Positions 1-64,000 of a DNA stretch of 64,000 nt are shown one piece after another. The stretch's first letter is position 1. Each line of letters opens with the position of its first letter. Source of the DNA: Polynucleobacter sp. TUM22923. Lineage in GTDB: Bacteria; Pseudomonadota; Gammaproteobacteria; Burkholderiales; Burkholderiaceae. Made by a program: the position numbers and the translations under genes. The stretch is from assembly GCF_030295705.1 (NCBI RefSeq), contig NZ_AP027274.1:1550001-1614000 (forward strand). Direction: 5' to 3'. The notes below the pieces were generated by a model. That model worked only from the letters and a program-made list of their open reading frames with translations. It was not told the origin of the DNA and ran no database searches.

Positions 1-1
1 T

Positions 2-439
2 CCTTTGGTCCACATTCCCTATCGCAGTGCTGCAGCTGCAGTAACTGATGTCATAGGGGGTCAAGTGCCGGTGATGATAAGCGCTCTATCAGTCGCCCTT
101 CCACATATACGTGCAGGCAAGCTAAAGGTGCTGGGGGTAACCAGTAAGACACGCTCACCACTACTACCTAATGTACCCACCGTAAATGAAAGCATCAAAG
201 GTTACGACTTCTCGACCTGGGGCGCACTCCTTGCATCAAAGGGAACACCACCAGCAATAATTGATAAGTTAAACGAATCTCTTGCAACAGCCCTTAAGGA
301 TCCGAAATTACGAGAGCAACTGATTCAGCAAGGTTTTGAATTTGCTCCATTAGGGCAAGACCATTTAAAAGTGTTGATCGCTCAAGGTCTCACCAAAATG
401 AAGAAAGTAATTAAGGACGGCGGCATTCAGCCAGATTGA
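2..439 (+). CDS. TctC/Bug-family periplasmic solute-binding protein, C-terminal part
   Basis: The reading frame is open from the left edge of the window, so only about the last 145 residues of the protein are here. They resemble the second lobe of the tripartite tricarboxylate transporter receptor (Bug/TctC) family: a VHIPYRS-like strand, GGQVPVMI, then RAGKLKVLGVTSKTRSPLLP and PTVNESIKGYDFSTWGALL, which is the usual ligand-cleft order. Such proteins capture carboxylates or related small molecules in the periplasm, either for a TctAB permease or, very often in Burkholderiales, as orphans. No permease gene is visible. The substrate cannot be read from the sequence. The true start lies outside the window; the first in-frame alternative start (TTG at 5) is not credible as the gene start. 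Confidence 0.88.
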   Translation, partial: PLVHIPYRSAAAAVTDVIGGQVPVMISALSVALPHIRAGKLKVLGVTSKTRSPLLPNVPTVNESIKGYDFSTWGALLASKGTPPAIIDKLNESLATALKDPKLREQLIQQGFEFAPLGQDHLKVLIAQGLTKMKKVIKDGGIQPD

Positions 440-473
440 TTCTTACCAAGTCATTCAGTAAAAAATAAGCAAA

Positions 474-504
474 AAAATGCCTGGTCTCGTGAACCAGGCA
501 TTTT
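474..504. terminator. bidirectional terminator between the TctC gene and groEL
   Basis: A 12-bp perfect stem (474-485 with 493-504, core TGCCTGG/CCAGGCA) with a 7-nt loop has an A tract on one side and a T tract on the other, so it can stop transcription from both convergent genes. Confidence 0.85.
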
Positions 505-542
505 AGTTTCTACAGCTAAGCAGCTGTGGAAATGTACGGCTA

Positions 543-2509
<1,967 letters not shown>

Positions 2510-2618
2510 TCCTTCTCCTATGTTAGTAAGTGTTAACTAGTTAAAATTCTTATATAAATCAATGGTTTGTATTCTCTTCACTTGAAAACTAAGGCAGATA
2601 GTTCGAAAACAAGCTGTT

Positions 2619-2645
2619 TTAGCACTCTCGCGTAGGGAGTGCTGA
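2619..2645 (-). promoter_or_regulatory. CIRCE operator (HrcA-binding site) of groES-groEL
   Basis: The plus strand reads TTAGCACTC-N9-GAGTGCTGA, which is the CIRCE inverted repeat (TTAGCACTC-N9-GAGTGCTAA) with one changed base. It lies about 110-136 bp upstream of the groES start and touches the -10 element of the promoter below. HrcA binding here would repress the operon and release it on heat shock. The rest of the 2510-2825 gap shows no coding sequence. Confidence 0.93.
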
Positions 2646-2674
2646 TTATATAGGTCTGAAACTGAGGATTTCAA
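2645..2674 (-). promoter_or_regulatory. groESL promoter (sigma-70-like, -35 also sigma-32-like)
   Basis: On the minus strand TTGAAA (2669-2674) is followed after 18 bp by TATAAT (2645-2650), a near-consensus vegetative promoter whose -10 box abuts the CIRCE operator. The -35 element is embedded in CTTGAAA, the sigma-32 -35 consensus, but the expected CCCCAT-type -10 is only weakly matched. Confidence 0.72.
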
Positions 2675-2825
2675 GAGCGAATTGCCTTAAATTTTATGCG
2701 GACTCTCGATTTCCTATAATTGAGGGGGGCTTGGTAGGTAGATTCCTACGAATAAATAAGCTTAAAGCCCTTACCGCTCCAATCTGTCGTGCCTAGACTG
2801 ACTAGTCAATGATTGGAGATTGCTG

Positions 2826-3653
2826 ATGAGCCCGAAATCCCGGCTGTACACGCTTGTAAAGGCCTGGAAGAACAAACCCTTCCAAGAAGTACGCGACGCT
2901 TGTGGTCAGCCTTGGCTAGGCCTTAATAGTGAAGCGCTGAAAGAGCATCAATCGTGGTCCCAGCGACAGACGATTGGTCACGAACCCATCTTTAACTCTC
3001 GGGGAACCAAGTTGACAAGTTCACTATTTAGACCTTTACTGACTGCTAGCGATAGTCAAGTCCTCAGACTATTCATGGAAGGCTTAGATACGATTACCTA
3101 TTGGTATCGCAGTGGCCGGTTTATCCCTGGAATATTGCCCTTACCAGAGCACGTCTTTGAATCTAGTGATTTTGTTGATGGGCTAAGCGACCTCATTCTA
3201 AATTCCAGATTACCAGTAGGCTTAATCAGCCTCGGCGTGCATCAACTGGACAAGCCACACTTATCCACTGATTGCAAAGACGGCTTGCTTCGCATGCGTC
3301 GTTTAGGGGTATTGATTCATATGCTCAATTACTCCGGGACACTGTCACAAATGCGCTGGGCCGAAGAAATACAACCCGAAGGGATGCATCTTGATATTAC
3401 TCAGTTTCGAACATCAGCCGTCCCAGCTGAAATGCTTTCTCATGGCAAAAGATTCAAAAGTCAGATTTATGCCAGCAATATCACTCTTGTCAAAGATATA
3501 GAAAATGCGATCGCTATTGGCGCTCAGCACTGCTATGGGGGACTAATGATGCCCTCAGTCAGTCGCCATCAAATATTACACATTAACGATAGTCGTATCG
3601 CTAAGGCTATTTTTTCGCTGCACCCTCATCAAAACCTAAACGGAGACAAGTAA
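2826..3653 (+). CDS. degenerate EAL-domain protein in a two-component operon
   Basis: The 275-residue protein aligns by motif to the EAL (c-di-GMP phosphodiesterase) fold, but the catalytic positions are gone. EPIFNSRG (about 53-60) matches the usual QPI-strand, the EAL signature itself is replaced by SSLFRP (65-70), the metal-binding DDFG motif by LNYSG (167-171), followed by HLDITQFR in the KID position and a QHCYGGLMMPS stretch like the terminal QGYYFS-P motif. It is therefore probably a non-enzymatic EAL-fold adaptor or regulator. I chose ATG 2826, with GGAG 7 nt upstream, over the TTG at 2820. Its stop overlaps the response regulator start by 1 nt (TAATG), so translation is coupled. An EAL protein next to a BvgA/BvgS-like pair recalls BvgR, though this is inference. 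Confidence 0.75.
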   Translation: MSPKSRLYTLVKAWKNKPFQEVRDACGQPWLGLNSEALKEHQSWSQRQTIGHEPIFNSRGTKLTSSLFRPLLTASDSQVLRLFMEGLDTITYWYRSGRFIPGILPLPEHVFESSDFVDGLSDLILNSRLPVGLISLGVHQLDKPHLSTDCKDGLLRMRRLGVLIHMLNYSGTLSQMRWAEEIQPEGMHLDITQFRTSAVPAEMLSHGKRFKSQIYASNITLVKDIENAIAIGAQHCYGGLMMPSVSRHQILHINDSRIAKAIFSLHPHQNLNGDK

Positions 3654-4276
3654 TGAGAAAACGCGTGATGTTGGTAGATGATCATCCTGCCATGTTGATG
3701 GCTTTAAAGAGTATGTTGCAAGATCAGTTGTTGTTTGAAATAGCAGGGCAGGCCCAAAATGGAGAAGAATGTTTACGCTCCATTAAGGAGGTCAATCCCA
3801 ATATGGTGATTCTAGATCTAGATATGCCTAAGACTGACGGGTTTGACGTCATTAGACGTATTGGACTGATGCACCCTGAAGTGCGCATCCTGGTACTGTC
3901 CAGTCTGGCTGAGGCAGTCTATGGAGGTCGAGTCCGATCACTCGGTGCCCATGGTTTTGTCAACAAAACTGCTGGGTCGGATGTCATCCTAGCAGCATGT
4001 GTTGCCATCTCTCAGGGATACACCTTTTTCACGCATGGCAAAAATGGCAATACCTCCTTAAGTGATGACGATAAGTTAGCCCTTATCTCAGATCGCGAGC
4101 TCCAGGTGATGAAGTACCTCGGTAAGGGCAACACCAATCAGCAGATTTCAGATTTACTGCATATCAGCAATAAAACGGTAGCTACCTATAAAACGCGGGT
4201 CTTTGACAAACTGGGCATCAACAATATTGCTGATCTTATTTTATTTTGTCGTATGAATCAAATTATCGAAAGCTAA
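3653..4276 (+). CDS. NarL/FixJ-type response regulator
   Basis: The N-terminal receiver domain (residues 1-120) has the acidic pair DD (9-10) and the phospho-acceptor D55 in MVILDLDMPK, plus the conserved S/T and the K in FVNKTAG. The C-terminal 60 residues are a LuxR-type helix-turn-helix (SDRELQVMKYLGKG, QISDLLHISNKTVATYKTR). The 207-residue length is normal. It should be the DNA-binding output partner of the hybrid kinase that follows 8 bp later. The domain order and the partner type resemble BvgA/EvgA. Target genes cannot be inferred. Confidence 0.93.
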   Translation: MRKRVMLVDDHPAMLMALKSMLQDQLLFEIAGQAQNGEECLRSIKEVNPNMVILDLDMPKTDGFDVIRRIGLMHPEVRILVLSSLAEAVYGGRVRSLGAHGFVNKTAGSDVILAACVAISQGYTFFTHGKNGNTSLSDDDKLALISDRELQVMKYLGKGNTNQQISDLLHISNKTVATYKTRVFDKLGINNIADLILFCRMNQIIES

Positions 4277-4284
4277 TCTGTAGC

Positions 4285-6726
4285 ATGCATCGATTCATCC
4301 TTAAGTTCACCTATGTATTCTTCTGTGTTGCTACGGGACTGGCTGATGCCAGGCCTTTCAGCGCCTCAGAAAAAGCATGGATCGATGCACATCCCATCGT
4401 GCGATTTAGTATTCACGAAAAATATGCGCCCTATCTTGAGCATGATGGCGTCTTTCAATCCCTACTGCTGAAACTAGGGGAATGCACACGACAGCAATAC
4501 ACACCCATCTGGAGAAAATCAGATCAAGATGGGTTAGAGCAATTGGTAAATGGGCAAGTAGACTTCATCATCGATCCACTAGAAGTAAGCAGTCGTGTTT
4601 TACAGTTTGGCGCACTTTCTGAATCGATTTTTTGGGGGCATGATGCCGTTGTTACCAAAATAGATCAATCGTTGTTGAAGCTCACTGATCACTCAAGAGT
4701 TGCTTACTTTAATCGTGGTTTTGAGAGCCCCCCTGCCTCATCCAGTCAATCTCATTCCGGTCTGAGCTCGTCAAATGAACTGCTGCAAGCACTCATTAAA
4801 AATGATATTGAGGCCCTCATCATGCCCATTCGCTTAGCGAAACAATTAATCCACACTACCCAAGAACTTGATCTCAAAATAGATGGAGTGTACGGAAGAG
4901 AGCCCTTTGCATATCGCTGGCTAATTTCTTTTCATAACAGTCCCCTACAAAGCATCTTGAAGCATTTTCTAGATGACTTAGATCCACTCGAGTCGCGCCG
5001 TCTATTTACCCTCAACGAAACACAACTAGTTGCAGAGCCCAGTGGTGGACATCATCGTGCCTTACCTTGGCTTAGCACTGTATTGCTATTGCTAGTCGGT
5101 GGCATTGTGTTTTACCAACTCCAAAAAAAGTACTTCCACCAAAAACAAGCCGCGATAGCCTTGATGCACTCTAAAGACCTTGCTGAAAAAGCCAATGCAG
5201 CCAAGTCTGCCTTCTTAGCCACGATGAGCCACGAGATTCGGACGCCAATGAATGCCATCCTGGGCGTCCAAGAGCTTCTGCTAGGCAGCGCTCATTTTCC
5301 TAAAAAAGATAAGCCTCTACTTAAGAGTGCGCAAGCATCAGCAGAATCCTTACTGGGCATGCTTAACCAAGTATTAGATATTTCTAAAATTGAAGCAGGA
5401 AAGCTTACCCTGAACCTAGAACCCAGTAACTTACATCAGCTTCTCATAGACATTCATTCCGCGTTCACGACAGTGGCACAAAAACAGAACTTACTGTTGC
5501 ACACCACTATTGATCCAAGAGTGGCTGAAGTGCTCATGATTGATAGTCTGCGCTTACGGCAAGTCCTACAAAATTTACTGAGTAATGCGATTAAATTTAC
5601 CAGTCAAGGTGAAATCTATTTCTCAATCACAGTACTAGCAGACGATCATGCTGGCCAACTGATTGAATTTAGAGTGATTGACACCGGAGTTGGTATGGGC
5701 AGCGCTCAGATTGAGCTTGCCCTTCAGGCCTTTGAACAGGTGCCCTCTTCACAAGAGTTTGGCTTATGCGAGCAAACGCGGGGTACAGGTCTGGGTCTTA
5801 CCATTACAAATCACCTAGTCAACTCTATGAATAGCCATCTCTACTTTGAGAGTGCGCCAGGCTTTGGTAGTAACGTTCACTTTTCAGTCGCCTTCCCAAG
5901 AACTAGCATAGCTGCCTCTAAGGTCTCTTTTTTTGATGCATTGGCAGGCCACCCAAAAAGAATCATCGCCAAAAGAAAAGGTGAGCGAAGCACTCCCATT
6001 CAAGCATTAGTAGTAGAGGATCACCCTGCTAGCAGGCAAATTCTGTCACTCCAATTGGAGGTACTAGGCATACAGACGCAGGTTTGTGAAAATGCACTTT
6101 TGGCGCTTGAACTGCTGGGCAATCATTCTTTTGATCTTCTATTAACCGATCAATCTATGCCTGGCATGCAGGGCTCTGACTTAGCAAGAAATATTCGATC
6201 TGCTGGCAATACTTCACTGATCATCATTGGTGTCACTGCTGATATTTATGCACTAGATTCGCGTCATCAGTTTTTATCTGCCAGTATGAATAGCATCCTC
6301 ATTAAGCCCCTCAGTTTGGGGGCTCTAGAAAATGAATTGCTACGTTATTTTGACTCAAGTACTTCCACAGAAATTACTGAGGAACCCTATTCTTTTGAGA
6401 TCTTCTCTAATCTGATTGGAGATGACCCCCAGAAAATAGTAATCGTCCTCGAGGAGATTCAAAAAGTCCATGATGAGGTGCTGACCAAACTCCAGTCTGC
6501 GCAAGAGGGTTATTTAATAGATAAAGCAGACTTTCTAAGCTGGGTGCATAAAGTAAAAGGTGGGGCTCAGTTATTGCAGGCCTCCCCATTTATCGATGCC
6601 TGTATCAGACTGGAAGCTTCCGAGCCTCAGAATGACCTACTAGCTAAGCGTATTCCGGAGTTCATTACCCTCCTTGAAGAGCAAAACCGCATTATTCAAT
6701 CCTATAAAGTGCGATATATGCCATAA
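4285..6726 (+). CDS. unorthodox hybrid sensor histidine kinase (BvgS/EvgS-like)
   Basis: An 813-residue membrane sensor that should phosphorylate the preceding response regulator by a four-step His-Asp-His-Asp relay. Domains in order: signal peptide (1-22); one periplasmic solute-binding-like domain (FSASEKAWIDAHP onwards, to about 250); one membrane helix (259-279); HisKA with H316 in MSHEIRTPMN; HATPase with N434 and the DTGVGMG and GTGLGL boxes; receiver domain with D622 in LLLTDQSMPG; and a C-terminal Hpt domain with H755 in HKVKGG. BvgS has two such ligand domains and a PAS domain; here there is one ligand domain and no PAS. The start is ATG 4285, which gives the signal peptide; an upstream TTG at 4246 lies inside the preceding gene. 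Confidence 0.93.
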   Translation: MHRFILKFTYVFFCVATGLADARPFSASEKAWIDAHPIVRFSIHEKYAPYLEHDGVFQSLLLKLGECTRQQYTPIWRKSDQDGLEQLVNGQVDFIIDPLEVSSRVLQFGALSESIFWGHDAVVTKIDQSLLKLTDHSRVAYFNRGFESPPASSSQSHSGLSSSNELLQALIKNDIEALIMPIRLAKQLIHTTQELDLKIDGVYGREPFAYRWLISFHNSPLQSILKHFLDDLDPLESRRLFTLNETQLVAEPSGGHHRALPWLSTVLLLLVGGIVFYQLQKKYFHQKQAAIALMHSKDLAEKANAAKSAFLATMSHEIRTPMNAILGVQELLLGSAHFPKKDKPLLKSAQASAESLLGMLNQVLDISKIEAGKLTLNLEPSNLHQLLIDIHSAFTTVAQKQNLLLHTTIDPRVAEVLMIDSLRLRQVLQNLLSNAIKFTSQGEIYFSITVLADDHAGQLIEFRVIDTGVGMGSAQIELALQAFEQVPSSQEFGLCEQTRGTGLGLTITNHLVNSMNSHLYFESAPGFGSNVHFSVAFPRTSIAASKVSFFDALAGHPKRIIAKRKGERSTPIQALVVEDHPASRQILSLQLEVLGIQTQVCENALLALELLGNHSFDLLLTDQSMPGMQGSDLARNIRSAGNTSLIIIGVTADIYALDSRHQFLSASMNSILIKPLSLGALENELLRYFDSSTSTEITEEPYSFEIFSNLIGDDPQKIVIVLEEIQKVHDEVLTKLQSAQEGYLIDKADFLSWVHKVKGGAQLLQASPFIDACIRLEASEPQNDLLAKRIPEFITLLEEQNRIIQSYKVRYMP

Positions 6727-6736
6727 AATCAGGGGC

Positions 6737-8296
6737 ATGCGCGCATCATCATTCTCACCATTACAGCCTAAGGCCATACTAGTCCTCTGGACTTTCCTCT
6801 TCATCTCTACCGCAGCCCATCCGGGCCAAAGCATTACCTCAGGAGCTGCGCTACAACAGATTCCGAGCGCGGTTGCAGCCAGCCTTGAAAAAAATCAGAT
6901 CCCTAAAGAGGCTATCAGTATCTCGGTAGTCGAGATTGAGCAAGATCGTCACGGCAAAATGACTGCTAAACCAGAGCTGGATTGGCGCTCTACTCAGGCC
7001 ATGAATCCTGCTTCGACAATGAAGCTGCTAACCACTCTTGCAGGCTTAGATATTCTAGGGCCGCAATATCGCTGGCGCACTGCGTTATTTACTGATGGCC
7101 TTATTCGGCAGGGCACTCTTAAGGGCAATATCTACTTACAGGGAACAGGGGATCCTAAATTAATTCCTGAAGAATTCGCTAAGATGATGAAAGCATTACA
7201 AAATTTAGGCATTCAAAAGATTGATGGTCATTTAATCTTTGATAGGAGTGCTTACGCGCCAAGCGTCATGGAACACAACACCATTGATGGCGAATCGCTT
7301 CGGTCATATAACGTACCGCCAGACCCGCTACTTTATGCCTTTAGAACGCTCTCTTTTCAATTAGGTAAGTCACGGACAGCCGATTTTATTGATATCAACT
7401 TTAGCCCACCACTATCCCAACTCAAAGTAATCAATCAAATGCAATTAGTGGATCGGGCCTGTGAAAACTGGAAAAGTAATATTCGATTTAATTTAGAGGC
7501 TGACAGCGTAGCGGCTAATCAGGGTCAATTACTCACCGCCCAATTCTCGGGTAGCTTTCCTAATGGATGCAAGGATGTGAACTATAACGTTGTGGCTTTA
7601 GATGCCAACACTTTTCTCACTCAGGGCTTTGCAGCGGCATGGGAACTATCAGGCGGCCGATGGGCACAGGCGCCAATCGGGAAATCTGGCACTGTTCCCA
7701 TGTCAGCTCGATCATTACTGCAATTTGAAGGTATCTCACTTGCAGATGACGTGCATGATATTAATAAATACTCAAATAATGTCATGGCTCGGCAACTCTT
7801 ATTGACCTTGGCACTTGAAAAAATGGGAAAGCCTGCCACCACGCAAAATGGACAACTGGTGATTCAGGCGTGGCTAAAAGAGTCTGGCTTAGATTTTCCA
7901 GAGCTCGTTATTGAAAATGGCTCGGGCTTATCTCGCAACGAAGCAATATCTGCAGAGCACCTTACGCAATTATTAGTCACGGCGCGTAAGCTGCCTGCAG
8001 CAGGCCTTTTCTATCAAAGCCTTCCTGCAGCAGGTGTAGATGGCACGATGAAAAATCGCCTAATTACTCAGCTGAGGAAGTTTTTGCACCTGAAGAAAAA
8101 ACCTGAGGTGAGAATAAAAACAGGATCACTTGCTGATGTCAGGGCAATCTCTGGCTACGTGATGACTAAATCTGGAAAGATGTATGCGGTGACTTCCTTC
8201 ATTAACCACCCCAATGCCTGGAGAGGTCTAGAAGCACATGATCAATTACTGGCGTGGTTACTAGAAGATGGGCCCGAGCCAAAGCTTGCGCGTTGA
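6737..8296 (+). CDS. dacB: PBP4-type D-alanyl-D-alanine carboxypeptidase/endopeptidase
   Basis: A periplasmic class C penicillin-binding protein that trims peptidoglycan stem peptides and cross-links. Of 519 residues, the first ~30 form a signal peptide (ILVLWTFLFISTAAH). The three active-site motifs are present: SxxK as S93-T-M-K96 in NPASTMKLL, SxN as SNN in KYSNNVMARQ, and KTG in IKTGSLADVRAISGYV. I chose ATG 6737 because it places the signal peptide at the N-terminus; a longer frame back to 6674 would overlap the kinase gene. It lies 10 bp after the kinase, but their functional link is unclear. The last 55 bp overlap the end of the convergent tsaC gene. Confidence 0.93.
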   Translation: MRASSFSPLQPKAILVLWTFLFISTAAHPGQSITSGAALQQIPSAVAASLEKNQIPKEAISISVVEIEQDRHGKMTAKPELDWRSTQAMNPASTMKLLTTLAGLDILGPQYRWRTALFTDGLIRQGTLKGNIYLQGTGDPKLIPEEFAKMMKALQNLGIQKIDGHLIFDRSAYAPSVMEHNTIDGESLRSYNVPPDPLLYAFRTLSFQLGKSRTADFIDINFSPPLSQLKVINQMQLVDRACENWKSNIRFNLEADSVAANQGQLLTAQFSGSFPNGCKDVNYNVVALDANTFLTQGFAAAWELSGGRWAQAPIGKSGTVPMSARSLLQFEGISLADDVHDINKYSNNVMARQLLLTLALEKMGKPATTQNGQLVIQAWLKESGLDFPELVIENGSGLSRNEAISAEHLTQLLVTARKLPAAGLFYQSLPAAGVDGTMKNRLITQLRKFLHLKKKPEVRIKTGSLADVRAISGYVMTKSGKMYAVTSFINHPNAWRGLEAHDQLLAWLLEDGPEPKLAR

Positions 8297-9321
8297 AGAC
8301 GATCTCTCACACCATCCCATTCCTCACCCACAGGAGGCTCTGGAAATAAAATAAGGTCCCAGTCCTGCTGATCTAAATCCCGTAAGGATCGATAGAGCAG
8401 ACTTGCAAATGCAGTGCTATCGCTAGGCAGTGGGATTTCTTCAAAATGTACTGACGGATGACCATCTTCACCTATTGGAGATTCAGACTCCCAAACGCCT
8501 ACCGCCACCCGAGACTTGGTATCTGGAAATTCACACAAAGCATCCAAGACCCTTCCAGACTGATACAAGCGCAATGGTGTCGCAGGCGCATAGTGTGCAC
8601 GCAAACTACCAGATACTTTTGGAAGATTATTTGTAATAGCACTCAAGGCCAACTCTCCAGGAAGTGCAATTTGAATACCCGTCTTAGTCAAAATATCACC
8701 AGGAGTAATCATGCCCGGCCTTAATAAGACTGCATGATCACCCGAAGATAAATCAATAATGGTCGATTCAATACCAACCTTACAGTCACCACCATCTAAC
8801 ACCATTAAATCTGACATGCCCTCAAACTCACTACGCACATCTGCAGCGCTAGTGGGAGACACCTTACCAAAACGATTCGCCGAAGGGGCAACTACACCCC
8901 CTTTAAATTGGCGTAATAACTCTTGTGCCAAGGGATGTGCTGGCGCACGAATAGCTACCGTATCTTGACCACCCGTTAACTCAGTCAAAACGCGGTTATC
9001 TTTTTTAAAAACAAGTGTGAGCGGGCCTGGCCAAAAGGCATTCACGAGCTTGAGCGCATCTTCTGAAATATCACGTGCCCATGGCGCAAGTAGAACGGTC
9101 CAATCAGCCCGGCCAACATCGTGGTGATCGGGCGTAGATATATGCACAATCAAGGGATGGTTAGAGGGTCGACCCTTGGCCGTAAAAATCTTTTTAATAG
9201 CCTCAGAATTACCTGCATCCGCCCCTAGGCCATAGACCGTCTCGGTAGGAAAGGCAACTAAACCACCATTTCGTAAAGTTTGTACTGCTTTATTGATTTC
9301 GGTACTGCCATTGGGAATCAT
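8242..9321 (-). CDS. tsaC: L-threonylcarbamoyladenylate synthase, two-domain Sua5 type
   Basis: It makes threonylcarbamoyl-AMP from threonine, bicarbonate and ATP, the first step of t6A modification of ANN-decoding tRNAs. The 359-residue product has the YrdC domain (GLVAFPTETVYGLGADA, KGRPSNHPL, FWPGPLTLV, APSANRFGKVSPT) and the additional C-terminal Sua5 domain joined by the SGSLRAHYAP linker, so it is the long Sua5 form rather than short TsaC. The ATG at 9321 starts 4 bp after the purK stop; a longer frame from 9447 would run deep into purK and is less likely. The end overlaps dacB by 55 bp, tail to tail. It is the last gene of the purine/glycolysis run. Confidence 0.93.
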   Translation of the reverse strand: MIPNGSTEINKAVQTLRNGGLVAFPTETVYGLGADAGNSEAIKKIFTAKGRPSNHPLIVHISTPDHHDVGRADWTVLLAPWARDISEDALKLVNAFWPGPLTLVFKKDNRVLTELTGGQDTVAIRAPAHPLAQELLRQFKGGVVAPSANRFGKVSPTSAADVRSEFEGMSDLMVLDGGDCKVGIESTIIDLSSGDHAVLLRPGMITPGDILTKTGIQIALPGELALSAITNNLPKVSGSLRAHYAPATPLRLYQSGRVLDALCEFPDTKSRVAVGVWESESPIGEDGHPSVHFEEIPLPSDSTAFASLLYRSLRDLDQQDWDLILFPEPPVGEEWDGVRDRLQRASFGSGPSSSNHASN

Positions 9322-9325
9322 CAGC

Positions 9326-10510
9326 TTAGGGCTCAATCCCAAGTTCAGCAGCGACCGCTGCGCAATTTTGACGCGCTTGATTGAGTGACTCACCAAGGCA
9401 GTTGATGTGACCCATTTTGCGTCCCATTCTTGGATCCGATTTTCCATATAAATGTAATTTGGTATCGGGGTGGGCTAGTACTTTATTCCAAGCAGGCTCG
9501 ATTACTTTATCGACATCACCATCAAACCAGAGATCACCTAAAAGATTCAGCATAGAAACGGGGGCTAGTAGGCGCGTATCGCCCAATGGTAGGCGCGCCA
9601 TACTTCTCACCTGTTGTTCAAACTGACTCGTCACACAGGCGTTCATAGTGTAGTGCCCAGAATTATGTGGGCGTGGTGCAATTTCGTTCACCACAACATC
9701 ACCATTTTTGAGGACAAAAAATTCAACGCAAAGTACCCCAACGTAGTCAATCTTACGAATCAGCGCTTTTGCTGCTTCAATCATTTTCTTCTCTTGCCCA
9801 AGCTTAAGGGATGGGGCTGGTACGGTCGAGGTAAATAAAATACCATCGCGATGGATATTCTGGGATACAGGATAAGCCACTACCTCATCATCGTACCCAC
9901 GAACCACCAGTGCAGAAACTTCAAAATCTAACTCCATCCGTTTTTCAAGAACGCAAGGCACCTTTCCTAGTTCGGCCCAAGCAGCTACTAAGGCTGAAGA
10001 TTCATGCACGGTAATCTGACCCTTGCCGTCATAACCCATCCGAGCAGTTTTAAGGATGCCGGGAAATAGATCGGCAGAAATCAGGGCGATATCAGCATCA
10101 TGCTCAATGACGCAGTATGGTGCTGGCCCAATATTGGTTTCTTGTTTCCAAGTCGATAAGAATTTTTTCTCTGCAACGCGATCTTGGGCAATAGAGACAC
10201 AGTTGCTACGTGGAGCGACAAATACACCCAAAGCCTCCAACTCATCAAGCGCTTGGGCTGGAACATTCTCAAATTCAGTACTCACTGACTTACACAAATT
10301 TGCCATTTTTTTTAAGGCAGCGGAGTCGATGTAATCAGCTTGGATAAATTGTTCGGCGATCGAGCCGGCAGGGCTATCGGCACTAGGATCTAAGACGCAG
10401 ACTTTATATCCCATCGCTTGGGCAGCCTGAGTAAACATCCGCCCTAATTGACCGCCACCTAAAATTCCTAAATATGAACCCGGCAAGATGGGCTCCAAAC
10501 GTTTCACCAT
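9326..10510 (-). CDS. purK: N5-carboxyaminoimidazole ribonucleotide synthase PurK
   Basis: PurK converts aminoimidazole ribonucleotide, ATP and bicarbonate to N5-CAIR in de novo purine synthesis. The 394-residue protein shows the ATP-grasp layout: GILGGGQLGRMFTQAA near the N-terminus, TARMGYDGKGQ in the central ATP-grasp domain, and VVNEIAPRPHNSGHYT in the catalytic region. It starts 4 bp after the purE stop and works directly upstream of PurE, so the two are almost certainly co-translated. Length and motifs are normal. Confidence 0.97.
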   Translation of the reverse strand: MVKRLEPILPGSYLGILGGGQLGRMFTQAAQAMGYKVCVLDPSADSPAGSIAEQFIQADYIDSAALKKMANLCKSVSTEFENVPAQALDELEALGVFVAPRSNCVSIAQDRVAEKKFLSTWKQETNIGPAPYCVIEHDADIALISADLFPGILKTARMGYDGKGQITVHESSALVAAWAELGKVPCVLEKRMELDFEVSALVVRGYDDEVVAYPVSQNIHRDGILFTSTVPAPSLKLGQEKKMIEAAKALIRKIDYVGVLCVEFFVLKNGDVVVNEIAPRPHNSGHYTMNACVTSQFEQQVRSMARLPLGDTRLLAPVSMLNLLGDLWFDGDVDKVIEPAWNKVLAHPDTKLHLYGKSDPRMGRKMGHINCLGESLNQARQNCAAVAAELGIEP

Positions 10511-10514
10511 CTGT

Positions 10515-11021
10515 TTAATATCCTGGCAAATTCATGGCACGTGCGGCATCCGTTTGTTTGGCACGAAAGTCTTCTAATAACTTGGCCAAGGCTGGATCAT
10601 TCACAGCCAGATTTGCGACCACATGCAAAGCAGCATTAGCTGCACCGGCCTCGCCAATTGCAAACGTCGCAACCGGAATACCTTTAGGCATTTGAACAAT
10701 GGAATAAAGTGAATCTTCACCACGTAAATATTTACTGGCAACAGGAACTCCATAAATTGGAACAATCGTTTTGGAGGCCAGCATACCCGGCAAATGTGCA
10801 GCGCCACCCGCACCAGCGATGATTGCTTTTAGGCCATTGGTACTCGCAAGCTCAGCGTAGCGAAACATATCATCTGGCATCCGATGGGCCGAAAGCACTT
10901 TAGCTTCATGAGCAATACCGAAGTGCTCCAGCATCTGCGCGGCATGTTGCATCGTGTCCCAATCAGAATTGGAACCCATGACTATCCCGACGATTGGCTT
11001 GTTGCTCGAATTTTGACCCAT
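10515..11021 (-). CDS. purE: N5-CAIR mutase PurE
   Basis: PurE rearranges N5-CAIR to CAIR. The 168-residue protein carries the family signatures GIVMGSNSDWDTM at the phosphate-binding N-terminus, SAHRMPD with the catalytic histidine, and GAGGAAHLPGMLAS. Presence of purK beside it marks it as the class I (bacterial N5-CAIR mutase) type. It is 69 bp downstream of purC in the same direction. Confidence 0.97.
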   Translation of the reverse strand: MGQNSSNKPIVGIVMGSNSDWDTMQHAAQMLEHFGIAHEAKVLSAHRMPDDMFRYAELASTNGLKAIIAGAGGAAHLPGMLASKTIVPIYGVPVASKYLRGEDSLYSIVQMPKGIPVATFAIGEAGAANAALHVVANLAVNDPALAKLLEDFRAKQTDAARAMNLPGY

Positions 11022-11090
11022 GCAGCTCTCCGAATACCCTGAAATCTTTAGTAGCGGTCTATTATCCCAGCCTTTTCAGGCCAGAGGAAA

Positions 11091-11987
11091 TTAAGCCTTA
11101 GTTAAACGCCCAAGGGCTTCGCGGTACTTTTCTGCTGTTTTATCAATGACCTCGGCCGGCAAAGCTGGGGCTGGCGCTGTTTTGGGCCACGGTTTGCCAT
11201 CCACTAACGCTGTTTCAAGCCAGTCCCGCACAAATTGCTTGTCGTAGGAAGGCGGGTTAGCGCCCACATAATAGGTTTCAGAAGGCCAAAAACGGGAAGA
11301 ATCAGCCGTCAAAATCTCATCCATCAGGACTAAATGACCACCAGCATCTAATCCAAACTCGAACTTGGTGTCGGCAATGATGATGCCCCGAGTTGCTGCA
11401 TATTCAGAGGCCTCCTTGTACAAACGAATACTCACCTCACGAATTTGAACAGCTAAGCTCTCACCAATCAGCTCGACCACCTTCTCAAAAGAGATATTTT
11501 CATCATGCTCACCTGCTTCTGCTTTTGCAGCGGGTGTAAAAATTGGCTCGGGTAATTTTTGGGCATTCTCCAATCCCTCTGGTAATGCAATCCCGCAGAC
11601 CTTACCCGTCTCTTGATAATCCTTCCAGCCACTACCTGCAAGGTAGCCACGAACTACTGCCTCTACCATGATGGGTTTAAGGCGCTTAGCAACCACCGCC
11701 CGGCCTTGTACTTGGTGGATTTCATTGGCAGAAACAACGCTTGCTGGATCAATCCCAGTTAAGTGATTTGGAATAACGTGTGCTAATTTATCAAACCAAA
11801 AATTAGCCATTTGATTGAGCACAATGCCCTTCTCCGGAATCGGCTGACCCATCACAACATCAAAAGCAGATAAACGATCGGTAGTGATCATCAGCAACTT
11901 GTCATCATTAAGCGCATAGACATCGCGCACTTTACCCTTAGATAACAAAGGAAGGGACTGTATAGAGGTGGCAAATAAAGCGGGCAT
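11091..11987 (-). CDS. purC: SAICAR synthetase PurC
   Basis: PurC joins aspartate to CAIR with ATP, giving SAICAR, the step after PurE. The 298-residue sequence has [13 protein letters not shown] near the N-terminus, [36 protein letters not shown] and [13 protein letters not shown]. This is the longer PurC form of the proteobacterial/yeast ADE1 type. It lies 16 bp downstream of fba and completes three consecutive purine steps (purC, purE, purK) in one transcription direction. Confidence 0.97.
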
Positions 11988-12003
11988 ATCAAACTTCCTT
12001 AGT

Positions 12004-13068
12004 TCACTTAACGATCTGGGCTAATTTGCCGCTCTTGTATAACTCAGCCATCTTCTCCAGTGGAATCGGCTTAATTTTTGATGCTTGACCAGCCGACCCA
12101 AAGGCTTGAAAGCGGGCAATACAGACTTTTTTTGCCGCTTCTCGTGCTGGCTTTAAGTAATCACGTGGATCAAATTTACTCGGGTTCTCAATAAAGTAAC
12201 GGCGAATTGCGCCCGTCATTGCCAAGCGAATATCCGTATCGATATTAATCTTACGCACCCCATGCTTAATACCTTCTTGAATTTCTTCAACAGGCACGCC
12301 GTAGGTTTCTTTCATATCGCCGCCGAACTGACGGATTTCTGCGAGCAATTCTTGCGGAACACTGGAGGAGCCATGCATCACTAAGTGCGTATTGGGAATA
12401 CGCGCATGAATTTCTTTAATGCGCTCAATCGCCAAAATATCACCGGTGGGCTTCTTCGTAAACTTGTAAGCACCATGGCTAGTACCAATCGCAATTGCCA
12501 AAGCATCGCATTGCGTCGCTTTAACAAAATCAGCTGCCTGCTCTACATCCGTCAACAACTGTTCACGCGTCATCTTGCCATCAGCACCATGACCGTCCTC
12601 TTTATCACCCTGCATAGTCTCGAGTGAGCCAAGAACACCTAACTCAGCTTCGACAGTGACCCCAATAGAGTGTGAGAATTTGACGACCTCTCTGGATACA
12701 TCGACGTTATATTCATAACTAGCAACGGATTTACCATCCGCCTCTAAAGAACCGTCCATCATCACGCTAGTAAAGCCACTTTTGATTGCGGCCATACATA
12801 CGGCTGGACTTTGACCATGATCTTGGTGCATTACGACGGGAATATGGGGGTAAGCCTCTACTGCCGCTGAAATAAGATGGCGTAAGAATGGCTCACCTGC
12901 ATACTTACGCGCCCCAGCAGAGGCCTGCATAATTACCGGGGAATCTGCCTCGTCAGCAGCTTCCATAATGGCCGTGACTTGCTCCAAATTATTCACGTTA
13001 AATGCAGGCAGTCCATAACCATGTTCTGCCGCATGATCCAAAAGTTGTCGTAAAGATACTAATGCCAT
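12004..13068 (-). CDS. fba: class II fructose-1,6-bisphosphate aldolase
   Basis: It catalyses reversible aldol cleavage of fructose-1,6-bisphosphate, using a divalent metal. The 354-residue protein has the metal-ligand region [11 protein letters not shown] (about residues 76-86), [17 protein letters not shown], and the loop [13 protein letters not shown] with a further metal-binding histidine, followed by [14 protein letters not shown]. This is the class IIB long form (CbbA-like) usual in Burkholderiales. It sits between pyk and purC in the minus-strand run. The 85-bp gap to pyk contains only short low-complexity AATG/TAGT repeats around 13097-13127. Confidence 0.97.
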
Positions 13069-13153
13069 GATGATCTCTTTATTAAATTAAATAAGCAATG
13101 AATGAATGAATAGATAGTTAGTTAGATGGGTGGATAAAATAGTTTGAACTAAA

Positions 13154-14590
13154 TTACTTCACCTGAATAATTTTGAGGGAATTGGTGCCGCCTGGTTCGC
13201 CCATTGGCTCTCCAGAAGTGAGAACTACAACATCATCTTTCTTCACTACACCAAGCTTCTTCAGACAATCTTCTACTTCTTGCAAAGCCACGTCTCGATC
13301 CTTGGTGTAATCTAGGCCAATCGGAAAGACATTACGGTAAGTACTAAGTGCTCGCTGCGTCGAAATCTTAGAGGTCAGCGCAAAAATAGGGACATGAATG
13401 TTATGTCGACTCATCCATACGGCAGTTGAACCAGAGTCCGTCAAAGCAGCAATAGCATTGGCATTTAAGTGATGCGCCGTAAATAAAGCTCCTAATGCAA
13501 TCGTCTGATCAATACGGGTAAAGGTTTGATCTAAGAAATCCGTATCCAACTTCACGCGATCAGACTTTTCTGCTTCAACACAAATTTCTGCCATCGCCTT
13601 AATAGTCTGCACTGGGTACATACCGGCAGCTGATTCTGCTGACAGCATCACAGCATCTGTACCATCTAATACCGCGTTGGCTACATCGCTAACTTCAGCA
13701 CGTGTTGGCACGGGTGCATTGATCATAGACTCCATCATTTGCGTAGCCGTAATAGTAAATTTGTCCGCCTCTAGCGCCCAAGCAATCATTCGCTTTTGCA
13801 AGGCAGGTACCGCGGCATTGCCAACCTCAATTGCCAAGTCACCTCGAGCAACCATAATGCCGTCGCTCTCAGCAATGATACTTTTTAATGCATCTGGCTC
13901 AATCGCTTCTGCACGCTCTACTTTGGCAATCGTTCTGACTTTACCAACACCATATTTTTGGCTAGCAGCATCTGCTAACTTGCGAGCATATGCCATATCA
14001 GCACCATCCTTGGGAAAGCTAATCGCTAAAAAATCAACCCCCATGGCAATAGCCGCATCTAAGTCTGCAATATCTTTTTCAGTCAGGGCCGGGGCTGTTA
14101 AGCCGCCGCCAGCACGATTAATACCCTTGTTGTTAGAGAGTGGCCCGCCCTGCTCTACGCGTGTGAATATCTCACCACCCTGAACACTCTGCACCTGTAA
14201 GACTACTAAACCATCATTCAATAAGAGACGGTCGCCTGACTTAACATCACTGGGCAACTCTTTGTAGTCAAGCCCTACGCGCTCTTGATTGCCCACCTGA
14301 CAAGCGACATCTAAAATAAATTGATCACCCTCTATTAGTAGGATTTTGTTATCAACAAATTTACCAACGCGAATTTTAGGGCCCTGTAAGTCAGCCATGA
14401 TGCCGACTTCTTTGCCTACTTGAGCAGAAATACTCCGCACTAAATCATGTCGCGCCTTGTGATCTGCCACAGTGCCATGTGAAAAATTCATGCGGACTAC
14501 GTCCACACCGGCAAGAATCATACCTCGCAGTACTTCTGGTTTTTCAGATGCCGGCCCTAAGGTGGCAATAATTTTTGTTGCTCGTAACAT
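13154..14590 (-). CDS. pyk: pyruvate kinase
   Basis: Pyruvate kinase transfers phosphate from PEP to ADP. At 478 residues it has the full barrel with TKIIATLGPAS at the N-terminus, RMNFSHG with the PEP-contacting residues, GIMADLQGPKIRVG, the catalytic lysine region LAISFPKDGAD, IMVARGDLAIEVG, and the MLSAESAAGMYP signature. It starts 2 bp after the pgk stop, so pgk and pyk are tightly coupled. Confidence 0.98.
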   Translation of the reverse strand: MLRATKIIATLGPASEKPEVLRGMILAGVDVVRMNFSHGTVADHKARHDLVRSISAQVGKEVGIMADLQGPKIRVGKFVDNKILLIEGDQFILDVACQVGNQERVGLDYKELPSDVKSGDRLLLNDGLVVLQVQSVQGGEIFTRVEQGGPLSNNKGINRAGGGLTAPALTEKDIADLDAAIAMGVDFLAISFPKDGADMAYARKLADAASQKYGVGKVRTIAKVERAEAIEPDALKSIIAESDGIMVARGDLAIEVGNAAVPALQKRMIAWALEADKFTITATQMMESMINAPVPTRAEVSDVANAVLDGTDAVMLSAESAAGMYPVQTIKAMAEICVEAEKSDRVKLDTDFLDQTFTRIDQTIALGALFTAHHLNANAIAALTDSGSTAVWMSRHNIHVPIFALTSKISTQRALSTYRNVFPIGLDYTKDRDVALQEVEDCLKKLGVVKKDDVVVLTSGEPMGEPGGTNSLKIIQVK

Positions 14591-14592
14591 CG

Positions 14593-15804
14593 TTATTCTT
14601 TCGCTCGTTCAACTAGTACCGCAACGGCTGGCAGGGTCTTGCCTTCTAAAAACTCCAAGAAAGCGCCCCCTCCAGTAGAAATGTAATCCACTTGATTCTC
14701 AATACCGTACTTAGCAATTGCCGCTAAAGTGTCACCGCCACCCGCAATAGAAAATGCAGGGGAGTGGGCAATAGCTGCTGCCAACATTTTGGTACCACCA
14801 CCAAATTGGTCAATCTCAAATACACCTAATGGACCATTCCAAACAATCGTACCTGCATGGGCAAGCATCGTCGATAAACGCGCAGCTGTTTTAGGCCCAA
14901 TATCCAAAATCATATCGTCATCAGCTACTTGATCGGCAGGAACGCGGTTCGCACGAGCCAAAGGTGAGAGCTCATTAGCGACAACGACATCCTCCGGAAT
15001 AGGAACATGCGCACCCCGCTTTTCCATAATCGCCATAATCTCTTTAGCCTCTTCTACTAAATCTGGCTCAGCTAAGGATTTACCAATCGGCAGCCCCTTG
15101 GCCAACATAAAGGTATTGGCAATACCACCGCCCACAATTAATTCATCCACTTTGTCAGCCAGCGCTTTAAGAATTGTCAACTTAGAAGACACCTTTGAGC
15201 CGGCAACAATCGCCACAAGAGGGCGCTTCGGATTGGCCAACGCACGACTCAAGGCATCTAACTCTGCCGCCATTAATGGGCCTGCGCAAGCAATGGCTGC
15301 AAATTTAGCAACACCATAGGTTGTTGCTTCTGCACGGTGTGCAGTACCAAACGCATCATTGACGTAGATATCACATAGAGCAGCAATCTTCTTTGCTAGC
15401 GCATCACTATTCTTTTTTTCACCTTCATTGAGGCGACAGTTCTCCAATAAAACCAGCTCACCTGGCTTGACTTCAAAACTGCCCCCGACCCAATCACTAA
15501 TAAGCGGTACTTTGCGATTCAAGATCGAGGCAATCCGATCGGCTACAGGAGCTAGGCTGTCCTCAGGCTTAAATTGGCCCTCTGTTGGACGCCCTAAGTG
15601 GGAAGTCACCATTACGGCAGCACCGGCATCCAAACACATTTGTACCGCAGGCATGGACGCCCGAATTCGGGTGTCTTCGGTGATGTTACCCATCTCATCC
15701 TGGGGAACGTTGAGATCAGCACGGATGAAAACCCGCTTCCCCTTTAAAAGACCCGCCTGTGCCAATTCATTGAGTCGTTTTACTTTAAAAGAGAATTCAG
15801 GCAT
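14593..15804 (-). CDS. pgk: phosphoglycerate kinase
   Basis: It converts 1,3-bisphosphoglycerate and ADP to 3-phosphoglycerate and ATP. Characteristic segments are [51 protein letters not shown] and [11 protein letters not shown], ending with [17 protein letters not shown]. The frame is open 26 codons further upstream, but the ATG at 15804 gives a protein of 403 residues, slightly longer than the usual 390-400, and starts just before the conserved N-terminus. The 208 bp between pgk and the divergent ilvE must hold both promoters; I did not find convincing consensus boxes. Confidence 0.97.
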
Positions 15805-16012
15805 GAGAGTAGGTAATTTGGGTAAATTGGCTGATTTATCAGGATTACCCCATTCTAAATCGTCCGGGCTGTTGAACCCCAAAGCCAGGCCAAAGAAAGT
15901 GCTCCATCTGCTCTACAATAAGGGCTTGGACGTATTTATGGCTCTGGGGCCAAAATCCCGCCGGCTAAATACCTCGATTAACCCTATTTATTAGAAACAA
16001 AAGGTAGAAAAC

Positions 16013-16936
16013 ATGTCGATGTCCGACCGCGATGGTTTTATTTGGTCCGATGGGAAGCTTGTTCCTTGGCGTGAAGCCAACGTTCATGTGCTAACCCACA
16101 GTCTCCACTACGGAATGGGTGTTTTCGAGGGTATTCGTGCCTACAACACCCCTAAAGGTACCGCTATTTTTCGTCTGCCTGAGCATGTAAAGCGCTTATT
16201 CAATGGGACGAAGATTTTCCAGATGAATATGCCTTACACACCTGAGCAAATTACCAGCGGCATTATCGATGTCGTTAATAGCAATGAGTTGAAATCTTGC
16301 TACATCCGCCCCATTATTTTTATCGGCTCTGAAAAATTAGGTATTTCACCAAAAGGGAACACCATTCATACAGCGATTGCAGCCTGGGAATGGGGCGCTT
16401 ATTTGGGTGAAGATGGTCTAAATAAAGGCATCCGCGTAAAAACCTCATCTTTTACCCGTCACTTTGTGAATTCTTCATTGGTGCGCGCCAAAGCTTCTGG
16501 CTACTACATCAACTCTATTTTGGCTAATCAAGAAGTCACTGCCAATGGCTATGATGAGGCACTCTTGCTAGATACTGAAGGTTACGTCTCTGAAGGCTCT
16601 GGTGAAAATATATTTATGGTGCGTGATGGCATTGTCTACACACCAGACCTAGCCTCCTGCCTAGATGGCATTACCCGTGCTTCTATCATTCAGATTGTCA
16701 AAGATCTGGGCCTGGAGTTGCGTGAAAAGCGCATTACGCGTGATGAAGTTTATTCTGCTGACGAAGCATTCTTTACTGGTACTGCTGCTGAAGTGACGCC
16801 GATTCGCGAGTTGGATGATCGTACGATTGGTGATGGTAAGCGCGGTTCGATTACCGAGAAAATTCAGGCAATTTACTTTGATGCTGTTTACGGTAGAAGT
16901 GACCAATATCAATCTTGGCTGACCTACGTTAAGTAA
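16013..16936 (+). CDS. ilvE: branched-chain amino acid aminotransferase
   Basis: A PLP-dependent fold-type IV transaminase for the last step of leucine, isoleucine and valine synthesis. The 307-residue protein shows DGKLVPW, VHVLTHSLHYGMGVFEG, FIRLPEHVKRL-type substrate loop, the PLP lysine in VRAKASGYYINS, ALLLDTEGYVSEGSGEN and EAFFTGTAAEVTPI. The start ATG 16013 gives MSMSDRDGF; a second ATG at 16019 is equally possible. A zinc-finger gene follows after 22 bp. Confidence 0.97.
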   Translation: MSMSDRDGFIWSDGKLVPWREANVHVLTHSLHYGMGVFEGIRAYNTPKGTAIFRLPEHVKRLFNGTKIFQMNMPYTPEQITSGIIDVVNSNELKSCYIRPIIFIGSEKLGISPKGNTIHTAIAAWEWGAYLGEDGLNKGIRVKTSSFTRHFVNSSLVRAKASGYYINSILANQEVTANGYDEALLLDTEGYVSEGSGENIFMVRDGIVYTPDLASCLDGITRASIIQIVKDLGLELREKRITRDEVYSADEAFFTGTAAEVTPIRELDDRTIGDGKRGSITEKIQAIYFDAVYGRSDQYQSWLTYVK

Positions 16937-16958
16937 TAGTGAAATAGGGAATAAGAGT

Positions 16959-17147
16959 ATGAGTCAATCACCTGTGGTCATGATCGATGGTAAGGATCTC
17001 CCTCTGCATTGCCCCACTAATCAAACCCCAAGCTGGAATTCTCATCCACGGGTATTTTTAGATGTAGCGAAAACGGGGGATGCAAAATGCCCCTACTGTG
17101 GCACTGAGTACAAACTCATCCCAGGTACCGAGCTCCACGGGCACTAG
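16959..17147 (+). CDS. small zinc-finger (CHCC-type) protein
   Basis: A 62-residue protein with LHCPTNQTPSWNSHPRVFLDV followed by AKCPYCGTEYKL: Cys, His and a CxxC pair make a CHCC zinc site like that of mitochondrial complex I subunit NDUFS6 and its bacterial relatives. Its role is not established in bacteria. It lies between ilvE and waaF, all on the plus strand. Confidence 0.85.
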   Translation: MSQSPVVMIDGKDLPLHCPTNQTPSWNSHPRVFLDVAKTGDAKCPYCGTEYKLIPGTELHGH

Positions 17148-17154
17148 ACCCATT

Positions 17155-17178
17155 AGCGCCCCTCAACCTTGGGGCGCT
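17155..17178 (+). terminator. GC-rich hairpin after the zinc-finger gene
   Basis: AGCGCCCC (17155-17162) pairs with GGGGCGCT (17171-17178) over an 8-nt loop, 8 bp after the zinc-finger stop codon. There is no T run after it, so it is at best a partial terminator before waaF. Confidence 0.45.
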
Positions 17179-17195
17179 GTATCGGGGTACTTTAT

Positions 17196-18233
17196 ATGAA
17201 TCGTATTCTGATCATCGCGCCAAATTGGATTGGTGATGCTGTAATGTCCCAGCCTCTGATGGCTGACCTGAAGGCAAGGTATCCAGATTCAAAGATGGAT
17301 GTCTTAGCTAGTCCCTGGGTTGCGCCCATCTATCAAGCCTGCACTGAAGTTAACCAGGTCATTGAAGCGAAGCTCGAACACAAAAAACTGCAATGGAGCC
17401 TACGAAAGCAACTGGCTAAGCAGTTAGAAAAAGAGCAATATGAAGCCTGCTTTGTATTACCCAATAGCCTAAAGTCTGGTCTTATTCCCTGGCTAGCGAA
17501 TATCCCTTTCCGAATTGGCTATCGAGGTGAGATGCGCTTTGGCTTAATCAATGTTGCTTTTGACAATCCCCGTAAGCAGAATCGCCCGCCAATGGCAGAG
17601 CACTACCTTGCTTTAGGTGGTGCACTTGATGCCTTCAAAGTCCAGTCGAGTCATTCAGCCAATCCAATACTGAATGTATCGACTCATGCAAAGCAGACTG
17701 TCATAGCTAAATTAGCTCAGGCTGGCATTGATCAAAAATCAATTTACGTATTTTGTCCCGGTGCAGAGTATGGCTCCACCAAGCGCTGGCCAACAGATCA
17801 CTTTGCCAATCTTGCCAAACAATTAATCGCCAGCAGGCCAGAAGCCCAAATCATTCTTTTAGGTAGTCCGGCTGACCATGCTTTAGCAGACCATATTCAA
17901 GCCCAAGCAAGTCATCACCCTCAACTTCATAACTGGTGTGGCAAAACACAACTGGATGAGGCGATTGCTCTGATCGGTATGAGTAAAACCCTCATCAGTA
18001 ATGACTCTGGACTGATGCACATTGGTGCAGCACTGAAGGTGCCACAGGTAGCGATTTTTGGCTCAAGCGATCCGAACCATACGCCCCCCTTATCAGAGAG
18101 GGCTAAAGTAATATGGCTCAATCTACCATGTAGCCCATGTCATCAAAGAGTATGCCCATTAGGTCATCTCAAATGTTTGAAAGAGATTTCTCCACAAGCC
18201 GTATTAACCGCTATCCAAACATTAGAAAGTTAG
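17196..18233 (+). CDS. waaF: ADP-heptose:LPS heptosyltransferase II
   Basis: WaaF adds the second L-glycero-D-manno-heptose to the lipopolysaccharide inner core at the cytoplasmic face of the inner membrane. The 345-residue GT9-family protein begins MNRILIIAPNWIGDAVMSQPL, has AVFCPGAEYGSTKRWP-like phosphate-binding sequence (YVFCPGAEYGSTKRWP), and LISNDSGLMHIGAALKVPQVAIFG, the GT9 nucleotide-sugar site, and ends with the Cys-rich CSPCHQRVCPLGHLKCL found in heptosyltransferases. ATG 17196 is chosen because it begins exactly at the conserved N-terminus; a longer frame from 17169 crosses the upstream hairpin. Confidence 0.95.
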   Translation: MNRILIIAPNWIGDAVMSQPLMADLKARYPDSKMDVLASPWVAPIYQACTEVNQVIEAKLEHKKLQWSLRKQLAKQLEKEQYEACFVLPNSLKSGLIPWLANIPFRIGYRGEMRFGLINVAFDNPRKQNRPPMAEHYLALGGALDAFKVQSSHSANPILNVSTHAKQTVIAKLAQAGIDQKSIYVFCPGAEYGSTKRWPTDHFANLAKQLIASRPEAQIILLGSPADHALADHIQAQASHHPQLHNWCGKTQLDEAIALIGMSKTLISNDSGLMHIGAALKVPQVAIFGSSDPNHTPPLSERAKVIWLNLPCSPCHQRVCPLGHLKCLKEISPQAVLTAIQTLES

Positions 18234-18236
18234 CCC

Positions 18237-18671
18237 ATGTCTAAACTTGCTAGACTCTTTCAGAATGCTGATGAAGTAGTAGATGCTTGGCGTGAGGCTC
18301 TTAAGAATCGTGACGTCAAAGGTGCCCTGGCCATTTGGCTTGACGATGACTCCATCACTTGCGTTTTGCCAGAAGGCCAACGCTTGAGCGGGCATGCAGA
18401 AATTCGGGCAGGACTAGAGCGCTTGCTCGATAAACAGGCGCTCTTTTTAGAGCCCATCGCTTGTATTAGTCACTCGGTTCTGGGCGCTGCTGTGTACGAT
18501 ACGACCGAAGCTGTTCACCTAAGACCCGATCAAATCGAGGCGGCATTTTTTCTGAATATTACCTTGGTGTTGCTGCAGGATAGTCAAGGCTGGCGCATTG
18601 CCCACCTTCACGCAAGCCATTCGACTGAAGAAACTTTTGATGCTCCTTCTACCCCGCACGGACTTCATTAA
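18237..18671 (+). CDS. SnoaL/NTF2-like small protein
   Basis: A 144-residue protein with the cone-shaped NTF2-like fold signature: ADEVVDAWREALKNRDVKGALAIW at the N-terminus, a mid helix SGHAEIRAGLERLL, and C-terminal strands ending GWRIAHLHASHS. Proteins of this type next to waaF in Burkholderiales are conserved but of unknown function (no catalytic set can be assigned). It starts 3 bp after waaF and is followed 2 bp later by another small gene, so the three are one transcription unit. Confidence 0.75.
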   Translation: MSKLARLFQNADEVVDAWREALKNRDVKGALAIWLDDDSITCVLPEGQRLSGHAEIRAGLERLLDKQALFLEPIACISHSVLGAAVYDTTEAVHLRPDQIEAAFFLNITLVLLQDSQGWRIAHLHASHSTEETFDAPSTPHGLH

Positions 18672-18673
18672 TA

Positions 18674-19300
18674 ATGGATGAGCAGGTACTCCGGTCTCTC
18701 ATCAAGTGGTCAGAGGTAGCCGATTGCTTTGGGTGGTTAGCACTGGATCGTCGAGGTCAATGGCGTATGCGCGATGAGTATGCGCAAGCGAATGGATTGC
18801 CAGGCAAAGTGATTGAACACACCACACTGAATGAATACATTGCCAGAAACTATGCACGAGACACCTCGGGAAGACATTTTTTTCAGAATGGCCCACAACG
18901 GGTGTTTGTTACTCTAGATGCAACACCATGGATTGCCCGCATTTATCCCGGTATCACTCACTTAAAAATACTAACGCAATGCAACACCCCCATAAAACCC
19001 CAGAGCGCTCTTTGCGATGAAGTGGGTAACGTTTACATCATCGGCTTAATAGAGCAAATGATCTCCACTGAGCTCAACGCCTCAACGCAGAGCCGGTTTA
19101 CCAAAACAGAATCCCTTGCAGTAGCACTGCTACATGATCATGATTTAGATTTGTTCTCTAGCCAATCCCAGGTACAAGAAGATGCTTGTAGCTTCAAAGG
19201 TGTCTGGACTTGGCAAGACTGCCCTCTCCCAATTGAACCCATTCATTCTGCAGAATTAAGTGGGCGCTTTCACTTTATCAAGACGCCTATTCAGAATTAG
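18674..19300 (+). CDS. conserved hypothetical protein, function unknown
   Basis: I do not recognise the family of this 208-residue protein. The N-terminal part (KWSEVADCFGWLALDRRGQWRMRDEYAQANG) contains a charged pattern and an aromatic-rich core, and the centre (QNGPQRVFVTLDATPWIARI) looks like beta strands. There is no signal peptide, membrane helix or recognisable catalytic motif. It is 2 bp downstream of the SnoaL-like gene and ends in a 4-bp tail-to-tail overlap with the M48 protease gene. Codon use and spacing support a real gene. Confidence 0.7.
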   Translation: MDEQVLRSLIKWSEVADCFGWLALDRRGQWRMRDEYAQANGLPGKVIEHTTLNEYIARNYARDTSGRHFFQNGPQRVFVTLDATPWIARIYPGITHLKILTQCNTPIKPQSALCDEVGNVYIIGLIEQMISTELNASTQSRFTKTESLAVALLHDHDLDLFSSQSQVQEDACSFKGVWTWQDCPLPIEPIHSAELSGRFHFIKTPIQN

Positions 19301-21015
19301 CCGGGTAGATTTTTACCTTGCTCCTTTAACTCTTCTCGATACTGCTTTTGCATTTCTCGAAGTCGTGCATCAATGCTAGACCCTTGATAAAAATCAGCAC
19401 CACCAGATGATCTGGCTATTTTTAATTGCTCAATAGCCGATGGCCAAGCGCCTTCAAGCGCATATTTTTCCCCTAAAGCGTAGTGCCGCATGGGGACATT
19501 ATTTGCCTGATCGTAGGCCTTCGAAAGCATCGTCCACCACACCACCTCATTTGGCTGCAATCTCGTGCGCGCTTTAAGCCACACAATTGCGTCATTTGTT
19601 CGCCCTAGCTTGAGATAGGCATTCATCATGGCTGCACCCGCGGCATAAGACTGTGGGTAAGCGCGCAAGGTTGCCTGAGCTAACTGCAGAGCCTCCTCGT
19701 TCTTTCCCTTGGCTAAGGCCAACTCTGAACTGGTGATGTCTAAAGAAAGACTTTGACTCTGAATGGGAGAGCCTGGTGCGCTGGCACTATTGGCTAGCTT
19801 ACGTGCTTGCTGTAGATAGCCCGTAGCCTGATCCAGTCGGCCTTGCTTTTGAGCAATCAAAGCTAATCCATAAAAACCTTCCATCTGCTTGCCCGGACTG
19901 GACTGCTTACTTAAACTATCAAACACATTTTTAAGGTCGTACATACCACTTGAAGTACCAGATTGTTCCATACGGGCACGCGCTTTAATTAAGTAAAACT
20001 CTACCGCCGTAGGTACATTTCTGCTGGGAATATTGCGCACCCGATCTTGCATATCCGCAATACGGTCCGTTGTTAATGGGTGAGTACGAACATAGGATGG
20101 CACTCCGTTGTCCATAATTCCCGTCGCTTTTTGTAGGCGCTGAAAAAAGCCAGGCGCACCATTGACGTCATATCCACTGGCGGCCAAAATCTGAAAGCCA
20201 ATTCGATCCGCTTCACGCTCCGCATCCCTGGAATACGATAGCTGGTTATTGATGGCAACTGCTTGACCACCCTGCATGAGACCAGATGCTGCACCAGGAT
20301 TACGCGAGGCAGCTAACGCGCCCAACAAAATACCTGCAAGGGCAATCATCGTGTTCGTTGTCTGCTTATCCATCTGACGAGCTAAGTGACGCTGTAATAC
20401 GTGACCTGTTTCATGGCCCATCACCGAGGCTACCTCTGAATCTGATTCAGCACTTACCAATAACCCCGTATGAAAACCAATAAAACCACCAGGTAAAGCA
20501 AATGCGTTAATGCTGCTGTCTTTCACTGCAAAGACTTCGAAGTTATAGGCACTGCCACCCTGATCATTAGCACCCCCCAATTGCAAGCGCTTAGCCGCTT
20601 GTAATAAGCGGCGTTCCATTTGATTTAAGTAGTCATAAATTGGCAAATCATTAGAGTAGTCCACATCCGGACGAATTTGGCGCATGATCATCTCGCCATA
20701 CTTCTTCTCATCCAATCTACTTAATGAGTCACCTCCGGGATCACCCATATCAGGCAATATAAAAGTCTCTTGAACCTGAAGTGCATTTCGAGTTGGTAAG
20801 TTAGCAGAGTGGGCATCTGGAGACTGAACAGCTCTTCCTAAGTTTTGCAAGGCAGCCGAATCTCCCTGAACTGAAACGTCGCCTGTCACAGTCGATGAAG
20901 CCGTCCCAGCGGCATAAACAACGCCAACACTAGGCCAAGCCAAGGCCAGCATCAATTGGCAGGCCACAATGCGCTTAAAAGTAGATGATTTTGGTGAAGT
21001 GTTTATGACTTGCAT
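19297..21015 (-). CDS. M48-family periplasmic metalloprotease with TPR-like tail (BepA-like)
   Basis: Probably a periplasmic chaperone-protease for outer-membrane protein quality control. The 572-residue product has a signal peptide ([19 protein letters not shown], ends about residue 36), the zinc motif HETGH (H201-H205), the third ligand region [12 protein letters not shown], and a C-terminal half with repeated helix pairs ([58 protein letters not shown]) typical of TPR, the BepA/YfgC architecture. A short hydrophobic segment follows HETGH, also as in that family. The start codon lies only 23 bp from the divergent moaC start, so the two promoters must overlap coding sequence. Confidence 0.9.
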
Positions 21016-21038
21016 CCCTATATGGTAAAACTTATCCT

Positions 21039-21515
21039 ATGAACAAACTAACTCATTTTGACGCCAGTGGGCAAGCCCATATGGTCAATGTTGGCGATAA
21101 GCCCCATACACACCGAATTGCCCTTGCTACCGGCAAGATTACGATGCTTCCTGCGACCTTCCAAATGATTGCGGCAGGCACCCATAAAAAAGGGGATGTC
21201 CTTGGAATTGCTCGGATTGCAGGTATTCAGGCATCTAAAAAAACCTCCGATTTAATTCCTCTATGCCATCCTCTGGCGTTAACCCATGTCAGTCTCGAGT
21301 TCGAACTTCAGGCAGTAGAAAACAGCATCACCTGCCAAGTAAGAGCAGAAACTACCGGACCTACTGGTGTTGAAATGGAGGCACTGACCGCTGTCCAAGT
21401 TGCCCTCCTCACGATTTATGACATGGCTAAAGCAGTTGATAGGGGCATGGTCATGGGCGATGTTCACCTACTAGAAAAGAGTGGTGGCAAGTCTGGGGAG
21501 TGGAAAGCAGCTTAA
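21039..21515 (+). CDS. moaC: cyclic pyranopterin monophosphate synthase MoaC
   Basis: MoaC turns 3',8-cyclo-7,8-dihydro-GTP into cyclic pyranopterin monophosphate in molybdenum cofactor synthesis. The 158-residue protein has [28 protein letters not shown] and MAKAVDRGM, the conserved catalytic segments. Its last 43 codons (21387-21515) recur exactly at 32827-32955: an integrative element inserted at the 3' end and replaced it with an identical copy, so the gene is intact. The element's integrase begins 81 bp downstream. Confidence 0.97.
21387..21515 (+). repeat. left attachment repeat (attL), moaC codons 116-158
   Basis: A 129-bp direct repeat, identical base for base to 32827-32955. Here it forms the functional 3' end of moaC. 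The recombination crossover must lie within it; its length reflects carriage of a replacement gene end rather than a short core site. Confidence 0.93.
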
Positions 21516-21595
21516 GTGGTCACTAACTAAAGCACAAGCAAAAGGAAGCATAAAACAGCTAGGGCCCAATTCTGTCCCAACAAGAGGCAGAAAAG

Positions 21596-22582
21596 ATGGC
21601 AACGTTTCGCAAAAGAAGTAATGGTAGATGGCAAGCACGGGTGAGACATCAGGGGCAAATCCCTGTCACCAAGACCTTTATTCACAAAGTAGATGCAGAG
21701 CGCTGGGCAAAGCAAGTTGAAGTTGAGTTAGATAAGGGCAGCTTTGTTAATCACGCCTTCGCAGAGCGCACGACATTTAAAGATCTCATAGAGCGCTATA
21801 CCTTGGAGGTGCTACCTACGATGCGAGGTGGTACTGCCGATTCGATACGATTAAGAGCCCTAGCCAGAAAGCCGATAGCACAGCTCAATATGGTTGCTCT
21901 AACACCGCAAAAGATTGCCCAATATAGAGATGAGCGACTAAAAGAAATTGCGCCCAGTACAGTTACTAGAGAGTTAGCCTACTTCTCCTCAATCATCAAT
22001 CACGCAAGACGAGAATGGGGTATCAATATCAGTAACCCCGTACTTCTGGTTAAAAGACCGGTGGGGACATTAAGTAGAAGTCGCATGCTAAGTGATGATG
22101 AATGGCATAGGCTGATGGAGGCTTTAAGACCTGTCAGACAAAAAAGTATTTGGATGCAACCCCTAGTAAGGTTGGCGCTTGAGACCGCAATGCGAAGAGG
22201 CGAGCTGTTATCACTGCACTGGGAGCAAATTAATCTTCTCAAGCGCACCGCAACCTTGCTCATTACAAAGAATGGTGACAGGCGCATAGTGCCACTATCG
22301 ACTACAGCGATAGAAATCCTTAGAGGACTTCCAAGAAACATAAATGGGCCAGTCTTTCCGATAACTCATGAAGTTGTATCGCAAGCTTTTAATAGAGCAC
22401 GTAAGGCAGCTGAAATAAAAGACATCCACTTCCATGACCTACGCCATATGGCGATTACTAGGCTTGCTGAGAAGCTTCCTAACTTGATTGAACTATCGGC
22501 AGTATCAGGGCACAAAAGCTTGGCTATGCTAAAAAGGTACTATCACCCAAATCCAGAATTGCTTGCCGAGAAGTTAGGGTGA
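21596..22582 (+). CDS. int: tyrosine recombinase/integrase
   Basis: The integrase should catalyse site-specific insertion and excision of the element at moaC. The 328-residue protein has an N-terminal AP2-like DNA-binding segment (RKRSNGRWQARVRHQG), a core-binding domain (about 60-150) and a catalytic domain with the expected residues: R in ETAMRRGELLSL, K in TKNGDRRIVPL, HDLRH, and GHKSLAMLKRYYH ending with the nucleophilic tyrosine. The ATG at 21596 follows AAAAG weakly. It is adjacent to the left attachment site and transcribed in the same direction as moaC. No excisionase gene is recognisable in the 169-bp AT-rich gap after it. Confidence 0.95.
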   Translation: MATFRKRSNGRWQARVRHQGQIPVTKTFIHKVDAERWAKQVEVELDKGSFVNHAFAERTTFKDLIERYTLEVLPTMRGGTADSIRLRALARKPIAQLNMVALTPQKIAQYRDERLKEIAPSTVTRELAYFSSIINHARREWGINISNPVLLVKRPVGTLSRSRMLSDDEWHRLMEALRPVRQKSIWMQPLVRLALETAMRRGELLSLHWEQINLLKRTATLLITKNGDRRIVPLSTTAIEILRGLPRNINGPVFPITHEVVSQAFNRARKAAEIKDIHFHDLRHMAITRLAEKLPNLIELSAVSGHKSLAMLKRYYHPNPELLAEKLG

Positions 22583-22751
22583 AAAAAAATTTGTTGTATT
22601 AAAACATCTATCAAAAAAATACATAACTAAATGAATTAATTAAGAAAAGTTCCTCAATACATCTTTATAGGAAGTTATTATTTTTATCATTGTGCACCCT
22701 TAAAAAACATATAAAAATGAATCCTGTTATGAATAACTTAAGGAATTAATC

Positions 22752-23279
22752 GTGTCAATAAATGCAAAAAGTAATGAAGCGACCTGGCTAAAACCGCTAT
22801 TTAAAAATATCCCTGAAGCACTAAAGAAGCAAGGGTGGGCGGTATGGAAGGCTGAGCCACGAGAGGGAAAGATTGGCAAGTTTAATAAAGCGCCAATTAA
22901 CCCGCTAACTGGCAATAAGGTGGGCTCAAATCAGCCGGGAAAGTTTATTACCTACGAACAGGCTAAGGCAGCCTATGAGGCGGGAAGTTACACGGGAGTG
23001 GGTGTACTTCTAACCGGCAATGGAATCATTGGGATAGATATTGATGATGCGGAGGAACTTTTCAAACTAAGACCAGAAATTAAAGAATGGGTTGATGGCG
23101 CTATTTCAGAAGGTGCTTATTGCGAAATATCACCTAGCGGAAATGGTTACAGACTATTTGTTTACGGAAAGCTTCCGGTTGACTGTAGAAAAAAGCAAGG
23201 CGGCTTAGAAATATATGACGATGTACGCTTTTTAACGGTTACAGGTAATGTTATCTCAGCTAAAAAGGTTGCGCAATGA
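22752..23279 (+). CDS. PrimPol-type (archaeo-eukaryotic primase fold) replication protein
   Basis: A 175-residue protein like the catalytic half of phage NrS-1-type primase-polymerases. KQGWAVWKAEPREGKIGKFNKAP binds nucleotides in this group, GVGVLLTGNGIIGIDIDD carries the metal-binding DxD motif, ISPSGNGYRLFV takes the place of the sGxGxH motif (an arginine stands where histidine is common), and LEIYDDVRFLTVTGN is the third motif. It probably primes or copies element DNA. Its stop overlaps the start of the next gene by 4 bp (ATGA), so the two proteins are co-translated. The upstream 22583-22751 gap is AT-rich with no gene. Confidence 0.8.
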   Translation: MSINAKSNEATWLKPLFKNIPEALKKQGWAVWKAEPREGKIGKFNKAPINPLTGNKVGSNQPGKFITYEQAKAAYEAGSYTGVGVLLTGNGIIGIDIDDAEELFKLRPEIKEWVDGAISEGAYCEISPSGNGYRLFVYGKLPVDCRKKQGGLEIYDDVRFLTVTGNVISAKKVAQ

Positions 23280-24859
23280 ACTATCAACTCATTCAAGGTC
23301 AACATTTGACAGACTCTTTTTTAAAGTTGCTACCATCCAGTTCATTGCAGACAAATAAACAAGACTACTCCAGCGGTACAAGCGGGTCAGTTCTTGAGCT
23401 GTCAATGGATTTAAAGTTAAAACTATCTCAAATTTTTATGGCTAATGCTCTACTAGATAAGCAATATAAAGAGTTATTTAACGGCGACCTATCCAAATAT
23501 GACAATGACCATTCAGCTGGAGATTTAGCTCTCATAGGATATTTTGTAAGGCAGGGATTGAGTACATCTGAGGCAGATACTGCATTTAGGTACTCTAAAC
23601 TCTATAGAGTCAAGTGGGACTCAAAACGTGGGGCACAGACTTATGGGGAAATCACTATCAAAAAGGCTTTTGAAGGAGCCGAATCACCGCATGTAAAACA
23701 AGAATCTAAAAACACTAATTCTGGCATCTCATTTCTTCATCATGATAATTACCAGCCCACCTATCATCCTCAAGGAATGACGGCTAGAACATTTGTAGGC
23801 CCTAATATTTGTATAGGTACGAGACTTTTCCCCTCAAAGGCACTCTCCTCTTTAGTTGCCTTAGGTGGGGTTGGTAAGACTTCTGTCTTAATGTCCATCG
23901 GCATTCATTTAGCAGCAGGAAAAGCTTGGAATCAGCACCCCCTTACACAGCAAAAAGTAGCGATGTTCTTTTGCGAGGAGACGCAAGAAGAAATTGATCG
24001 CAAGTTTAGCGCCATAGTTGATAGTTGGTCACTGCAAGACAGAGAGAAAGCCATTGAAAACTTTAGGGCAATTTCTTTTATAGGAAAGGATGCTCGACTG
24101 ACCCTTATCAGTGGAAAGCAATATACAGGTTCGGGGATGACTGAGAAAATTCTTCAACTTTTAGAAGAATTTGGACTAAAAGATGGCTTAGTTATTTTTG
24201 ATCATACCCAAGGATTTACATCTGGTGACCTGAATTCCTCAGAAACCTCGACCTCAATCTGTCTAGAGGCAAACAAAATAGTTGAGGCTACAGGGGCTGC
24301 CGTAGTGCTTGCTGCCCACGTTAGCAAGGCCAATATCAATGCAGATAGTGTAGGACAGGGTTTTGCAGTCGGCTCATTGGCTTTTGAAAATGCAACAAGG
24401 CAAATGTCCGGAATGACACATATGTCCACTGAACAAGCTAAGAAATTTGGCCTCGAAGGACTTCATAAGGATTATGTACGCCTTGGAGTTGCTAAAAATA
24501 GCTATGGTGAAATCACAGATGGTTTATGGCTTAAAAAGGTTTTTAGTCTTAAATTCCACACCGTTGTATTTGAGCCTGTGCAGTTATTTATACCAATCTC
24601 AACCGGAAAGTTAACAGCAAATCAACGATTAAGCTCACAAATTAAAGCCCATCTAGCTAAACATCTATTCACAACAAAAAATAATTTAGATGCACTCTCA
24701 GGGAAGGATGAGGACTTTAAAGCAAGTAAGGGGAAAATTAGAGATGCGGTGAAGGATTTGATTGATAGAGGCGAATTAATAATTCACTCAATCACGGAGG
24801 AAGAGCGCGAGCTACACCATCTGCCAAAACAAGTTAAAGAGGTATTAAGGGTTGCTTAA
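23276..24859 (+). CDS. RecA-fold replicative helicase (RepA-like) with PrimPol-associated N-terminal domain
   Basis: The 527-residue protein has an N-terminal region (about residues 75-135: AGDLALIGYFVRQG, FRYSKLYRVKWDSKR, YGEITIKKAF) that in NrS-1-type enzymes follows the PrimPol domain, and then an ATPase domain with Walker A GGVGKTS, VAMFFCEETQEE, Walker B LVIFDHTQGF and the sensor segment AAVVLAAHVSKAN, typical of RepA/DnaB-like hexameric helicases. Thus the PrimPol protein and this one together look like one primase-helicase machine split into two co-translated genes. The sequence is intact. It probably drives replication of the element in an excised form. Confidence 0.83.
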   Translation: MNYQLIQGQHLTDSFLKLLPSSSLQTNKQDYSSGTSGSVLELSMDLKLKLSQIFMANALLDKQYKELFNGDLSKYDNDHSAGDLALIGYFVRQGLSTSEADTAFRYSKLYRVKWDSKRGAQTYGEITIKKAFEGAESPHVKQESKNTNSGISFLHHDNYQPTYHPQGMTARTFVGPNICIGTRLFPSKALSSLVALGGVGKTSVLMSIGIHLAAGKAWNQHPLTQQKVAMFFCEETQEEIDRKFSAIVDSWSLQDREKAIENFRAISFIGKDARLTLISGKQYTGSGMTEKILQLLEEFGLKDGLVIFDHTQGFTSGDLNSSETSTSICLEANKIVEATGAAVVLAAHVSKANINADSVGQGFAVGSLAFENATRQMSGMTHMSTEQAKKFGLEGLHKDYVRLGVAKNSYGEITDGLWLKKVFSLKFHTVVFEPVQLFIPISTGKLTANQRLSSQIKAHLAKHLFTTKNNLDALSGKDEDFKASKGKIRDAVKDLIDRGELIIHSITEEERELHHLPKQVKEVLRVA

Positions 24860-25044
24860 ATCATGATCGCCAATCAGCCCGCCAAAGCAAATCTGCACTT
24901 AACAATAAAAACGGACTTCACAGCTATGATTTATAAAGATTGGTGCCCACTTTCTCTAGATCGCTTTTTGTTGGGTGGTATGGGCGGACTTCAAACCCAT
25001 AATGGCAATAGGTTTAAGCCCGCCTCATATTTACTACGTCTAAA

Positions 25045-25076
25045 GACGTTATCCCCGCTTTGGCGGGATATACGTC
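25045..25076 (+). terminator. hairpin after the PrimPol-helicase operon
   Basis: GACGT...ACGTC closes an inner near-perfect stem (TATCCCCGC/GCGGGATA, one bulge) with a TTTG loop, followed within 10 bp by a T-rich tract (CTTTTCTTTTT). It most likely ends the replication operon; an origin-related structure cannot be excluded. The surrounding 24860-25179 stretch has no convincing gene. Confidence 0.5.
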
Positions 25077-25113
25077 AGACAGTCTTTTCTTTTTGTGTAA
25101 TACAGAAATTTGT

Positions 25114-25679
25114 CTCGGTCATAGGTATGGCGGTTAACTTTAAAGGCCGCCTGCCTGACCCCTTTATTAAGGTGCAAATATGATTAAAAACCCTGAGCCT
25201 TTATTAGTTACTGCTGGTGGCAAGATAATTTGTCGGCGTTGTAAAGCCCAGTCATCTCGAACAAAGCTGCAGTGTGCTAAACCTGCTCTGAATGGCAAGG
25301 CAGTATGCTCAAGCCATGGCGGTAGAAGTACTGGGCCAAAAACAAAAGAAGGCAAAGCAAAGATACGAGCAGCCCACTATAAGCATGGTGAAGAGACTTT
25401 AGAAGCAAAAGCTGAGCGTAGTGAGAAGTCAACTATGTTTTATTACTTAGAGCTCATTGGTAATCATGTGGGGTTATTTGATGGGACCAATACTAATGGG
25501 CGTAAACCTAAGGGGGTGCTGGCTAAGCTTGACCTAAATGACCCAGAGCAACTTGTTCAAGCACTATCAAAAACACTACCTAAAGAAAAACCACCCTAAG
25601 GTGGTTATCTAGACTAAATAATGCGATCTATTGCTATCTTAACTAATCCTTACAAACCCACCGTATAAGTAGCCATCAC
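25114..25679. repeat. 566-bp direct repeat, copy 1
   Basis: Identical to 28963-29528 (offset 3849 bp) as far as I can compare base by base. It carries a complete 139-codon gene and, at its right edge, the last few codons of the autotransporter that is only complete beside copy 2. Copy 1 therefore looks like the derived duplicate. Confidence 0.9.
25180..25599 (+). CDS. small Cys/His protein with HGGRSTGPKT motif, copy 1
   Basis: A 139-residue protein starting with a putative zinc site (CRRCKAQSSRTKLQCAKPAL...VCSSHGG) followed by HGGRSTGPKTKEGKAKIRAA, a motif that recurs in many small phage and mobile-element proteins of unknown function. The C-terminal half is polar and helical. Its ATG is preceded by AAGGTG. 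An identical copy lies at 29029-29448 within the 566-bp repeat. Function is not established; nucleic-acid binding is a guess from the Cys/His cluster and basic charge. Confidence 0.7.
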   Translation: MIKNPEPLLVTAGGKIICRRCKAQSSRTKLQCAKPALNGKAVCSSHGGRSTGPKTKEGKAKIRAAHYKHGEETLEAKAERSEKSTMFYYLELIGNHVGLFDGTNTNGRKPKGVLAKLDLNDPEQLVQALSKTLPKEKPP

Positions 25680-25764
25680 CGTGCCAACGATACAACATAT
25701 CAACTTGATCTTTTACTGCCCATATTTTAGCTATATCTTCTTTTAGATCAAATTTAGTTTTCAT
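25639..25764 (-). CDS. 41-residue ORF coupled to a phage-like small gene, tail replaced by the repeat
   Basis: ATG 25764 overlaps the stop of the 61-residue gene upstream (ATGA), so it would be co-translated. The product begins MKTKFDLKEDIAKIWAVKDQ; its last roughly 13 codons fall inside the 566-bp repeat, where they are read in a frame different from the autotransporter. The original C-terminus was probably lost when the repeat was inserted. No family recognised. Confidence 0.45.
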   Translation of the reverse strand: MKTKFDLKEDIAKIWAVKDQVDMLYRWHGDGYLYGGFVRIS

Positions 25765-25946
25765 GCTTCCTCCACTGGTATCCAGCTTTTAACTGATGTA
25801 CTTAACAACCGTACTTCTGCCTGGGCATTTAAACAATGATCGTGTGCTTTCACAAAGTTTTGATTAACCAGCGCATCATGCGCCGCTTTGATTTCTTTTA
25901 GTGCTTCTAAGTAATATACTGAATAATCTATTTTAACATTCCCCAT
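25761..25946 (-). CDS. 61-residue phage-like hypothetical protein
   Basis: A small acidic-helical protein beginning MGNVKIDYSVYYLEALKEIK and ending SWIPVEEA. ATG 25946 lies 14 bp inside the end of the polymerase remnant and its stop overlaps the next ATG, so polymerase, this gene and the 41-residue ORF formed one phage-style operon on the minus strand. I do not recognise a family. A longer frame adds eight residues from 25970. Confidence 0.5.
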   Translation of the reverse strand: MGNVKIDYSVYYLEALKEIKAAHDALVNQNFVKAHDHCLNAQAEVRLLSTSVKSWIPVEEA

Positions 25947-26110
25947 AATTTCTGCCGTACCCTGCCTCACAATTTAAAGGCAACCCTTCCGCCCATTGCG
26001 GAACCCACTTCATACACTCTATAACATAGGCCATAGCCTCTTCTACTTCTGCCTCTTTAACAATACACGCTACTGCATCATGCACTGTCAATACGGTAAT
26101 CATCCCCTTT

Positions 26111-26935
26111 TTAACCTAAGCTAAAAGTAGAGGCTGGTACTGCAATTGCTAGTTTTTGTTTAGGAGTAATTCCTCCTAAACCCATATTGGGTCTTTCGTG
26201 ATTGTAGGTCCACATCCAGTGGGTTGCAAAATCTTGTACTTCATCAATCGATTCAAAGAGGTATTGATTAAGCCAGTCATATCTCACCGTACGGTTATAG
26301 CGTTCAATATAGGCATTTTGTTGTGGCTTACCTGGTTGGATGTAACTCATCTCTATCTGATGTTTAGCAGCCCATACAGTCAGGATGTTTCCTACGAGTT
26401 CGGGGCCATTGTCACAACGTATTTTTAAGGGCTTGCCACGCCATTCAATGATTTGATCGAGTGACCGGATCACTCGTACTGCGGGCATGGAAAAATCAAT
26501 ATCAATGGCCAAGGCCTCTCGATTAAAGTCATCGATCACATTAAAAAGGCGGATGGTTCTGCCGTCGTGCAACTGATCATGCATAAAATCAATCGACCAA
26601 GTGTCATTAATGCCTTGGGGTACAGCTAGTGGTAAAGGCTTTTCCCGAACCAAGCGTTTATGGGGTTTGATGCGTAAATTGAGCTCTAGTTCCTTATAGA
26701 TCCGATAAACCCGTTTGTGATTCCATTTAAATCCCTTCACGTTACGCAAGAACAGGTAGCAAAGACCAAAGCCCCAGTTACGTTGATTGTGAGTAAGACG
26801 AACCAGCCAATCGGCAATGAGGGCATTGTCAGTCGACAGCTTGGGGCTATAGTGATAGCAGGTCTGGCTAATGACAAAGGTGTCGCACGCTAAGCGGATG
26901 CTCATACGACCCTTTTTTACTTCTTGGCTGGCCAT
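26111..26935 (-). CDS. IS3-family transposase OrfB (DDE integrase domain)
   Basis: The retroviral-integrase-like catalytic half of the transposase. Conserved acidic residues are in [16 protein letters not shown] and [10 protein letters not shown], followed by the basic helix usual for IS3 members; the C-terminus [19 protein letters not shown] is also characteristic. It is 274 residues from the first ATG, but is expected to be made mainly as an OrfAB fusion through a -1 frameshift at the end of orfA. Confidence 0.95.
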
Positions 26936-26958
26936 CTCGCGGCGGCGAGATGGCCGAG

Positions 26959-27222
26959 TTACTTTTTTTGCAGAACTTCCTTTAAGACATCCGCCTGGAG
27001 TTGGACTTCGGCGTACATCTTCTTTAGGCGGGCATTTTCAAGCTCTAACTCTTTAACGCGGGACATCATAGAAGCATCCATACCGCCGTATTTAGAGCGC
27101 CACTTATAGAAGCTAGCAACGCTAATATTGTGCTCACGGCACAGTTCTGGGGCTGGCACGCCAGATTCGGCTTGTTTGAGGATGGCCATGATTTGGCTAT
27201 CGGTAAATCGGGAGGTCTTCAT
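26959..27222 (-). CDS. IS3-family transposase OrfA (helix-turn-helix)
   Basis: An 87-residue DNA-binding protein: [17 protein letters not shown] and [20 protein letters not shown] form the HTH, followed by a leucine-zipper-like coiled coil ([17 protein letters not shown]). The 3' end has A7 followed by G (plus-strand T run 26963-26969) immediately before the stop, a classic A-AAA-AAG slippery site, and orfB is in the -1 frame. Confidence 0.94.
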
Positions 27223-28019
27223 AGAATTTCCTTTAAATCAAACTACATAGAAATTCTACTTTTAAATCAAGTTAAGCTAGGGGATGATTACCATACCACT
27301 CGATACTTTGACGCAATACGTACCATCTGTTCCCCAATAATACTTCGTGCCAACCCCTGACATATATTCTCTACTAGCTTACCGCCATATATTTTATTGA
27401 TCCCACGCTTCGCATTGTAGACATACTGGTTCTTACCGGCCTCATCTATGGTTTTGTTTAGATTTGGGTAACGTTGATACAGGCCATTAGGCATCAAAAT
27501 ACCCTCTGTGCCCATTACTTGAATACAATCATTACCTAACACTGTGGTCTGATTACCGGCCATCGCCTCAATTGTTTTACCCGCTTGTTCCCAAAGTTTA
27601 GGGATCATTGAATAGGTTCTGCGGTATACGTCGATAATATGGCGAGCTTCCCCTTCGTCAATTTCCGTACCAAACGTTTTGAGTTGCGTTTGGAATTTCG
27701 GAGCGCCAATGCTCTAACCCGCCCCGAGGATAGTCGTCTTACCCACGAACCTTTCCTCCTTTGTGATTTCACTAACTTCCTTGCCGTATATAGCAGATGC
27801 CATGATGCTGTAAATATCCTGTCCATTTTTAAATGCCTCCGTTAAATCGTCTTGTCCTGCTAGCCACGCTAGCACTCTTGCTTCAATCTGAGCTGAGTCA
27901 GCATCAATCATTAAGTACCCTTTAGGCGCCATGATAGCCTTCTTCAACTTCCCTCCGTTTGCCCCTCTACTTGGTAAATTCTGTAGGTTTATCTTATCAG
28001 CGCCACCCCAGCGTCCAGT

Positions 28020-28874
28020 ATGGGCAGCGTGACCGAGGAAATCATGGTGATTTGCTATGGATTTGGTGCAAATGGCAAAAGTGTGATGTCCAATGTCATT
28101 CAACATATTGCAGGTGGATATGGGAAAACAGGCTCCCCTAGCCTTCTAAAAGCCAGGCGGGATGATGATAGTAGCCCTCGCTCAGACATTGCTGGTTTGG
28201 CTGGTTATCGCTATATATCGCTTAATGAAATGCAAAGCGGAGACCGCCTTGATGAGCAAGTAGTAAAGCTTTTGGCAGGTAGAGAGGCAATTAGTGCCAG
28301 AGCTTTATATAAAGACCATATGACCTATAAGCCCTCGGGTAAGGTGTGGCTAAAAACAAACCATAAGCCAGTAGTCAAAGAAGATGATGATGGCATTTGG
28401 CGTAGGTTAGTTGTAATCCCATTTGCCCGTAAGTTTGCAGAGGCTGAAAGAGACCCCAATCTTGAAGAAAAGTTAATCCAAGAGGCTGATGGCATATTGG
28501 CATGGATTGTTGAGGGCGCTGTTCAGTGGCATAAGGGTGGCTTAGCTATATGCCAAACCATCAAACAAGAAAGCTCTGAATACAGAACAGAATCTGACTT
28601 GCTTGGACATTTCTTGACGGAAAAAATTGAATTTGACGCTACGGCTCGAGCAATTGAGGCAGATGTGTACTTTTATTACCAAAATTGGTGTCGTGCAAAC
28701 GGGACTAATCCACTCTCAAAGATTCGGCTTACCCAAAAACTTAAAGAGCGTGGAGCAAGACAACTGCCATCCAATGGGAAGCGCTATTACTCAGGCATAA
28801 AGTTAGTTGAATTTAAAGAAGTAGGTAGTATTTTTGAACCAGTGCAGGTAGTGCAGGTTTTATCGTTTTTCTAG
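28020..28874 (+). pseudogene. P4/D5-type primase-helicase, 5'-truncated
   Basis: The 284 residues are the helicase part of a phage or plasmid P4-type primase: Walker A GFGANGKS, Walker B YISLNEM, the arginine finger GIWRRLVVIPF and a C-terminal winged-helix region. The normal N-terminal primase domain and the start of the helicase domain are missing, because the frame begins at GSVTEEIMV right where it meets the truncated polymerase gene running the other way. It may still be translated from ATG 28020, but there is no good ribosome-binding site. Probably a remnant of a second, displaced replication module. Confidence 0.75.
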
Positions 28875-28962
28875 AAAGTCTTCCATGAAAGATTATTAAA
28901 AAGGTTTTTTATTTTGATACAAAAGTATGCACTCCCTGCACTTTGCAAAAGAATCGATAAGG

Positions 28963-29528
28963 CTCGGTCATAGGTATGGCGGTTAACTTTAAAGGCCGCC
29001 TGCCTGACCCCTTTATTAAGGTGCAAATATGATTAAAAACCCTGAGCCTTTATTAGTTACTGCTGGTGGCAAGATAATTTGTCGGCGTTGTAAAGCCCAG
29101 TCATCTCGAACAAAGCTGCAGTGTGCTAAACCTGCTCTGAATGGCAAGGCAGTATGCTCAAGCCATGGCGGTAGAAGTACTGGGCCAAAAACAAAAGAAG
29201 GCAAAGCAAAGATACGAGCAGCCCACTATAAGCATGGTGAAGAGACTTTAGAAGCAAAAGCTGAGCGTAGTGAGAAGTCAACTATGTTTTATTACTTAGA
29301 GCTCATTGGTAATCATGTGGGGTTATTTGATGGGACCAATACTAATGGGCGTAAACCTAAGGGGGTGCTGGCTAAGCTTGACCTAAATGACCCAGAGCAA
29401 CTTGTTCAAGCACTATCAAAAACACTACCTAAAGAAAAACCACCCTAAGGTGGTTATCTAGACTAAATAATGCGATCTATTGCTATCTTAACTAATCCTT
29501 ACAAACCCACCGTATAAGTAGCCATCAC
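28963..29528. repeat. 566-bp direct repeat, copy 2
   Basis: Second copy of the repeat at 25114-25679, here continuous with the full autotransporter gene at its right end and with the primase-helicase remnant at its left. Confidence 0.9.
29029..29448 (+). CDS. small Cys/His protein with HGGRSTGPKT motif, copy 2
   Basis: Identical in sequence to the protein at 25180-25599, including its ribosome-binding site. The two genes lie in the same orientation 3849 bp apart. Perfect identity implies a recent duplication or gene conversion. See copy 1 for the motif description. Confidence 0.7.
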   Translation: MIKNPEPLLVTAGGKIICRRCKAQSSRTKLQCAKPALNGKAVCSSHGGRSTGPKTKEGKAKIRAAHYKHGEETLEAKAERSEKSTMFYYLELIGNHVGLFDGTNTNGRKPKGVLAKLDLNDPEQLVQALSKTLPKEKPP

Positions 29529-31211
29529 TGTTGTAGTACTCACTCCTTGATACGCTTCTTGTCTGTAAATACCAGTCACTCCTAAGCGTTGATTCTTAGC
29601 AACATCATAGTAAGCACCAATAGAAGCTGTTGGACGAGTTTTAACTGGATTACTGTTGAAGTTAATTGGGGTTAAACCAGTCACTCCTGTAGCAGAGTAA
29701 GAACCGTTCGCTGTATTGGTATCTGTTTCTACACCAGCACTTGCCATTAAGGTTGTTTGTGGAATGCCGTTATACCTAGCACCCACACCAGCTAATGCGG
29801 TTGTAGCGTTGGTATTAAGTGCTGAGTAAGTAAGTGGTGCTGTGACTGCTGTACTAGTACCTTCTGTATAGCCACCCATATTGTTCTGGGTATAACGAAC
29901 ACCAGCGTATGGACTAACGATGACATTGTCAGCCACACCAAAGCCATACTTCACAACAGCTTGTGCACCTTGACTGTTTAACTGTGAACCACCAGAGCCA
30001 GCTTCACTGGTACCAACAACACTACGAGTTACTGTGGTGTTCTTTTGTCCATAAGCGGCTGTTACTTTGACTTCCGTACCAGTGCCATCTAAACGCTCAT
30101 TCCAAGCACCGAATACGCCAATGAGTGGGGTGTTGTTACCTAGGTTTACTGTGGATCCTGCGTTGTTTACTGAGAGGTTCTGGTCAGCATAGGCACCAAT
30201 ACGAATACTAGGTTTGACTCTGTAAGCAGCGATTAATAAACCACTCGTATTGTTTAAACCATTGGCTGCTGATACCGCAGTATTACGTCCACCAGCACTT
30301 ACGCACACATTGTTATCACCAAATACATCACAGTCGTAACTAAAGCTATTGGATAGTACGGAGTTTTGTAGGGTGTAAGTATTTTGAAGGGCTGATGCGG
30401 TGTTGGCTAGGGAGGCTTAGGTATCGGTGGTTGAAGCGCCTGTAACAATTAAGTCCCAAATGCTGCCAGAAGAGTTATTTAGGCGCCAAGTAAAACCGTT
30501 GTAATTACCTGCAGTAGTGCCAGCCAGATTAGCAGACGTCATGCCAGAGAGAACTCTTGAGTAAGTGCCTTTTGCAATAACCGAGGCGGCTACTCCGTTG
30601 ACTCCACCAGCGTAGATTCCAAAGTTGGTAGAGCCTGTAACGCTGATACCTGATAACTGTCCATAGTTAATGGCGGAGTTGATGATGATGTTGTAGTTTG
30701 TGGGTAGGGCACCTTTATAAGTTAACGCACCGTTTGTGTTGCCAACCCCTTGAGCATTATTAAGGTTGGTAATTGTGCCATTGTTATTAATTCCCTCAGT
30801 AAGTCCTGTAATCGTGCCAGTATTATTTAGAGTGCCAATCAATGAACCTGGATCGTTATATACGCCAGAGCTACCACCTATAATCCTGCCATTATTATTA
30901 AGTAAGCTAATGCTGCCCGAGGAGTTATTCCAAATTCCATCTAGGGTGTTGCCACTATTTAAAATATCCCCATTATTGATAATTACAAGTCCTGTTTTAC
31001 CTTCGCTAGCTATCCCATATTCACTGTTATTGTTAATAGATCCTGTGGAGGTAACTGTAAAACAAAGATTGTCGGAGGTGATACTTTGCTTGCCTGAAAT
31101 GGAGCTTGACACAGTAGTAGTGCCACCAGTACAAGTTTGCGCCTTTATTCCACCAGAAAATATAGCCGCACTAGACAGCATTAACACTAAGAAAATATTC
31201 TTTAATTTCAT
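29499..31211 (-). pseudogene. autotransporter (type V secretion) with internal stop
   Basis: Frame-consistent halves give one 570-codon gene broken by a single TAA at 30417-30419. Residues 1-24 form a signal peptide (IFLVLMLSSAAIFSGG). The passenger has Asn/Gly-rich beta-helix-like repeats (NNGDILNSGN, NNNGRIIGGSSG, NNTGTITGLTEG). After the stop comes a C-terminal beta-barrel domain with alternating strands (SGLLIAAYRVKPSIRIGAY, AVVKYGFGVADNVIVSPYAG, RLGVTGIYRQEAY), ending at the membrane in MATYTVGL. The stop sits where CAA (Gln) is likely, one C-to-T change. The protein would normally be exposed on the cell surface. Its last codons lie within the 566-bp repeat. Confidence 0.85.
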
Positions 31212-31321
31212 TTCAACACCTAATAATAGTTATTTTTTTCACTTCAATTATTTTCAAAAATAATATCACTAGTTAGCTGTACAGCTAATAAATATTTTAT
31301 AAAATCTGCCTATTAATGGTG

Positions 31322-32380
31322 CGTAGATTCAAACACGAAGTGCAACACGGTTTAAGGACTGCATAAACACTTCATTGGGGGTTTTAAATCCCAACCTCTT
31401 ACGAGGTCGGTTATTAAGCTTGCTTTCAATCATTCTAAGCTCCTCATCAGTTACGGTGGATAAAGGCCTCTTTTTGGGGATGTATTGCCTTAGTAAGCCA
31501 TTGAAGTTTTCATTAGAACCGCGTTGCCAACTGGCAAAAGGATCAGCAAAGTAGGTGGTGGATTGCAGTGCTGTATCAATCCGGGCGTGCTCGGCAAATT
31601 CCTTTCCGTTGTCATAAGTTAGTGTTTTGACCTTAGCTTGATAGGGGGCCAGTCCTTCAATAATGGCGTTACCTACCAGGGTCGAAGTTTTATTGGGTAC
31701 TTTGGCTAGAACAGCATAACCACTCTTGCGCTCCACTAAGGTCACAATAGCTTGTTTGTGCGCTGCCCCAATCACGGTATCGCCTTCCCAGTGACCGACT
31801 TGAGATCTGGCTTCAATATGCTCTGGGCGCTCACTAATCGGCCTTCTGCCTACGATCTGGCCTCGTCGATCCCGGCCACTGGCATAGCGCTTTTTACGTT
31901 TCTTTTGACAGCGTAACTGCTGGTAAAGAGTGCCACCAGCGGCTTTATCAGCATAAACATGGCGATAGATGGTCTCATGGCTAATCCCTACAACATCTGC
32001 GATTTGCTCAGGGCTCCATTGGTCTTGTAGGTACTCTACCGTTTGATCCCAATCAGCTGGGGTGATTTGGGTAGCATTACGAGAGCCTAGGGAGCGTTCC
32101 TCTGCTAATAAACAGGCTTGTCTCGGTCGATATCCTCTGCCTCCGGTATTGCGAGATAGCTCTCGGCCAATGGTCGACTTATGTCGATTCATGAGCTGGG
32201 CGATCTGGCTTTGGGTTTTTCCGTCTTTCATGAGGATATAAATCTGATATCGTTCTTCTTGGCTAAGGTGTTGATAGGTCATGGCTACTTTGACTTGCAG
32301 GTCTAGAAACTATGGATACTAAAATATCCTTAGCCACTAGCTCTAATTGATCAAAGTTGCACTTCGTAGTTGAATTCACC
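31322..32380 (-). mobile_element. IS30-family element, copy 1 (1059 bp)
   Basis: Imperfect terminal inverted repeats (about 20 of 25 bp match, inner core ACGAAGTGCAAC) and a 3-bp target duplication GTG on both sides (31319-31321, 32381-32383). Length and transposase equal those of the copy at 52543-53601. It lies inside the moaC element, downstream of the autotransporter. Confidence 0.93.
31329..32282 (-). CDS. IS30-family transposase, copy 1
   Basis: A 317-residue DDE transposase. The N-terminus MTYQHLSQEERYQIYILMKD and SQIAQLMNRHKSTIGRELSR is the IS30 HTH; the second region HVYADKAAGGTLYQQLRC is IS30-like; catalytic residues lie in GHWEGDTVIG, LTYDNGKEFAEH and SNENFNGLLRQYIPK. The translated sequence equals the second copy residue for residue, implying recent transposition or gene conversion. 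Confidence 0.96.
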   Translation of the reverse strand: MTYQHLSQEERYQIYILMKDGKTQSQIAQLMNRHKSTIGRELSRNTGGRGYRPRQACLLAEERSLGSRNATQITPADWDQTVEYLQDQWSPEQIADVVGISHETIYRHVYADKAAGGTLYQQLRCQKKRKKRYASGRDRRGQIVGRRPISERPEHIEARSQVGHWEGDTVIGAAHKQAIVTLVERKSGYAVLAKVPNKTSTLVGNAIIEGLAPYQAKVKTLTYDNGKEFAEHARIDTALQSTTYFADPFASWQRGSNENFNGLLRQYIPKKRPLSTVTDEELRMIESKLNNRPRKRLGFKTPNEVFMQSLNRVALRV

Positions 32381-32413
32381 GTGCAAAACATCGTGCAAAG
32401 AACCTTTTTAACT

Positions 32414-32459
32414 AAAAGCAGTGTTTTTCTAGCCTAAACACTCAAAAAACACTGCTTTT
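32414..32459. terminator. 15-bp perfect inverted repeat at the element right end
   Basis: AAAAGCAGTGTTTTT (32414-32428) is matched by its exact complement at 32445-32459 with a 16-nt loop. AT-rich flanks give terminator-like tracts on both sides. It lies between the IS30 copy and the right attachment repeat. Confidence 0.6.
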
Positions 32460-32826
32460 GTATAAACCCCCCACTCTGCTACCCCCAAACCTCCAGCCAG
32501 ATTGCCTTCCAAGCTCTCTGCTGCCATATCTTTAGGAGCCAGTGATAATGAAGGTCGTTCAAAATAATGCTCTCCCACTGTGCAAAACCTAGTGCGTAGA
32601 TAAATTTAAGTACCTAAACCGAAAAGTTGGTGTATAGGGTCATTAAAAAGGGTGCTTTTAAAACGCATATGCGGTACCCCCCCTTCCAGTATGAAGGTTC
32701 AAATACGCTTCGTGGTACATTCATCTCTGGCCCAAATTGGGCCCAATAGTATTTATTCAAACCAGTAGAATTGCGCTCTATAAAGTTTTAAGTTTTTCGT
32801 AATTGCTTGTTTTTATTAGGTTTTTC
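32460..32826. other. non-coding right arm of the moaC element
   Basis: No convincing gene is seen in this stretch. It contains a palindrome GGCCCAA-A-TTGGGCC (32729-32743) and the 9-mer GGGCCCAAT (32739-32747), which also occurs next to the left end at 21562-21570. These are candidate integrase arm sites; the assignment is inference. Confidence 0.5.
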
Positions 32827-32955
32827 ACCGCTGTCCAAGTTGCCCTCCTCACGATTTATGACATGGCTAAAGCAGTTGATAGGGGCATGGTCATGGGCGA
32901 TGTTCACCTACTAGAAAAGAGTGGTGGCAAGTCTGGGGAGTGGAAAGCAGCTTAA
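32827..32955 (+). pseudogene. moaC 3' remnant, right attachment repeat (attR)
   Basis: An exact copy of moaC codons 116 to stop, without promoter or start codon. This is the original chromosomal gene end, displaced by insertion of the element. The host terminator at 32987-33011 follows it. Confidence 0.93.
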
Positions 32956-32986
32956 ATGCTTCGTTTCTAGTGCACCTCAGATAAAC

Positions 32987-33011
32987 AAAGGTCACCCAAA
33001 GGGTGACCTTT
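32987..33011. terminator. terminator after the moaC remnant, shared with the pilin gene
   Basis: AAAGGTCACCC (32987-32997) and GGGTGACCTTT (33001-33011) form an 11-bp stem with a 3-nt loop followed by TTT; it lies between the convergent moaC end and the pilin gene. Confidence 0.8.
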
Positions 33012-33040
33012 TACTTGCTGAATTAAGTTACTTAATGCGC

Positions 33041-33616
33041 TTACTTTCTGCCAGTAATGCGGCATTCTGACGGTAAAAGCTGTGGCAATAAGCTTGTTTC
33101 AGTCGATCTGCACGACCATCCTCCAGCCCAAGTTGTACCCTCCGGCTTGGACAAATCAATCATCCTTGGAATATTGCTATCTGGGTCATTTGTTGGAATA
33201 AGGTGAAGTGTATTTTTGCCGTCTGGGGCAACGTTACTTTGATAGTCGATCTCAATTGCTCCGGATGGGGTAATCTCAATGAGCTTGACGCTGCGAGTGG
33301 TAACAAATGTAAATGATCCATCTGTCGCCTCATTCATCGGCGCCGTTCCACGACTCGCAAAAGCTTCTGTCACAGCCAACTTTGCACTTGAGGATAAGTT
33401 CATTCCTTCCACGATGCGACTGCGTGCAATGTAATCCTGATACTGAGGTACCGCTACGGCAACAAGGATGCCGATGATGGCAACTACCACCATCACTTCA
33501 ATTAGGGTGAAGCCTGATTCTGACTGGCCTTGTGTTTGTTGTGTTTGTTGTGTTTGTTGTGTTGGTTGCTGTTTTGGTTGCCGTTTGGACTGCTGTATTT
33601 GTACTGACATTTCCAT
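33041..33616 (-). CDS. type IV pilin-like protein with long Gln-rich leader
   Basis: The processing and assembly motif is clear: G35-F36-TLIEVMVVVAIIGILVAVAV, with Glu at mature position 5, followed by YQDYIARSR as in PilA-like major pilins. The mature part is about 156 residues with two C-terminal cysteines (WSCRST, PSECRI) that may form the D-region disulfide. The leader is unusual: 35 residues before the cleavage site, made of Gln/Lys/Thr with QTQ-type repeats encoded by four 9-bp tandem units (33533-33568), where type IVa leaders usually have fewer than 10. The start is ATG 33616 behind GGAG. No other pilus gene is close. Confidence 0.88.
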   Translation of the reverse strand: MEMSVQIQQSKRQPKQQPTQQTQQTQQTQGQSESGFTLIEVMVVVAIIGILVAVAVPQYQDYIARSRIVEGMNLSSSAKLAVTEAFASRGTAPMNEATDGSFTFVTTRSVKLIEITPSGAIEIDYQSNVAPDGKNTLHLIPTNDPDSNIPRMIDLSKPEGTTWAGGWSCRSTETSLLPQLLPSECRITGRK

Positions 33617-33685
33617 AAGCTCCGGTGGTTAAATACCTTATCATCCAGTCTATACCGAACAGATTCAAGGTGCTTAAATGTCAGA

Positions 33686-33710
33686 AAAGCCGGCTTTAAG
33701 GGCCGGCTTT
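33686..33710 (-). terminator. terminator after terC-like gene
   Basis: AAAGCCGGC (33686-33694) and GCCGGCTTT (33702-33710) form a 9-bp stem with T tracts on both strands, 23 bp after the terC stop codon. Confidence 0.82.
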
Positions 33711-33732
33711 TTCAGATTAGTACGCAAGATAC

Positions 33733-34440
33733 TTAATGGGCGTGTTTGCCAGCATTCTTTTTCTTTAAATAAGTACCGACCAAGATGACAATCGCTACGC
33801 CAATGACCTCAAATGCCAGTTTTGCATCGCCAAGCGCTTCCTGAATACTATCCTTGATCGCAGGATCATCAACCAGCATACCGCCGGCTAATAAACCTAG
33901 TAGACCAGCACCTAAAGTAATAATGACTGGAAAGCGATCCATCACCTTAAGCAACATAGCGCTACCAAAGATGATTAAGGGAATGGACATACCTAAACCG
34001 ATAATCAACAGTAAAAGTTGTGTTTCTTGCGGGCCTTTTTGAGCTGCAGCAGCAACTGCTAAGACGTTATCCAAGCTCATTACTAAGTCAGCAATCAAGA
34101 TCGTACGAATAGCCGCCCAAATACTGGACTCGCCTTTCATATCCTCTTCGCCACCACTATCGGATAACAATTGAATGCCGATATAGAGCAAGAGCAAAGC
34201 ACCCACAATTTTTAAGTAAGGTAATGACAGTAATGCTACTGCAGTAATGGTCAGTACAACGCGCAAAACAATGGCGGCAGCGCTACCCCAGAAAATAGCT
34301 TTCTTTTGTTGTGCAGGGGGCAAGTTGCGTGATGCCAAGGCAATCACCACGGCGTTGTCGCCAGATAAGAGGATGTTAGCAACAATGATTGAGAGTAGTG
34401 CCGCCCAAAATGTCGCGTCTGAGAATGCTGAAAAATCCAT
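33733..34440 (-). CDS. TerC/YjbE-family integral membrane protein
   Basis: A 235-residue inner-membrane protein with about seven hydrophobic segments. The two family signature repeats NILLSGDNAVVIALA (helix 1) and DLVMSLDNVLAVAAA (helix 4) with paired Asp/Asn are visible. The family includes manganese exporters and proteins supporting exoenzyme metalation; manganese homeostasis is the best guess. The ATG at 34440 follows GGAGAC. The 97-bp upstream region is too short for a manganese riboswitch and I see none. Confidence 0.88.
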   Translation of the reverse strand: MDFSAFSDATFWAALLSIIVANILLSGDNAVVIALASRNLPPAQQKKAIFWGSAAAIVLRVVLTITAVALLSLPYLKIVGALLLLYIGIQLLSDSGGEEDMKGESSIWAAIRTILIADLVMSLDNVLAVAAAAQKGPQETQLLLLIIGLGMSIPLIIFGSAMLLKVMDRFPVIITLGAGLLGLLAGGMLVDDPAIKDSIQEALGDAKLAFEVIGVAIVILVGTYLKKKNAGKHAH

Positions 34441-34492
34441 ATTGTCTCCGTATTTCTTAATATTTTAGTTTTAACTACAGGGTGCTACAAAA

Positions 34493-34516
34493 GACATGCC
34501 GACGAATCAGCATGTC
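34493..34516 (-). terminator. terminator of sucC-sucD
   Basis: GACATGC (34493-34499) pairs with GCATGTC (34510-34516). On the minus strand the stem is followed by TTTT, 22 bp after the sucD stop. Confidence 0.75.
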
Positions 34517-34537
34517 AATTTACTCATAAGACCACAA

Positions 34538-35431
34538 TTACAACATAGCTTTAAGCAAGGCTGCCATTTCTGACGGATTTCGAGTGACTTTGAAGCCGCA
34601 CTCCTCCATCACTTCAAGCTTGGCATCTGCAGTATCTGCACCACCAGAGATCAGTGCCCCTGCATGGCCCATACGCTTGCCTGGAGGCGCTGTGACACCA
34701 GCAATAAAACCAACTACCGGCTTCTTCATATTATCCTTACACCAAAGCGCAGCTTCTGCCTCGTCTGGTCCGCCGATCTCACCAATCATGATGACGGCAT
34801 CGGTTTCGGGATCTTCATTAAACATCTTCATGATGTCAATGTGCTTCAAGCCATTAATGGGATCACCGCCAATACCAACCGCAGTCGATTGACCTAGGCC
34901 AATTGATGTTAATTGACCCACTGCTTCATAAGTTAAGGTACCCGAACGACTAACAACACCAATGCGGCCCTTCTTATGAATATGGCCGGGCATGATGCCA
35001 ATCTTAATTTCGTCTGGGGTAATAATCCCAGGGCAATTAGGGCCCAGCAGTAGCGTCTTCTTACCACCCGCCGCTTCTTTAGTTGTCATCTTATTACGTA
35101 ACTCCAGCATATCCTTAACTGGAATACCTTCTGTAATGCAGATCACGAAATCTAAGTCAGCCTCAACTGCTTCCCAGATTGCAGCAGCGGCGCCAGGAGG
35201 CGGAACGTAAATAACCGAAGTAGTTGCCCCTGTTTGCTCGGCAGCTTCTTTCACCGTCCCATAAATTGGAATGTTGAAAATAGACTCGCCTGCTTTTTTA
35301 GGATTGACGCCAGCGACAAAACAATTTTTACCATTTGCGTATTCCTGGCACTTTTCAGTATGAAACTGTCCAGTTTTTCCAGTAATACCTTGCGTAATAA
35401 CTCTTGTATTTTTGTTAACCAAAATAGACAT
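34538..35431 (-). CDS. sucD: succinyl-CoA synthetase alpha subunit
   Basis: The alpha subunit carries the phospho-histidine of succinyl-CoA synthetase, the substrate-level phosphorylation step of the TCA cycle. The 297-residue protein has TRVITQGITGKTGQFH (CoA-binding Rossmann), LLGPNCPGIITP, SRSGTLTYEAVGQLT, and GKRMGHAGALISGG with the active-site histidine. It follows sucC after 14 bp. The last segment (NPSEMAALLKAML) is complete. Confidence 0.98.
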   Translation of the reverse strand: MSILVNKNTRVITQGITGKTGQFHTEKCQEYANGKNCFVAGVNPKKAGESIFNIPIYGTVKEAAEQTGATTSVIYVPPPGAAAAIWEAVEADLDFVICITEGIPVKDMLELRNKMTTKEAAGGKKTLLLGPNCPGIITPDEIKIGIMPGHIHKKGRIGVVSRSGTLTYEAVGQLTSIGLGQSTAVGIGGDPINGLKHIDIMKMFNEDPETDAVIMIGEIGGPDEAEAALWCKDNMKKPVVGFIAGVTAPPGKRMGHAGALISGGADTADAKLEVMEECGFKVTRNPSEMAALLKAML

Positions 35432-35445
35432 ATTGATTTCCTTGA

Positions 35446-36615
35446 TTATTTATTTTTAGCAACGGCAGCAACTACTTTCGTAGCCGCTTCAGCCATTGAA
35501 TCGGCGCTAATGATAGGCAAGCCTGAGTCTGCAAGTATTTTCTTGCCTAGATCTTCGTTGGTGCCCTTCATTCGCACAACCAAAGGAACTGTTAAGTTCA
35601 CTGCCTTACAAGCAGTAACTACGCCATCAGCAATCACATCACAACGCATGATGCCGCCAAAAATATTAACCAGAATCGCTTCCACACTCTTGTTCTTGAG
35701 CATGATTTTAAAAGCCTCTGTAACCTTCTCTGCTGTAGCGCCACCGCCTACATCTAGGAAGTTGGCTGGCTCGCCACCGAACAATTTAATGGTGTCCATT
35801 GTTGCCATTGCTAAGCCCGCGCCATTTACTAAACAGCCAATATTGCCGTCTAGTGAGATATACGCTAAATCGAACTTAGAAGCCTCAATTTCTGCAGCAT
35901 CTTCTTCATCAATATCGCGATACGCTACGATTTCTGGATGACGATATAGAGCGTTCGGATCAAAATTAAATTTAGCATCTAACGCTTTGATCTTGCCATT
36001 ACCTTCTAAGATTAGTGGATTGATTTCCACTAGTGAGGCATCGGTTTCCCAATACGTTTTGTAAAGATTTTTAAATACTTCACTAGCCATTGGAATTGAG
36101 GCATCAGGAACGCCAATTCCATTTGCAATGATTAGGCAGTCAGCATCGGTTAATCCAATAAGAGGATCGACAAACACTTTAATAATTTTTTCTGGGTGTG
36201 ATTCTGCAACCTCTTCAATATCCATGCCGCCTTCGCTAGACGCCATGATCACGTTCTTTTGGGTGCCACGATCAGTCACAATACTGAAGTAGTACTCTTT
36301 TTTAATATCTGCGCCATCTTCAATTAAGAGGCGATTGACCTTTTGGCCTTCTGGTCCTGTTTGATGGGTTTTTAACTGCATACCCATAATTTCAGAAGCG
36401 TATTTCTTTACTTCATCCATACTTCTGGCTAGCTTTACGCCACCGCCTTTACCTCGACCACCTGCATGAATCTGGGCTTTGACTACCCATACTGGGCCGC
36501 CCAATGTTTCAGCAGCTTTTACTGCCTCATCAACAGTAAATGCAGGGATGCCATTTGGAACAGGCACATTAAATTGGCGTAGTAGCTCTTTGCCTTGGTA
36601 CTCATGAATTTTCAT
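35446..36615 (-). CDS. sucC: succinyl-CoA synthetase beta subunit
   Basis: The nucleotide-binding subunit of succinyl-CoA synthetase. The 389-residue ATP-grasp protein begins [20 protein letters not shown], with [35 protein letters not shown] and the C-terminal [15 protein letters not shown] segment. It is the first gene of sucCD. The 187 bp upstream, before recX, contains no gene; I see no firm promoter match there. Confidence 0.98.
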
Positions 36616-36802
36616 TATTACTCCTGAATCAGTGTCTTTTTAGAAGGCGATGAGGATTTTCAAAGCCGGATTTACTTTTCTGGCACTTCTGCACAATGTA
36701 AATCTGTAGAGAACAAAAGTTTAGTAAATTCGGCAAATATCCAAGCTTAGTAGTCTAGCATGCTGCAATGCCGCAATAAGCTGTGCAAACTCCGTATTTC
36801 CC

Positions 36803-37372
36803 CTAATTGGAGCGTCCTGTGACTACCCTAGACACAACATCTGAGCTAAATCCTTTCGAAGCCAGAAAACGGTACTGCCGGGCCTTCTCTTTTTGCTCTT
36901 GAGCAACAATGCCAAACTTACGCAGCCACAGTGCATGTGCACGCTGAAACTCTGTTTCTTTTAGGGATCTCAAGAGCTCTGTAGTCTTACTGCTATCGAC
37001 GCCTGCCTGCTGCAGCTCATCTTGTATTTTTCTAGTGCCAAAGCGTTCACTACGTCGTCTAACTAGCGCCTCTGCAAATCGCTGATCTGACAACCACCCT
37101 CTTGCCTCAAAATCATTTAATACTTCTTCTATCTGAATACTTAAGGGTTTAGCTGGAATGCAATTCGCTGAATCAGAATCCTCTGATTCTTGGCTACCTG
37201 AGCTAGCCTCCTCCGATTTTGCTCGAGTACGCTGTAGCTTTAACGATCTAGCAACTGATTCTTCTAACTTTGCCCCCAGGCTCTTGCGGGAATATTCGCA
37301 CATTGATAAAAAGCGCAAAGCCCGAGCTTTGAGACTCGGGCTTTGCTTATCTTTACCGCCTAGCTCTGACAT
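36803..37372 (-). CDS. recX: RecA regulator RecX
   Basis: RecX binds RecA filaments and limits their activity. The 189-residue protein has the three-helix repeats: ARALRFLSMCEYSRKSLGAKL near the N-terminus, IEEVLNDFEARGWLSDQRFAEALVRRRSERFGTRKIQDELQQ in the middle, and YRFLASKGFSSDVVSRVV at the end. Between repeat one and two it has an extra Ser/Glu-rich linker (about residues 43-75), longer than in typical RecX. It starts 7 bp after the recA stop. A strong terminator hairpin lies inside its first 20 codons, which should make RecX much scarcer than RecA. Confidence 0.93.
   Translation of the reverse strand: MSELGGKDKQSPSLKARALRFLSMCEYSRKSLGAKLEESVARSLKLQRTRAKSEEASSGSQESEDSDSANCIPAKPLSIQIEEVLNDFEARGWLSDQRFAEALVRRRSERFGTRKIQDELQQAGVDSSKTTELLRSLKETEFQRAHALWLRKFGIVAQEQKEKARQYRFLASKGFSSDVVSRVVTGRSN
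37315..37346 (-). terminator. recA terminator embedded in the recX coding sequence
   Basis: GCAAAGCCCGAG and CTCGGGCTTTGC form a 12-bp perfect stem with an 8-nt loop. On the minus strand the stem is followed by GCTTTTT. It therefore has the form of an intrinsic terminator, 34-65 bp downstream of the recA stop and within recX codons 9-20. Confidence 0.78.
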
Positions 37373-37379
37373 GGAACGA

Positions 37380-38468
37380 CTACGCTTCCTCTTCTTCGCT
37401 CACAACGTCACTAACAATTGCCGTTCCTGCCTTCACGCCCAACTTCGCACGAATTTTTGTTTCAATATCAATCGCGATTGCTGGATTTTCTTTCAAGAAC
37501 TCGCGCACGTTATCTTTACCTTGACCGATGCGATCTCCGTTGTAGCTATACCAAGAACCAGATTTTTCAACGATATCCGCCTCAACGCCCATATCAATAA
37601 TCTCACCTTCTCTTGAGATGCCAGCGCCGTACATGATGTCAAAAATTGCCTCACGAAACGGAGGGGATACCTTATTCTTCACCACTTTAACGCGAGTCTC
37701 GTTGCCGACAATTTCATCACCCTTCTTGATGCTACCAATGCGACGAATATCTAAGCGCATAGAGGCATAGAACTTCAGCGCATTACCGCCAGTAGTAGTC
37801 TCTGGGGAGCCAAACATCACGCCAATTTTCATTCGAATTTGGTTAATAAAAATTACCGTCGTATTCGTTCGCTTGATTGCACCAGTCAGTTTACGTAAAG
37901 CCTGACTCATCAAACGCGCTTGCAATCCTGGCAAGGAATCGCCCATGTCACCCTCGATCTCAGCCCTTGGAACCAACGCGGCCACTGAGTCGATCACAAT
38001 GAGGTCAATTGAACCGGAGCGCACTAACGCATCTGCGATTTCTAATGCTTGCTCACCTGTATCTGGCTGAGAAATTAATAAATTATTGACATCTACGCCT
38101 AGGCGTGAAGCGTACTGAACATCTAAGGCATGCTCAGCGTCAATGAAGGCACATGTACCGCCGATCTTTTGCATTTCTGCAATTGCATGCAGGGTTAATG
38201 TCGTTTTGCCTGAAGACTCGGGACCATAAATCTCGATTACACGACCACGTGCTAAACCGCCAACTCCTAAAGCGATGTCTAGGCCCAAGGAACCGCTTGA
38301 AACCACCTGAATATCTTGGTTAATTTCTGCATCGCCCAATCTCATGATTGAGCCTTTACCGAACTGCTTCTCAATTTGCGCCAAAGCTGCACTTAATGCT
38401 TTTTGCTTATCTCCGCTCATTCCGTCAAACTCTGATGAGGCTGATTTTTTCTTATCATCCAAGGCCAT
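37380..38468 (-). CDS. recA: recombinase RecA
   Basis: RecA forms nucleoprotein filaments for homologous recombination and for SOS induction by cleavage of LexA. The 362-residue protein has the Walker [20 protein letters not shown], loop L1 region [20 protein letters not shown] and loop L2 [29 protein letters not shown] chose ATG 38468 (MALDDKKKS) because AAGGAA precedes it; frames starting upstream at 38531 or 38567 are open but extend toward or across the LexA box. The gene heads a recA-recX operon. Confidence 0.98.
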
Positions 38469-38537
38469 GTTAAATTCCTTTTCGCTATTTAGAGGGCTTT
38501 TTCCTGCTGATTTTTTGTTTTTAAAGGTCATGCGAGT

Positions 38538-38557
38538 TACTGTATATAAAAACAGTA
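38538..38557 (-). promoter_or_regulatory. LexA (SOS) box of recA
   Basis: The sequence fits CTGT-N8-ACAG with TA on both sides (TACTGT...ACAGTA), the gamma/betaproteobacterial LexA consensus. It lies about 72 bp upstream of the chosen recA start, in the right place to repress transcription. Confidence 0.92.
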
Positions 38558-38585
38558 CTATTTGCAAGCGTCTTTTACGTACTTA

Positions 38586-39119
38586 TTACTGATTCTTCGC
38601 TAGGCTTGGTCCTGCAGCGATTCGATCCCAGTAAAAGAATAAGGGAATTGCCACCGCCCAAACTAAGCTTAATAGGACTAAACCCCCTATTTGCCCGTGA
38701 ATGCCCCAGGCTCCGGCCCCCATCCTGATGCCGGCCTCATAAGACATTGGTCCAGCGATCCCTCCGAGAATAGCCCCCAAAATGGGTCTCCCTCGTAGCC
38801 AAGATAAGGAACTATTAATGGTGCTGGCCACTAAAGCCCAAAGCGCCCACATCCATAGTGGCGATAGATTCGCACTTGGCCAAGCATCCTCGAACCTAAG
38901 AAAACCAAAATAAGCAATAAGTGAGTCTGCACTCACTCCAAACAAGACCGCCTTAATAATGAGCCTCAGCTCAAGAATAGGCTGGGGTGAGCGCCAAATG
39001 TGCCAGGCAATATAGGCCAAAGTGCCTAATGCAGGCCAAAGCACTTCCTGTTTAGCTGCACCAATGATGCAAGCAAACCAGCCTAGCTGAAAAATCACAA
39101 AATTCCAAAATTTAGCCAT
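38586..39119 (-). CDS. DUF2878-like small integral membrane protein
   Basis: A 177-residue protein with about five or six membrane helices (FWNFVIFQLGWFACIIGAA, ALGTLAYIAWHIW, LSPLWMWALWALVASTINSSL, ILGAILGGIAGPMSYEAGIRMGA, IGGLVLLSLVWAVAIPLFFYWDR). The pattern, with a PMSYEAG-R segment, is like the DUF2878 proteins often found near photosynthesis or fatty-acid gene sets in other bacteria; function is unknown. ATG 39119 follows a GGGGTG-like site; an in-frame start 6 codons earlier is possible. Its end lies 118 bp from the recA start. Confidence 0.65.
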   Translation of the reverse strand: MAKFWNFVIFQLGWFACIIGAAKQEVLWPALGTLAYIAWHIWRSPQPILELRLIIKAVLFGVSADSLIAYFGFLRFEDAWPSANLSPLWMWALWALVASTINSSLSWLRGRPILGAILGGIAGPMSYEAGIRMGAGAWGIHGQIGGLVLLSLVWAVAIPLFFYWDRIAAGPSLAKNQ

Positions 39120-39151
39120 CAGCACACCCCCAAGCAACTCTGCCTAAGAAA

Positions 39152-39179
39152 AAGGCCATCACCGCTGGGCAATGGCCTT
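39152..39179 (-). terminator. terminator after tRNA-Met
   Basis: AAGGCCAT (39152-39159) and ATGGCCTT (39172-39179) form an 8-bp stem; read on the minus strand it is followed by TTTTTC. It lies 8 bp beyond the tRNA 3' end. Confidence 0.75.
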
Positions 39180-39186
39180 CTAAACA

Positions 39187-39263
39187 TGGTGGCGAATCAG
39201 GGATTTGAACCCCGGACCTGCGGATTATGATTCCGTCGCTCTAACCAGCTGAGCTAATTCGCC
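39187..39263 (-). tRNA. tRNA-Met (CAU anticodon)
   Basis: On the minus strand a complete cloverleaf can be folded: acceptor GGCGAAT/ATTCGCC, D stem GCTC/GAGC, anticodon loop ATCATAA with CAT anticodon, variable loop AGGTC, T arm with TTCAAAT. The CCA end is encoded (39187-39189). The start of the acceptor is a normal G-C pair, so it is an elongator type and not initiator. A CAT anticodon could also be a lysidine-modified tRNA-Ile; the overall sequence favours Met. Confidence 0.9.
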
Positions 39264-39335
39264 GAAGGGATGATTGTAACAAATTGGCTAGATTAGGGGT
39301 GATATCTGGACTAACTCGCTTTTGGCCACGCCAGC

Positions 39336-39836
39336 CTATTGCCTTGTAAGCTGGGTAATGATGGCTCTATTTGCTTCAGTATCACCAAATTGATCTAATA
39401 ATTGCTGGCGCCGCCCTAGTTCAAAGTCTGCAAAATCGAAACCTGGTGCGACGGTACAGCTAACCAAGCTAAAAGAAGACTCTTCATGTGCTTTTGCTGC
39501 AAACCAAGTATTAGCAGGCACAGTCATCTGCAATTGATCGCCGAAACCAACACGATGCTCCTCTAGTTGCCCCAAAGCATTCATCAAATAAATGGATAAA
39601 GGGCAGCCCGTATGAAAAAACCAGCTTTCATCAGAGGCGACCTTGTGCCAAGCTGAGAAGGAATTTCCTGGTAACAGAAAATAAATACTCGTATAAGCAG
39701 GGCGCATGCCATTGAGGATCGGCACCTCAAGCTCTAGGGGAGCGCGATACATCTCCCTATAGAATCCACCCTCGGGGTGCGGAAGTAGATTTAAGCGTTG
39801 AACAAGCTCTTCAACTGAATCTTGAATAAATGGCAT
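39336..39836 (-). CDS. cupin-fold DUF985 protein
   Basis: A 166-residue single-domain cupin. The family pattern is present: LLPHPEGGFYREMYR near the N-terminus, SIYFLLPGNSFSAWHKVASDESWFFHTG in the centre with candidate metal-ligand histidines, and LVSCTVAPGFDFADFELG at the C-terminus. Members of this family (Pfam cupin_5) have no settled function. ATG 39836 starts the conserved region; an alternative TTG lies two codons upstream. It is a lone gene between tRNA-Met and the FAH pseudogene. Confidence 0.85.
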   Translation of the reverse strand: MPFIQDSVEELVQRLNLLPHPEGGFYREMYRAPLELEVPILNGMRPAYTSIYFLLPGNSFSAWHKVASDESWFFHTGCPLSIYLMNALGQLEEHRVGFGDQLQMTVPANTWFAAKAHEESSFSLVSCTVAPGFDFADFELGRRQQLLDQFGDTEANRAIITQLTRQ

Positions 39837-39863
39837 TAGCAAAAAATAATTAGTGTTATTAAA

Positions 39864-40676
39864 TTAAACAATCTTGATAACTAGGTCCGGTAAGTTATCG
39901 ATGCTACAGCGCACAATATCCCCTCTTACTACCGGCCCTACATTCTCGGGCGTTCCAGAGTAAATAATATCCCCAGAAAAGAGCTCATTCGCTTCTGATA
40001 ATTTAGAAATTTGCTCCGCCACAGACCAAATCATCTGGTCCAGAGTCGCCTTTTACTTTACCACTCCATTTACCGAAAGGGCAATAGTCCCTTTAGTAAA
40101 GTGCCCCACTTGCGCTAAAGGATAAATAGGCCCTATCGGTGCAGAGTGATCAAACGATTTGCCTATTTCCCAAGGCTTCTTCTGATCACCCATAAAACGC
40201 TGTAAGTCCCGGCGTGTCATATCTAGGCCCAAGGCATACCCAAAGACATGATCAAGCGCTTTATCAATGGGAATATTTTTACCGCCTTTGTTTAAGGCTG
40301 CCACTAGCTCAACTTCATAGTGATAATTTTTGGTCAGAGAAGGATATGCATGATCGACTATTTTATTTGGCGCAACAAACTGAATGGCATCCGTTGGCTT
40401 TTGAAAAAAGAATGGTGGCTCCCGCGTAGGGTCTGAACCCATCTCGCGTGCATGAGCCGCATAATTTCGACCAATGCAGTAAATACGGCGCACTGGAAAT
40501 TCAGCGCTACTACCTGCAATTGGAATCAATGTTTGCGCAACTGCAAATGGCGTTTTAACCGAATCAGCTTCTTTATGCGCCTGAGCTGAAGACATCACGC
40601 CTACAGAAGAAAGCGACACAACGCCTAACTTGATTGCACTGCGTCGACTAAGGGCATCACTATTAAAATTTGACAT
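39864..40676 (-). pseudogene. Tat-exported fumarylacetoacetate hydrolase-family protein, internal stop
   Basis: A 270-codon frame is interrupted once, by TAA at 40053-40055. Residues 11-36 form a twin-arginine signal (SRRSAIKLGVVSLSSVG...AQA). The FAH fold motifs follow: YCIGRNYAAHAREMG, PFFFQKPTDAI, YHYEVELVAAL (metal ligands Glu), HVFGYALGLDMTRRDLQ. After the stop the frame continues KATLDQMIWSVAEQISKL and GDIIYSGTPENVGPV, the standard C-terminal motifs. A glutamine codon (CAA to TAA) is the obvious ancestral state. The truncated 207-residue product lacks one side of the active site. A Tat-exported FAH protein is itself unusual. Confidence 0.85.
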
Positions 40677-40769
40677 TGCTTATTCCTTAAGAAAATGAAT
40701 ACACCATCTTATGCGTATTCATGTTCATATTCACTAGTTCAACTATCAGGAAAACCCTAGGGATCAATA

Positions 40770-41636
40770 TCAGCTAGACGAGGCATGCGAAAGTCTATCA
40801 ATCACCAACATATGCGGAACAGTCAACGCTGCCAAGATCACAAATAGGATCTGAATGAGCTGTCCATCCAACGGTGCCTGAGGCAATAACATCCACGCTG
40901 CAATAAAAGCCCCCAATACAAAAATCATGGGTAACGCCATGCCTTTGAGTAATTGAGTGCCTGACTGTAAATTAGCAAACCGATAAGCACGCATGATGTG
41001 GCGCGGCCCGTGCATGCCGCAGAAGAAAATAGTAAATGCTAGTAATGGGGGCAAAAAGCTAGCCACTGCAATAACCGCCAGAAATTCAACGCTACTAAAG
41101 CGATCTTTTCGGATATGGACTACAGCTAGAGAAATAGCTGCAATCAGCCAAGGTATTGCTATTGGCCGTAAGCCTGCCATGACCGTATTTGCAGCCTCTT
41201 CCCCAGCCACGAAGGCAAATAAAATATGCATCTCAGGAGCATATAAAAGTGCCGGTAAAACCAAAATACATGAGCCGTAAGTGAAGCGATAAATATGAGA
41301 AAACTGACCTTCAATATCCGTTGAAAAATGAATGGCAGAAATAATTAAAAACCCAATTAAGAAAAAAGTAGGAGCCGCCCACCAAACTAGCACCACTGCT
41401 GCGGCTAGCGCTAGATAGGCCGTTAAAAAGATCAGCCACTGCATTAAAGAGTTTATTTTATAGAGGGGCTTAGCAAGAATGGCGTCTAGAGCTCCATGCG
41501 GAATACCTAGTAAAGTAATCAGGGCAATAAGTATTAGCCACTCCACTTTTTTATCCAGGGTAAAGCCCAATAAATAGACAAAAATCATCAAAAAAGAAAA
41601 GGCACAAAATAATTGCCCTTGGAGCCTAAGGTTCAT
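40770..41636 (-). CDS. blh: beta-carotene 15,15'-dioxygenase, Brp/Blh family
   Basis: Blh cleaves beta-carotene into two retinal molecules, the chromophore of the rhodopsin in this operon. The 288-residue, mostly helical membrane protein has the conserved histidine motifs of the family: GIPHGALDA (about 44-52), AIHFSTD, FCGMHGPRH and the C-terminal VPHMLVIDR, proposed iron ligands. Its ATG overlaps the crtY stop by 4 bp, so it is translationally coupled. It is the last gene of the operon. Confidence 0.95.
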   Translation of the reverse strand: MNLRLQGQLFCAFSFLMIFVYLLGFTLDKKVEWLILIALITLLGIPHGALDAILAKPLYKINSLMQWLIFLTAYLALAAAVVLVWWAAPTFFLIGFLIISAIHFSTDIEGQFSHIYRFTYGSCILVLPALLYAPEMHILFAFVAGEEAANTVMAGLRPIAIPWLIAAISLAVVHIRKDRFSSVEFLAVIAVASFLPPLLAFTIFFCGMHGPRHIMRAYRFANLQSGTQLLKGMALPMIFVLGAFIAAWMLLPQAPLDGQLIQILFVILAALTVPHMLVIDRLSHASSS

Positions 41637-42829
41637 AGACTTACCTTCTGACGAACTTCTTTTTCTTTGGGCAATATGGGACGCAAAAGCTCTCGAATAA
41701 ATGGTACTGCTGGTAAAGAGCGAATAATCGATAGGTAATCCAAGGTCCTTGCCTCGCCACTCAGGAAACGAATCGCTATCGATGGGGAAACATTTTTAAA
41801 GAGAGATAAAAATAAGCTTGGCGCATTAGCTGGATCAGAACGCAATACCTTTAAAAATAAAAGATCCATCTTGCGAACAATCCAAGGATCGGACGGCTGA
41901 TTAATTAATACCTCTGACTGGATCAATGAAGCCGCACATAGTCGAGCCCATTGCTGAATTCTTTGAAAGGCATAACCCGTACTGGCCCTAGCAGACCCTG
42001 CCATTACTCCTACTTTGGCGTAACTGGCATCAGCAACGCTTGGCGGCACATCTAACCCCATAGGTAAGCACGCACTTTCAGATCTCAAAATAGAGAATGC
42101 CGCACCCCCTACACGCTCTTTAACAGCGCTCTCAAGGTAAGGGGCCAGGTCTGTTGCTGTAAAAGGGCTAGGAGCAAATACAGTAAATTCAATCAAGGCC
42201 CGGGTAGCTGATATGGGTAAAAAGTAGGTAAATGCAATGCGGTCTGAGTCTGGCAAGAAATCCATTAGATCGGCTATGCTTGAATCAAAGATCGCATCGA
42301 CACATTCAATTTCATAGCCATAAAACGATTGCCAAAGAATGGTATTGGTATTGGGGTTGACGCTATCTGGACGAGTATCAACCAAAAATGAACTCTGGAA
42401 TACACCTATGCTGGTCTTCACCTCCCAATGATCTTGAAAATGATGAGCAACATCTTCAACAATAGCCCCTAGTTCAACTTCAATTTGAGAGGAGGCATAG
42501 ATCATTTTTAATGCTGCTTGATAAAATTGGTCAGAAGCAAGCATTTGATAGGGGCGGCTCTTACAGGGAAAAAAAATACTTTCCTGATTGGAGCTAATTC
42601 TCAGCATGCTCCATTGGTGGGTTACATTTTCATGAGTCTGAATTTGCTTACCCTTTGCAGCCTTTTCGGGAGGCTCCCAAAAGCACCAAGTACGATCATT
42701 TTCGTATTTTTTGCGGGACTCTAAAAGCAATACTTTCAACTTCTTGTCTTTCAACAGCGCAAGCTCTCTGGCTAGGCTAAGGCCTGCGCAGCCTCCCCCC
42801 AAGATAATCAGATCATATTTTTCAGCCAT
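41633..42829 (-). CDS. crtY: lycopene beta-cyclase CrtY
   Basis: CrtY cyclises both ends of lycopene to make beta-carotene. The 398-residue flavoprotein has the dinucleotide-binding LIILGGGCAGLSLARELA, the DRTWCFWEPP segment close to the N-terminus, the central FTYFLPISATRALIEFTVF and GSARASTGYAFQRIQQWA near the end, all typical of CrtY. It follows the crtI-crtB fusion by 20 bp and overlaps blh by 4 bp. Confidence 0.95.
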   Translation of the reverse strand: MAEKYDLIILGGGCAGLSLARELALLKDKKLKVLLLESRKKYENDRTWCFWEPPEKAAKGKQIQTHENVTHQWSMLRISSNQESIFFPCKSRPYQMLASDQFYQAALKMIYASSQIEVELGAIVEDVAHHFQDHWEVKTSIGVFQSSFLVDTRPDSVNPNTNTILWQSFYGYEIECVDAIFDSSIADLMDFLPDSDRIAFTYFLPISATRALIEFTVFAPSPFTATDLAPYLESAVKERVGGAAFSILRSESACLPMGLDVPPSVADASYAKVGVMAGSARASTGYAFQRIQQWARLCAASLIQSEVLINQPSDPWIVRKMDLLFLKVLRSDPANAPSLFLSLFKNVSPSIAIRFLSGEARTLDYLSIIRSLPAVPFIRELLRPILPKEKEVRQKVSL

Positions 42830-42849
42830 CAGTAATAACTACTATATCG

Positions 42850-45285
42850 CTAAATAAAAAAATCTGAAAAAGGGCGTTGTTTAGCGGTATTGAGATAACC
42901 CAGGGGACGCCAAAAGCTTCGAGTGAAGATGGCTTGGATAAATGCAGTCGTGGTCACCAATATTTTTTGAGGGCTAGAAACAACTGCCCTTTGCTGCCAA
43001 TAGTTAAATTTATTTTTCTTTAATTGAGCGCCAATCGCCTGATAGACACGCGCCGCCACCAAAATACTACTGCGTGCGCCTAACGGTAAATAAGAAAAAC
43101 CATTTTGACCGCTAGCATAATACTGATCTGCCTTTTTCAACATTCTTGCAATGCCATTGATGACAAGCACCTGTGTTTCCAAATCCGGATTAATCAACTG
43201 GGCCATGCTCACTTCACCCACCATCGAGATTGGCAAGTAACAGCGCCCTACTTTCGCATCATCGGCAACATCACGACATATATTCGTAAGTTGCATTGCA
43301 ATGCCTAGGTCAACCGCATGTCGTAACGCTGTTGGATCACTTACATTAAGCACTTTGCACATCATCAGCCCAACCGTACCCGCAACTTGATAGCAATACT
43401 TTAATAGTGCCGCATCATTTTCAATTTGCTTGAGGCGAATATCGGATTGAATGCCATCAATCAAATCTAACACTACCGCCAAATCAATATGACATTCCCG
43501 CATTAAATCAATACCATCCTGAATTACTGGCTGTGTTGAGTGCCCCGCTGTAATTTCCACTCTAGCCATCTCAATAGCCTGAGTTGCCTTTTCGGCTGAA
43601 TGCTCCTCATCTACGAGATCGTCCAGATAGCGACAAAAGCTATACAAACGGGTGGCGTTCGATGCCTGCTGTGCGCTCATAAAAAAACGGGCCCAGTAAA
43701 AACTTCTACCCTTTTTAGCCAGAGTATTTTCAGCTACGGCTAATATGGCTTCTGAGGGTGCCTGAACCAAATGAGATCTGAGTACTGAGTGCTCTTTAGA
43801 ACCAGCTTCTTCAATAGGATTTACTGATGGGATCAAATTATCAATTACTTTTGCCGAGCAAAGCACTCCGGGCATACCCGCTCCAGGATGTGTTCCCGCA
43901 CCAACTAGATATAAGTTTTTAATGCCTTCCGCTTTATTGTGAAAACGAAACCAAGCTGATTGCCTAAAAAGGGGTGCAATTGAGAAACCCGCACCAAACT
44001 GACTCAAGTAGTCAGTCTTAAAATCTTGGGGCGTCATGAAAAAATCACTCGTAATTGTTTCTGTAAGCCCTGGCAGAATCGTTCTATCCAAAGCGGTAAC
44101 AATCCGAGATTGTAGTTTTGGACCTTCGACAGCCCAGTCAATCTCTGCCTGTAAATTAGGGACGGGACAAAGTACGTAGAAGCTGTCGCATCCTTCTGGA
44201 GCAAAACTGGGATCTGTTGCTGTAGGACGGTGTAAGTAAAGTGAAAAATCTTCTGTAAGTATTTTCTTATCAAAGATATCTTCAAGTAGTTCGCGATAGC
44301 GCTCACCCATCCAAATTGTATGATGAGCTACTTCAGGATACTGTCGTGTCGTCCCAAAATACAAAACAAAGAGGCCCATAGAATACGATGCGGCTTTCAA
44401 TTTTGAGCGGGTCATGATTGCTTGTTTTTTCGGCTCAATCATCTTGCTATATAAGAAAGCAGGATCTGCGTTAGAGACAATCACATCCGCATCGATTACC
44501 TGACCACCTTCTAGCAATACCCCTTGAGCAACCCCATTCTCAACTAGGATTTGCTCAACAGTAGTACCAAGCTCAATAGTGATGCCATGGCGCTGCATTA
44601 AATCTGACAATGCCTTGGTAATAGCGCCCGTACCACCCATAGCGAAGTAGACGCCGTATGAACGCTCTAAATAATGAATCAAGCCATAAATGCTAGTGGT
44701 ATCGAAAGGATTGCCGCCCACCAATAAAGGCTGAATAGAGAAAGCTTGCCTCAGCTTTGGATTTTGAAGGTAACTACACACCAAACCCCAAACGGTTTTG
44801 TAGCTGCCTAAACCAACCAACCTAGGAATCTGAGCCAACATTGTCTTAAATTGATGAAATGGTTGCGCTGAAAGCTCAACAAAACCCACCTCAAAAATTC
44901 GTTTAGATTGCGCTAATAATTTTTTGTAACCCACACAGTCTGCCGGCTCAATCCGGTGAATTTCGGCTAAAGTCTGCTCTAAGGTTCCGCCATAATCAAA
45001 TGTAGTTTGATCTGCAAATACAAACCGATACCATGGCGTAAGTGGGACTAACTTGACATGATCTTCAAGCTTCTCGTCAAACAGAGAAAAAAGTTCTTCA
45101 AATAGAAAAGGGGCAGTGATTACTGTTGGGCCTGCATCATGGCGAAAGCCATTACGCTCAAATACCTGTGCACGGCCACCTATATCAGCACACCGATCAA
45201 TGAGGGTTACCTCATAACCCTTGGCGCGCAATCTCAATGCAGCAGCAATACCTCCAAATCCAGCACCAACTACGATTGCCTTCAT
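42850..45285 (-). CDS. crtIB: phytoene desaturase-phytoene synthase fusion (CrtI-CrtB)
   Basis: One 811-residue frame joins two carotenoid enzymes normally made separately. Residues 1-490 are CrtI: IVVGAGFGGIAAALRLRAKGYEVTLID (FAD site), GRAQVFERNGFRHDAGPTVIT, and HPGAGMPGVLCSAKV at its end. After a short linker, residues 505-811 are CrtB: GRSFYWARFFMS, RYLDDLVDEEHSA with the first Asp-rich motif (555-560), and QLTNICRDVADDAKVGRCYLP with the second (about 672-676). Phytoene made by CrtB would be handed directly to CrtI, which turns it into lycopene. The domain order, desaturase first, is the reverse of metabolic order. No stop or frameshift separates them. Confidence 0.93.
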   Translation of the reverse strand: MKAIVVGAGFGGIAAALRLRAKGYEVTLIDRCADIGGRAQVFERNGFRHDAGPTVITAPFLFEELFSLFDEKLEDHVKLVPLTPWYRFVFADQTTFDYGGTLEQTLAEIHRIEPADCVGYKKLLAQSKRIFEVGFVELSAQPFHQFKTMLAQIPRLVGLGSYKTVWGLVCSYLQNPKLRQAFSIQPLLVGGNPFDTTSIYGLIHYLERSYGVYFAMGGTGAITKALSDLMQRHGITIELGTTVEQILVENGVAQGVLLEGGQVIDADVIVSNADPAFLYSKMIEPKKQAIMTRSKLKAASYSMGLFVLYFGTTRQYPEVAHHTIWMGERYRELLEDIFDKKILTEDFSLYLHRPTATDPSFAPEGCDSFYVLCPVPNLQAEIDWAVEGPKLQSRIVTALDRTILPGLTETITSDFFMTPQDFKTDYLSQFGAGFSIAPLFRQSAWFRFHNKAEGIKNLYLVGAGTHPGAGMPGVLCSAKVIDNLIPSVNPIEEAGSKEHSVLRSHLVQAPSEAILAVAENTLAKKGRSFYWARFFMSAQQASNATRLYSFCRYLDDLVDEEHSAEKATQAIEMARVEITAGHSTQPVIQDGIDLMRECHIDLAVVLDLIDGIQSDIRLKQIENDAALLKYCYQVAGTVGLMMCKVLNVSDPTALRHAVDLGIAMQLTNICRDVADDAKVGRCYLPISMVGEVSMAQLINPDLETQVLVINGIARMLKKADQYYASGQNGFSYLPLGARSSILVAARVYQAIGAQLKKNKFNYWQQRAVVSSPQKILVTTTAFIQAIFTRSFWRPLGYLNTAKQRPFSDFFI

Positions 45286-46220
45286 TGCCGTGCGATATCT
45301 GAGGAAATTGGTGTGGTAGCTTTCAGTTGGTTGGATAACTTCTGGGCCAGCTCAGCGAGTAAGTGGCCAGAATTCATCGGCAAATTGTTGCAAGCGTTGG
45401 TAGCCTGCTCTAACTTGAGTAAGCCTAAATCTAATGCTGCTTGATAACTATTTATACAGCTTGGGTCAGACTGTAATACCAACAAAATATTAGCGTGATG
45501 AATACAGTCACCACTGGAATCTTTTTCAAAATCTTCGATGTCATCATAAATTTGATAGGCCACAGCAAAATCATCGGCAGCCTGTCTTGCCTGAGTTACC
45601 CATTCTTTTTTACCACCAGCAATTAGGGCCAGCTCAATCGGCAAGCTCAGTAATGCTCCCGATTTGCTAAAGGCAATATCTTCATATGTCTTTAAATTGA
45701 GTGTTTTCGAGTCCAACAGGAGATCGGAACATTGACCCTTGATGGCATAAGACACTTTTGCATGCATTTGTTTCAGTAATTCAGGAATTAAGGCATAGCA
45801 TTGCGTTTGCGCAATTGCGGCATAAGCGGCGGATAACATAAGGTCGCCAGTACAGATAGCAACATTGCTACCAAATTGAGCCCAAACAGCTTTCGATCCA
45901 CGTCTGATCAAATCCTCATCCTGAAGGTCATCATGGACCAATGAGGCGTTATGCAGCAACTCAACAGCTGCTGCTAAGGCAACGGCATTTGTTTCATTTA
46001 CTCCTAAGCTTGCACAAGCAGCAAAGGCAAGACGAGCACGAATACGGTGACCACCCAATTGAAGGTGATACGCGGCAGCTTCATGCGCTAAGGAGGAAAT
46101 AGTATTTTTAGATTGCTCTTGATCTTTAACTAGATCGAGCATGAGAGCGTCGACAGATGAAAGCCACAGATCCGGATTAGGGACTGTTTTTACCAGAAAT
46201 TCATCTGCAAGCCTGTTCAT
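45282..46220 (-). CDS. crtE: geranylgeranyl diphosphate synthase CrtE
   Basis: This prenyltransferase supplies the C20 precursor of phytoene. From ATG 46220 it has 312 residues. The first Asp-rich motif is HDDLQDED (97-103), the second YDDIEDFEKD (226-230), with GGHRIRARL upstream, as in bacterial GGPP synthases. The frame remains open to a TTG at 46319 but the region between contains the repeat array and a terminator, so the internal ATG with AGGGA upstream is preferred. Its stop overlaps the crtIB start by 4 bp (ATGA). Confidence 0.93.
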   Translation of the reverse strand: MNRLADEFLVKTVPNPDLWLSSVDALMLDLVKDQEQSKNTISSLAHEAAAYHLQLGGHRIRARLAFAACASLGVNETNAVALAAAVELLHNASLVHDDLQDEDLIRRGSKAVWAQFGSNVAICTGDLMLSAAYAAIAQTQCYALIPELLKQMHAKVSYAIKGQCSDLLLDSKTLNLKTYEDIAFSKSGALLSLPIELALIAGGKKEWVTQARQAADDFAVAYQIYDDIEDFEKDSSGDCIHHANILLVLQSDPSCINSYQAALDLGLLKLEQATNACNNLPMNSGHLLAELAQKLSNQLKATTPISSDIARQ

Positions 46221-46275
46221 GGGGATATCCCTAAATCTGTCTATGGGTACTGCTAAATAATGAATTACGTTCTTT

Positions 46276-46327
46276 ACTACCTTAATTTGCTTTGTTTCTT
46301 TACTACCATTCGCTACCAATCACTACC
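46276..46327 (-). promoter_or_regulatory. tandem TGGTAG repeats upstream of crtE
   Basis: On the minus strand the hexamer GGTAG(T/C) occurs at plus-strand positions 46322-46327, 46312-46317 and 46302-46307, spaced exactly 10 bp, and again at 46276-46281. They lie between the rhodopsin terminator and the crtE start, so they may be phased binding sites for a regulator. This is inference. Confidence 0.5.
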
Positions 46328-46333
46328 AAGTAA

Positions 46334-46365
46334 AAAGACTAATGGGAGTATTCCCACTAGTCTTT
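46334..46365 (-). terminator. strong terminator between rhodopsin gene and crtE
   Basis: AAAGACTAATGGGA (46334-46347) pairs with TCCCACTAGTCTTT (46352-46365), 13 of 14 pairs, with a 4-nt loop and TTTTT after it on the minus strand. It lies 12 bp after the rhodopsin stop and must reduce, or end, transcription into the crt genes. Confidence 0.88.
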
Positions 46366-46376
46366 CCTCAAAACAA

Positions 46377-47171
46377 TTACTTACCTGACTTTTCTGTTTC
46401 AGATACAGCAACACTCCAAATAATCAAACCAAATGCGATCTTGTTGAGAACGTCTGCGGCGTTATAAATGATATTTAACGCATTAGCACTGCTCTCTGGA
46501 CCGGCACCAGTAAGGTATCCGAAGAAGTATCCGATTGGATAGATTGCCCAACCAAAGGTCACAATCAAACGCATTGTGCTGAAAGCAGATTGAACTGATG
46601 GAGGCGCAGAGGCTGCATTAATCTTGCTAGCTTCACCAGCAAAGATCTCGTACAGAATGTAGAACCAACCAATCATACCAACGATAAATGCTGGCCATAC
46701 AGCTACGTAGCCGGCTTCACCTACATATCCACCAATCAACATTACTAAAGTACCAATCATCAAGCGCCAGAAAACGCCTGTTGGAACTTTTGCAATCGCT
46801 GACAAAATGAGATAGAACTCGATCATTAACAAAGGTACTGTAATCAACCAGTCAATGTAACGAAACACCGTTGGTGTAGAACCAGTTGCAACCCAAACAT
46901 CACGCATGTAGAAATAGTGAACAGCAGCTACTAAGGTCACTAAGCCTGATACGGTCAATGAGGTTTTCCATTTTGGAGAAACACGATCACGCTCTAAAAA
47001 GAAAAACACAGTAGACGCAACCAATGCCATTGAAATGATCCAAAACGAAATGCCGACAAAGTCTTCTTGCTTGAGCGTATCCGCTGCCGCAAAGGCTTGT
47101 GTCGTCAGTAAAGCTAAGCCACTAAAGAGTAGCGCGCTACTAAACAACTTTTTAAAATGAGACAGCATCAT
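46377..47171 (-). CDS. green-light-type proteorhodopsin, proton pump
   Basis: A seven-helix retinal protein, 264 residues with a signal peptide (about 1-29). The functional residues line up with green proteorhodopsin: His85, Asp107 (proton acceptor), Thr111, Leu115 at the spectral tuning site, Glu118 (proton donor) in RYIDWLITVPLLMIEF, and Lys244 for the Schiff base in ADVLNKIAFG. D-T-E motif and Leu at the tuning position indicate an outward proton pump absorbing green light. Two adjacent ATG codons start the gene behind GGGAG. It begins the operon, with retinal synthesis genes directly downstream. Confidence 0.96.
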   Translation of the reverse strand: MMLSHFKKLFSSALLFSGLALLTTQAFAAADTLKQEDFVGISFWIISMALVASTVFFFLERDRVSPKWKTSLTVSGLVTLVAAVHYFYMRDVWVATGSTPTVFRYIDWLITVPLLMIEFYLILSAIAKVPTGVFWRLMIGTLVMLIGGYVGEAGYVAVWPAFIVGMIGWFYILYEIFAGEASKINAASAPPSVQSAFSTMRLIVTFGWAIYPIGYFFGYLTGAGPESSANALNIIYNAADVLNKIAFGLIIWSVAVSETEKSGK

Positions 47172-47427
47172 GAAATCTCCCGATGTTTATAAAGATTTTT
47201 ATTACGAAATATGACTTTTATAAAATTGATCTTTTAGTTAAGTCACCAGTGAACTTTACAGCTAAATACAAATTCACGTCAGTCAGTAGTTACCCTCGTG
47301 ATTTTTTAGCCCCTATTTATGGGGGTTTCTACTAGCACCCCACACTATAGTCGCGTAATACCTTGGTCATAGTGATGTCATATTTAGCGACTGACGCTTG
47401 CTTACTCTGTTAAAAATAAAGATACCT
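47172..47427. other. 256-bp divergent region, rhodopsin/MOSC genes
   Basis: No coding sequence is evident. It must hold the rhodopsin promoter on the minus strand and the MOSC promoter on the plus strand. A short stem CCCC-TATTTAT-GGGG (47311-47324 approximately) lies in its centre. I found no convincing -35/-10 pair. Confidence 0.5.
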
Positions 47428-48039
47428 ATGAAACTACTCTCAATTTCCACTGGAACGGTTGGTCCGCTATTTGGAGACCATCACCCAAATTACACATCCG
47501 TAGCATCGGCGATTAATAAGCGCAGTATTAGTAATACACAAAAACCAGCCTCAATAAAAATTCACTCTTTAGGTGTCACAGGCGATGAGCAGGCAGATTT
47601 TTCTGTTCATGGCGGTATGGAAAAAGCGATTTATGTCTACCCAATTGAGCATTACGCTTTTTGGAACAAGCTGCTCACTCAAGAAAGAAAAGTAGCGACC
47701 GATCTACCCTTAGGCTCATTTGGTGAAAACTTTACTGTTGAAGGTTTACTAGAAACTATGATCTATGTTGGAGATCAACTGGTCATAGGTGGTCTAGAAT
47801 TTACTGTTACCAAACTGAGAGAGCCCTGCTTTAAGTTCAACGCCAAGATGGGCTATAAAGGCGCCGCTAAAGCGATGCTTCAGTCAGGGTTTAGTGGATG
47901 GTATTTGCGCGTGAATCGTCCAGGCTTCGTTACTGCAGGTGCACCTATTCAATTGATGCCAGGGCAAAGAGTGACTTCCATCGCAGATCAAAATAAAGCT
48001 CTTTTACAGCGTCGCAATCAACGTGATTTATGGGAATAA
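47428..48039 (+). CDS. MOSC-domain protein (YiiM-like)
   Basis: A 203-residue single-domain MOSC protein. SLGVTGDEQADFSVHGGMEKAIYVYP near the N-terminus is the family core, GSFGENFTVEGL is the substrate loop, and LREPCFKFNAKMG contains the conserved cysteine that binds the molybdenum cofactor or its sulfur. YiiM-type MOSC proteins act as molybdoenzymes that reduce N-hydroxylated compounds. The ATG at 47428 fits the start; the frame is open to a TTG at 47398. The enzyme depends on moaC-type cofactor synthesis, encoded elsewhere in the window. Confidence 0.9.
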   Translation: MKLLSISTGTVGPLFGDHHPNYTSVASAINKRSISNTQKPASIKIHSLGVTGDEQADFSVHGGMEKAIYVYPIEHYAFWNKLLTQERKVATDLPLGSFGENFTVEGLLETMIYVGDQLVIGGLEFTVTKLREPCFKFNAKMGYKGAAKAMLQSGFSGWYLRVNRPGFVTAGAPIQLMPGQRVTSIADQNKALLQRRNQRDLWE

Positions 48040-48040
48040 A

Positions 48041-48069
48041 AAAACCCGACCACAGAGTGATCGGGTTTT
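48041..48069. terminator. bidirectional terminator, MOSC gene and MHS transporter
   Basis: AAAACCCGA (48041-48049) pairs with TCGGGTTTT (48061-48069), with A and T tracts on both sides, between the two convergent stop codons. Confidence 0.88.
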
Positions 48070-48093
48070 TCATTTAATTCCGACTAAAGTGAC

Positions 48094-49764
48094 TTAGTCG
48101 TTTGCGTAAATATCTACGTCTTTTGTTTCTTTAATAAACAGTACGCCGATTACCATTGTCACTGCAGCAATGATGATTGGATACCAGAGACCGTAATAAA
48201 TGTTACCGTTCTGTGCCACCAAGGCAAAGGCGATTGTTGGCATTAGGCCACCGAACCAACCATTACCAATATGGTATGGCAAGGACATCGAGGTGTAACG
48301 AATGCGGGTTGGGAACATCTCAACCAACATCGCTGCGATTGGGCCATAAACCATGGTTACCAACAACACTAAGATTACCAAGATACCCAAAACAGCTGCG
48401 TGATTAATGCCTGCTGGATCTGCTTTCGCTGGATAACCGGCTGCATTTAATGCATTACGAATCGCTTTTTTGAACTCTGCATCTTTTGCTTTCGCATCAG
48501 CTGGAGCCAAACCATTAGCGGAGTAACCTTGGATTTCTGCATCGCCAATTTTCACAACAGCAATACCACCTGCAGGACCAGCAATTGTTGTGTAACTAGC
48601 AGAGTTAGAAGCCATCACCTGTTTTGCAATATCGCAAGAACTTTTGAATTTCGCTGTACCAGTTGGGTTGAATTGGAATGAGCACTCATTTACATCAGCT
48701 GTAATACTTGCTGGTGCAGATACCATTGCCTTTTCTAACGCTGGGTTAGCAAAATGGGTTAAGCCATTAAATAAGGAAACTGGTGTATTTGGGATGTACA
48801 GAATGATGGCCAACAACAAGCCACCCATGATGATGACCTTACGGCCAATTCTATCTGACAAAGTACCAAAAATTACGAAGAATGGAGTACCGATTACTAA
48901 TGAAGCAGCAATCAATAAGTTCGCTGTCTTTGGGTCTACCTTCAATACTTGGGTAAGGTAGAACAAAGCATAGAACTGACCTGTATACCAAACCACCGCT
49001 TGACCTGCAACCAGACCAAACAAGGCCAAAATTACAATCTTCAAGTTTTTCCATTGACCAAATGACTCTGTCAAAGGTGCTTTAGATAACTTGCCTTCTT
49101 CTTTCATCTTTTTGAAAGCTGGAGATTCGTTCATCGACATACGGATGAAAACGGATACCCCTAACAAAACTACTGAGAGAAGAAATGGAACACGCCAGCC
49201 CCAAACTTCAAAGTCTGCGCCTGTCAATTCACGGGTGAACAAAATCACCAGTAATGACAAAAACAAGCCCAATGTAGCTGTAGTCTGAATCCAAGCAGTG
49301 TAAGCGCCGCGCTTGCCATTAGGGGCATGTTCCGCAACGTAAGTGGCCGCACCACCATACTCACCGCCCAAAGCCAAACCTTGCAACATACGCAATGCAA
49401 TCAAGATGACTGGTGCAGCAACACCGATAGTTGCGTAGTTTGGTAACAAACCTACAACGAACGTAGCGGCACCCATCAACACGATGGTTACCAAGAAGGT
49501 GTACTTACGACCAATCAAATCGCCTAAACGACCGAATACCAATGCGCCGAATGGGCGAACGATAAAACCGGCAGCAAAAGCCAACAGCGCAAAAATGAAA
49601 GCAGAGCCTTCATCTAAGCCTGAGAAAAACTGCTTGGCCATAATTGCAGCCAATGAACCGTAAAGATAAAAGTCGTACCACTCAAAAACCGTACCTAAAG
49701 AGGATGCAAAAATAACTTTGCGTTCTTCAGCGGTCATTGGGGCTGCTTTAGTTGATGTTGACAT
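48094..49764 (-). CDS. MHS-family (metabolite:H+ symporter) MFS transporter with large loop
   Basis: A 556-residue inner-membrane transporter. The MFS signatures GRLGDLIGRKYTFLVTI (loop 2-3) and GTLSDRIGRKVIIMGG (loop 8-9 equivalent), and ALGGEYGGAATYVAEHAP (helix 5) are the MHS hallmark. Between the eighth and ninth helices it has about 120 extra residues (from NPALEKAMVSAPASITADV to YPAKADPAGINHAA) with two cysteines (NECSF, SSCDI). The substrate is probably a carboxylate or osmolyte and cannot be set from sequence. Its loop is most likely periplasmic. Confidence 0.9.
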   Translation of the reverse strand: MSTSTKAAPMTAEERKVIFASSLGTVFEWYDFYLYGSLAAIMAKQFFSGLDEGSAFIFALLAFAAGFIVRPFGALVFGRLGDLIGRKYTFLVTIVLMGAATFVVGLLPNYATIGVAAPVILIALRMLQGLALGGEYGGAATYVAEHAPNGKRGAYTAWIQTTATLGLFLSLLVILFTRELTGADFEVWGWRVPFLLSVVLLGVSVFIRMSMNESPAFKKMKEEGKLSKAPLTESFGQWKNLKIVILALFGLVAGQAVVWYTGQFYALFYLTQVLKVDPKTANLLIAASLVIGTPFFVIFGTLSDRIGRKVIIMGGLLLAIILYIPNTPVSLFNGLTHFANPALEKAMVSAPASITADVNECSFQFNPTGTAKFKSSCDIAKQVMASNSASYTTIAGPAGGIAVVKIGDAEIQGYSANGLAPADAKAKDAEFKKAIRNALNAAGYPAKADPAGINHAAVLGILVILVLLVTMVYGPIAAMLVEMFPTRIRYTSMSLPYHIGNGWFGGLMPTIAFALVAQNGNIYYGLWYPIIIAAVTMVIGVLFIKETKDVDIYAND

Positions 49765-50236
49765 CAGTAGCTCCTAACTATTTTTAATGGAATAAATAAC
49801 AACTTGCCGATTATGCTTTGAAAATATTCAAAGAAATCCGCTACTTAGGGTAATTCCTGATTAAATTAGATTGGGGTTTTCCCCATATGCCATATGGATT
49901 ACACGCAGAAAAATGTCGCTGATGGCAATTTAACCTCCAAAATTGAGGCCACCTAGGCTTTGATGGTTGGCACGAGATCTTTTCCCAACCTTCCCCTGCA
50001 CACACAAATACGCTCACTCTTAACGTCATCAATACTCCGCCCTACATCTGCTTTATCTTCACCCGTGGCGCTCAAACCATTCGATTCAAAAGGCTCACAA
50101 CATCCCCGCTCTCTGATCTCTACTCTCTACTCTAAGTTAGCGCAATCAAAATGAGTCCTAATATTCAGAGCCTTATACTGAATCATCTGTTTAAGCGTCT
50201 TTTGAAGAGGCGTGCATTTAACCAAACAAGGAATTC
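49765..50236. other. 472-bp divergent intergenic region, MHS transporter/ggt
   Basis: No plausible gene is seen. A 15-bp perfect palindrome (CCATATG-C-CATATGG, 49883-49897) lies 119 bp upstream of the transporter gene and could be an operator. The ggt start is preceded by AAGGAATTC. The rest has no recognised feature. Confidence 0.5.
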
Positions 50237-51835
50237 ATGCAACAAAAATGGGGTATCCGGGGAATGGCTGTAGCGCCACACTCCCTCGCATCTGAATCTG
50301 CATTAGCAGTTCTACGTGAAGGTGGTAATGCCCTAGAGGCTATGGTGGCAGCTGCAGCAACCATTGCTGTGGTCTATCCCCATATGAACTCTATTGGTGG
50401 CGATTCTTTTTGGGTGATTCACTCGCCCGGTAAAGCCATGGGCGGTATTGATGCTTGTGGTGCAGCCGCTGGATTAGCTACAAAAAATTGGTACGCCGAA
50501 CGCGGTATTACTAATGCCATTCCGTTTCGTGGTGCGATTGCCGCCAATACTGTTGCGGGAACGATTTCAGGTTGGGGCGCTGCTCACAAACTCTCTCGGC
50601 AAGGGCTTGCTGGCAAGCTGCCGTTATCACGGCTACTAGCGGACGCTATTCACTATGCCGAAGCTGGCGTGCCAGTGACGTTTAGCCAGTCGAGCCTAAC
50701 TGCAAAAAAGCAGCAGGAGCTCAGCAATATTCCAGGCTTTGCAGAAACTTTCTTAGTCGATGGCAAAGCGCCTGAAGTGGGTAGTATCTTCAAGCAAGAG
50801 CGACTTGCTAACACGCTACGTCAGATTGCAAAAAAAGGAACGGAAGATTACTACCGCGGAGACTTAGCTGACCTTCTCGCAAAAGAGCTCACCGAAGTAG
50901 GTAGCCCACTTAGACTCAGCGATTTACAGCGCCATCAAGCGAAGCTGGTTGACCCACTTGAGTTGAAGCACAGCATGGGTAATGTGTACAACATGACACC
51001 CCCAACGCAAGGGGTAGTGTCGCTGATGATTATCGGCATTTTGGACCAACTCAATCTCAAGCGATTTAAAGTTGATAGCGCGCAATACGTACATCACTGC
51101 GTGGAGGCAACCAAACAAGCCTTCAAGGTAAGAGATCAATATGTAACTGATCCCGCTTATATGGTTAAAAATGCGCAGTCATTTTTGTCGCCAGCCTTTT
51201 TGAAAAAGCTAGCCAAAAATATCGATCCTGAAAAAGCCTCACCTTGGGGTCAAGGAAAAGGGCCGGCAGATACCATTTGGATGGGCGTAGTTGATGGTGA
51301 TGGCAATTGTGTCTCCTTCATCCAAAGTATTTACCATGAGTTTGGGGCCGGTATTGTTCTTCCCAAATCTGGGGTCAATTGGCAGAACCGAGGATGCAGC
51401 TTTTCCTTAGATCCCAAAACACTGAATCACCTTGAGCCCTATCGCAAACCATTCCACACATTAAATCCAGCAATGGCTTTATTCAAAGATGGGCGCTCGA
51501 TGGTCTACGGCACGATGGGTGGCGATGGACAACCACAAACGCAGTGTGCTGTTTTTACACGTACGGCTACCTATGGTTTAGATCCACAAGATGCTATCAG
51601 TAGACCCCGTTGGTTGCTAGGTCGAACCTGGGGCCAGACTAGTGACAGCTTAAAACTCGAATCTCGATTTAACCCTTGGATAGTTAAAGAGCTACATGCC
51701 CTAGGGCATGAGATAGAGATGCTTGATGCGTTTGACGAAACGGTAGGTCATGCGGGTTGCATTATTCGTGACCCTTCAGGAACATTGCACGGTGGCTGGG
51801 ACCCTCGTAGCGATGGTGCTGTTAGCGCGTTTTAG
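50237..51835 (+). CDS. gamma-glutamyltransferase-family Ntn-hydrolase
   Basis: An N-terminal-nucleophile hydrolase of the gamma-glutamyltranspeptidase family, 532 residues. AVAPHSLASESALAVLREGGNALEA opens the N-terminal part, PHMNSIGGDSFWVIH follows, and the self-cleaving threonine is T346 in GPADTIWMGVVD. The C-terminal part ends with YGTMGGDGQPQTQCAVF and HAGCIIRDPSG. No signal peptide is present, so it probably acts in the cytoplasm, as do YwrD/HpxW-like members (glutathione or oxamate-type substrates). The substrate is uncertain. It overlaps the TRIC gene end by 14 bp, tail to tail. Confidence 0.9.
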   Translation: MQQKWGIRGMAVAPHSLASESALAVLREGGNALEAMVAAAATIAVVYPHMNSIGGDSFWVIHSPGKAMGGIDACGAAAGLATKNWYAERGITNAIPFRGAIAANTVAGTISGWGAAHKLSRQGLAGKLPLSRLLADAIHYAEAGVPVTFSQSSLTAKKQQELSNIPGFAETFLVDGKAPEVGSIFKQERLANTLRQIAKKGTEDYYRGDLADLLAKELTEVGSPLRLSDLQRHQAKLVDPLELKHSMGNVYNMTPPTQGVVSLMIIGILDQLNLKRFKVDSAQYVHHCVEATKQAFKVRDQYVTDPAYMVKNAQSFLSPAFLKKLAKNIDPEKASPWGQGKGPADTIWMGVVDGDGNCVSFIQSIYHEFGAGIVLPKSGVNWQNRGCSFSLDPKTLNHLEPYRKPFHTLNPAMALFKDGRSMVYGTMGGDGQPQTQCAVFTRTATYGLDPQDAISRPRWLLGRTWGQTSDSLKLESRFNPWIVKELHALGHEIEMLDAFDETVGHAGCIIRDPSGTLHGGWDPRSDGAVSAF

Positions 51836-52451
51836 TAATAAATAATTTGGGTACGCGTAGATCCCAGTAAATGGCAGCTACGCGTAAACCAAAGATGGCC
51901 AGCATGCACAGTACAGAACCTTCGAGCGTGAACTGCGGCAAGAAGTTGAGTATTAGTACGTACAAAAGACAGCCCAAAGTAACGGGAATGGCATACAACT
52001 CATGTGACATCAGCAACGTTTTTTGTCCTGCCAAAATGTCACGTAATAACCCCCCGCCAATTGCAGTCAGTACGCCCAAAATCACTGGCGCTACCGGTAA
52101 GCCAAAACCCAAATTCCACACCTTGTCAGCCCCTTGAATGCCAAACAGAGCTGCGCCAAGACCATCGATGTAGAGCATAAAGCGATAAATTTGTGGTTGT
52201 GTAAAAAAAGATTCCGCTACAAAAGTAACGATACAAGCCGCTAAGGCGACCCAGATATAAATTTGTGAAGTGGACCAAAAGACAGGCACCTCTAAAATGA
52301 TGTCTCGTAATGTTCCGCCACCAATCGCTGTAATCACGCCCAGCACCATGACGCCAAACAAATCGACGCCTCGATCAGCGATAGCGAGAACGCCTGTAAC
52401 AGCGAAAGCGATAGTGGCAATAATGCCAATCCAGAAATTAATTTGATCCAT
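51822..52451 (-). CDS. TRIC/UPF0126 family membrane channel (YicG-like)
   Basis: A 209-residue protein with two three-helix repeats, each with the signature GVITAIGGGTLRDIIL (helix 2, first repeat) and GVLTAIGGGLLRDILAG (second repeat), and about seven helices in all. The family comprises trimeric cation channels, bacterial relatives of the TRIC channels; function in bacteria is not settled. The ATG at 52451 is normal. IS30 copy 2 lies 91 bp upstream and separates it from the gamma-carbonic anhydrase gene. Confidence 0.88.
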   Translation of the reverse strand: MDQINFWIGIIATIAFAVTGVLAIADRGVDLFGVMVLGVITAIGGGTLRDIILEVPVFWSTSQIYIWVALAACIVTFVAESFFTQPQIYRFMLYIDGLGAALFGIQGADKVWNLGFGLPVAPVILGVLTAIGGGLLRDILAGQKTLLMSHELYAIPVTLGCLLYVLILNFLPQFTLEGSVLCMLAIFGLRVAAIYWDLRVPKLFITKTR

Positions 52452-52542
52452 AAGGCACAGTCTAATTTACTCGAGCATGAATTCAAAACCCACTACGCCG
52501 TAAGCACTATGGCGTAGTCCAAATAAACGCGTTAAAAAATGA

Positions 52543-53601
52543 CGTAGATTCAAACACGAAGTGCAACACGGTTTAAGGACTGCATAAACACTTCATTGGG
52601 GGTTTTAAATCCCAACCTCTTACGAGGTCGGTTATTAAGCTTGCTTTCAATCATTCTAAGCTCCTCATCAGTTACGGTGGATAAAGGCCTCTTTTTGGGG
52701 ATGTATTGCCTTAGTAAGCCATTGAAGTTTTCATTAGAACCGCGTTGCCAACTGGCAAAAGGATCAGCAAAGTAGGTGGTGGATTGCAGTGCTGTATCAA
52801 TCCGGGCGTGCTCGGCAAATTCCTTTCCGTTGTCATAAGTTAGTGTTTTGACCTTAGCTTGATAGGGGGCCAGTCCTTCAATAATGGCGTTACCTACCAG
52901 GGTCGAAGTTTTATTGGGTACTTTGGCTAGAACAGCATAACCACTCTTGCGCTCCACTAAGGTCACAATAGCTTGTTTGTGCGCTGCCCCAATCACGGTA
53001 TCGCCTTCCCAGTGACCGACTTGAGATCTGGCTTCAATATGCTCTGGGCGCTCACTAATCGGCCTTCTGCCTACGATCTGGCCTCGTCGATCCCGGCCAC
53101 TGGCATAGCGCTTTTTACGTTTCTTTTGACAGCGTAACTGCTGGTAAAGAGTGCCACCAGCGGCTTTATCAGCATAAACATGGCGATAGATGGTCTCATG
53201 GCTAATCCCTACAACATCTGCGATTTGCTCAGGGCTCCATTGGTCTTGTAGGTACTCTACCGTTTGATCCCAATCAGCTGGGGTGATTTGGGTAGCATTA
53301 CGAGAGCCTAGGGAGCGTTCCTCTGCTAATAAACAGGCTTGTCTCGGTCGATATCCTCTGCCTCCGGTATTGCGAGATAGCTCTCGGCCAATGGTCGACT
53401 TATGTCGATTCATGAGCTGGGCGATCTGGCTTTGGGTTTTTCCGTCTTTCATGAGGATATAAATCTGATATCGTTCTTCTTGGCTAAGGTGTTGATAGGT
53501 CATGGCTACTTTGACTTGCAGGTCTAGAAACTATGGATACTAAAATATCCTTAGCCACTAGCTCTAATTGATCAAAGTTGCACTTCGTAGTTGAATTCAC
53601 C
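52543..53601 (-). mobile_element. IS30-family element, copy 2 (1059 bp)
   Basis: Same ends and length as copy 1 at 31322-32380, with target duplication TGA (52540-52542, 53602-53604). It lies 5 bp from the stop codon of the gamma-carbonic anhydrase gene, between that gene and the TRIC gene. Confidence 0.94.
52550..53503 (-). CDS. IS30-family transposase, copy 2
   Basis: Identical in sequence to the transposase at 31329-32282 (317 residues). Both copies have the same orientation relative to the chromosome and lie about 21 kb apart, flanking recA, sucCD and the phototrophy cluster. See copy 1 for motifs. Confidence 0.96.
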   Translation of the reverse strand: MTYQHLSQEERYQIYILMKDGKTQSQIAQLMNRHKSTIGRELSRNTGGRGYRPRQACLLAEERSLGSRNATQITPADWDQTVEYLQDQWSPEQIADVVGISHETIYRHVYADKAAGGTLYQQLRCQKKRKKRYASGRDRRGQIVGRRPISERPEHIEARSQVGHWEGDTVIGAAHKQAIVTLVERKSGYAVLAKVPNKTSTLVGNAIIEGLAPYQAKVKTLTYDNGKEFAEHARIDTALQSTTYFADPFASWQRGSNENFNGLLRQYIPKKRPLSTVTDEELRMIESKLNNRPRKRLGFKTPNEVFMQSLNRVALRV

Positions 53602-53606
53602 TGATA

Positions 53607-54131
53607 TTAAGTAATTGTTTTCAGTGTTTTTTGATAGCGCTGGGCATTATGAACATATCGCTGGGCAATATCCGCAATATCGGCAATCTGCTCTGGTGAC
53701 AGCATTTTTACAACTTTGGCAGGCGAGCCCAAAATCATCGAACCCTCTGGAAATTCTTTACCCTCGGTAACTAGGGCGCCGGCACCTACCAAGCAATTTT
53801 TACCGATCTTAGCGCCGTTCAAAATCACCGCACCAATACCGATCAGACTTCCATCGCCAATATGACATCCATGCAACATCACTTGATGACCTATAGTGAC
53901 CCGCTTCCCTATGATGAGGGGGAAACCGGGATCGGCATGCAAGACAGAGGCATCTTGAACATTGCTGCCTTCACCAATTTGAATGAGATCGTTATCAGCC
54001 CGAATGACTACTTTTGGCCATACGCTCACGTTTGAGTGGAGCTCAACCCTACCAATCACTTCTGCGCTTTGGGCAATCCAAGCCCCCTCGGATAGTTGAG
54101 GAGATATTCCGTCTAGTTCAAATATAGCCAT
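53607..54131 (-). CDS. gamma-class carbonic anhydrase-family protein (YrdA-like)
   Basis: A 174-residue left-handed beta-helix protein: the hexapeptide repeats run from [15 protein letters not shown] to [13 protein letters not shown], and candidate zinc histidines are in ASVLHADPG and [14 protein letters not shown]. Its homologues are bacterial gamma-carbonic anhydrase relatives, some active and many not. It is 51 bp downstream of amt on the same strand. The IS30 insertion begins 5 bp after its stop codon. Confidence 0.9.
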
Positions 54132-54182
54132 GATTCATTATAGGCAAGGAATCATGGCTCTATTTTGGACAAAGCGTCCCTG

Positions 54183-55385
54183 TTACCAGCTGGACTCACG
54201 ATCTGGTGTTGATGAGATCCGATGAATACTCAGGTCTGCGCCCTCGTACTCCTCTTCTTGAGACATTCGAATGCCCATAATGGCCTTTAGGGCGCCATAC
54301 ACAATAAATCCACTGATTAAGGCGATACCCACACCCAGAAGGCTACCCATCAATTGCCCCGTAAAGGTGACGCCACCCAAACCACCAAGCGCTTTAGTGC
54401 CAAAGATCCCTGCCGCCAAGCCACCCCACAGGCCACACAGACCGTGTAATGGCCACACGCCTAAAACATCATCAATCTTCCAGCGGTTTTGTACCAAAGT
54501 GAACATGTAAACAAAGAGGGCGCCAGCGATCAGTCCCACAACTAATGCACCCATTGGATGCATCAGATCAGAGCCCGCACATACCGCTACCAAACCCGCT
54601 AATGGCCCGTTGTAAGTAAAGCCTGGATCATTGCGACCAACCACCCACGCAGCTAAAGTGCCTCCCACCATAGCCATTAATGAATTCATAGCCACTAAGC
54701 CACTAATCTTATCGATCGTTTGTGCGCTCATGACATTAAAGCCAAACCAACCTACCGCTAAAATCCAGGCACCCAATGCTAAAAAGGGAATACTTGAGGG
54801 AGGATGCGCTGCGATCTGGCCCTCTTTGGTGTAACGACCCCGGCGCGCTCCCAGTAGGATCACTGCTGGTAAGGCAATCCAGCCACCGACTGCGTGGACC
54901 ACAATAGACCCAGCGAAGTCATGAAATTCTTCACCAGTCAATGTTTTTATCCACGCCTGAATACCGTAGTGCTGATTCCAGGCAATGCCCTCAAAGAAGG
55001 GATAAACAAAACCTACTAAGATGAAAGTGGCAATTAGTTGAGGATTAAACTTTGCACGCTCTGCGATACCACCAGAAATAATGGCCGGAATTGCGGCAGC
55101 GAAAGTCAGTAAGAAAAAGAATTTGACGAGCTCATATCCATTTTTCTGCGCAAGAAGCTCAGCACCAGAGAAGAAATCCACCCCATAAGCGATGCTGTAG
55201 CCAATAAAGAAATAGGCAATGGTCGAAACTGCAAAATCAACTAGGATCTTTACCAGAGCATTCACTTGGTTCTTCTTACGGACAGTACCCAGCTCTAAAA
55301 ATGCAAAACCAGCATGCATTGCCAGCACCATAATGGCGCCGAGCAAAATAAAAAGAACATCACTGCCTGATTTCAAAGTATCCAC
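54183..55385 (-). CDS. amt: ammonium transporter Amt
   Basis: A 400-residue channel protein of 11 membrane helices that conducts ammonium/ammonia across the inner membrane. Family features include AMHAGFAFLELGTVRKKN at helix 1, the pore-lining twin histidines in SIVVHAVGG and GVWPLHGLCG, and WFGFNVMSA. The gene starts with GTG 55385 behind GGGGGAG. No glnK gene is adjacent. Upstream lies a near-consensus NtrC site, which suggests nitrogen control. Confidence 0.93.
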   Translation of the reverse strand: MDTLKSGSDVLFILLGAIMVLAMHAGFAFLELGTVRKKNQVNALVKILVDFAVSTIAYFFIGYSIAYGVDFFSGAELLAQKNGYELVKFFFLLTFAAAIPAIISGGIAERAKFNPQLIATFILVGFVYPFFEGIAWNQHYGIQAWIKTLTGEEFHDFAGSIVVHAVGGWIALPAVILLGARRGRYTKEGQIAAHPPSSIPFLALGAWILAVGWFGFNVMSAQTIDKISGLVAMNSLMAMVGGTLAAWVVGRNDPGFTYNGPLAGLVAVCAGSDLMHPMGALVVGLIAGALFVYMFTLVQNRWKIDDVLGVWPLHGLCGLWGGLAAGIFGTKALGGLGGVTFTGQLMGSLLGVGIALISGFIVYGALKAIMGIRMSQEEEYEGADLSIHRISSTPDRESSW

Positions 55386-55448
55386 CGAATTACTCCCCCT
55401 GTTTTTTGCATCATTATGGGGATTTTTATAGCTGCCATCACATCAAAT

Positions 55449-55465
55449 TGCACCTATTTGGTGCT
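55449..55465 (-). promoter_or_regulatory. NtrC-like operator upstream of amt
   Basis: TGCACC-TATTT-GGTGCT matches the NtrC (NRI) consensus TGCACCA-N3-TGGTGCA at 12 of 14 defined positions. It lies 64-80 bp upstream of the amt start and also 56 bp before the divergent small gene. I did not find a clear sigma-54 promoter. Confidence 0.6.
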
Positions 55466-55520
55466 TATTAGTGCTAATAAAGGGGCTATCATTGAATTTA
55501 ATACATTTAAAGGAGATCCC

Positions 55521-55883
55521 ATGAAAAAAATCTTATTCGCTTTAATCGCCTTAGGGACATTGACAGGCTTAGTGCATGCTCAAGCCAAAGTACAGGTGCT
55601 AAGCACTCAAGAATTAGCCACTACCTGCAAACTACCCGCAAGCCCAGAGTCTCGCAGCTTCTGTATTGGTTATACCACCGCAATTTACGATACTTACCTT
55701 GCAACACGTCATCCCCAGCGAGCAAAGCCGTATATCTGTGTAAAACAACCGGCACCATCGCGTGATGAAGTCGTTGCTGATTTTGTTACGTTCGCGCAAG
55801 CAAACCAACAGACATCAGATAAGCCTGCTGCCGGTGTCTTCTTAGGATTTTTAGCATCACGCTTTCCTTGCGCCAAAAAATAA
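55521..55883 (+). CDS. exported Rap1a/Tai-like small protein
   Basis: A 120-residue secreted protein with a clear signal peptide (MKKILFALIALGTLTGLVHAQA). The mature part has CKLPA, RSFCIGYTTAIYDTYLATR, KPYICVKQ and FPCAKK, that is four cysteines likely forming two disulfides, a pattern like Rap1a/Tai-type immunity or periplasmic proteins of unknown role. The ATG at 55521 has AGGAGA 7 bp upstream; a longer frame from 55416 is not credible. It is divergent from amt. Confidence 0.72.
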   Translation: MKKILFALIALGTLTGLVHAQAKVQVLSTQELATTCKLPASPESRSFCIGYTTAIYDTYLATRHPQRAKPYICVKQPAPSRDEVVADFVTFAQANQQTSDKPAAGVFLGFLASRFPCAKK

Positions 55884-55927
55884 TCTTCGGCAATTGAACT
55901 ACCCAATCTAAAAAGACAAAAGGATTA

Positions 55928-56221
55928 ATGGATATGAAAAAAATAATCGCAATTGCAGCTGCAACTTTAGCAATGACCGCTTGCTCCAATATGAACAATA
56001 CTGAACAACGCACGCTATCCGGTGCAGGCATTGGCGCAGCAGCTGGTGCAATCGGAACAGCTATTTTTCATGGCAACCCAATCTGGGGCGCAGTAGGTGG
56101 TGCGGCAGTCGGCGCAGCATCAGGCTATGTATACGATGCTTACAAAAAAGAGCAAGCTTCTGAATATAACTCCGGCTATAACGCTGGGAAAAATAATAAG
56201 CCAGCTCAAGCACCGAACTAA
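55928..56221 (+). CDS. glycine-zipper lipoprotein
   Basis: A 97-residue lipoprotein. The lipobox is LAMTACS with the cysteine at about residue 20, followed by a glycine-zipper segment (SGAGIGAAAGAIGTAIFHG, WGAVGGAAVGAASGYVYDAY) and a Tyr/Asn/Lys-rich C-terminus. It resembles OsmB/SlyB-type outer membrane lipoproteins. The first ATG (55928) and a second one (55934) are both possible. It follows the preceding gene by 44 bp. Confidence 0.85.
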   Translation: MDMKKIIAIAAATLAMTACSNMNNTEQRTLSGAGIGAAAGAIGTAIFHGNPIWGAVGGAAVGAASGYVYDAYKKEQASEYNSGYNAGKNNKPAQAPN

Positions 56222-56262
56222 CAAATACAGTAGCACCAATTTATTTGTGCAGTACTAAAACA

Positions 56263-56300
56263 AAAAACCCGACTTACCATCATAGGTAAGTCGGGTTTTT
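56263..56300. terminator. bidirectional terminator between the lipoprotein gene and htpG
   Basis: AAAAACCCGACTTACC (56263-56278) and GGTAAGTCGGGTTTTT (56285-56300) give a 16-bp perfect stem with a 6-nt loop and T tracts on both strands. Confidence 0.92.
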
Positions 56301-56316
56301 ATTTGGCACTACAGTA

Positions 56317-58218
56317 TTAAGCAAGCAATAGCTGATTAATCCGTTTGACGTAAGCAGCAGGATCATTTAACTGGCCACCTTCTGCCAACAGGGCTTGATC
56401 GAATAAGATCTGTGTCCACTGATCAAACTGCTTGTCATCAGACTTTAGCTTGAGGAGCATTGGATGCTCTGGATTAATTTCCAGAATCGGCTTTGTCTCG
56501 GGCGCTTGTTGCCCTGCAGCTTTGAGCATACGCAATAGGTTACCGGAAAGCTCATCCTCATCAGATACCAAGCATGCGGGTGAATCGGTTAAGCGGAAGG
56601 TCACGCGCACATCTTTCACCTTATCCTCCAAGACCGCCTTCATCCGATCTAACAAGTCTTTAAAACCCTTTTCAGTTGCTTCGTGCTCTTGCTTTTCTTT
56701 TTCATCGCTTAGGCTGCCTAAATCTAGGCCACCCTTTGCCACTGAAGTCATCTGCTTAGCATCAAACTCAGTAAAGAAAGACAGCATCCACTCATCTACG
56801 CGATCAGTCAGCAATAAAACTTCTACTCCTTTTTTGCGGAAGATCTCTAAATGCGGGCTATTTTTAGCGGCGTTAAAAGAATCACCCGTCACGTAATAAA
56901 TCTTGTCTTGGCCTTCTTTCATGCGAGCTACATACTCCGCCAAGGAAACGGCTTGGTCTGCAGAGTCGGCATGGGTACTCGCAAAACGGAGTAACTTAGA
57001 AATTCGCTCTTTATTGGGCTGATCTTCACCAATACCCTCTTTAAGGACCTGTCCAAATTGGGTCCAAAAAGTTCGATACTTTTCTTTTTTAAGCTCATCG
57101 TCATTATTGGCTAAATCTTCCAACATACTGAGCACGCGCTTAGTAGAGCTCTCTCGAATGACTTTGACATCGCGTGACTCTTGCAAAATTTCACGAGAGA
57201 CGTTTAAGGGTAGATCAACTGAGTCAATCACACCCGTCACAAAGCGAAGGTACATGGGCAGCAATTGCTCTGCATCTTCCATGATGAAAACTCGCTTTAC
57301 ATACAACTTAATACCGCCACGCTTATTGCGATCCCATAAATCAAATGGTGCCCGTGTAGGAATATATAGGAGTTGAGTAAACTCACTACGCCCCTCTACT
57401 CGGTTTAATGAATAGCACAGAGGGTCTTCATAGTCATGTGATAGATGTTTATAAAACTCGGTGTATTGCTCTTCTGTGATTTCTGACTTAGAGCGCGCCC
57501 ACAGTGCACTTGATTGGTTAATGCTCTCCATCTCCTCTTGAATGACTTGCTCTTTTTTATCTTCGTCCCATGACTCCTTGTTCATCTGAATAGGTAAGGA
57601 GATGTGGTCGGAGTATTTACGAATAATCGATTTAAGCTTTTGAGTGGAAAGGAAATCATCCTCCCCTTCGCGTAAATGCATCGTAATGGAAGTGCCGCGC
57701 TGTGCAAGATCGACATTTTCTACAGTAAATTCGCCAGAGCCGTCAGACTCCCAGCGAATACCATCCTGGGCAGGTAATCCTGCGCGACGAGTCTCAACGG
57801 TAATACGATCAGCCACAATAAAAGCAGAATAAAAACCAACGCCAAACTGACCAATCAAAGCCGCATCTTTTTGCTGATCACCCGACAGCCTAGAGAAGAA
57901 CTCTTTGGTGCCAGACCGCGCAATCGTACCTAGATTGGAGATTACTTCCTCACGACTCATCCCAATACCGTTGTCAGCAATAGTGACAGTGCGCGCAGCT
58001 TTATCAAAGCTCACCTTAATCTTTAGCTCAGGATCATCCCCATACCAGTCTGGATGCTCAATACCCTCAAAACGCAACTTATCAGAGGCATCAGATGCAT
58101 TGGAGATTAATTCACGGAGAAAAATTTCCTTATTGGAATACAAGGAATGAATCATGAGTTGTAAAAGCTGCTTTACTTCGGCCTGAAAGCCTAAAGTCTC
58201 TTTATTTACTGTCGTCAT
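56317..58218 (-). CDS. htpG: Hsp90-family chaperone HtpG
   Basis: HtpG is the bacterial Hsp90, a cytosolic ATP-dependent chaperone. The 633-residue protein shows [22 protein letters not shown] (N-terminal ATP site with the catalytic Glu), [38 protein letters not shown] and, in the middle domain, [13 protein letters not shown]. Length is normal. The gene ends 42 bp before the shared terminator. Its promoter is a consensus heat-shock promoter. Confidence 0.98.
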
Positions 58219-58255
58219 ACGAATACCCTTTTAATCAATAATCTGAACTCCCAAT

Positions 58256-58283
58256 ACATGGGGGCTGCTAAGGCAATTTCAAG
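58256..58283 (-). promoter_or_regulatory. sigma-32 heat-shock promoter of htpG
   Basis: On the minus strand CTTGAAA (58277-58283) is followed after 13 bp by CCCCATGT (58256-58263), exact matches to the sigma-32 -35 and -10 consensus, 38 bp upstream of the htpG start. Confidence 0.92.
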
Positions 58284-58306
58284 ACCTTACATAGAATCTC
58301 GCTAGC

Positions 58307-58708
58307 CTAGGGCTTTGGCTGCTTCTCCGCTACTGGTAATTCAGCCTTTTTCCAGGCACCAAAACCGCCCTCAAGGTGACAAATACCAGGAACCCCCATT
58401 TTTTGAAGGGTTTGGGCAGCTAAAGCAGAGCGCCAAGCAGAGGCGCAATAAAGTACTAGGCGTTTACCTTCACCAAAAATAGGCTTGTAATAAGGGCTTT
58501 CTGGATCCACCCAAAATTCCAACATGCCGCGCGGGGCATGAATTGCACCTGGAATCATCCCCTCACGCTCTAGCTCTCGAATATCACGAATATCTACAAA
58601 AACAGTACTTTCGTCGCCCAGTATTAATTTCGCCTCCGCTAAAGAAAGCGTATCTACTTCTGCCATCGCTTGAGCAATGAGCTCTTGGTACCCTATTTTC
58701 AATTGCAT
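58307..58708 (-). CDS. rhodanese-like sulfurtransferase domain protein
   Basis: A single-domain rhodanese, 133 residues. LSLAEAKLILGDESTVFVDIRD at the N-terminus, REGMIPGAIHAPRG, and the active-site loop RLVLYCASAWRSALAA with the catalytic cysteine are present. A persulfide on that cysteine would carry sulfur; the acceptor is not known. It is divergent from the antiporter gene, with 81 bp between their chosen starts. Confidence 0.9.
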   Translation of the reverse strand: MQLKIGYQELIAQAMAEVDTLSLAEAKLILGDESTVFVDIRDIRELEREGMIPGAIHAPRGMLEFWVDPESPYYKPIFGEGKRLVLYCASAWRSALAAQTLQKMGVPGICHLEGGFGAWKKAELPVAEKQPKP

Positions 58709-58789
58709 ATAAAAACTCCTTAATTAATAGCATTTTTATTTAGTTGATCTTCAATATATGGTCATCGCGAGTACTGATAAGATGTGCGT

Positions 58790-60052
58790 ATGAACTTTAC
58801 GCCTACAGAACTGGGTGCAAGCATTATTTTTGCTATTGCAGTCCTTCATACTTTTTGCGCCTCGTATTTCGAGGCCCTGGCGAAAAAATCTCGCCGACAT
58901 GCCGGTTTATGGCATCTGCTCGGAGAGGTCGAAGTCGTATTTGGTTTTTGGGCTGCTATTTTGATTATCTTTATGTGGCTCGCGAATGATTTAGCCACTG
59001 CCAAAAGATATGCCAGTGAACGTAACTTCACTGAGCCCTTATTTGTCTTTGCCATTATGGTGGTTGCGGGAACCAAGCCTATCTTGCACTTCGCTACCCA
59101 AATTTTGCAGCAGATGGGTAAGGGCCTACAAAGTCTCTTTCGAATACAGCAAGCGCCTGCTCTTTATTTCTTAACCCTTAGCGTGACTCCACTATTAGGC
59201 TCGCTGATTACCGAGCCTGCAGCGATGACGCTTGCCGCCTTCTTATTACGCGACTTAGTCTATCGCCACAAATGCACTACCTATTTACTCTTTGGGACCC
59301 TAGGTGTTTTATTTGTCAATATCTCCATTGGTGGAACACTGACCAACTTTGCAGCGCCGCCAGTGTTAATGGTTGCTTCTACTTGGGGCTGGAGCTCAGC
59401 CTTCATGTTTGCCAACTTTGGCTTTGAGGCTTGTATCGCTATTGTGATTAATGCATTAGCAGTCACACTCCTCTTTCAAAAGCAATTAATTGAGCCAGAG
59501 CTAAATACTAAGCCAGTCCGCATCCCGGTCACCATTACAGCAATTCATCTCTTCTTTTTAGTTGGCATTGTTGGTTTTGCTCATGACCCCGTCATCTTTA
59601 TGTGGCTCTTACTATTTTTTATTGGCTTTACGGCCGCGTACCCAAAACATCAAAGCCCCTTAATTTTGCGCGAGGCATTGTTAGTTGGATTCTTTCTAGC
59701 CGGTCTTGTCGTATTGGGGGCATTACAAGGTTGGTGGTTACAACCGATATTAGAAAAAATGAGTCCCACGGCGGTATTTTATGGAAGCCTGGCATTAACT
59801 GCGATTACAGACAATGCAGCACTGACTTATCTGGGCTCGCTGGTCACAGGCACTTCTCCAGAATTCAAATTAGCTTTGGTTGGTGGGGCTGTTGCGGGTG
59901 GTGGGCTTACGGTGATTGCTAATGCGCCCAATCCTGCTGGCTTGGCTATTTTGCGCCCCTATTTCCCGAATGCCGCCGTTTCTGCGGGGCTCCTATTTGT
60001 TGCCGCTGTTCCACCCACAATCGTAGCGATTATGGCGCTCAGACTTTTATAA
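58790..60052 (+). CDS. putative Na+/H+ antiporter family membrane protein
   Basis: A 420-residue integral membrane protein with about 11-12 helices. SVTPLLGSLITEPAAMTLAAFLLRDL, GTLTNFAAPPVLMVASTWGWS and ALTAITDNAALTYLGSLV match the arsenite-permease/NhaD-like fold of ion transporters and the Pfam Na_H_antiport_3 family as I know it. The ion specificity is not shown by the sequence. I chose ATG 58790 over GTG 58784. The 81-bp divergent region with the rhodanese gene holds both promoters. Confidence 0.82.
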   Translation: MNFTPTELGASIIFAIAVLHTFCASYFEALAKKSRRHAGLWHLLGEVEVVFGFWAAILIIFMWLANDLATAKRYASERNFTEPLFVFAIMVVAGTKPILHFATQILQQMGKGLQSLFRIQQAPALYFLTLSVTPLLGSLITEPAAMTLAAFLLRDLVYRHKCTTYLLFGTLGVLFVNISIGGTLTNFAAPPVLMVASTWGWSSAFMFANFGFEACIAIVINALAVTLLFQKQLIEPELNTKPVRIPVTITAIHLFFLVGIVGFAHDPVIFMWLLLFFIGFTAAYPKHQSPLILREALLVGFFLAGLVVLGALQGWWLQPILEKMSPTAVFYGSLALTAITDNAALTYLGSLVTGTSPEFKLALVGGAVAGGGLTVIANAPNPAGLAILRPYFPNAAVSAGLLFVAAVPPTIVAIMALRLL

Positions 60053-60118
60053 GGGCTTATTCACCCAAATCCCGTAAAATCTCAGTTTGGCCCCCAGCTA
60101 TAAACCTGAGAACGGCAT

Positions 60119-61471
60119 ATGAAAAAACTCTATATCAAAACCTTCGGCTGTCAAATGAACGAGTATGACTCGGGCAGGATGGCCGACCTCTTGCATGCTA
60201 ACGACGGCATGGAAATTACCCACACTCCGGAAGATGCCGATGTGGTCCTGCTCAATACCTGCTCCATACGTGAAAAAGCAGAAGATAAGGTATTTTCAGA
60301 CTTAGGTCGTTTGCGTGAACTTAAAAAAATCAAGCCCGATTTATTGATTGGCGTTGGTGGCTGTGTTGCAAGCCAAGAAGGCCAACAAATTATTAGTAGA
60401 GCTCCTTATGTAGATGTGGTTTTTGGACCTCAAACATTGCACAGACTCTCAGACCTCATTTCGCAACGTCGCATCACTGGTAGGCCTCAGGTAGATATTT
60501 CTTTTCCAGAAATTGAAAAGTTTGACCACTTACCCGCCTCACGCCAAACCAAAGGATCTGCCTACGTCTCGATCATGGAAGGCTGCTCTAAATACTGTAG
60601 TTATTGCGTTGTTCCTTACACCCGTGGCGAAGAAGTATCGCGCCCATTTGATGACGTGCTTACCGAAGTGGCAGGCCTGGCTAATCAGGGCGTTAAAGAA
60701 ATTGTTTTACTGGGTCAAAACGTCAATGCCTATTTAGGAAAGATGGGGGGCACAGAAGAAATTGCCGACTTCGCATTACTCATTGAGTACGTCGCAGAAA
60801 TTCCTGGGGTAGAAAGAATTCGCTTTACAACAAGCCATCCAAAAGAATTTACCCAACGTTTAATTGACGTCTATGCCAAAGTACCCAAATTAGTAAGCCA
60901 CCTTCACTTGCCGGTGCAACATGCCTCGGATAGCATACTGTCAGCTATGAAGCGGGGATACACCTGCCTGGAATATAAAAGCATCATTCGCAAGATGCGA
61001 GCGGTACGCCCTGACCTAACGCTTTCTAGTGACTTCATTGTCGGCTTTCCGGGGGAGACCGATGCGGATTTTGCCAAACTACTGCAAATGGTCGAAGAAC
61101 TTCATTTTGATAACAGCTTTTGCTTTATTTTTAGCCCACGTCCGGGGACGCCTGCAGCTAATCTCAGCGATGACACTGCACATGAAATCAAGCTCAAACG
61201 CCTGCAGGCCTTGCTAGCCCTGGTGGAATCTCAAGCAAATCAAATTAGCCAACAAATGCTTGGCAATACAGAGCGAGTCTTAATTGAAGGTTTGGCAAAA
61301 GATGGTATCAATCTTCAGGGTCGTGCCGCCAATAATCGCGTCATTCACTTTACGACACCAGAGTCAGAACAGGAATCACTGATTGGTCAAATGGTCGACA
61401 TCCACATTACTGAAGTGCTCAACTTCACCCTAAGAGGTGAATTGGTAGATGCCCTTGCCCCATCGCATTAA
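60119..61471 (+). CDS. miaB: tRNA-2-methylthio-N6-dimethylallyladenosine synthase MiaB
   Basis: MiaB is a radical SAM methylthiotransferase modifying A37 of tRNAs. The 450-residue protein has the three cysteines of the auxiliary cluster ([20 protein letters not shown]), the radical SAM motif [16 protein letters not shown], and a C-terminal TRAM domain ([22 protein letters not shown]). It starts the miaB-ybeY-ybeX-lnt cluster. The preceding gene ends 66 bp upstream. Confidence 0.97.
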
Positions 61472-61472
61472 G

Positions 61473-61931
61473 ATGCCCAGAAAATTAGTGATCGAAATTC
61501 AGGTAGCTAGCCCAGCACTTGAAAAAAAGCTGGGGGCGATTGCCTCATCTACATTAATTAAAAAATGGGTTAAAGCAGCCATCCAACAAAGTGGTCTCAT
61601 CACACTTCGTTTTGTGAACTGCGCAGAAGGAAAGAAGTTAAATGCTGCTTATCGTCACAAAGATAAGGCAACTAACGTACTCACCTTTCCTTACGAGCTG
61701 ATAAAAAAAACCGTAATTGCCGATATTATTTTTTGTCTACCCGTCATTCAAGAAGAGGCTTACGATCAAGGCAAGTCGATAAAAGCCCACTTAGCGCATT
61801 TAGTTATTCATGGTTGCCTACACGCCCAAGGGCTAGATCATGAAATCCCTAAAGAGGCCCAAAAGATGGAAAGTTATGAAATTGACCTTTTACAGCAGCT
61901 AGGCTTTACAGACCCTTACGCGCCAACTTAG
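61473..61931 (+). CDS. ybeY: endoribonuclease YbeY
   Basis: YbeY is a metal-dependent RNase needed for 16S rRNA 3' processing and ribosome quality control. The 152-residue protein has AYRHKDKATNVLTFPYE and the zinc motif HLVIHGCLHAQGLDHE (H3xH5xH). I chose ATG 61473, 1 bp after the miaB stop; a second ATG at 61449 would overlap miaB. In most gammaproteobacteria and betaproteobacteria ybeZ (phoH) lies between miaB and ybeY; here it does not. Confidence 0.95.
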   Translation: MPRKLVIEIQVASPALEKKLGAIASSTLIKKWVKAAIQQSGLITLRFVNCAEGKKLNAAYRHKDKATNVLTFPYELIKKTVIADIIFCLPVIQEEAYDQGKSIKAHLAHLVIHGCLHAQGLDHEIPKEAQKMESYEIDLLQQLGFTDPYAPT

Positions 61932-61986
61932 GGCAATTAAGTTACTCTTTTGTTGAGATCCTTTTTTTCTAAGCTATTCTTTTGCT

Positions 61987-62826
61987 ATGCCTGACCCCAA
62001 TAAATCCCTTTTAGAGCGCCTCTCTGAGTTTCTGACATCTCAGCCAAGCAGCCCCACAGTACGCCGTCAAGAGTTGATTGACACCCTCAGAGATGCACAA
62101 ATCGAGGGATTGATTGATGCAGATGCCTTATCCATGATTGAAGGCGTCTTTCAGGTAGGGCAATTATCTGCTCGCGATATTTTGGTGCCACGCGCACAAA
62201 TTGATTGGATTGATATCAACTTGCCCTTATCTGAGATTATCAAAAACGTCATTACTGCTGCGCATTCTCGCTTCCCTGTTTTTGAAGGAAGTCGCAATAA
62301 CGTCATTGGCACCTTATTGGCCAAAGACCTACTTCGGCACTCCACTGAAAAAGATTTTCAGGTGCGAGACTGGTTACGCCCCGCAGTCTTTATTCCTGAA
62401 TCTAAAAGACTCAGCGTTTTATTGCGAGACTTTAAAGACAATCGAAACCATTTAGCGATCGTGGTTGATGAATACAGCGGTGTTGCCGGCATCATCACCA
62501 TTGAAGATGTGCTGGAGCAGATTGTTGGCGACATTGAAGATGAGCATGACATCGATGAGGAGGCAGACAACCTCATCGCTCTAGATAATGGGGATATGCG
62601 CGTTAAGGGTATCACTGAGCTAGATCAATTCAATCAGGCCCTTGGCACTCAATTTGATATTGAAGGTATCGAAACTATTGCCGGCCTCGTCATTCAGCAT
62701 CTGGGACGCGTACCAAAAATAGGAGAGCGCATCTCCATCGAAGGTATCGAGTTTGAAATACAACGCGCCGACCCAAGACAGATTCATATCCTGCTTGCAC
62801 GGCAGCTGCCAAAAAATACTAAGTAA
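61987..62826 (+). CDS. ybeX: CBS-pair protein YbeX/CorC
   Basis: A cytoplasmic protein with two CBS domains (VFQVGQLSARDILVPRAQIDWI, and HLAIVVDEYSGVAGIITIEDVLEQIVGDIEDEHD) and a C-terminal CorC/HlyC transporter-associated domain (RVKGITELDQFNQALG-like). The 279-residue length is normal. YbeX is linked to magnesium homeostasis and ribosome metabolism in E. coli. It starts 55 bp after ybeY and is followed 8 bp later by lnt. Confidence 0.95.
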   Translation: MPDPNKSLLERLSEFLTSQPSSPTVRRQELIDTLRDAQIEGLIDADALSMIEGVFQVGQLSARDILVPRAQIDWIDINLPLSEIIKNVITAAHSRFPVFEGSRNNVIGTLLAKDLLRHSTEKDFQVRDWLRPAVFIPESKRLSVLLRDFKDNRNHLAIVVDEYSGVAGIITIEDVLEQIVGDIEDEHDIDEEADNLIALDNGDMRVKGITELDQFNQALGTQFDIEGIETIAGLVIQHLGRVPKIGERISIEGIEFEIQRADPRQIHILLARQLPKNTK

Positions 62827-62834
62827 GTATTACC

Positions 62835-64000
62835 GTGACTGATCGGCCTTTGCTAAGAGTGCCCAATAGCATTGCCCTGGCGATGCTATTCATTACCGGA
62901 GTGATGCTTGCTGGCGCTGCAGAGCTCCCTTATGGAGGGTGGATTCAGATTCCACTACTCAGTTTAGTGTGGTGGCAAATATCCACACAAGCAAACCCAT
63001 CTATCAAAAAGCTATTTTTACTAGGCCTCTTTTTTGGCTTAGGTTACTTTGTACTTGGTCTGTGGTGGATTTATATTAGCCTGCATGATGTAGGTGGCAT
63101 GCACCCCGTCATTGCTAGTCTTGCTGTCTTTTTATTGGCCACAGTGATGGCCTTATTTTTCTCGGCTGCCTGCTTAATTCTCCACCTGAAAAAAAGTCGG
63201 CATCTCAGTGGTCTCGTATTTGCCTCAAGCTGGGTGATGGTGGAATATATCCGCGAGTTTATTTTTACTGGCTTTCCCTGGATGGGTTTTGCAGAAGCTC
63301 AAGTCAATGGGCCTTTTGCTTGGGTGGCACCGCTAATGGGCGGACTGGCCTGCACTTTTCTTGCTGTCTGGGTTTCTTGGGAAATTTTTCAGCTTAAGAA
63401 GAATTTCTTTTTTAGCGCTACTTGCATTGTTGCTGCTATCACATTGTCACAGTTGGCCAGTCTTTGGAGCTTTACCAAGCCGACGGGAGAACCCCTTAGC
63501 GTGCGCTTGATTCAGGGGAATTTTAAGCAAAGCTTAAAGTTCAACCCAGAGTCGATTGAGCAGCAATTTGTTTTTTATACTAAGGCAATTGAAAGTCAAG
63601 CGGCTGATCTCATCATCACACCTGAGACCGCTTACCCTTGGCCCCAAAGCAATCTTCCTGGAGGGCTTCTTCAATCCATACAAGGTTTTTCAACTAAGAG
63701 CTCTAGCAATGTATTGCTTGGGGTAATTGGTGAAACATCCAACACACAGGGTGTTCAGTATTCCAATCGCGTACTGGGTCTATCTCCTAATACGGCGCCT
63801 TATCAATACGACAAATCACATTTGGTACCATTTGGCGAATTCGTTCCGCCTGGCTTTCATTGGTTTGTGAACGCGTTTCATGTTCCGATGAGTGACTTTG
63901 CACGAGGGAAGTTAGATCAGGCTCCCTTTAGCATTGAACGTTTAGACCAAGAAACACTCAACGCTGCCATCACGATTTGCTATGAGGATGTCTTTGGTGA
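62835..64000 (+). CDS. lnt: apolipoprotein N-acyltransferase Lnt, partial
   Basis: Lnt adds the third acyl chain to the N-terminal cysteine of lipoproteins at the periplasmic face of the inner membrane. The frame starts with GTG 62835 (VTDRPLLRVPNS), 8 bp after the ybeX stop, and runs off the right edge of the window after 388 codons. It has six N-terminal membrane helices and then the nitrilase-like domain with the three catalytic regions: Glu in LIITPETAYPWPQ, Lys in YDKSHLVPFGEF and Cys in TICYEDVFG. It completes the miaB-ybeY-ybeX-lnt cluster. Confidence 0.93.
   Translation, partial: MTDRPLLRVPNSIALAMLFITGVMLAGAAELPYGGWIQIPLLSLVWWQISTQANPSIKKLFLLGLFFGLGYFVLGLWWIYISLHDVGGMHPVIASLAVFLLATVMALFFSAACLILHLKKSRHLSGLVFASSWVMVEYIREFIFTGFPWMGFAEAQVNGPFAWVAPLMGGLACTFLAVWVSWEIFQLKKNFFFSATCIVAAITLSQLASLWSFTKPTGEPLSVRLIQGNFKQSLKFNPESIEQQFVFYTKAIESQAADLIITPETAYPWPQSNLPGGLLQSIQGFSTKSSSNVLLGVIGETSNTQGVQYSNRVLGLSPNTAPYQYDKSHLVPFGEFVPPGFHWFVNAFHVPMSDFARGKLDQAPFSIERLDQETLNAAITICYEDVFG

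Follow-up and report, generated by a model that had tools for sequence, protein, structure and literature searches.

Several described systems resemble parts of the locus analysed here. The PICMI (phage-inducible chromosomal minimalist islands) are minimal satellites of Vibrionaceae that a virulent helper phage packages; their 6.1-kb prototype, in the part of the description available, encodes an integrase and a primase, has no capsid or terminase genes and occupies a site at fis; in the same part, the authors report no complete PICMI outside Vibrio (PMC10803314). An attP that replaces the end of the target gene is known, according to the excerpted text of PMC10111431, for icd and for many tRNA genes. 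SGI1 at thdF and SXT at prfC have coding genes as targets, use secondary sites and form tandem arrays (PMC2297512, in excerpt). The island CMGI-A of Cupriavidus metallidurans CH34 and BS1, about 87 kb long, is recorded in an excerpted table with moaC (Rmet_4428) at its edge (PMC7019866). In a census of some 1.75 million islands, 43.4% lie in protein-coding sequences and 33.8% in tRNA or tmRNA genes (PMC12424338), which gives no support to the statement of an earlier sequence-only reading of this locus that a coding-gene target is much less usual than a tRNA gene.

The locus was analysed in a stretch of 64,000 nucleotides of Polynucleobacter sp. TUM22923 (hereafter the window), whose genome is a single contig of 1.86 Mb. 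Within the window, the interval of about 21424–32863, 11,440 bp from core to core, is with good confidence an integrative element that replaces the end of moaC, most likely helper-dependent and phage-satellite-like (Table 1).

Table 1. Features of the moaC locus, with positions counted from the first nucleotide of the window.
Feature	Coordinates	Strand	Evidence or remark
moaC, intact	21039..21515	+	158 aa; Pfam MoaC, 136/136 positions
Left repeat copy (attL side)	21387..21515	+	identical to 32827-32955
Putative crossover core ATGG, moaC codon 129, left copy	21423..21426	+	off-target junctions of L055; repeat starts at ATGTGCAA
Paired arm-like sites 11 bp apart, left end	21562..21580	+	GGGCCCAAT / TGTCCCAAC
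Tyrosine integrase	21596..22582	+	328 aa, open frame; Pfam Phage_integrase, E 1.1e-28; alignment; tree
Primase-like N-terminal protein, 175 aa	22752..23279	+	weak, below-cutoff BT4734-like match
NrS-1 HBD + AAA_25 helicase, 527 aa	23276..24859	+	Pfam
566-bp exact repeat, copy 1	25114..25679	+	
HGG zinc-finger-like protein (cluster C1), copy 1	25180..25599	+	
Family A DNA polymerase fragment, broken, split by IS3-type element	25933..28106	-	DNA_pol_A 5.8e-24 for 27714-28106; piece 25933-26103 assigned by eye
IS3-type insertion sequence	26111..27275	-	rve, HTH_Tnp_1; inverted ends
D5-type primase-helicase, C-terminal fragment	28020..28874	+	DUF5906, Pox_D5
566-bp exact repeat, copy 2	28963..29528	+	
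HGG zinc-finger-like protein, copy 2	29029..29448	+	identical to copy 1
Autotransporter gene, two ORFs, broken near 30400; cargo	29499..31211	-	Autotransporter 5.1e-12 for 29499-30308
IS30-type insertion sequence	31322..32380	-	exact second copy 52543-53601
Paired arm-like sites 11 bp apart, right end	32728..32746	+	TGGCCCAAA / GGGCCCAAT
Right repeat copy, displaced original moaC 3′ end (attR side)	32827..32955	+	repeat match; empty site in L135
Putative crossover core ATGG, right copy	32863..32866	+	11,440 offset from left core
Pilin gene of the host in the right flank; comes after moaC in relatives whose site is empty	33041..33616	-	Pfam Pilin

The segment is flanked by two identical direct copies of a 129-bp sequence, offset by 11,440 bp. 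The sequence-only reading had recognized this perfect repeat, and the match is exact, but it covers moaC codons 117–158 and the stop codon rather than codons 116–158. The tyrosine integrase noted behind moaC is present, adjoining attL, and starts 80 bp past the moaC stop. A chance origin of the 129-bp repeat was rejected, because only three exact direct repeats of at least 40 bp exist in the window; the other two are a 566-bp pair inside the segment and the IS30 pair. The repeat is the footprint of site-specific integration. In the relative L135 (genome G158), whose moaC is the nearest in the genus to that of the window (97% protein identity), the moaC stop leads directly into the counterpart of the window right flank, with 89% identity over 843 bp. 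Judging from this empty site in a near relative, the segment is an insertion. The segment is missing from relatives that have no second moaC end, so that the uninterrupted colinearity named beforehand as an argument against integration was not found. Up to about position 21425, moaC is taken to be of host origin, and codons ~129–158 are taken to be borne by the element.

Occupied and empty sites coexist in the genus. Among 30 loci, moaC is followed by the pilin gene without an integrase in 18 and by an integrase in seven, the window included; the available sequence of the other five contains neither. The moaC gene is present in 176 of 186 genus genomes. Two or more moaC matches at E 1e-5 were obtained in 32 genomes, from which three were dropped, G181 and G185 for a broken gene and G311 for an ambiguous, long second copy, so that 29 of the 176, about one in six, have an extra moaC 3′ end. 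This extra end lies away from moaC in G166 and G211, and on another contig in a few genomes. Another 16 loci of the genus combine a complete moaC with a second moaC end; the integrase is whole in eight of these, a fragment in one and absent from seven, and the pilin gene follows the second end in 12. The lack or truncation of the integrase at many loci with a second end indicates that many copies have decayed or lost their integrase. At L184 (G225), two consecutive moaC ends mark a stack of two elements.

The distribution of the integrase extends well beyond this genus, although the nearest named relatives of the window integrase are from Polynucleobacter. A search with an alignment of seven moaC-side integrases yielded 80 loci in named genomes. 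In 56 of them, moaC terminates no more than 250 bp ahead of the integrase, the gene being nearly full length in 50 cases; in a 57th, L056, the contig edge leaves just its last 15 codons. Where at least 5 kb of downstream sequence was available (40 moaC loci), a second moaC 3′ end was found in 25 and was absent from the available sequence in 15. The distance from the integrase start to the second end is 3.5–10.6 kb (27 loci, all with a second end). The genera concerned include Polynucleobacter, Limnohabitans, Cupriavidus, Ralstonia, Paraburkholderia, Burkholderia and Methylotenera. A family draw of 150 genomes gave 29 loci besides the window; the six with the highest identity (51–58%) follow moaC, and moaC is absent within 1.5 kb on each side of the remaining 23. 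These elements constitute a family of small mobile elements that is common in freshwater and soil bacteria and apparently has no name.

A tree was built from 85 integrases, excluding sequences with internal stops (L089, L097, L099, L102), partial sequences (L098, L108, L112–L114) and viral loci (L120–L133). The rows at moaC and at pntB cluster together in a group of 72 (support 100/96) that also includes L050 and L116 (other or unknown site); for L104–L107, L110 and L111, the upstream genes were checked for moaC alone. The 3′ end of pntB lies upstream of the integrase in eleven non-moaC loci with upstream sequence, as well as in L049. It was assigned by Pfam PNTB in three scanned loci and by eye, as the same sequence, in the others. 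Exact second pntB ends were found in two of ten tested loci, only four of which had 10 kb of downstream sequence: 61 bp at ~8.0 kb in L042, and 67 bp at ~7.4 kb in L049. Nine of the ten pntB rows on the tree fall in one supported group, together with the short-contig L050, among the moaC rows; L057 stands apart from them. With a root set by midpoint only, this placement fits a switch of target from moaC to pntB within the integrase group. The objection raised in advance, that homologues of the integrase might always sit at other targets, did not hold, as the closest homologues are at moaC and a sister group is at pntB. The change from moaC to pntB would be a clean natural system for studying how an integrase changes target while the gene is kept whole.

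Replacement of the gene end can be followed in a misdirected insertion in Polynucleobacter hallstattensis (L055), judged to be one and the same site as L190 of G166. The element lies there inside an unrelated coding gene, and the host has its own moaC untouched, followed by the pilin gene (L148). The left end of the element starts with moaC codons 129–158, the right end finishes with codons ~109–129, and the host sequence joins on either side at TATGG. The moaC end of the element is not that of the host, since just 74 of 87 bases match the host's own moaC. The junctions thus indicate that the element possesses a moaC end of its own and that exchange takes place at codons 128–129. Independent support for this crossover point comes from four Paraburkholderia-group loci (L074, L097, L099, L102), whose second ends begin at the same spot, at ATGTGCAA; the second ends of other loci start further upstream. 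Residues D128 and K131 at the crossover share their numbering with the aligned MoaC, which we take to be that of E. coli, and are presumably catalytic. In L055, attP evidently carries a replacement moaC end, and this, together with the empty site in L135 and the moaC-associated family, bears out the earlier proposal that the element integrates at moaC and restores the gene end.

The two ends of the window copy do not differ from each other. Compared with L135, the proportion of matching positions is 0.921 from codon 117 onward and 0.928 for the rest of moaC. With identical ends about as close to L135 as the rest of the gene, a foreign gene end cannot be demonstrated for this copy; the donor of the moaC end would thus have been of the same lineage, or the two copies would have been evened out. 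When the likeness of attR and attL to host relatives was compared, the ends were identical over the 72 compared bases in six of ten relatives and differed in three, with no consistent direction; L184 was dropped because its frame was wrongly set.

Most elements also carry, at both ends, a pair of sites matching TGTCCAAAT and spaced by 11 bp, about 20–35 bases before the integrase and about 16–120 bases before the second moaC end. The pair occurs twice in the window segment, at its two ends (21562 and 32728), and at a rate of 2 per 103,800 strand-bases in the rest of the window, a count that is partly circular because the pattern was written after viewing the ends, those of the window included. 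The variants of the site differ among elements, and the left variant equals the right one in each of the 25 elements that are paired at left and right (A in 18, C in 6, T in 1); none of 100,000 shuffles reached such agreement, a figure in which relatedness is still contained. Seven of 32 elements were excluded from this comparison, as they are without the 11-bp pair at one or both ends. On the tree, agreement holds for all four independent pairs with support, a number that falls short of significance in the sign test (p 0.125). The paired sites are probably the arm sites of the integrase. The crossover, these probable arm sites and the misdirected insertion are thus all readable from sequence.

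The replication genes announced by the sequence-only reading were confirmed in the form of the NrS-1 HBD and AAA_25 domains of the helicase. The primase-like protein encoded just upstream clusters with primase-helicases, and is split likewise in L039. The absence of visible virion or conjugation genes was also confirmed, no such family being found in the 18 window proteins scanned (ORFs of at least 69 aa, moaC and the pilin included). In the whole genome, no AlpA (PF05930) and no PF03432 relaxase were found by searches in which the controls matched (E. coli for AlpA); the Mob_Pre search gave no match in the genome or in the control, and hence carries no weight. The HGG protein has a predicted structure with a pLDDT of 76. 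Nothing in 50,697 phage records matches it, and its matches to two PHROG families of unknown function are weak. The autotransporter gene is cargo; it is also found in L191, at the same place before the second moaC end, and a related gene is present in L038.

The sequence-only reading had made no mention of the pair of insertion sequences, of the 566-bp repeat inside the segment or of the broken polA and D5 fragments. The 566-bp repeat bounds a 3,849-bp unit that comprises the broken polA, the IS3-type element and the D5 fragment. Subtraction of this unit and of the IS30 element from 11,440 bp leaves about 6.5 kb, which falls within the 3.5–10.6 kb of the family. The remaining order is integrase, primase-like protein, helicase, HGG protein and autotransporter, with the autotransporter end as in L191 and L038. 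The window copy appears to be such a ~6.5-kb element enlarged by IS30 and by the 3,849-bp unit with phage-type polA and D5 fragments. The unit may have been gained when the element recombined once with a related circular element inside their common 566-bp sequence.

The integrase is the part common to the window and 27 relatives. Across these 28 elements, primases and helicases of several types recur, and the C-C-C-HGG cluster comprises 16 proteins in 14 elements, with two each in the window and in L070. Scanning of 140 other proteins of at least 90 aa from 23 relatives, a size above that of AlpA-like small proteins, gave primases and helicases as the commonest matches (best 25 of 48 families), and virion families were absent both from the 25 most frequent of 48 families and from the 25 most frequent of 117. 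Among the matches listed, single genes correspond to defence models (PD-Lambda-2, TmtA, caspase and others), and one protein, of 249 aa in L064, is a Mob_Pre relaxase. AlpA is present in L052. Ten larger proteins from loci where no second end lay within the available sequence contain no virion family either; they comprise efflux, ABC, GmrSD and AAA/OLD-like proteins, the same AAA_25-NrS-1 helicase and one protein without a match. Proteins of cluster C4 contain DYS and HDS motifs, possibly akin to those of family A DNA polymerases; their predicted structure has a mean pLDDT of 43.5, and a search of PDB sequences with the C4 alignment gave no hit. As for circular forms, no exact terminal overlap was found in 20 loci, 11 of which are whole contigs, and L056 displays a 39-bp near-terminal match only.

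The sequences show the integration site and its empty counterpart for the window, the exchange of the gene end and the crossover for L055, and the family; the arm binding, excision, replication and helper phage of the following cycle we infer. The integrase recombines the TATGG core at moaC codons 128–129 with an attP that holds codons ~109–117 to the stop, so that the host keeps an intact moaC at the left while its former 3′ end comes to lie at the far right of the insertion. During this reaction, the integrase would probably bind the paired arm sites 11 bp apart at both ends. Upon excision, the element would circularize and restore attP inside its copy of the moaC end, and its primase-like and helicase genes would serve its replication. 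Cargo would be carried along, the autotransporter in the window and defence-like genes in relatives. Movement in the particles of a helper phage, like that of PICMI minimal satellites, is presumed to be most likely, because no transfer machinery of its own was recognized.

The means of transfer is where other explanations compete. An integrative mobilizable element would integrate in the same way and be transferred by a conjugative plasmid or an ICE instead of a phage. The Mob_Pre relaxase of L064 counts for such an element and against a satellite, and prim-pol and AAA_25 replication genes occur on plasmids too, which also favours it. The lack of a phage-record match for the HGG protein likewise counts against a link with phages, a point softened by the weak PHROG matches. 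In contrast, no relaxase is present in the 18 window proteins and no PF03432 in the whole genome, where the control matched, and Mob_Pre was found just once among the 140 proteins of 23 other elements (25 commonest of 48 families). Transfer by conjugation is considered rather unlikely, at about the weight of a serious minority view. An ordinary prophage remnant that has lost its virion genes is more improbable still. The broken phage-type polA and D5 pieces of the segment would suit such a remnant, as would the related integrases of phage records (up to 39% identity), but relatives of 4–10 kb repeat both the small size and the layout of integrase plus replication genes, in many cases joined by the HGG protein, the 140 proteins show no virion family in the 25 most frequent of either 48 or 117 families, and neither virion nor packaging genes are found in the 18 scanned window proteins.

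A duplication of the moaC end, tandem or segmental, that involved no action of the integrase, itself adjacent by chance, has hardly any probability left. The full identity of the two copies would suit a recent event of this kind, but the empty site, the recurrence of insertions at moaC in many genera, the single integrase group and the arm sites all stand against it, and plain duplication was rejected on the empty site, the family and the off-target insertion of L055. The helper-dependent, satellite-like element is preferred. The satellite- or plasmid-like character suggested by the sequence-only reading is likely, in view of the small size, the replication genes and the lack of recognized virion genes, but is unproven, with Mob_Pre in one relative. 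If the satellite reading is true, minimal satellites extend from marine vibrios to abundant freshwater bacteria. A broader proposal is put forward tentatively, as somewhat short of an even chance: the elements may form a widespread, unnamed family of minimal satellites in Betaproteobacteria, a freshwater and soil counterpart of PICMI, in which one integrase group moved from moaC to pntB, the HGG protein acts on the helper phage or its packaging, and the gene end in attP keeps the cofactor enzyme working.

The mechanism of integration is of a known kind, and the moaC/pntB family is without earlier description in the literature searched. This search covered titles and the starts of abstracts, subscription papers and the TIGER table being outside its scope; CMGI-A was the nearest entry. 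In the main text of two papers on integration sites (PMC10111431 and PMC12884075), moaC is not mentioned.

CMGI-A resembles the present elements in that its entry in the island table names moaC at the edge; it differs, by description alone, in its ~87 kb, and the excerpt describes no mechanism of integration at moaC. Like SGI1 and SXT, the elements integrate at the end of a coding gene, use secondary sites and form tandem arrays, with different targets and integrases. Unlike the element here, SGI1 is mobilized by conjugation and SXT is conjugative (PMC2297512, in excerpt). The secondary pntB site of SXT is at the 5′ end, whereas the present family hits the 3′ end. The icd elements, in the portion of their description at hand, have an attP with a replacement gene end, as here, and differ in target gene and integrase. 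To judge from the available part of their description, PICMI share the small size, the combination of integrase and primase, the lack of capsid and terminase genes and a fixed coding-gene site. Their site is fis and not moaC, and no adjacency to fis is found here. Their set of int, alpA and prim is not found either, the genome of the window being without AlpA and L052 having one; and their repeat is 17 bp long, against the 129-bp gene-end repeat that flanks the element at moaC.

The two copies of the 566-bp repeat flank a 3.8-kb unit that contains broken phage-type genes for a family A DNA polymerase (polA) and a D5-type primase-helicase. The IS30-type element, present once within the moaC element and once beyond its bounds, must have moved recently, as its two copies are exact. 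At locus L054 and in relatives, the replication-gene position is occupied by the cluster C4 protein, for which Pfam gave no match. This protein matches PHROG 4756, a family of unknown function, and has motifs that may correspond to those of family A polymerases.

Coordinates of features in the window and at loci of relatives
Feature	Location	Size
Exact direct repeat	window, 25114-25679 and 28963-29528	566 bp
IS30-type element	window, 31322-32380 and 52543-53601	1,059 bp each
Cluster C4 protein	L054:11114-12619	~500 aa
Mob_Pre relaxase	L064:11335-12081	
Off-target insertion	L055, ~9830 and ~15190	
Tandem remnants	L189 (G211:C1:106000-120000)	~2.7 kb each
Viral-collection contig	L116:1-1206	

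As the Mob_Pre relaxase lies within a moaC element, some relatives may move by conjugation. In Polynucleobacter hallstattensis (L055), insertion of a moaC element disrupted another gene, which gave no Pfam match beyond its moaC part. The two remnants at L189, devoid of integrase and distant from moaC, each carry a moaC end and a large gene, TPR-like by eye.

The L116 integrase belongs to the moaC/pntB integrase group. It lies after a stretch that by eye resembles the opening codons of a gene for ferredoxin, which is therefore perhaps a third target, besides moaC and pntB.
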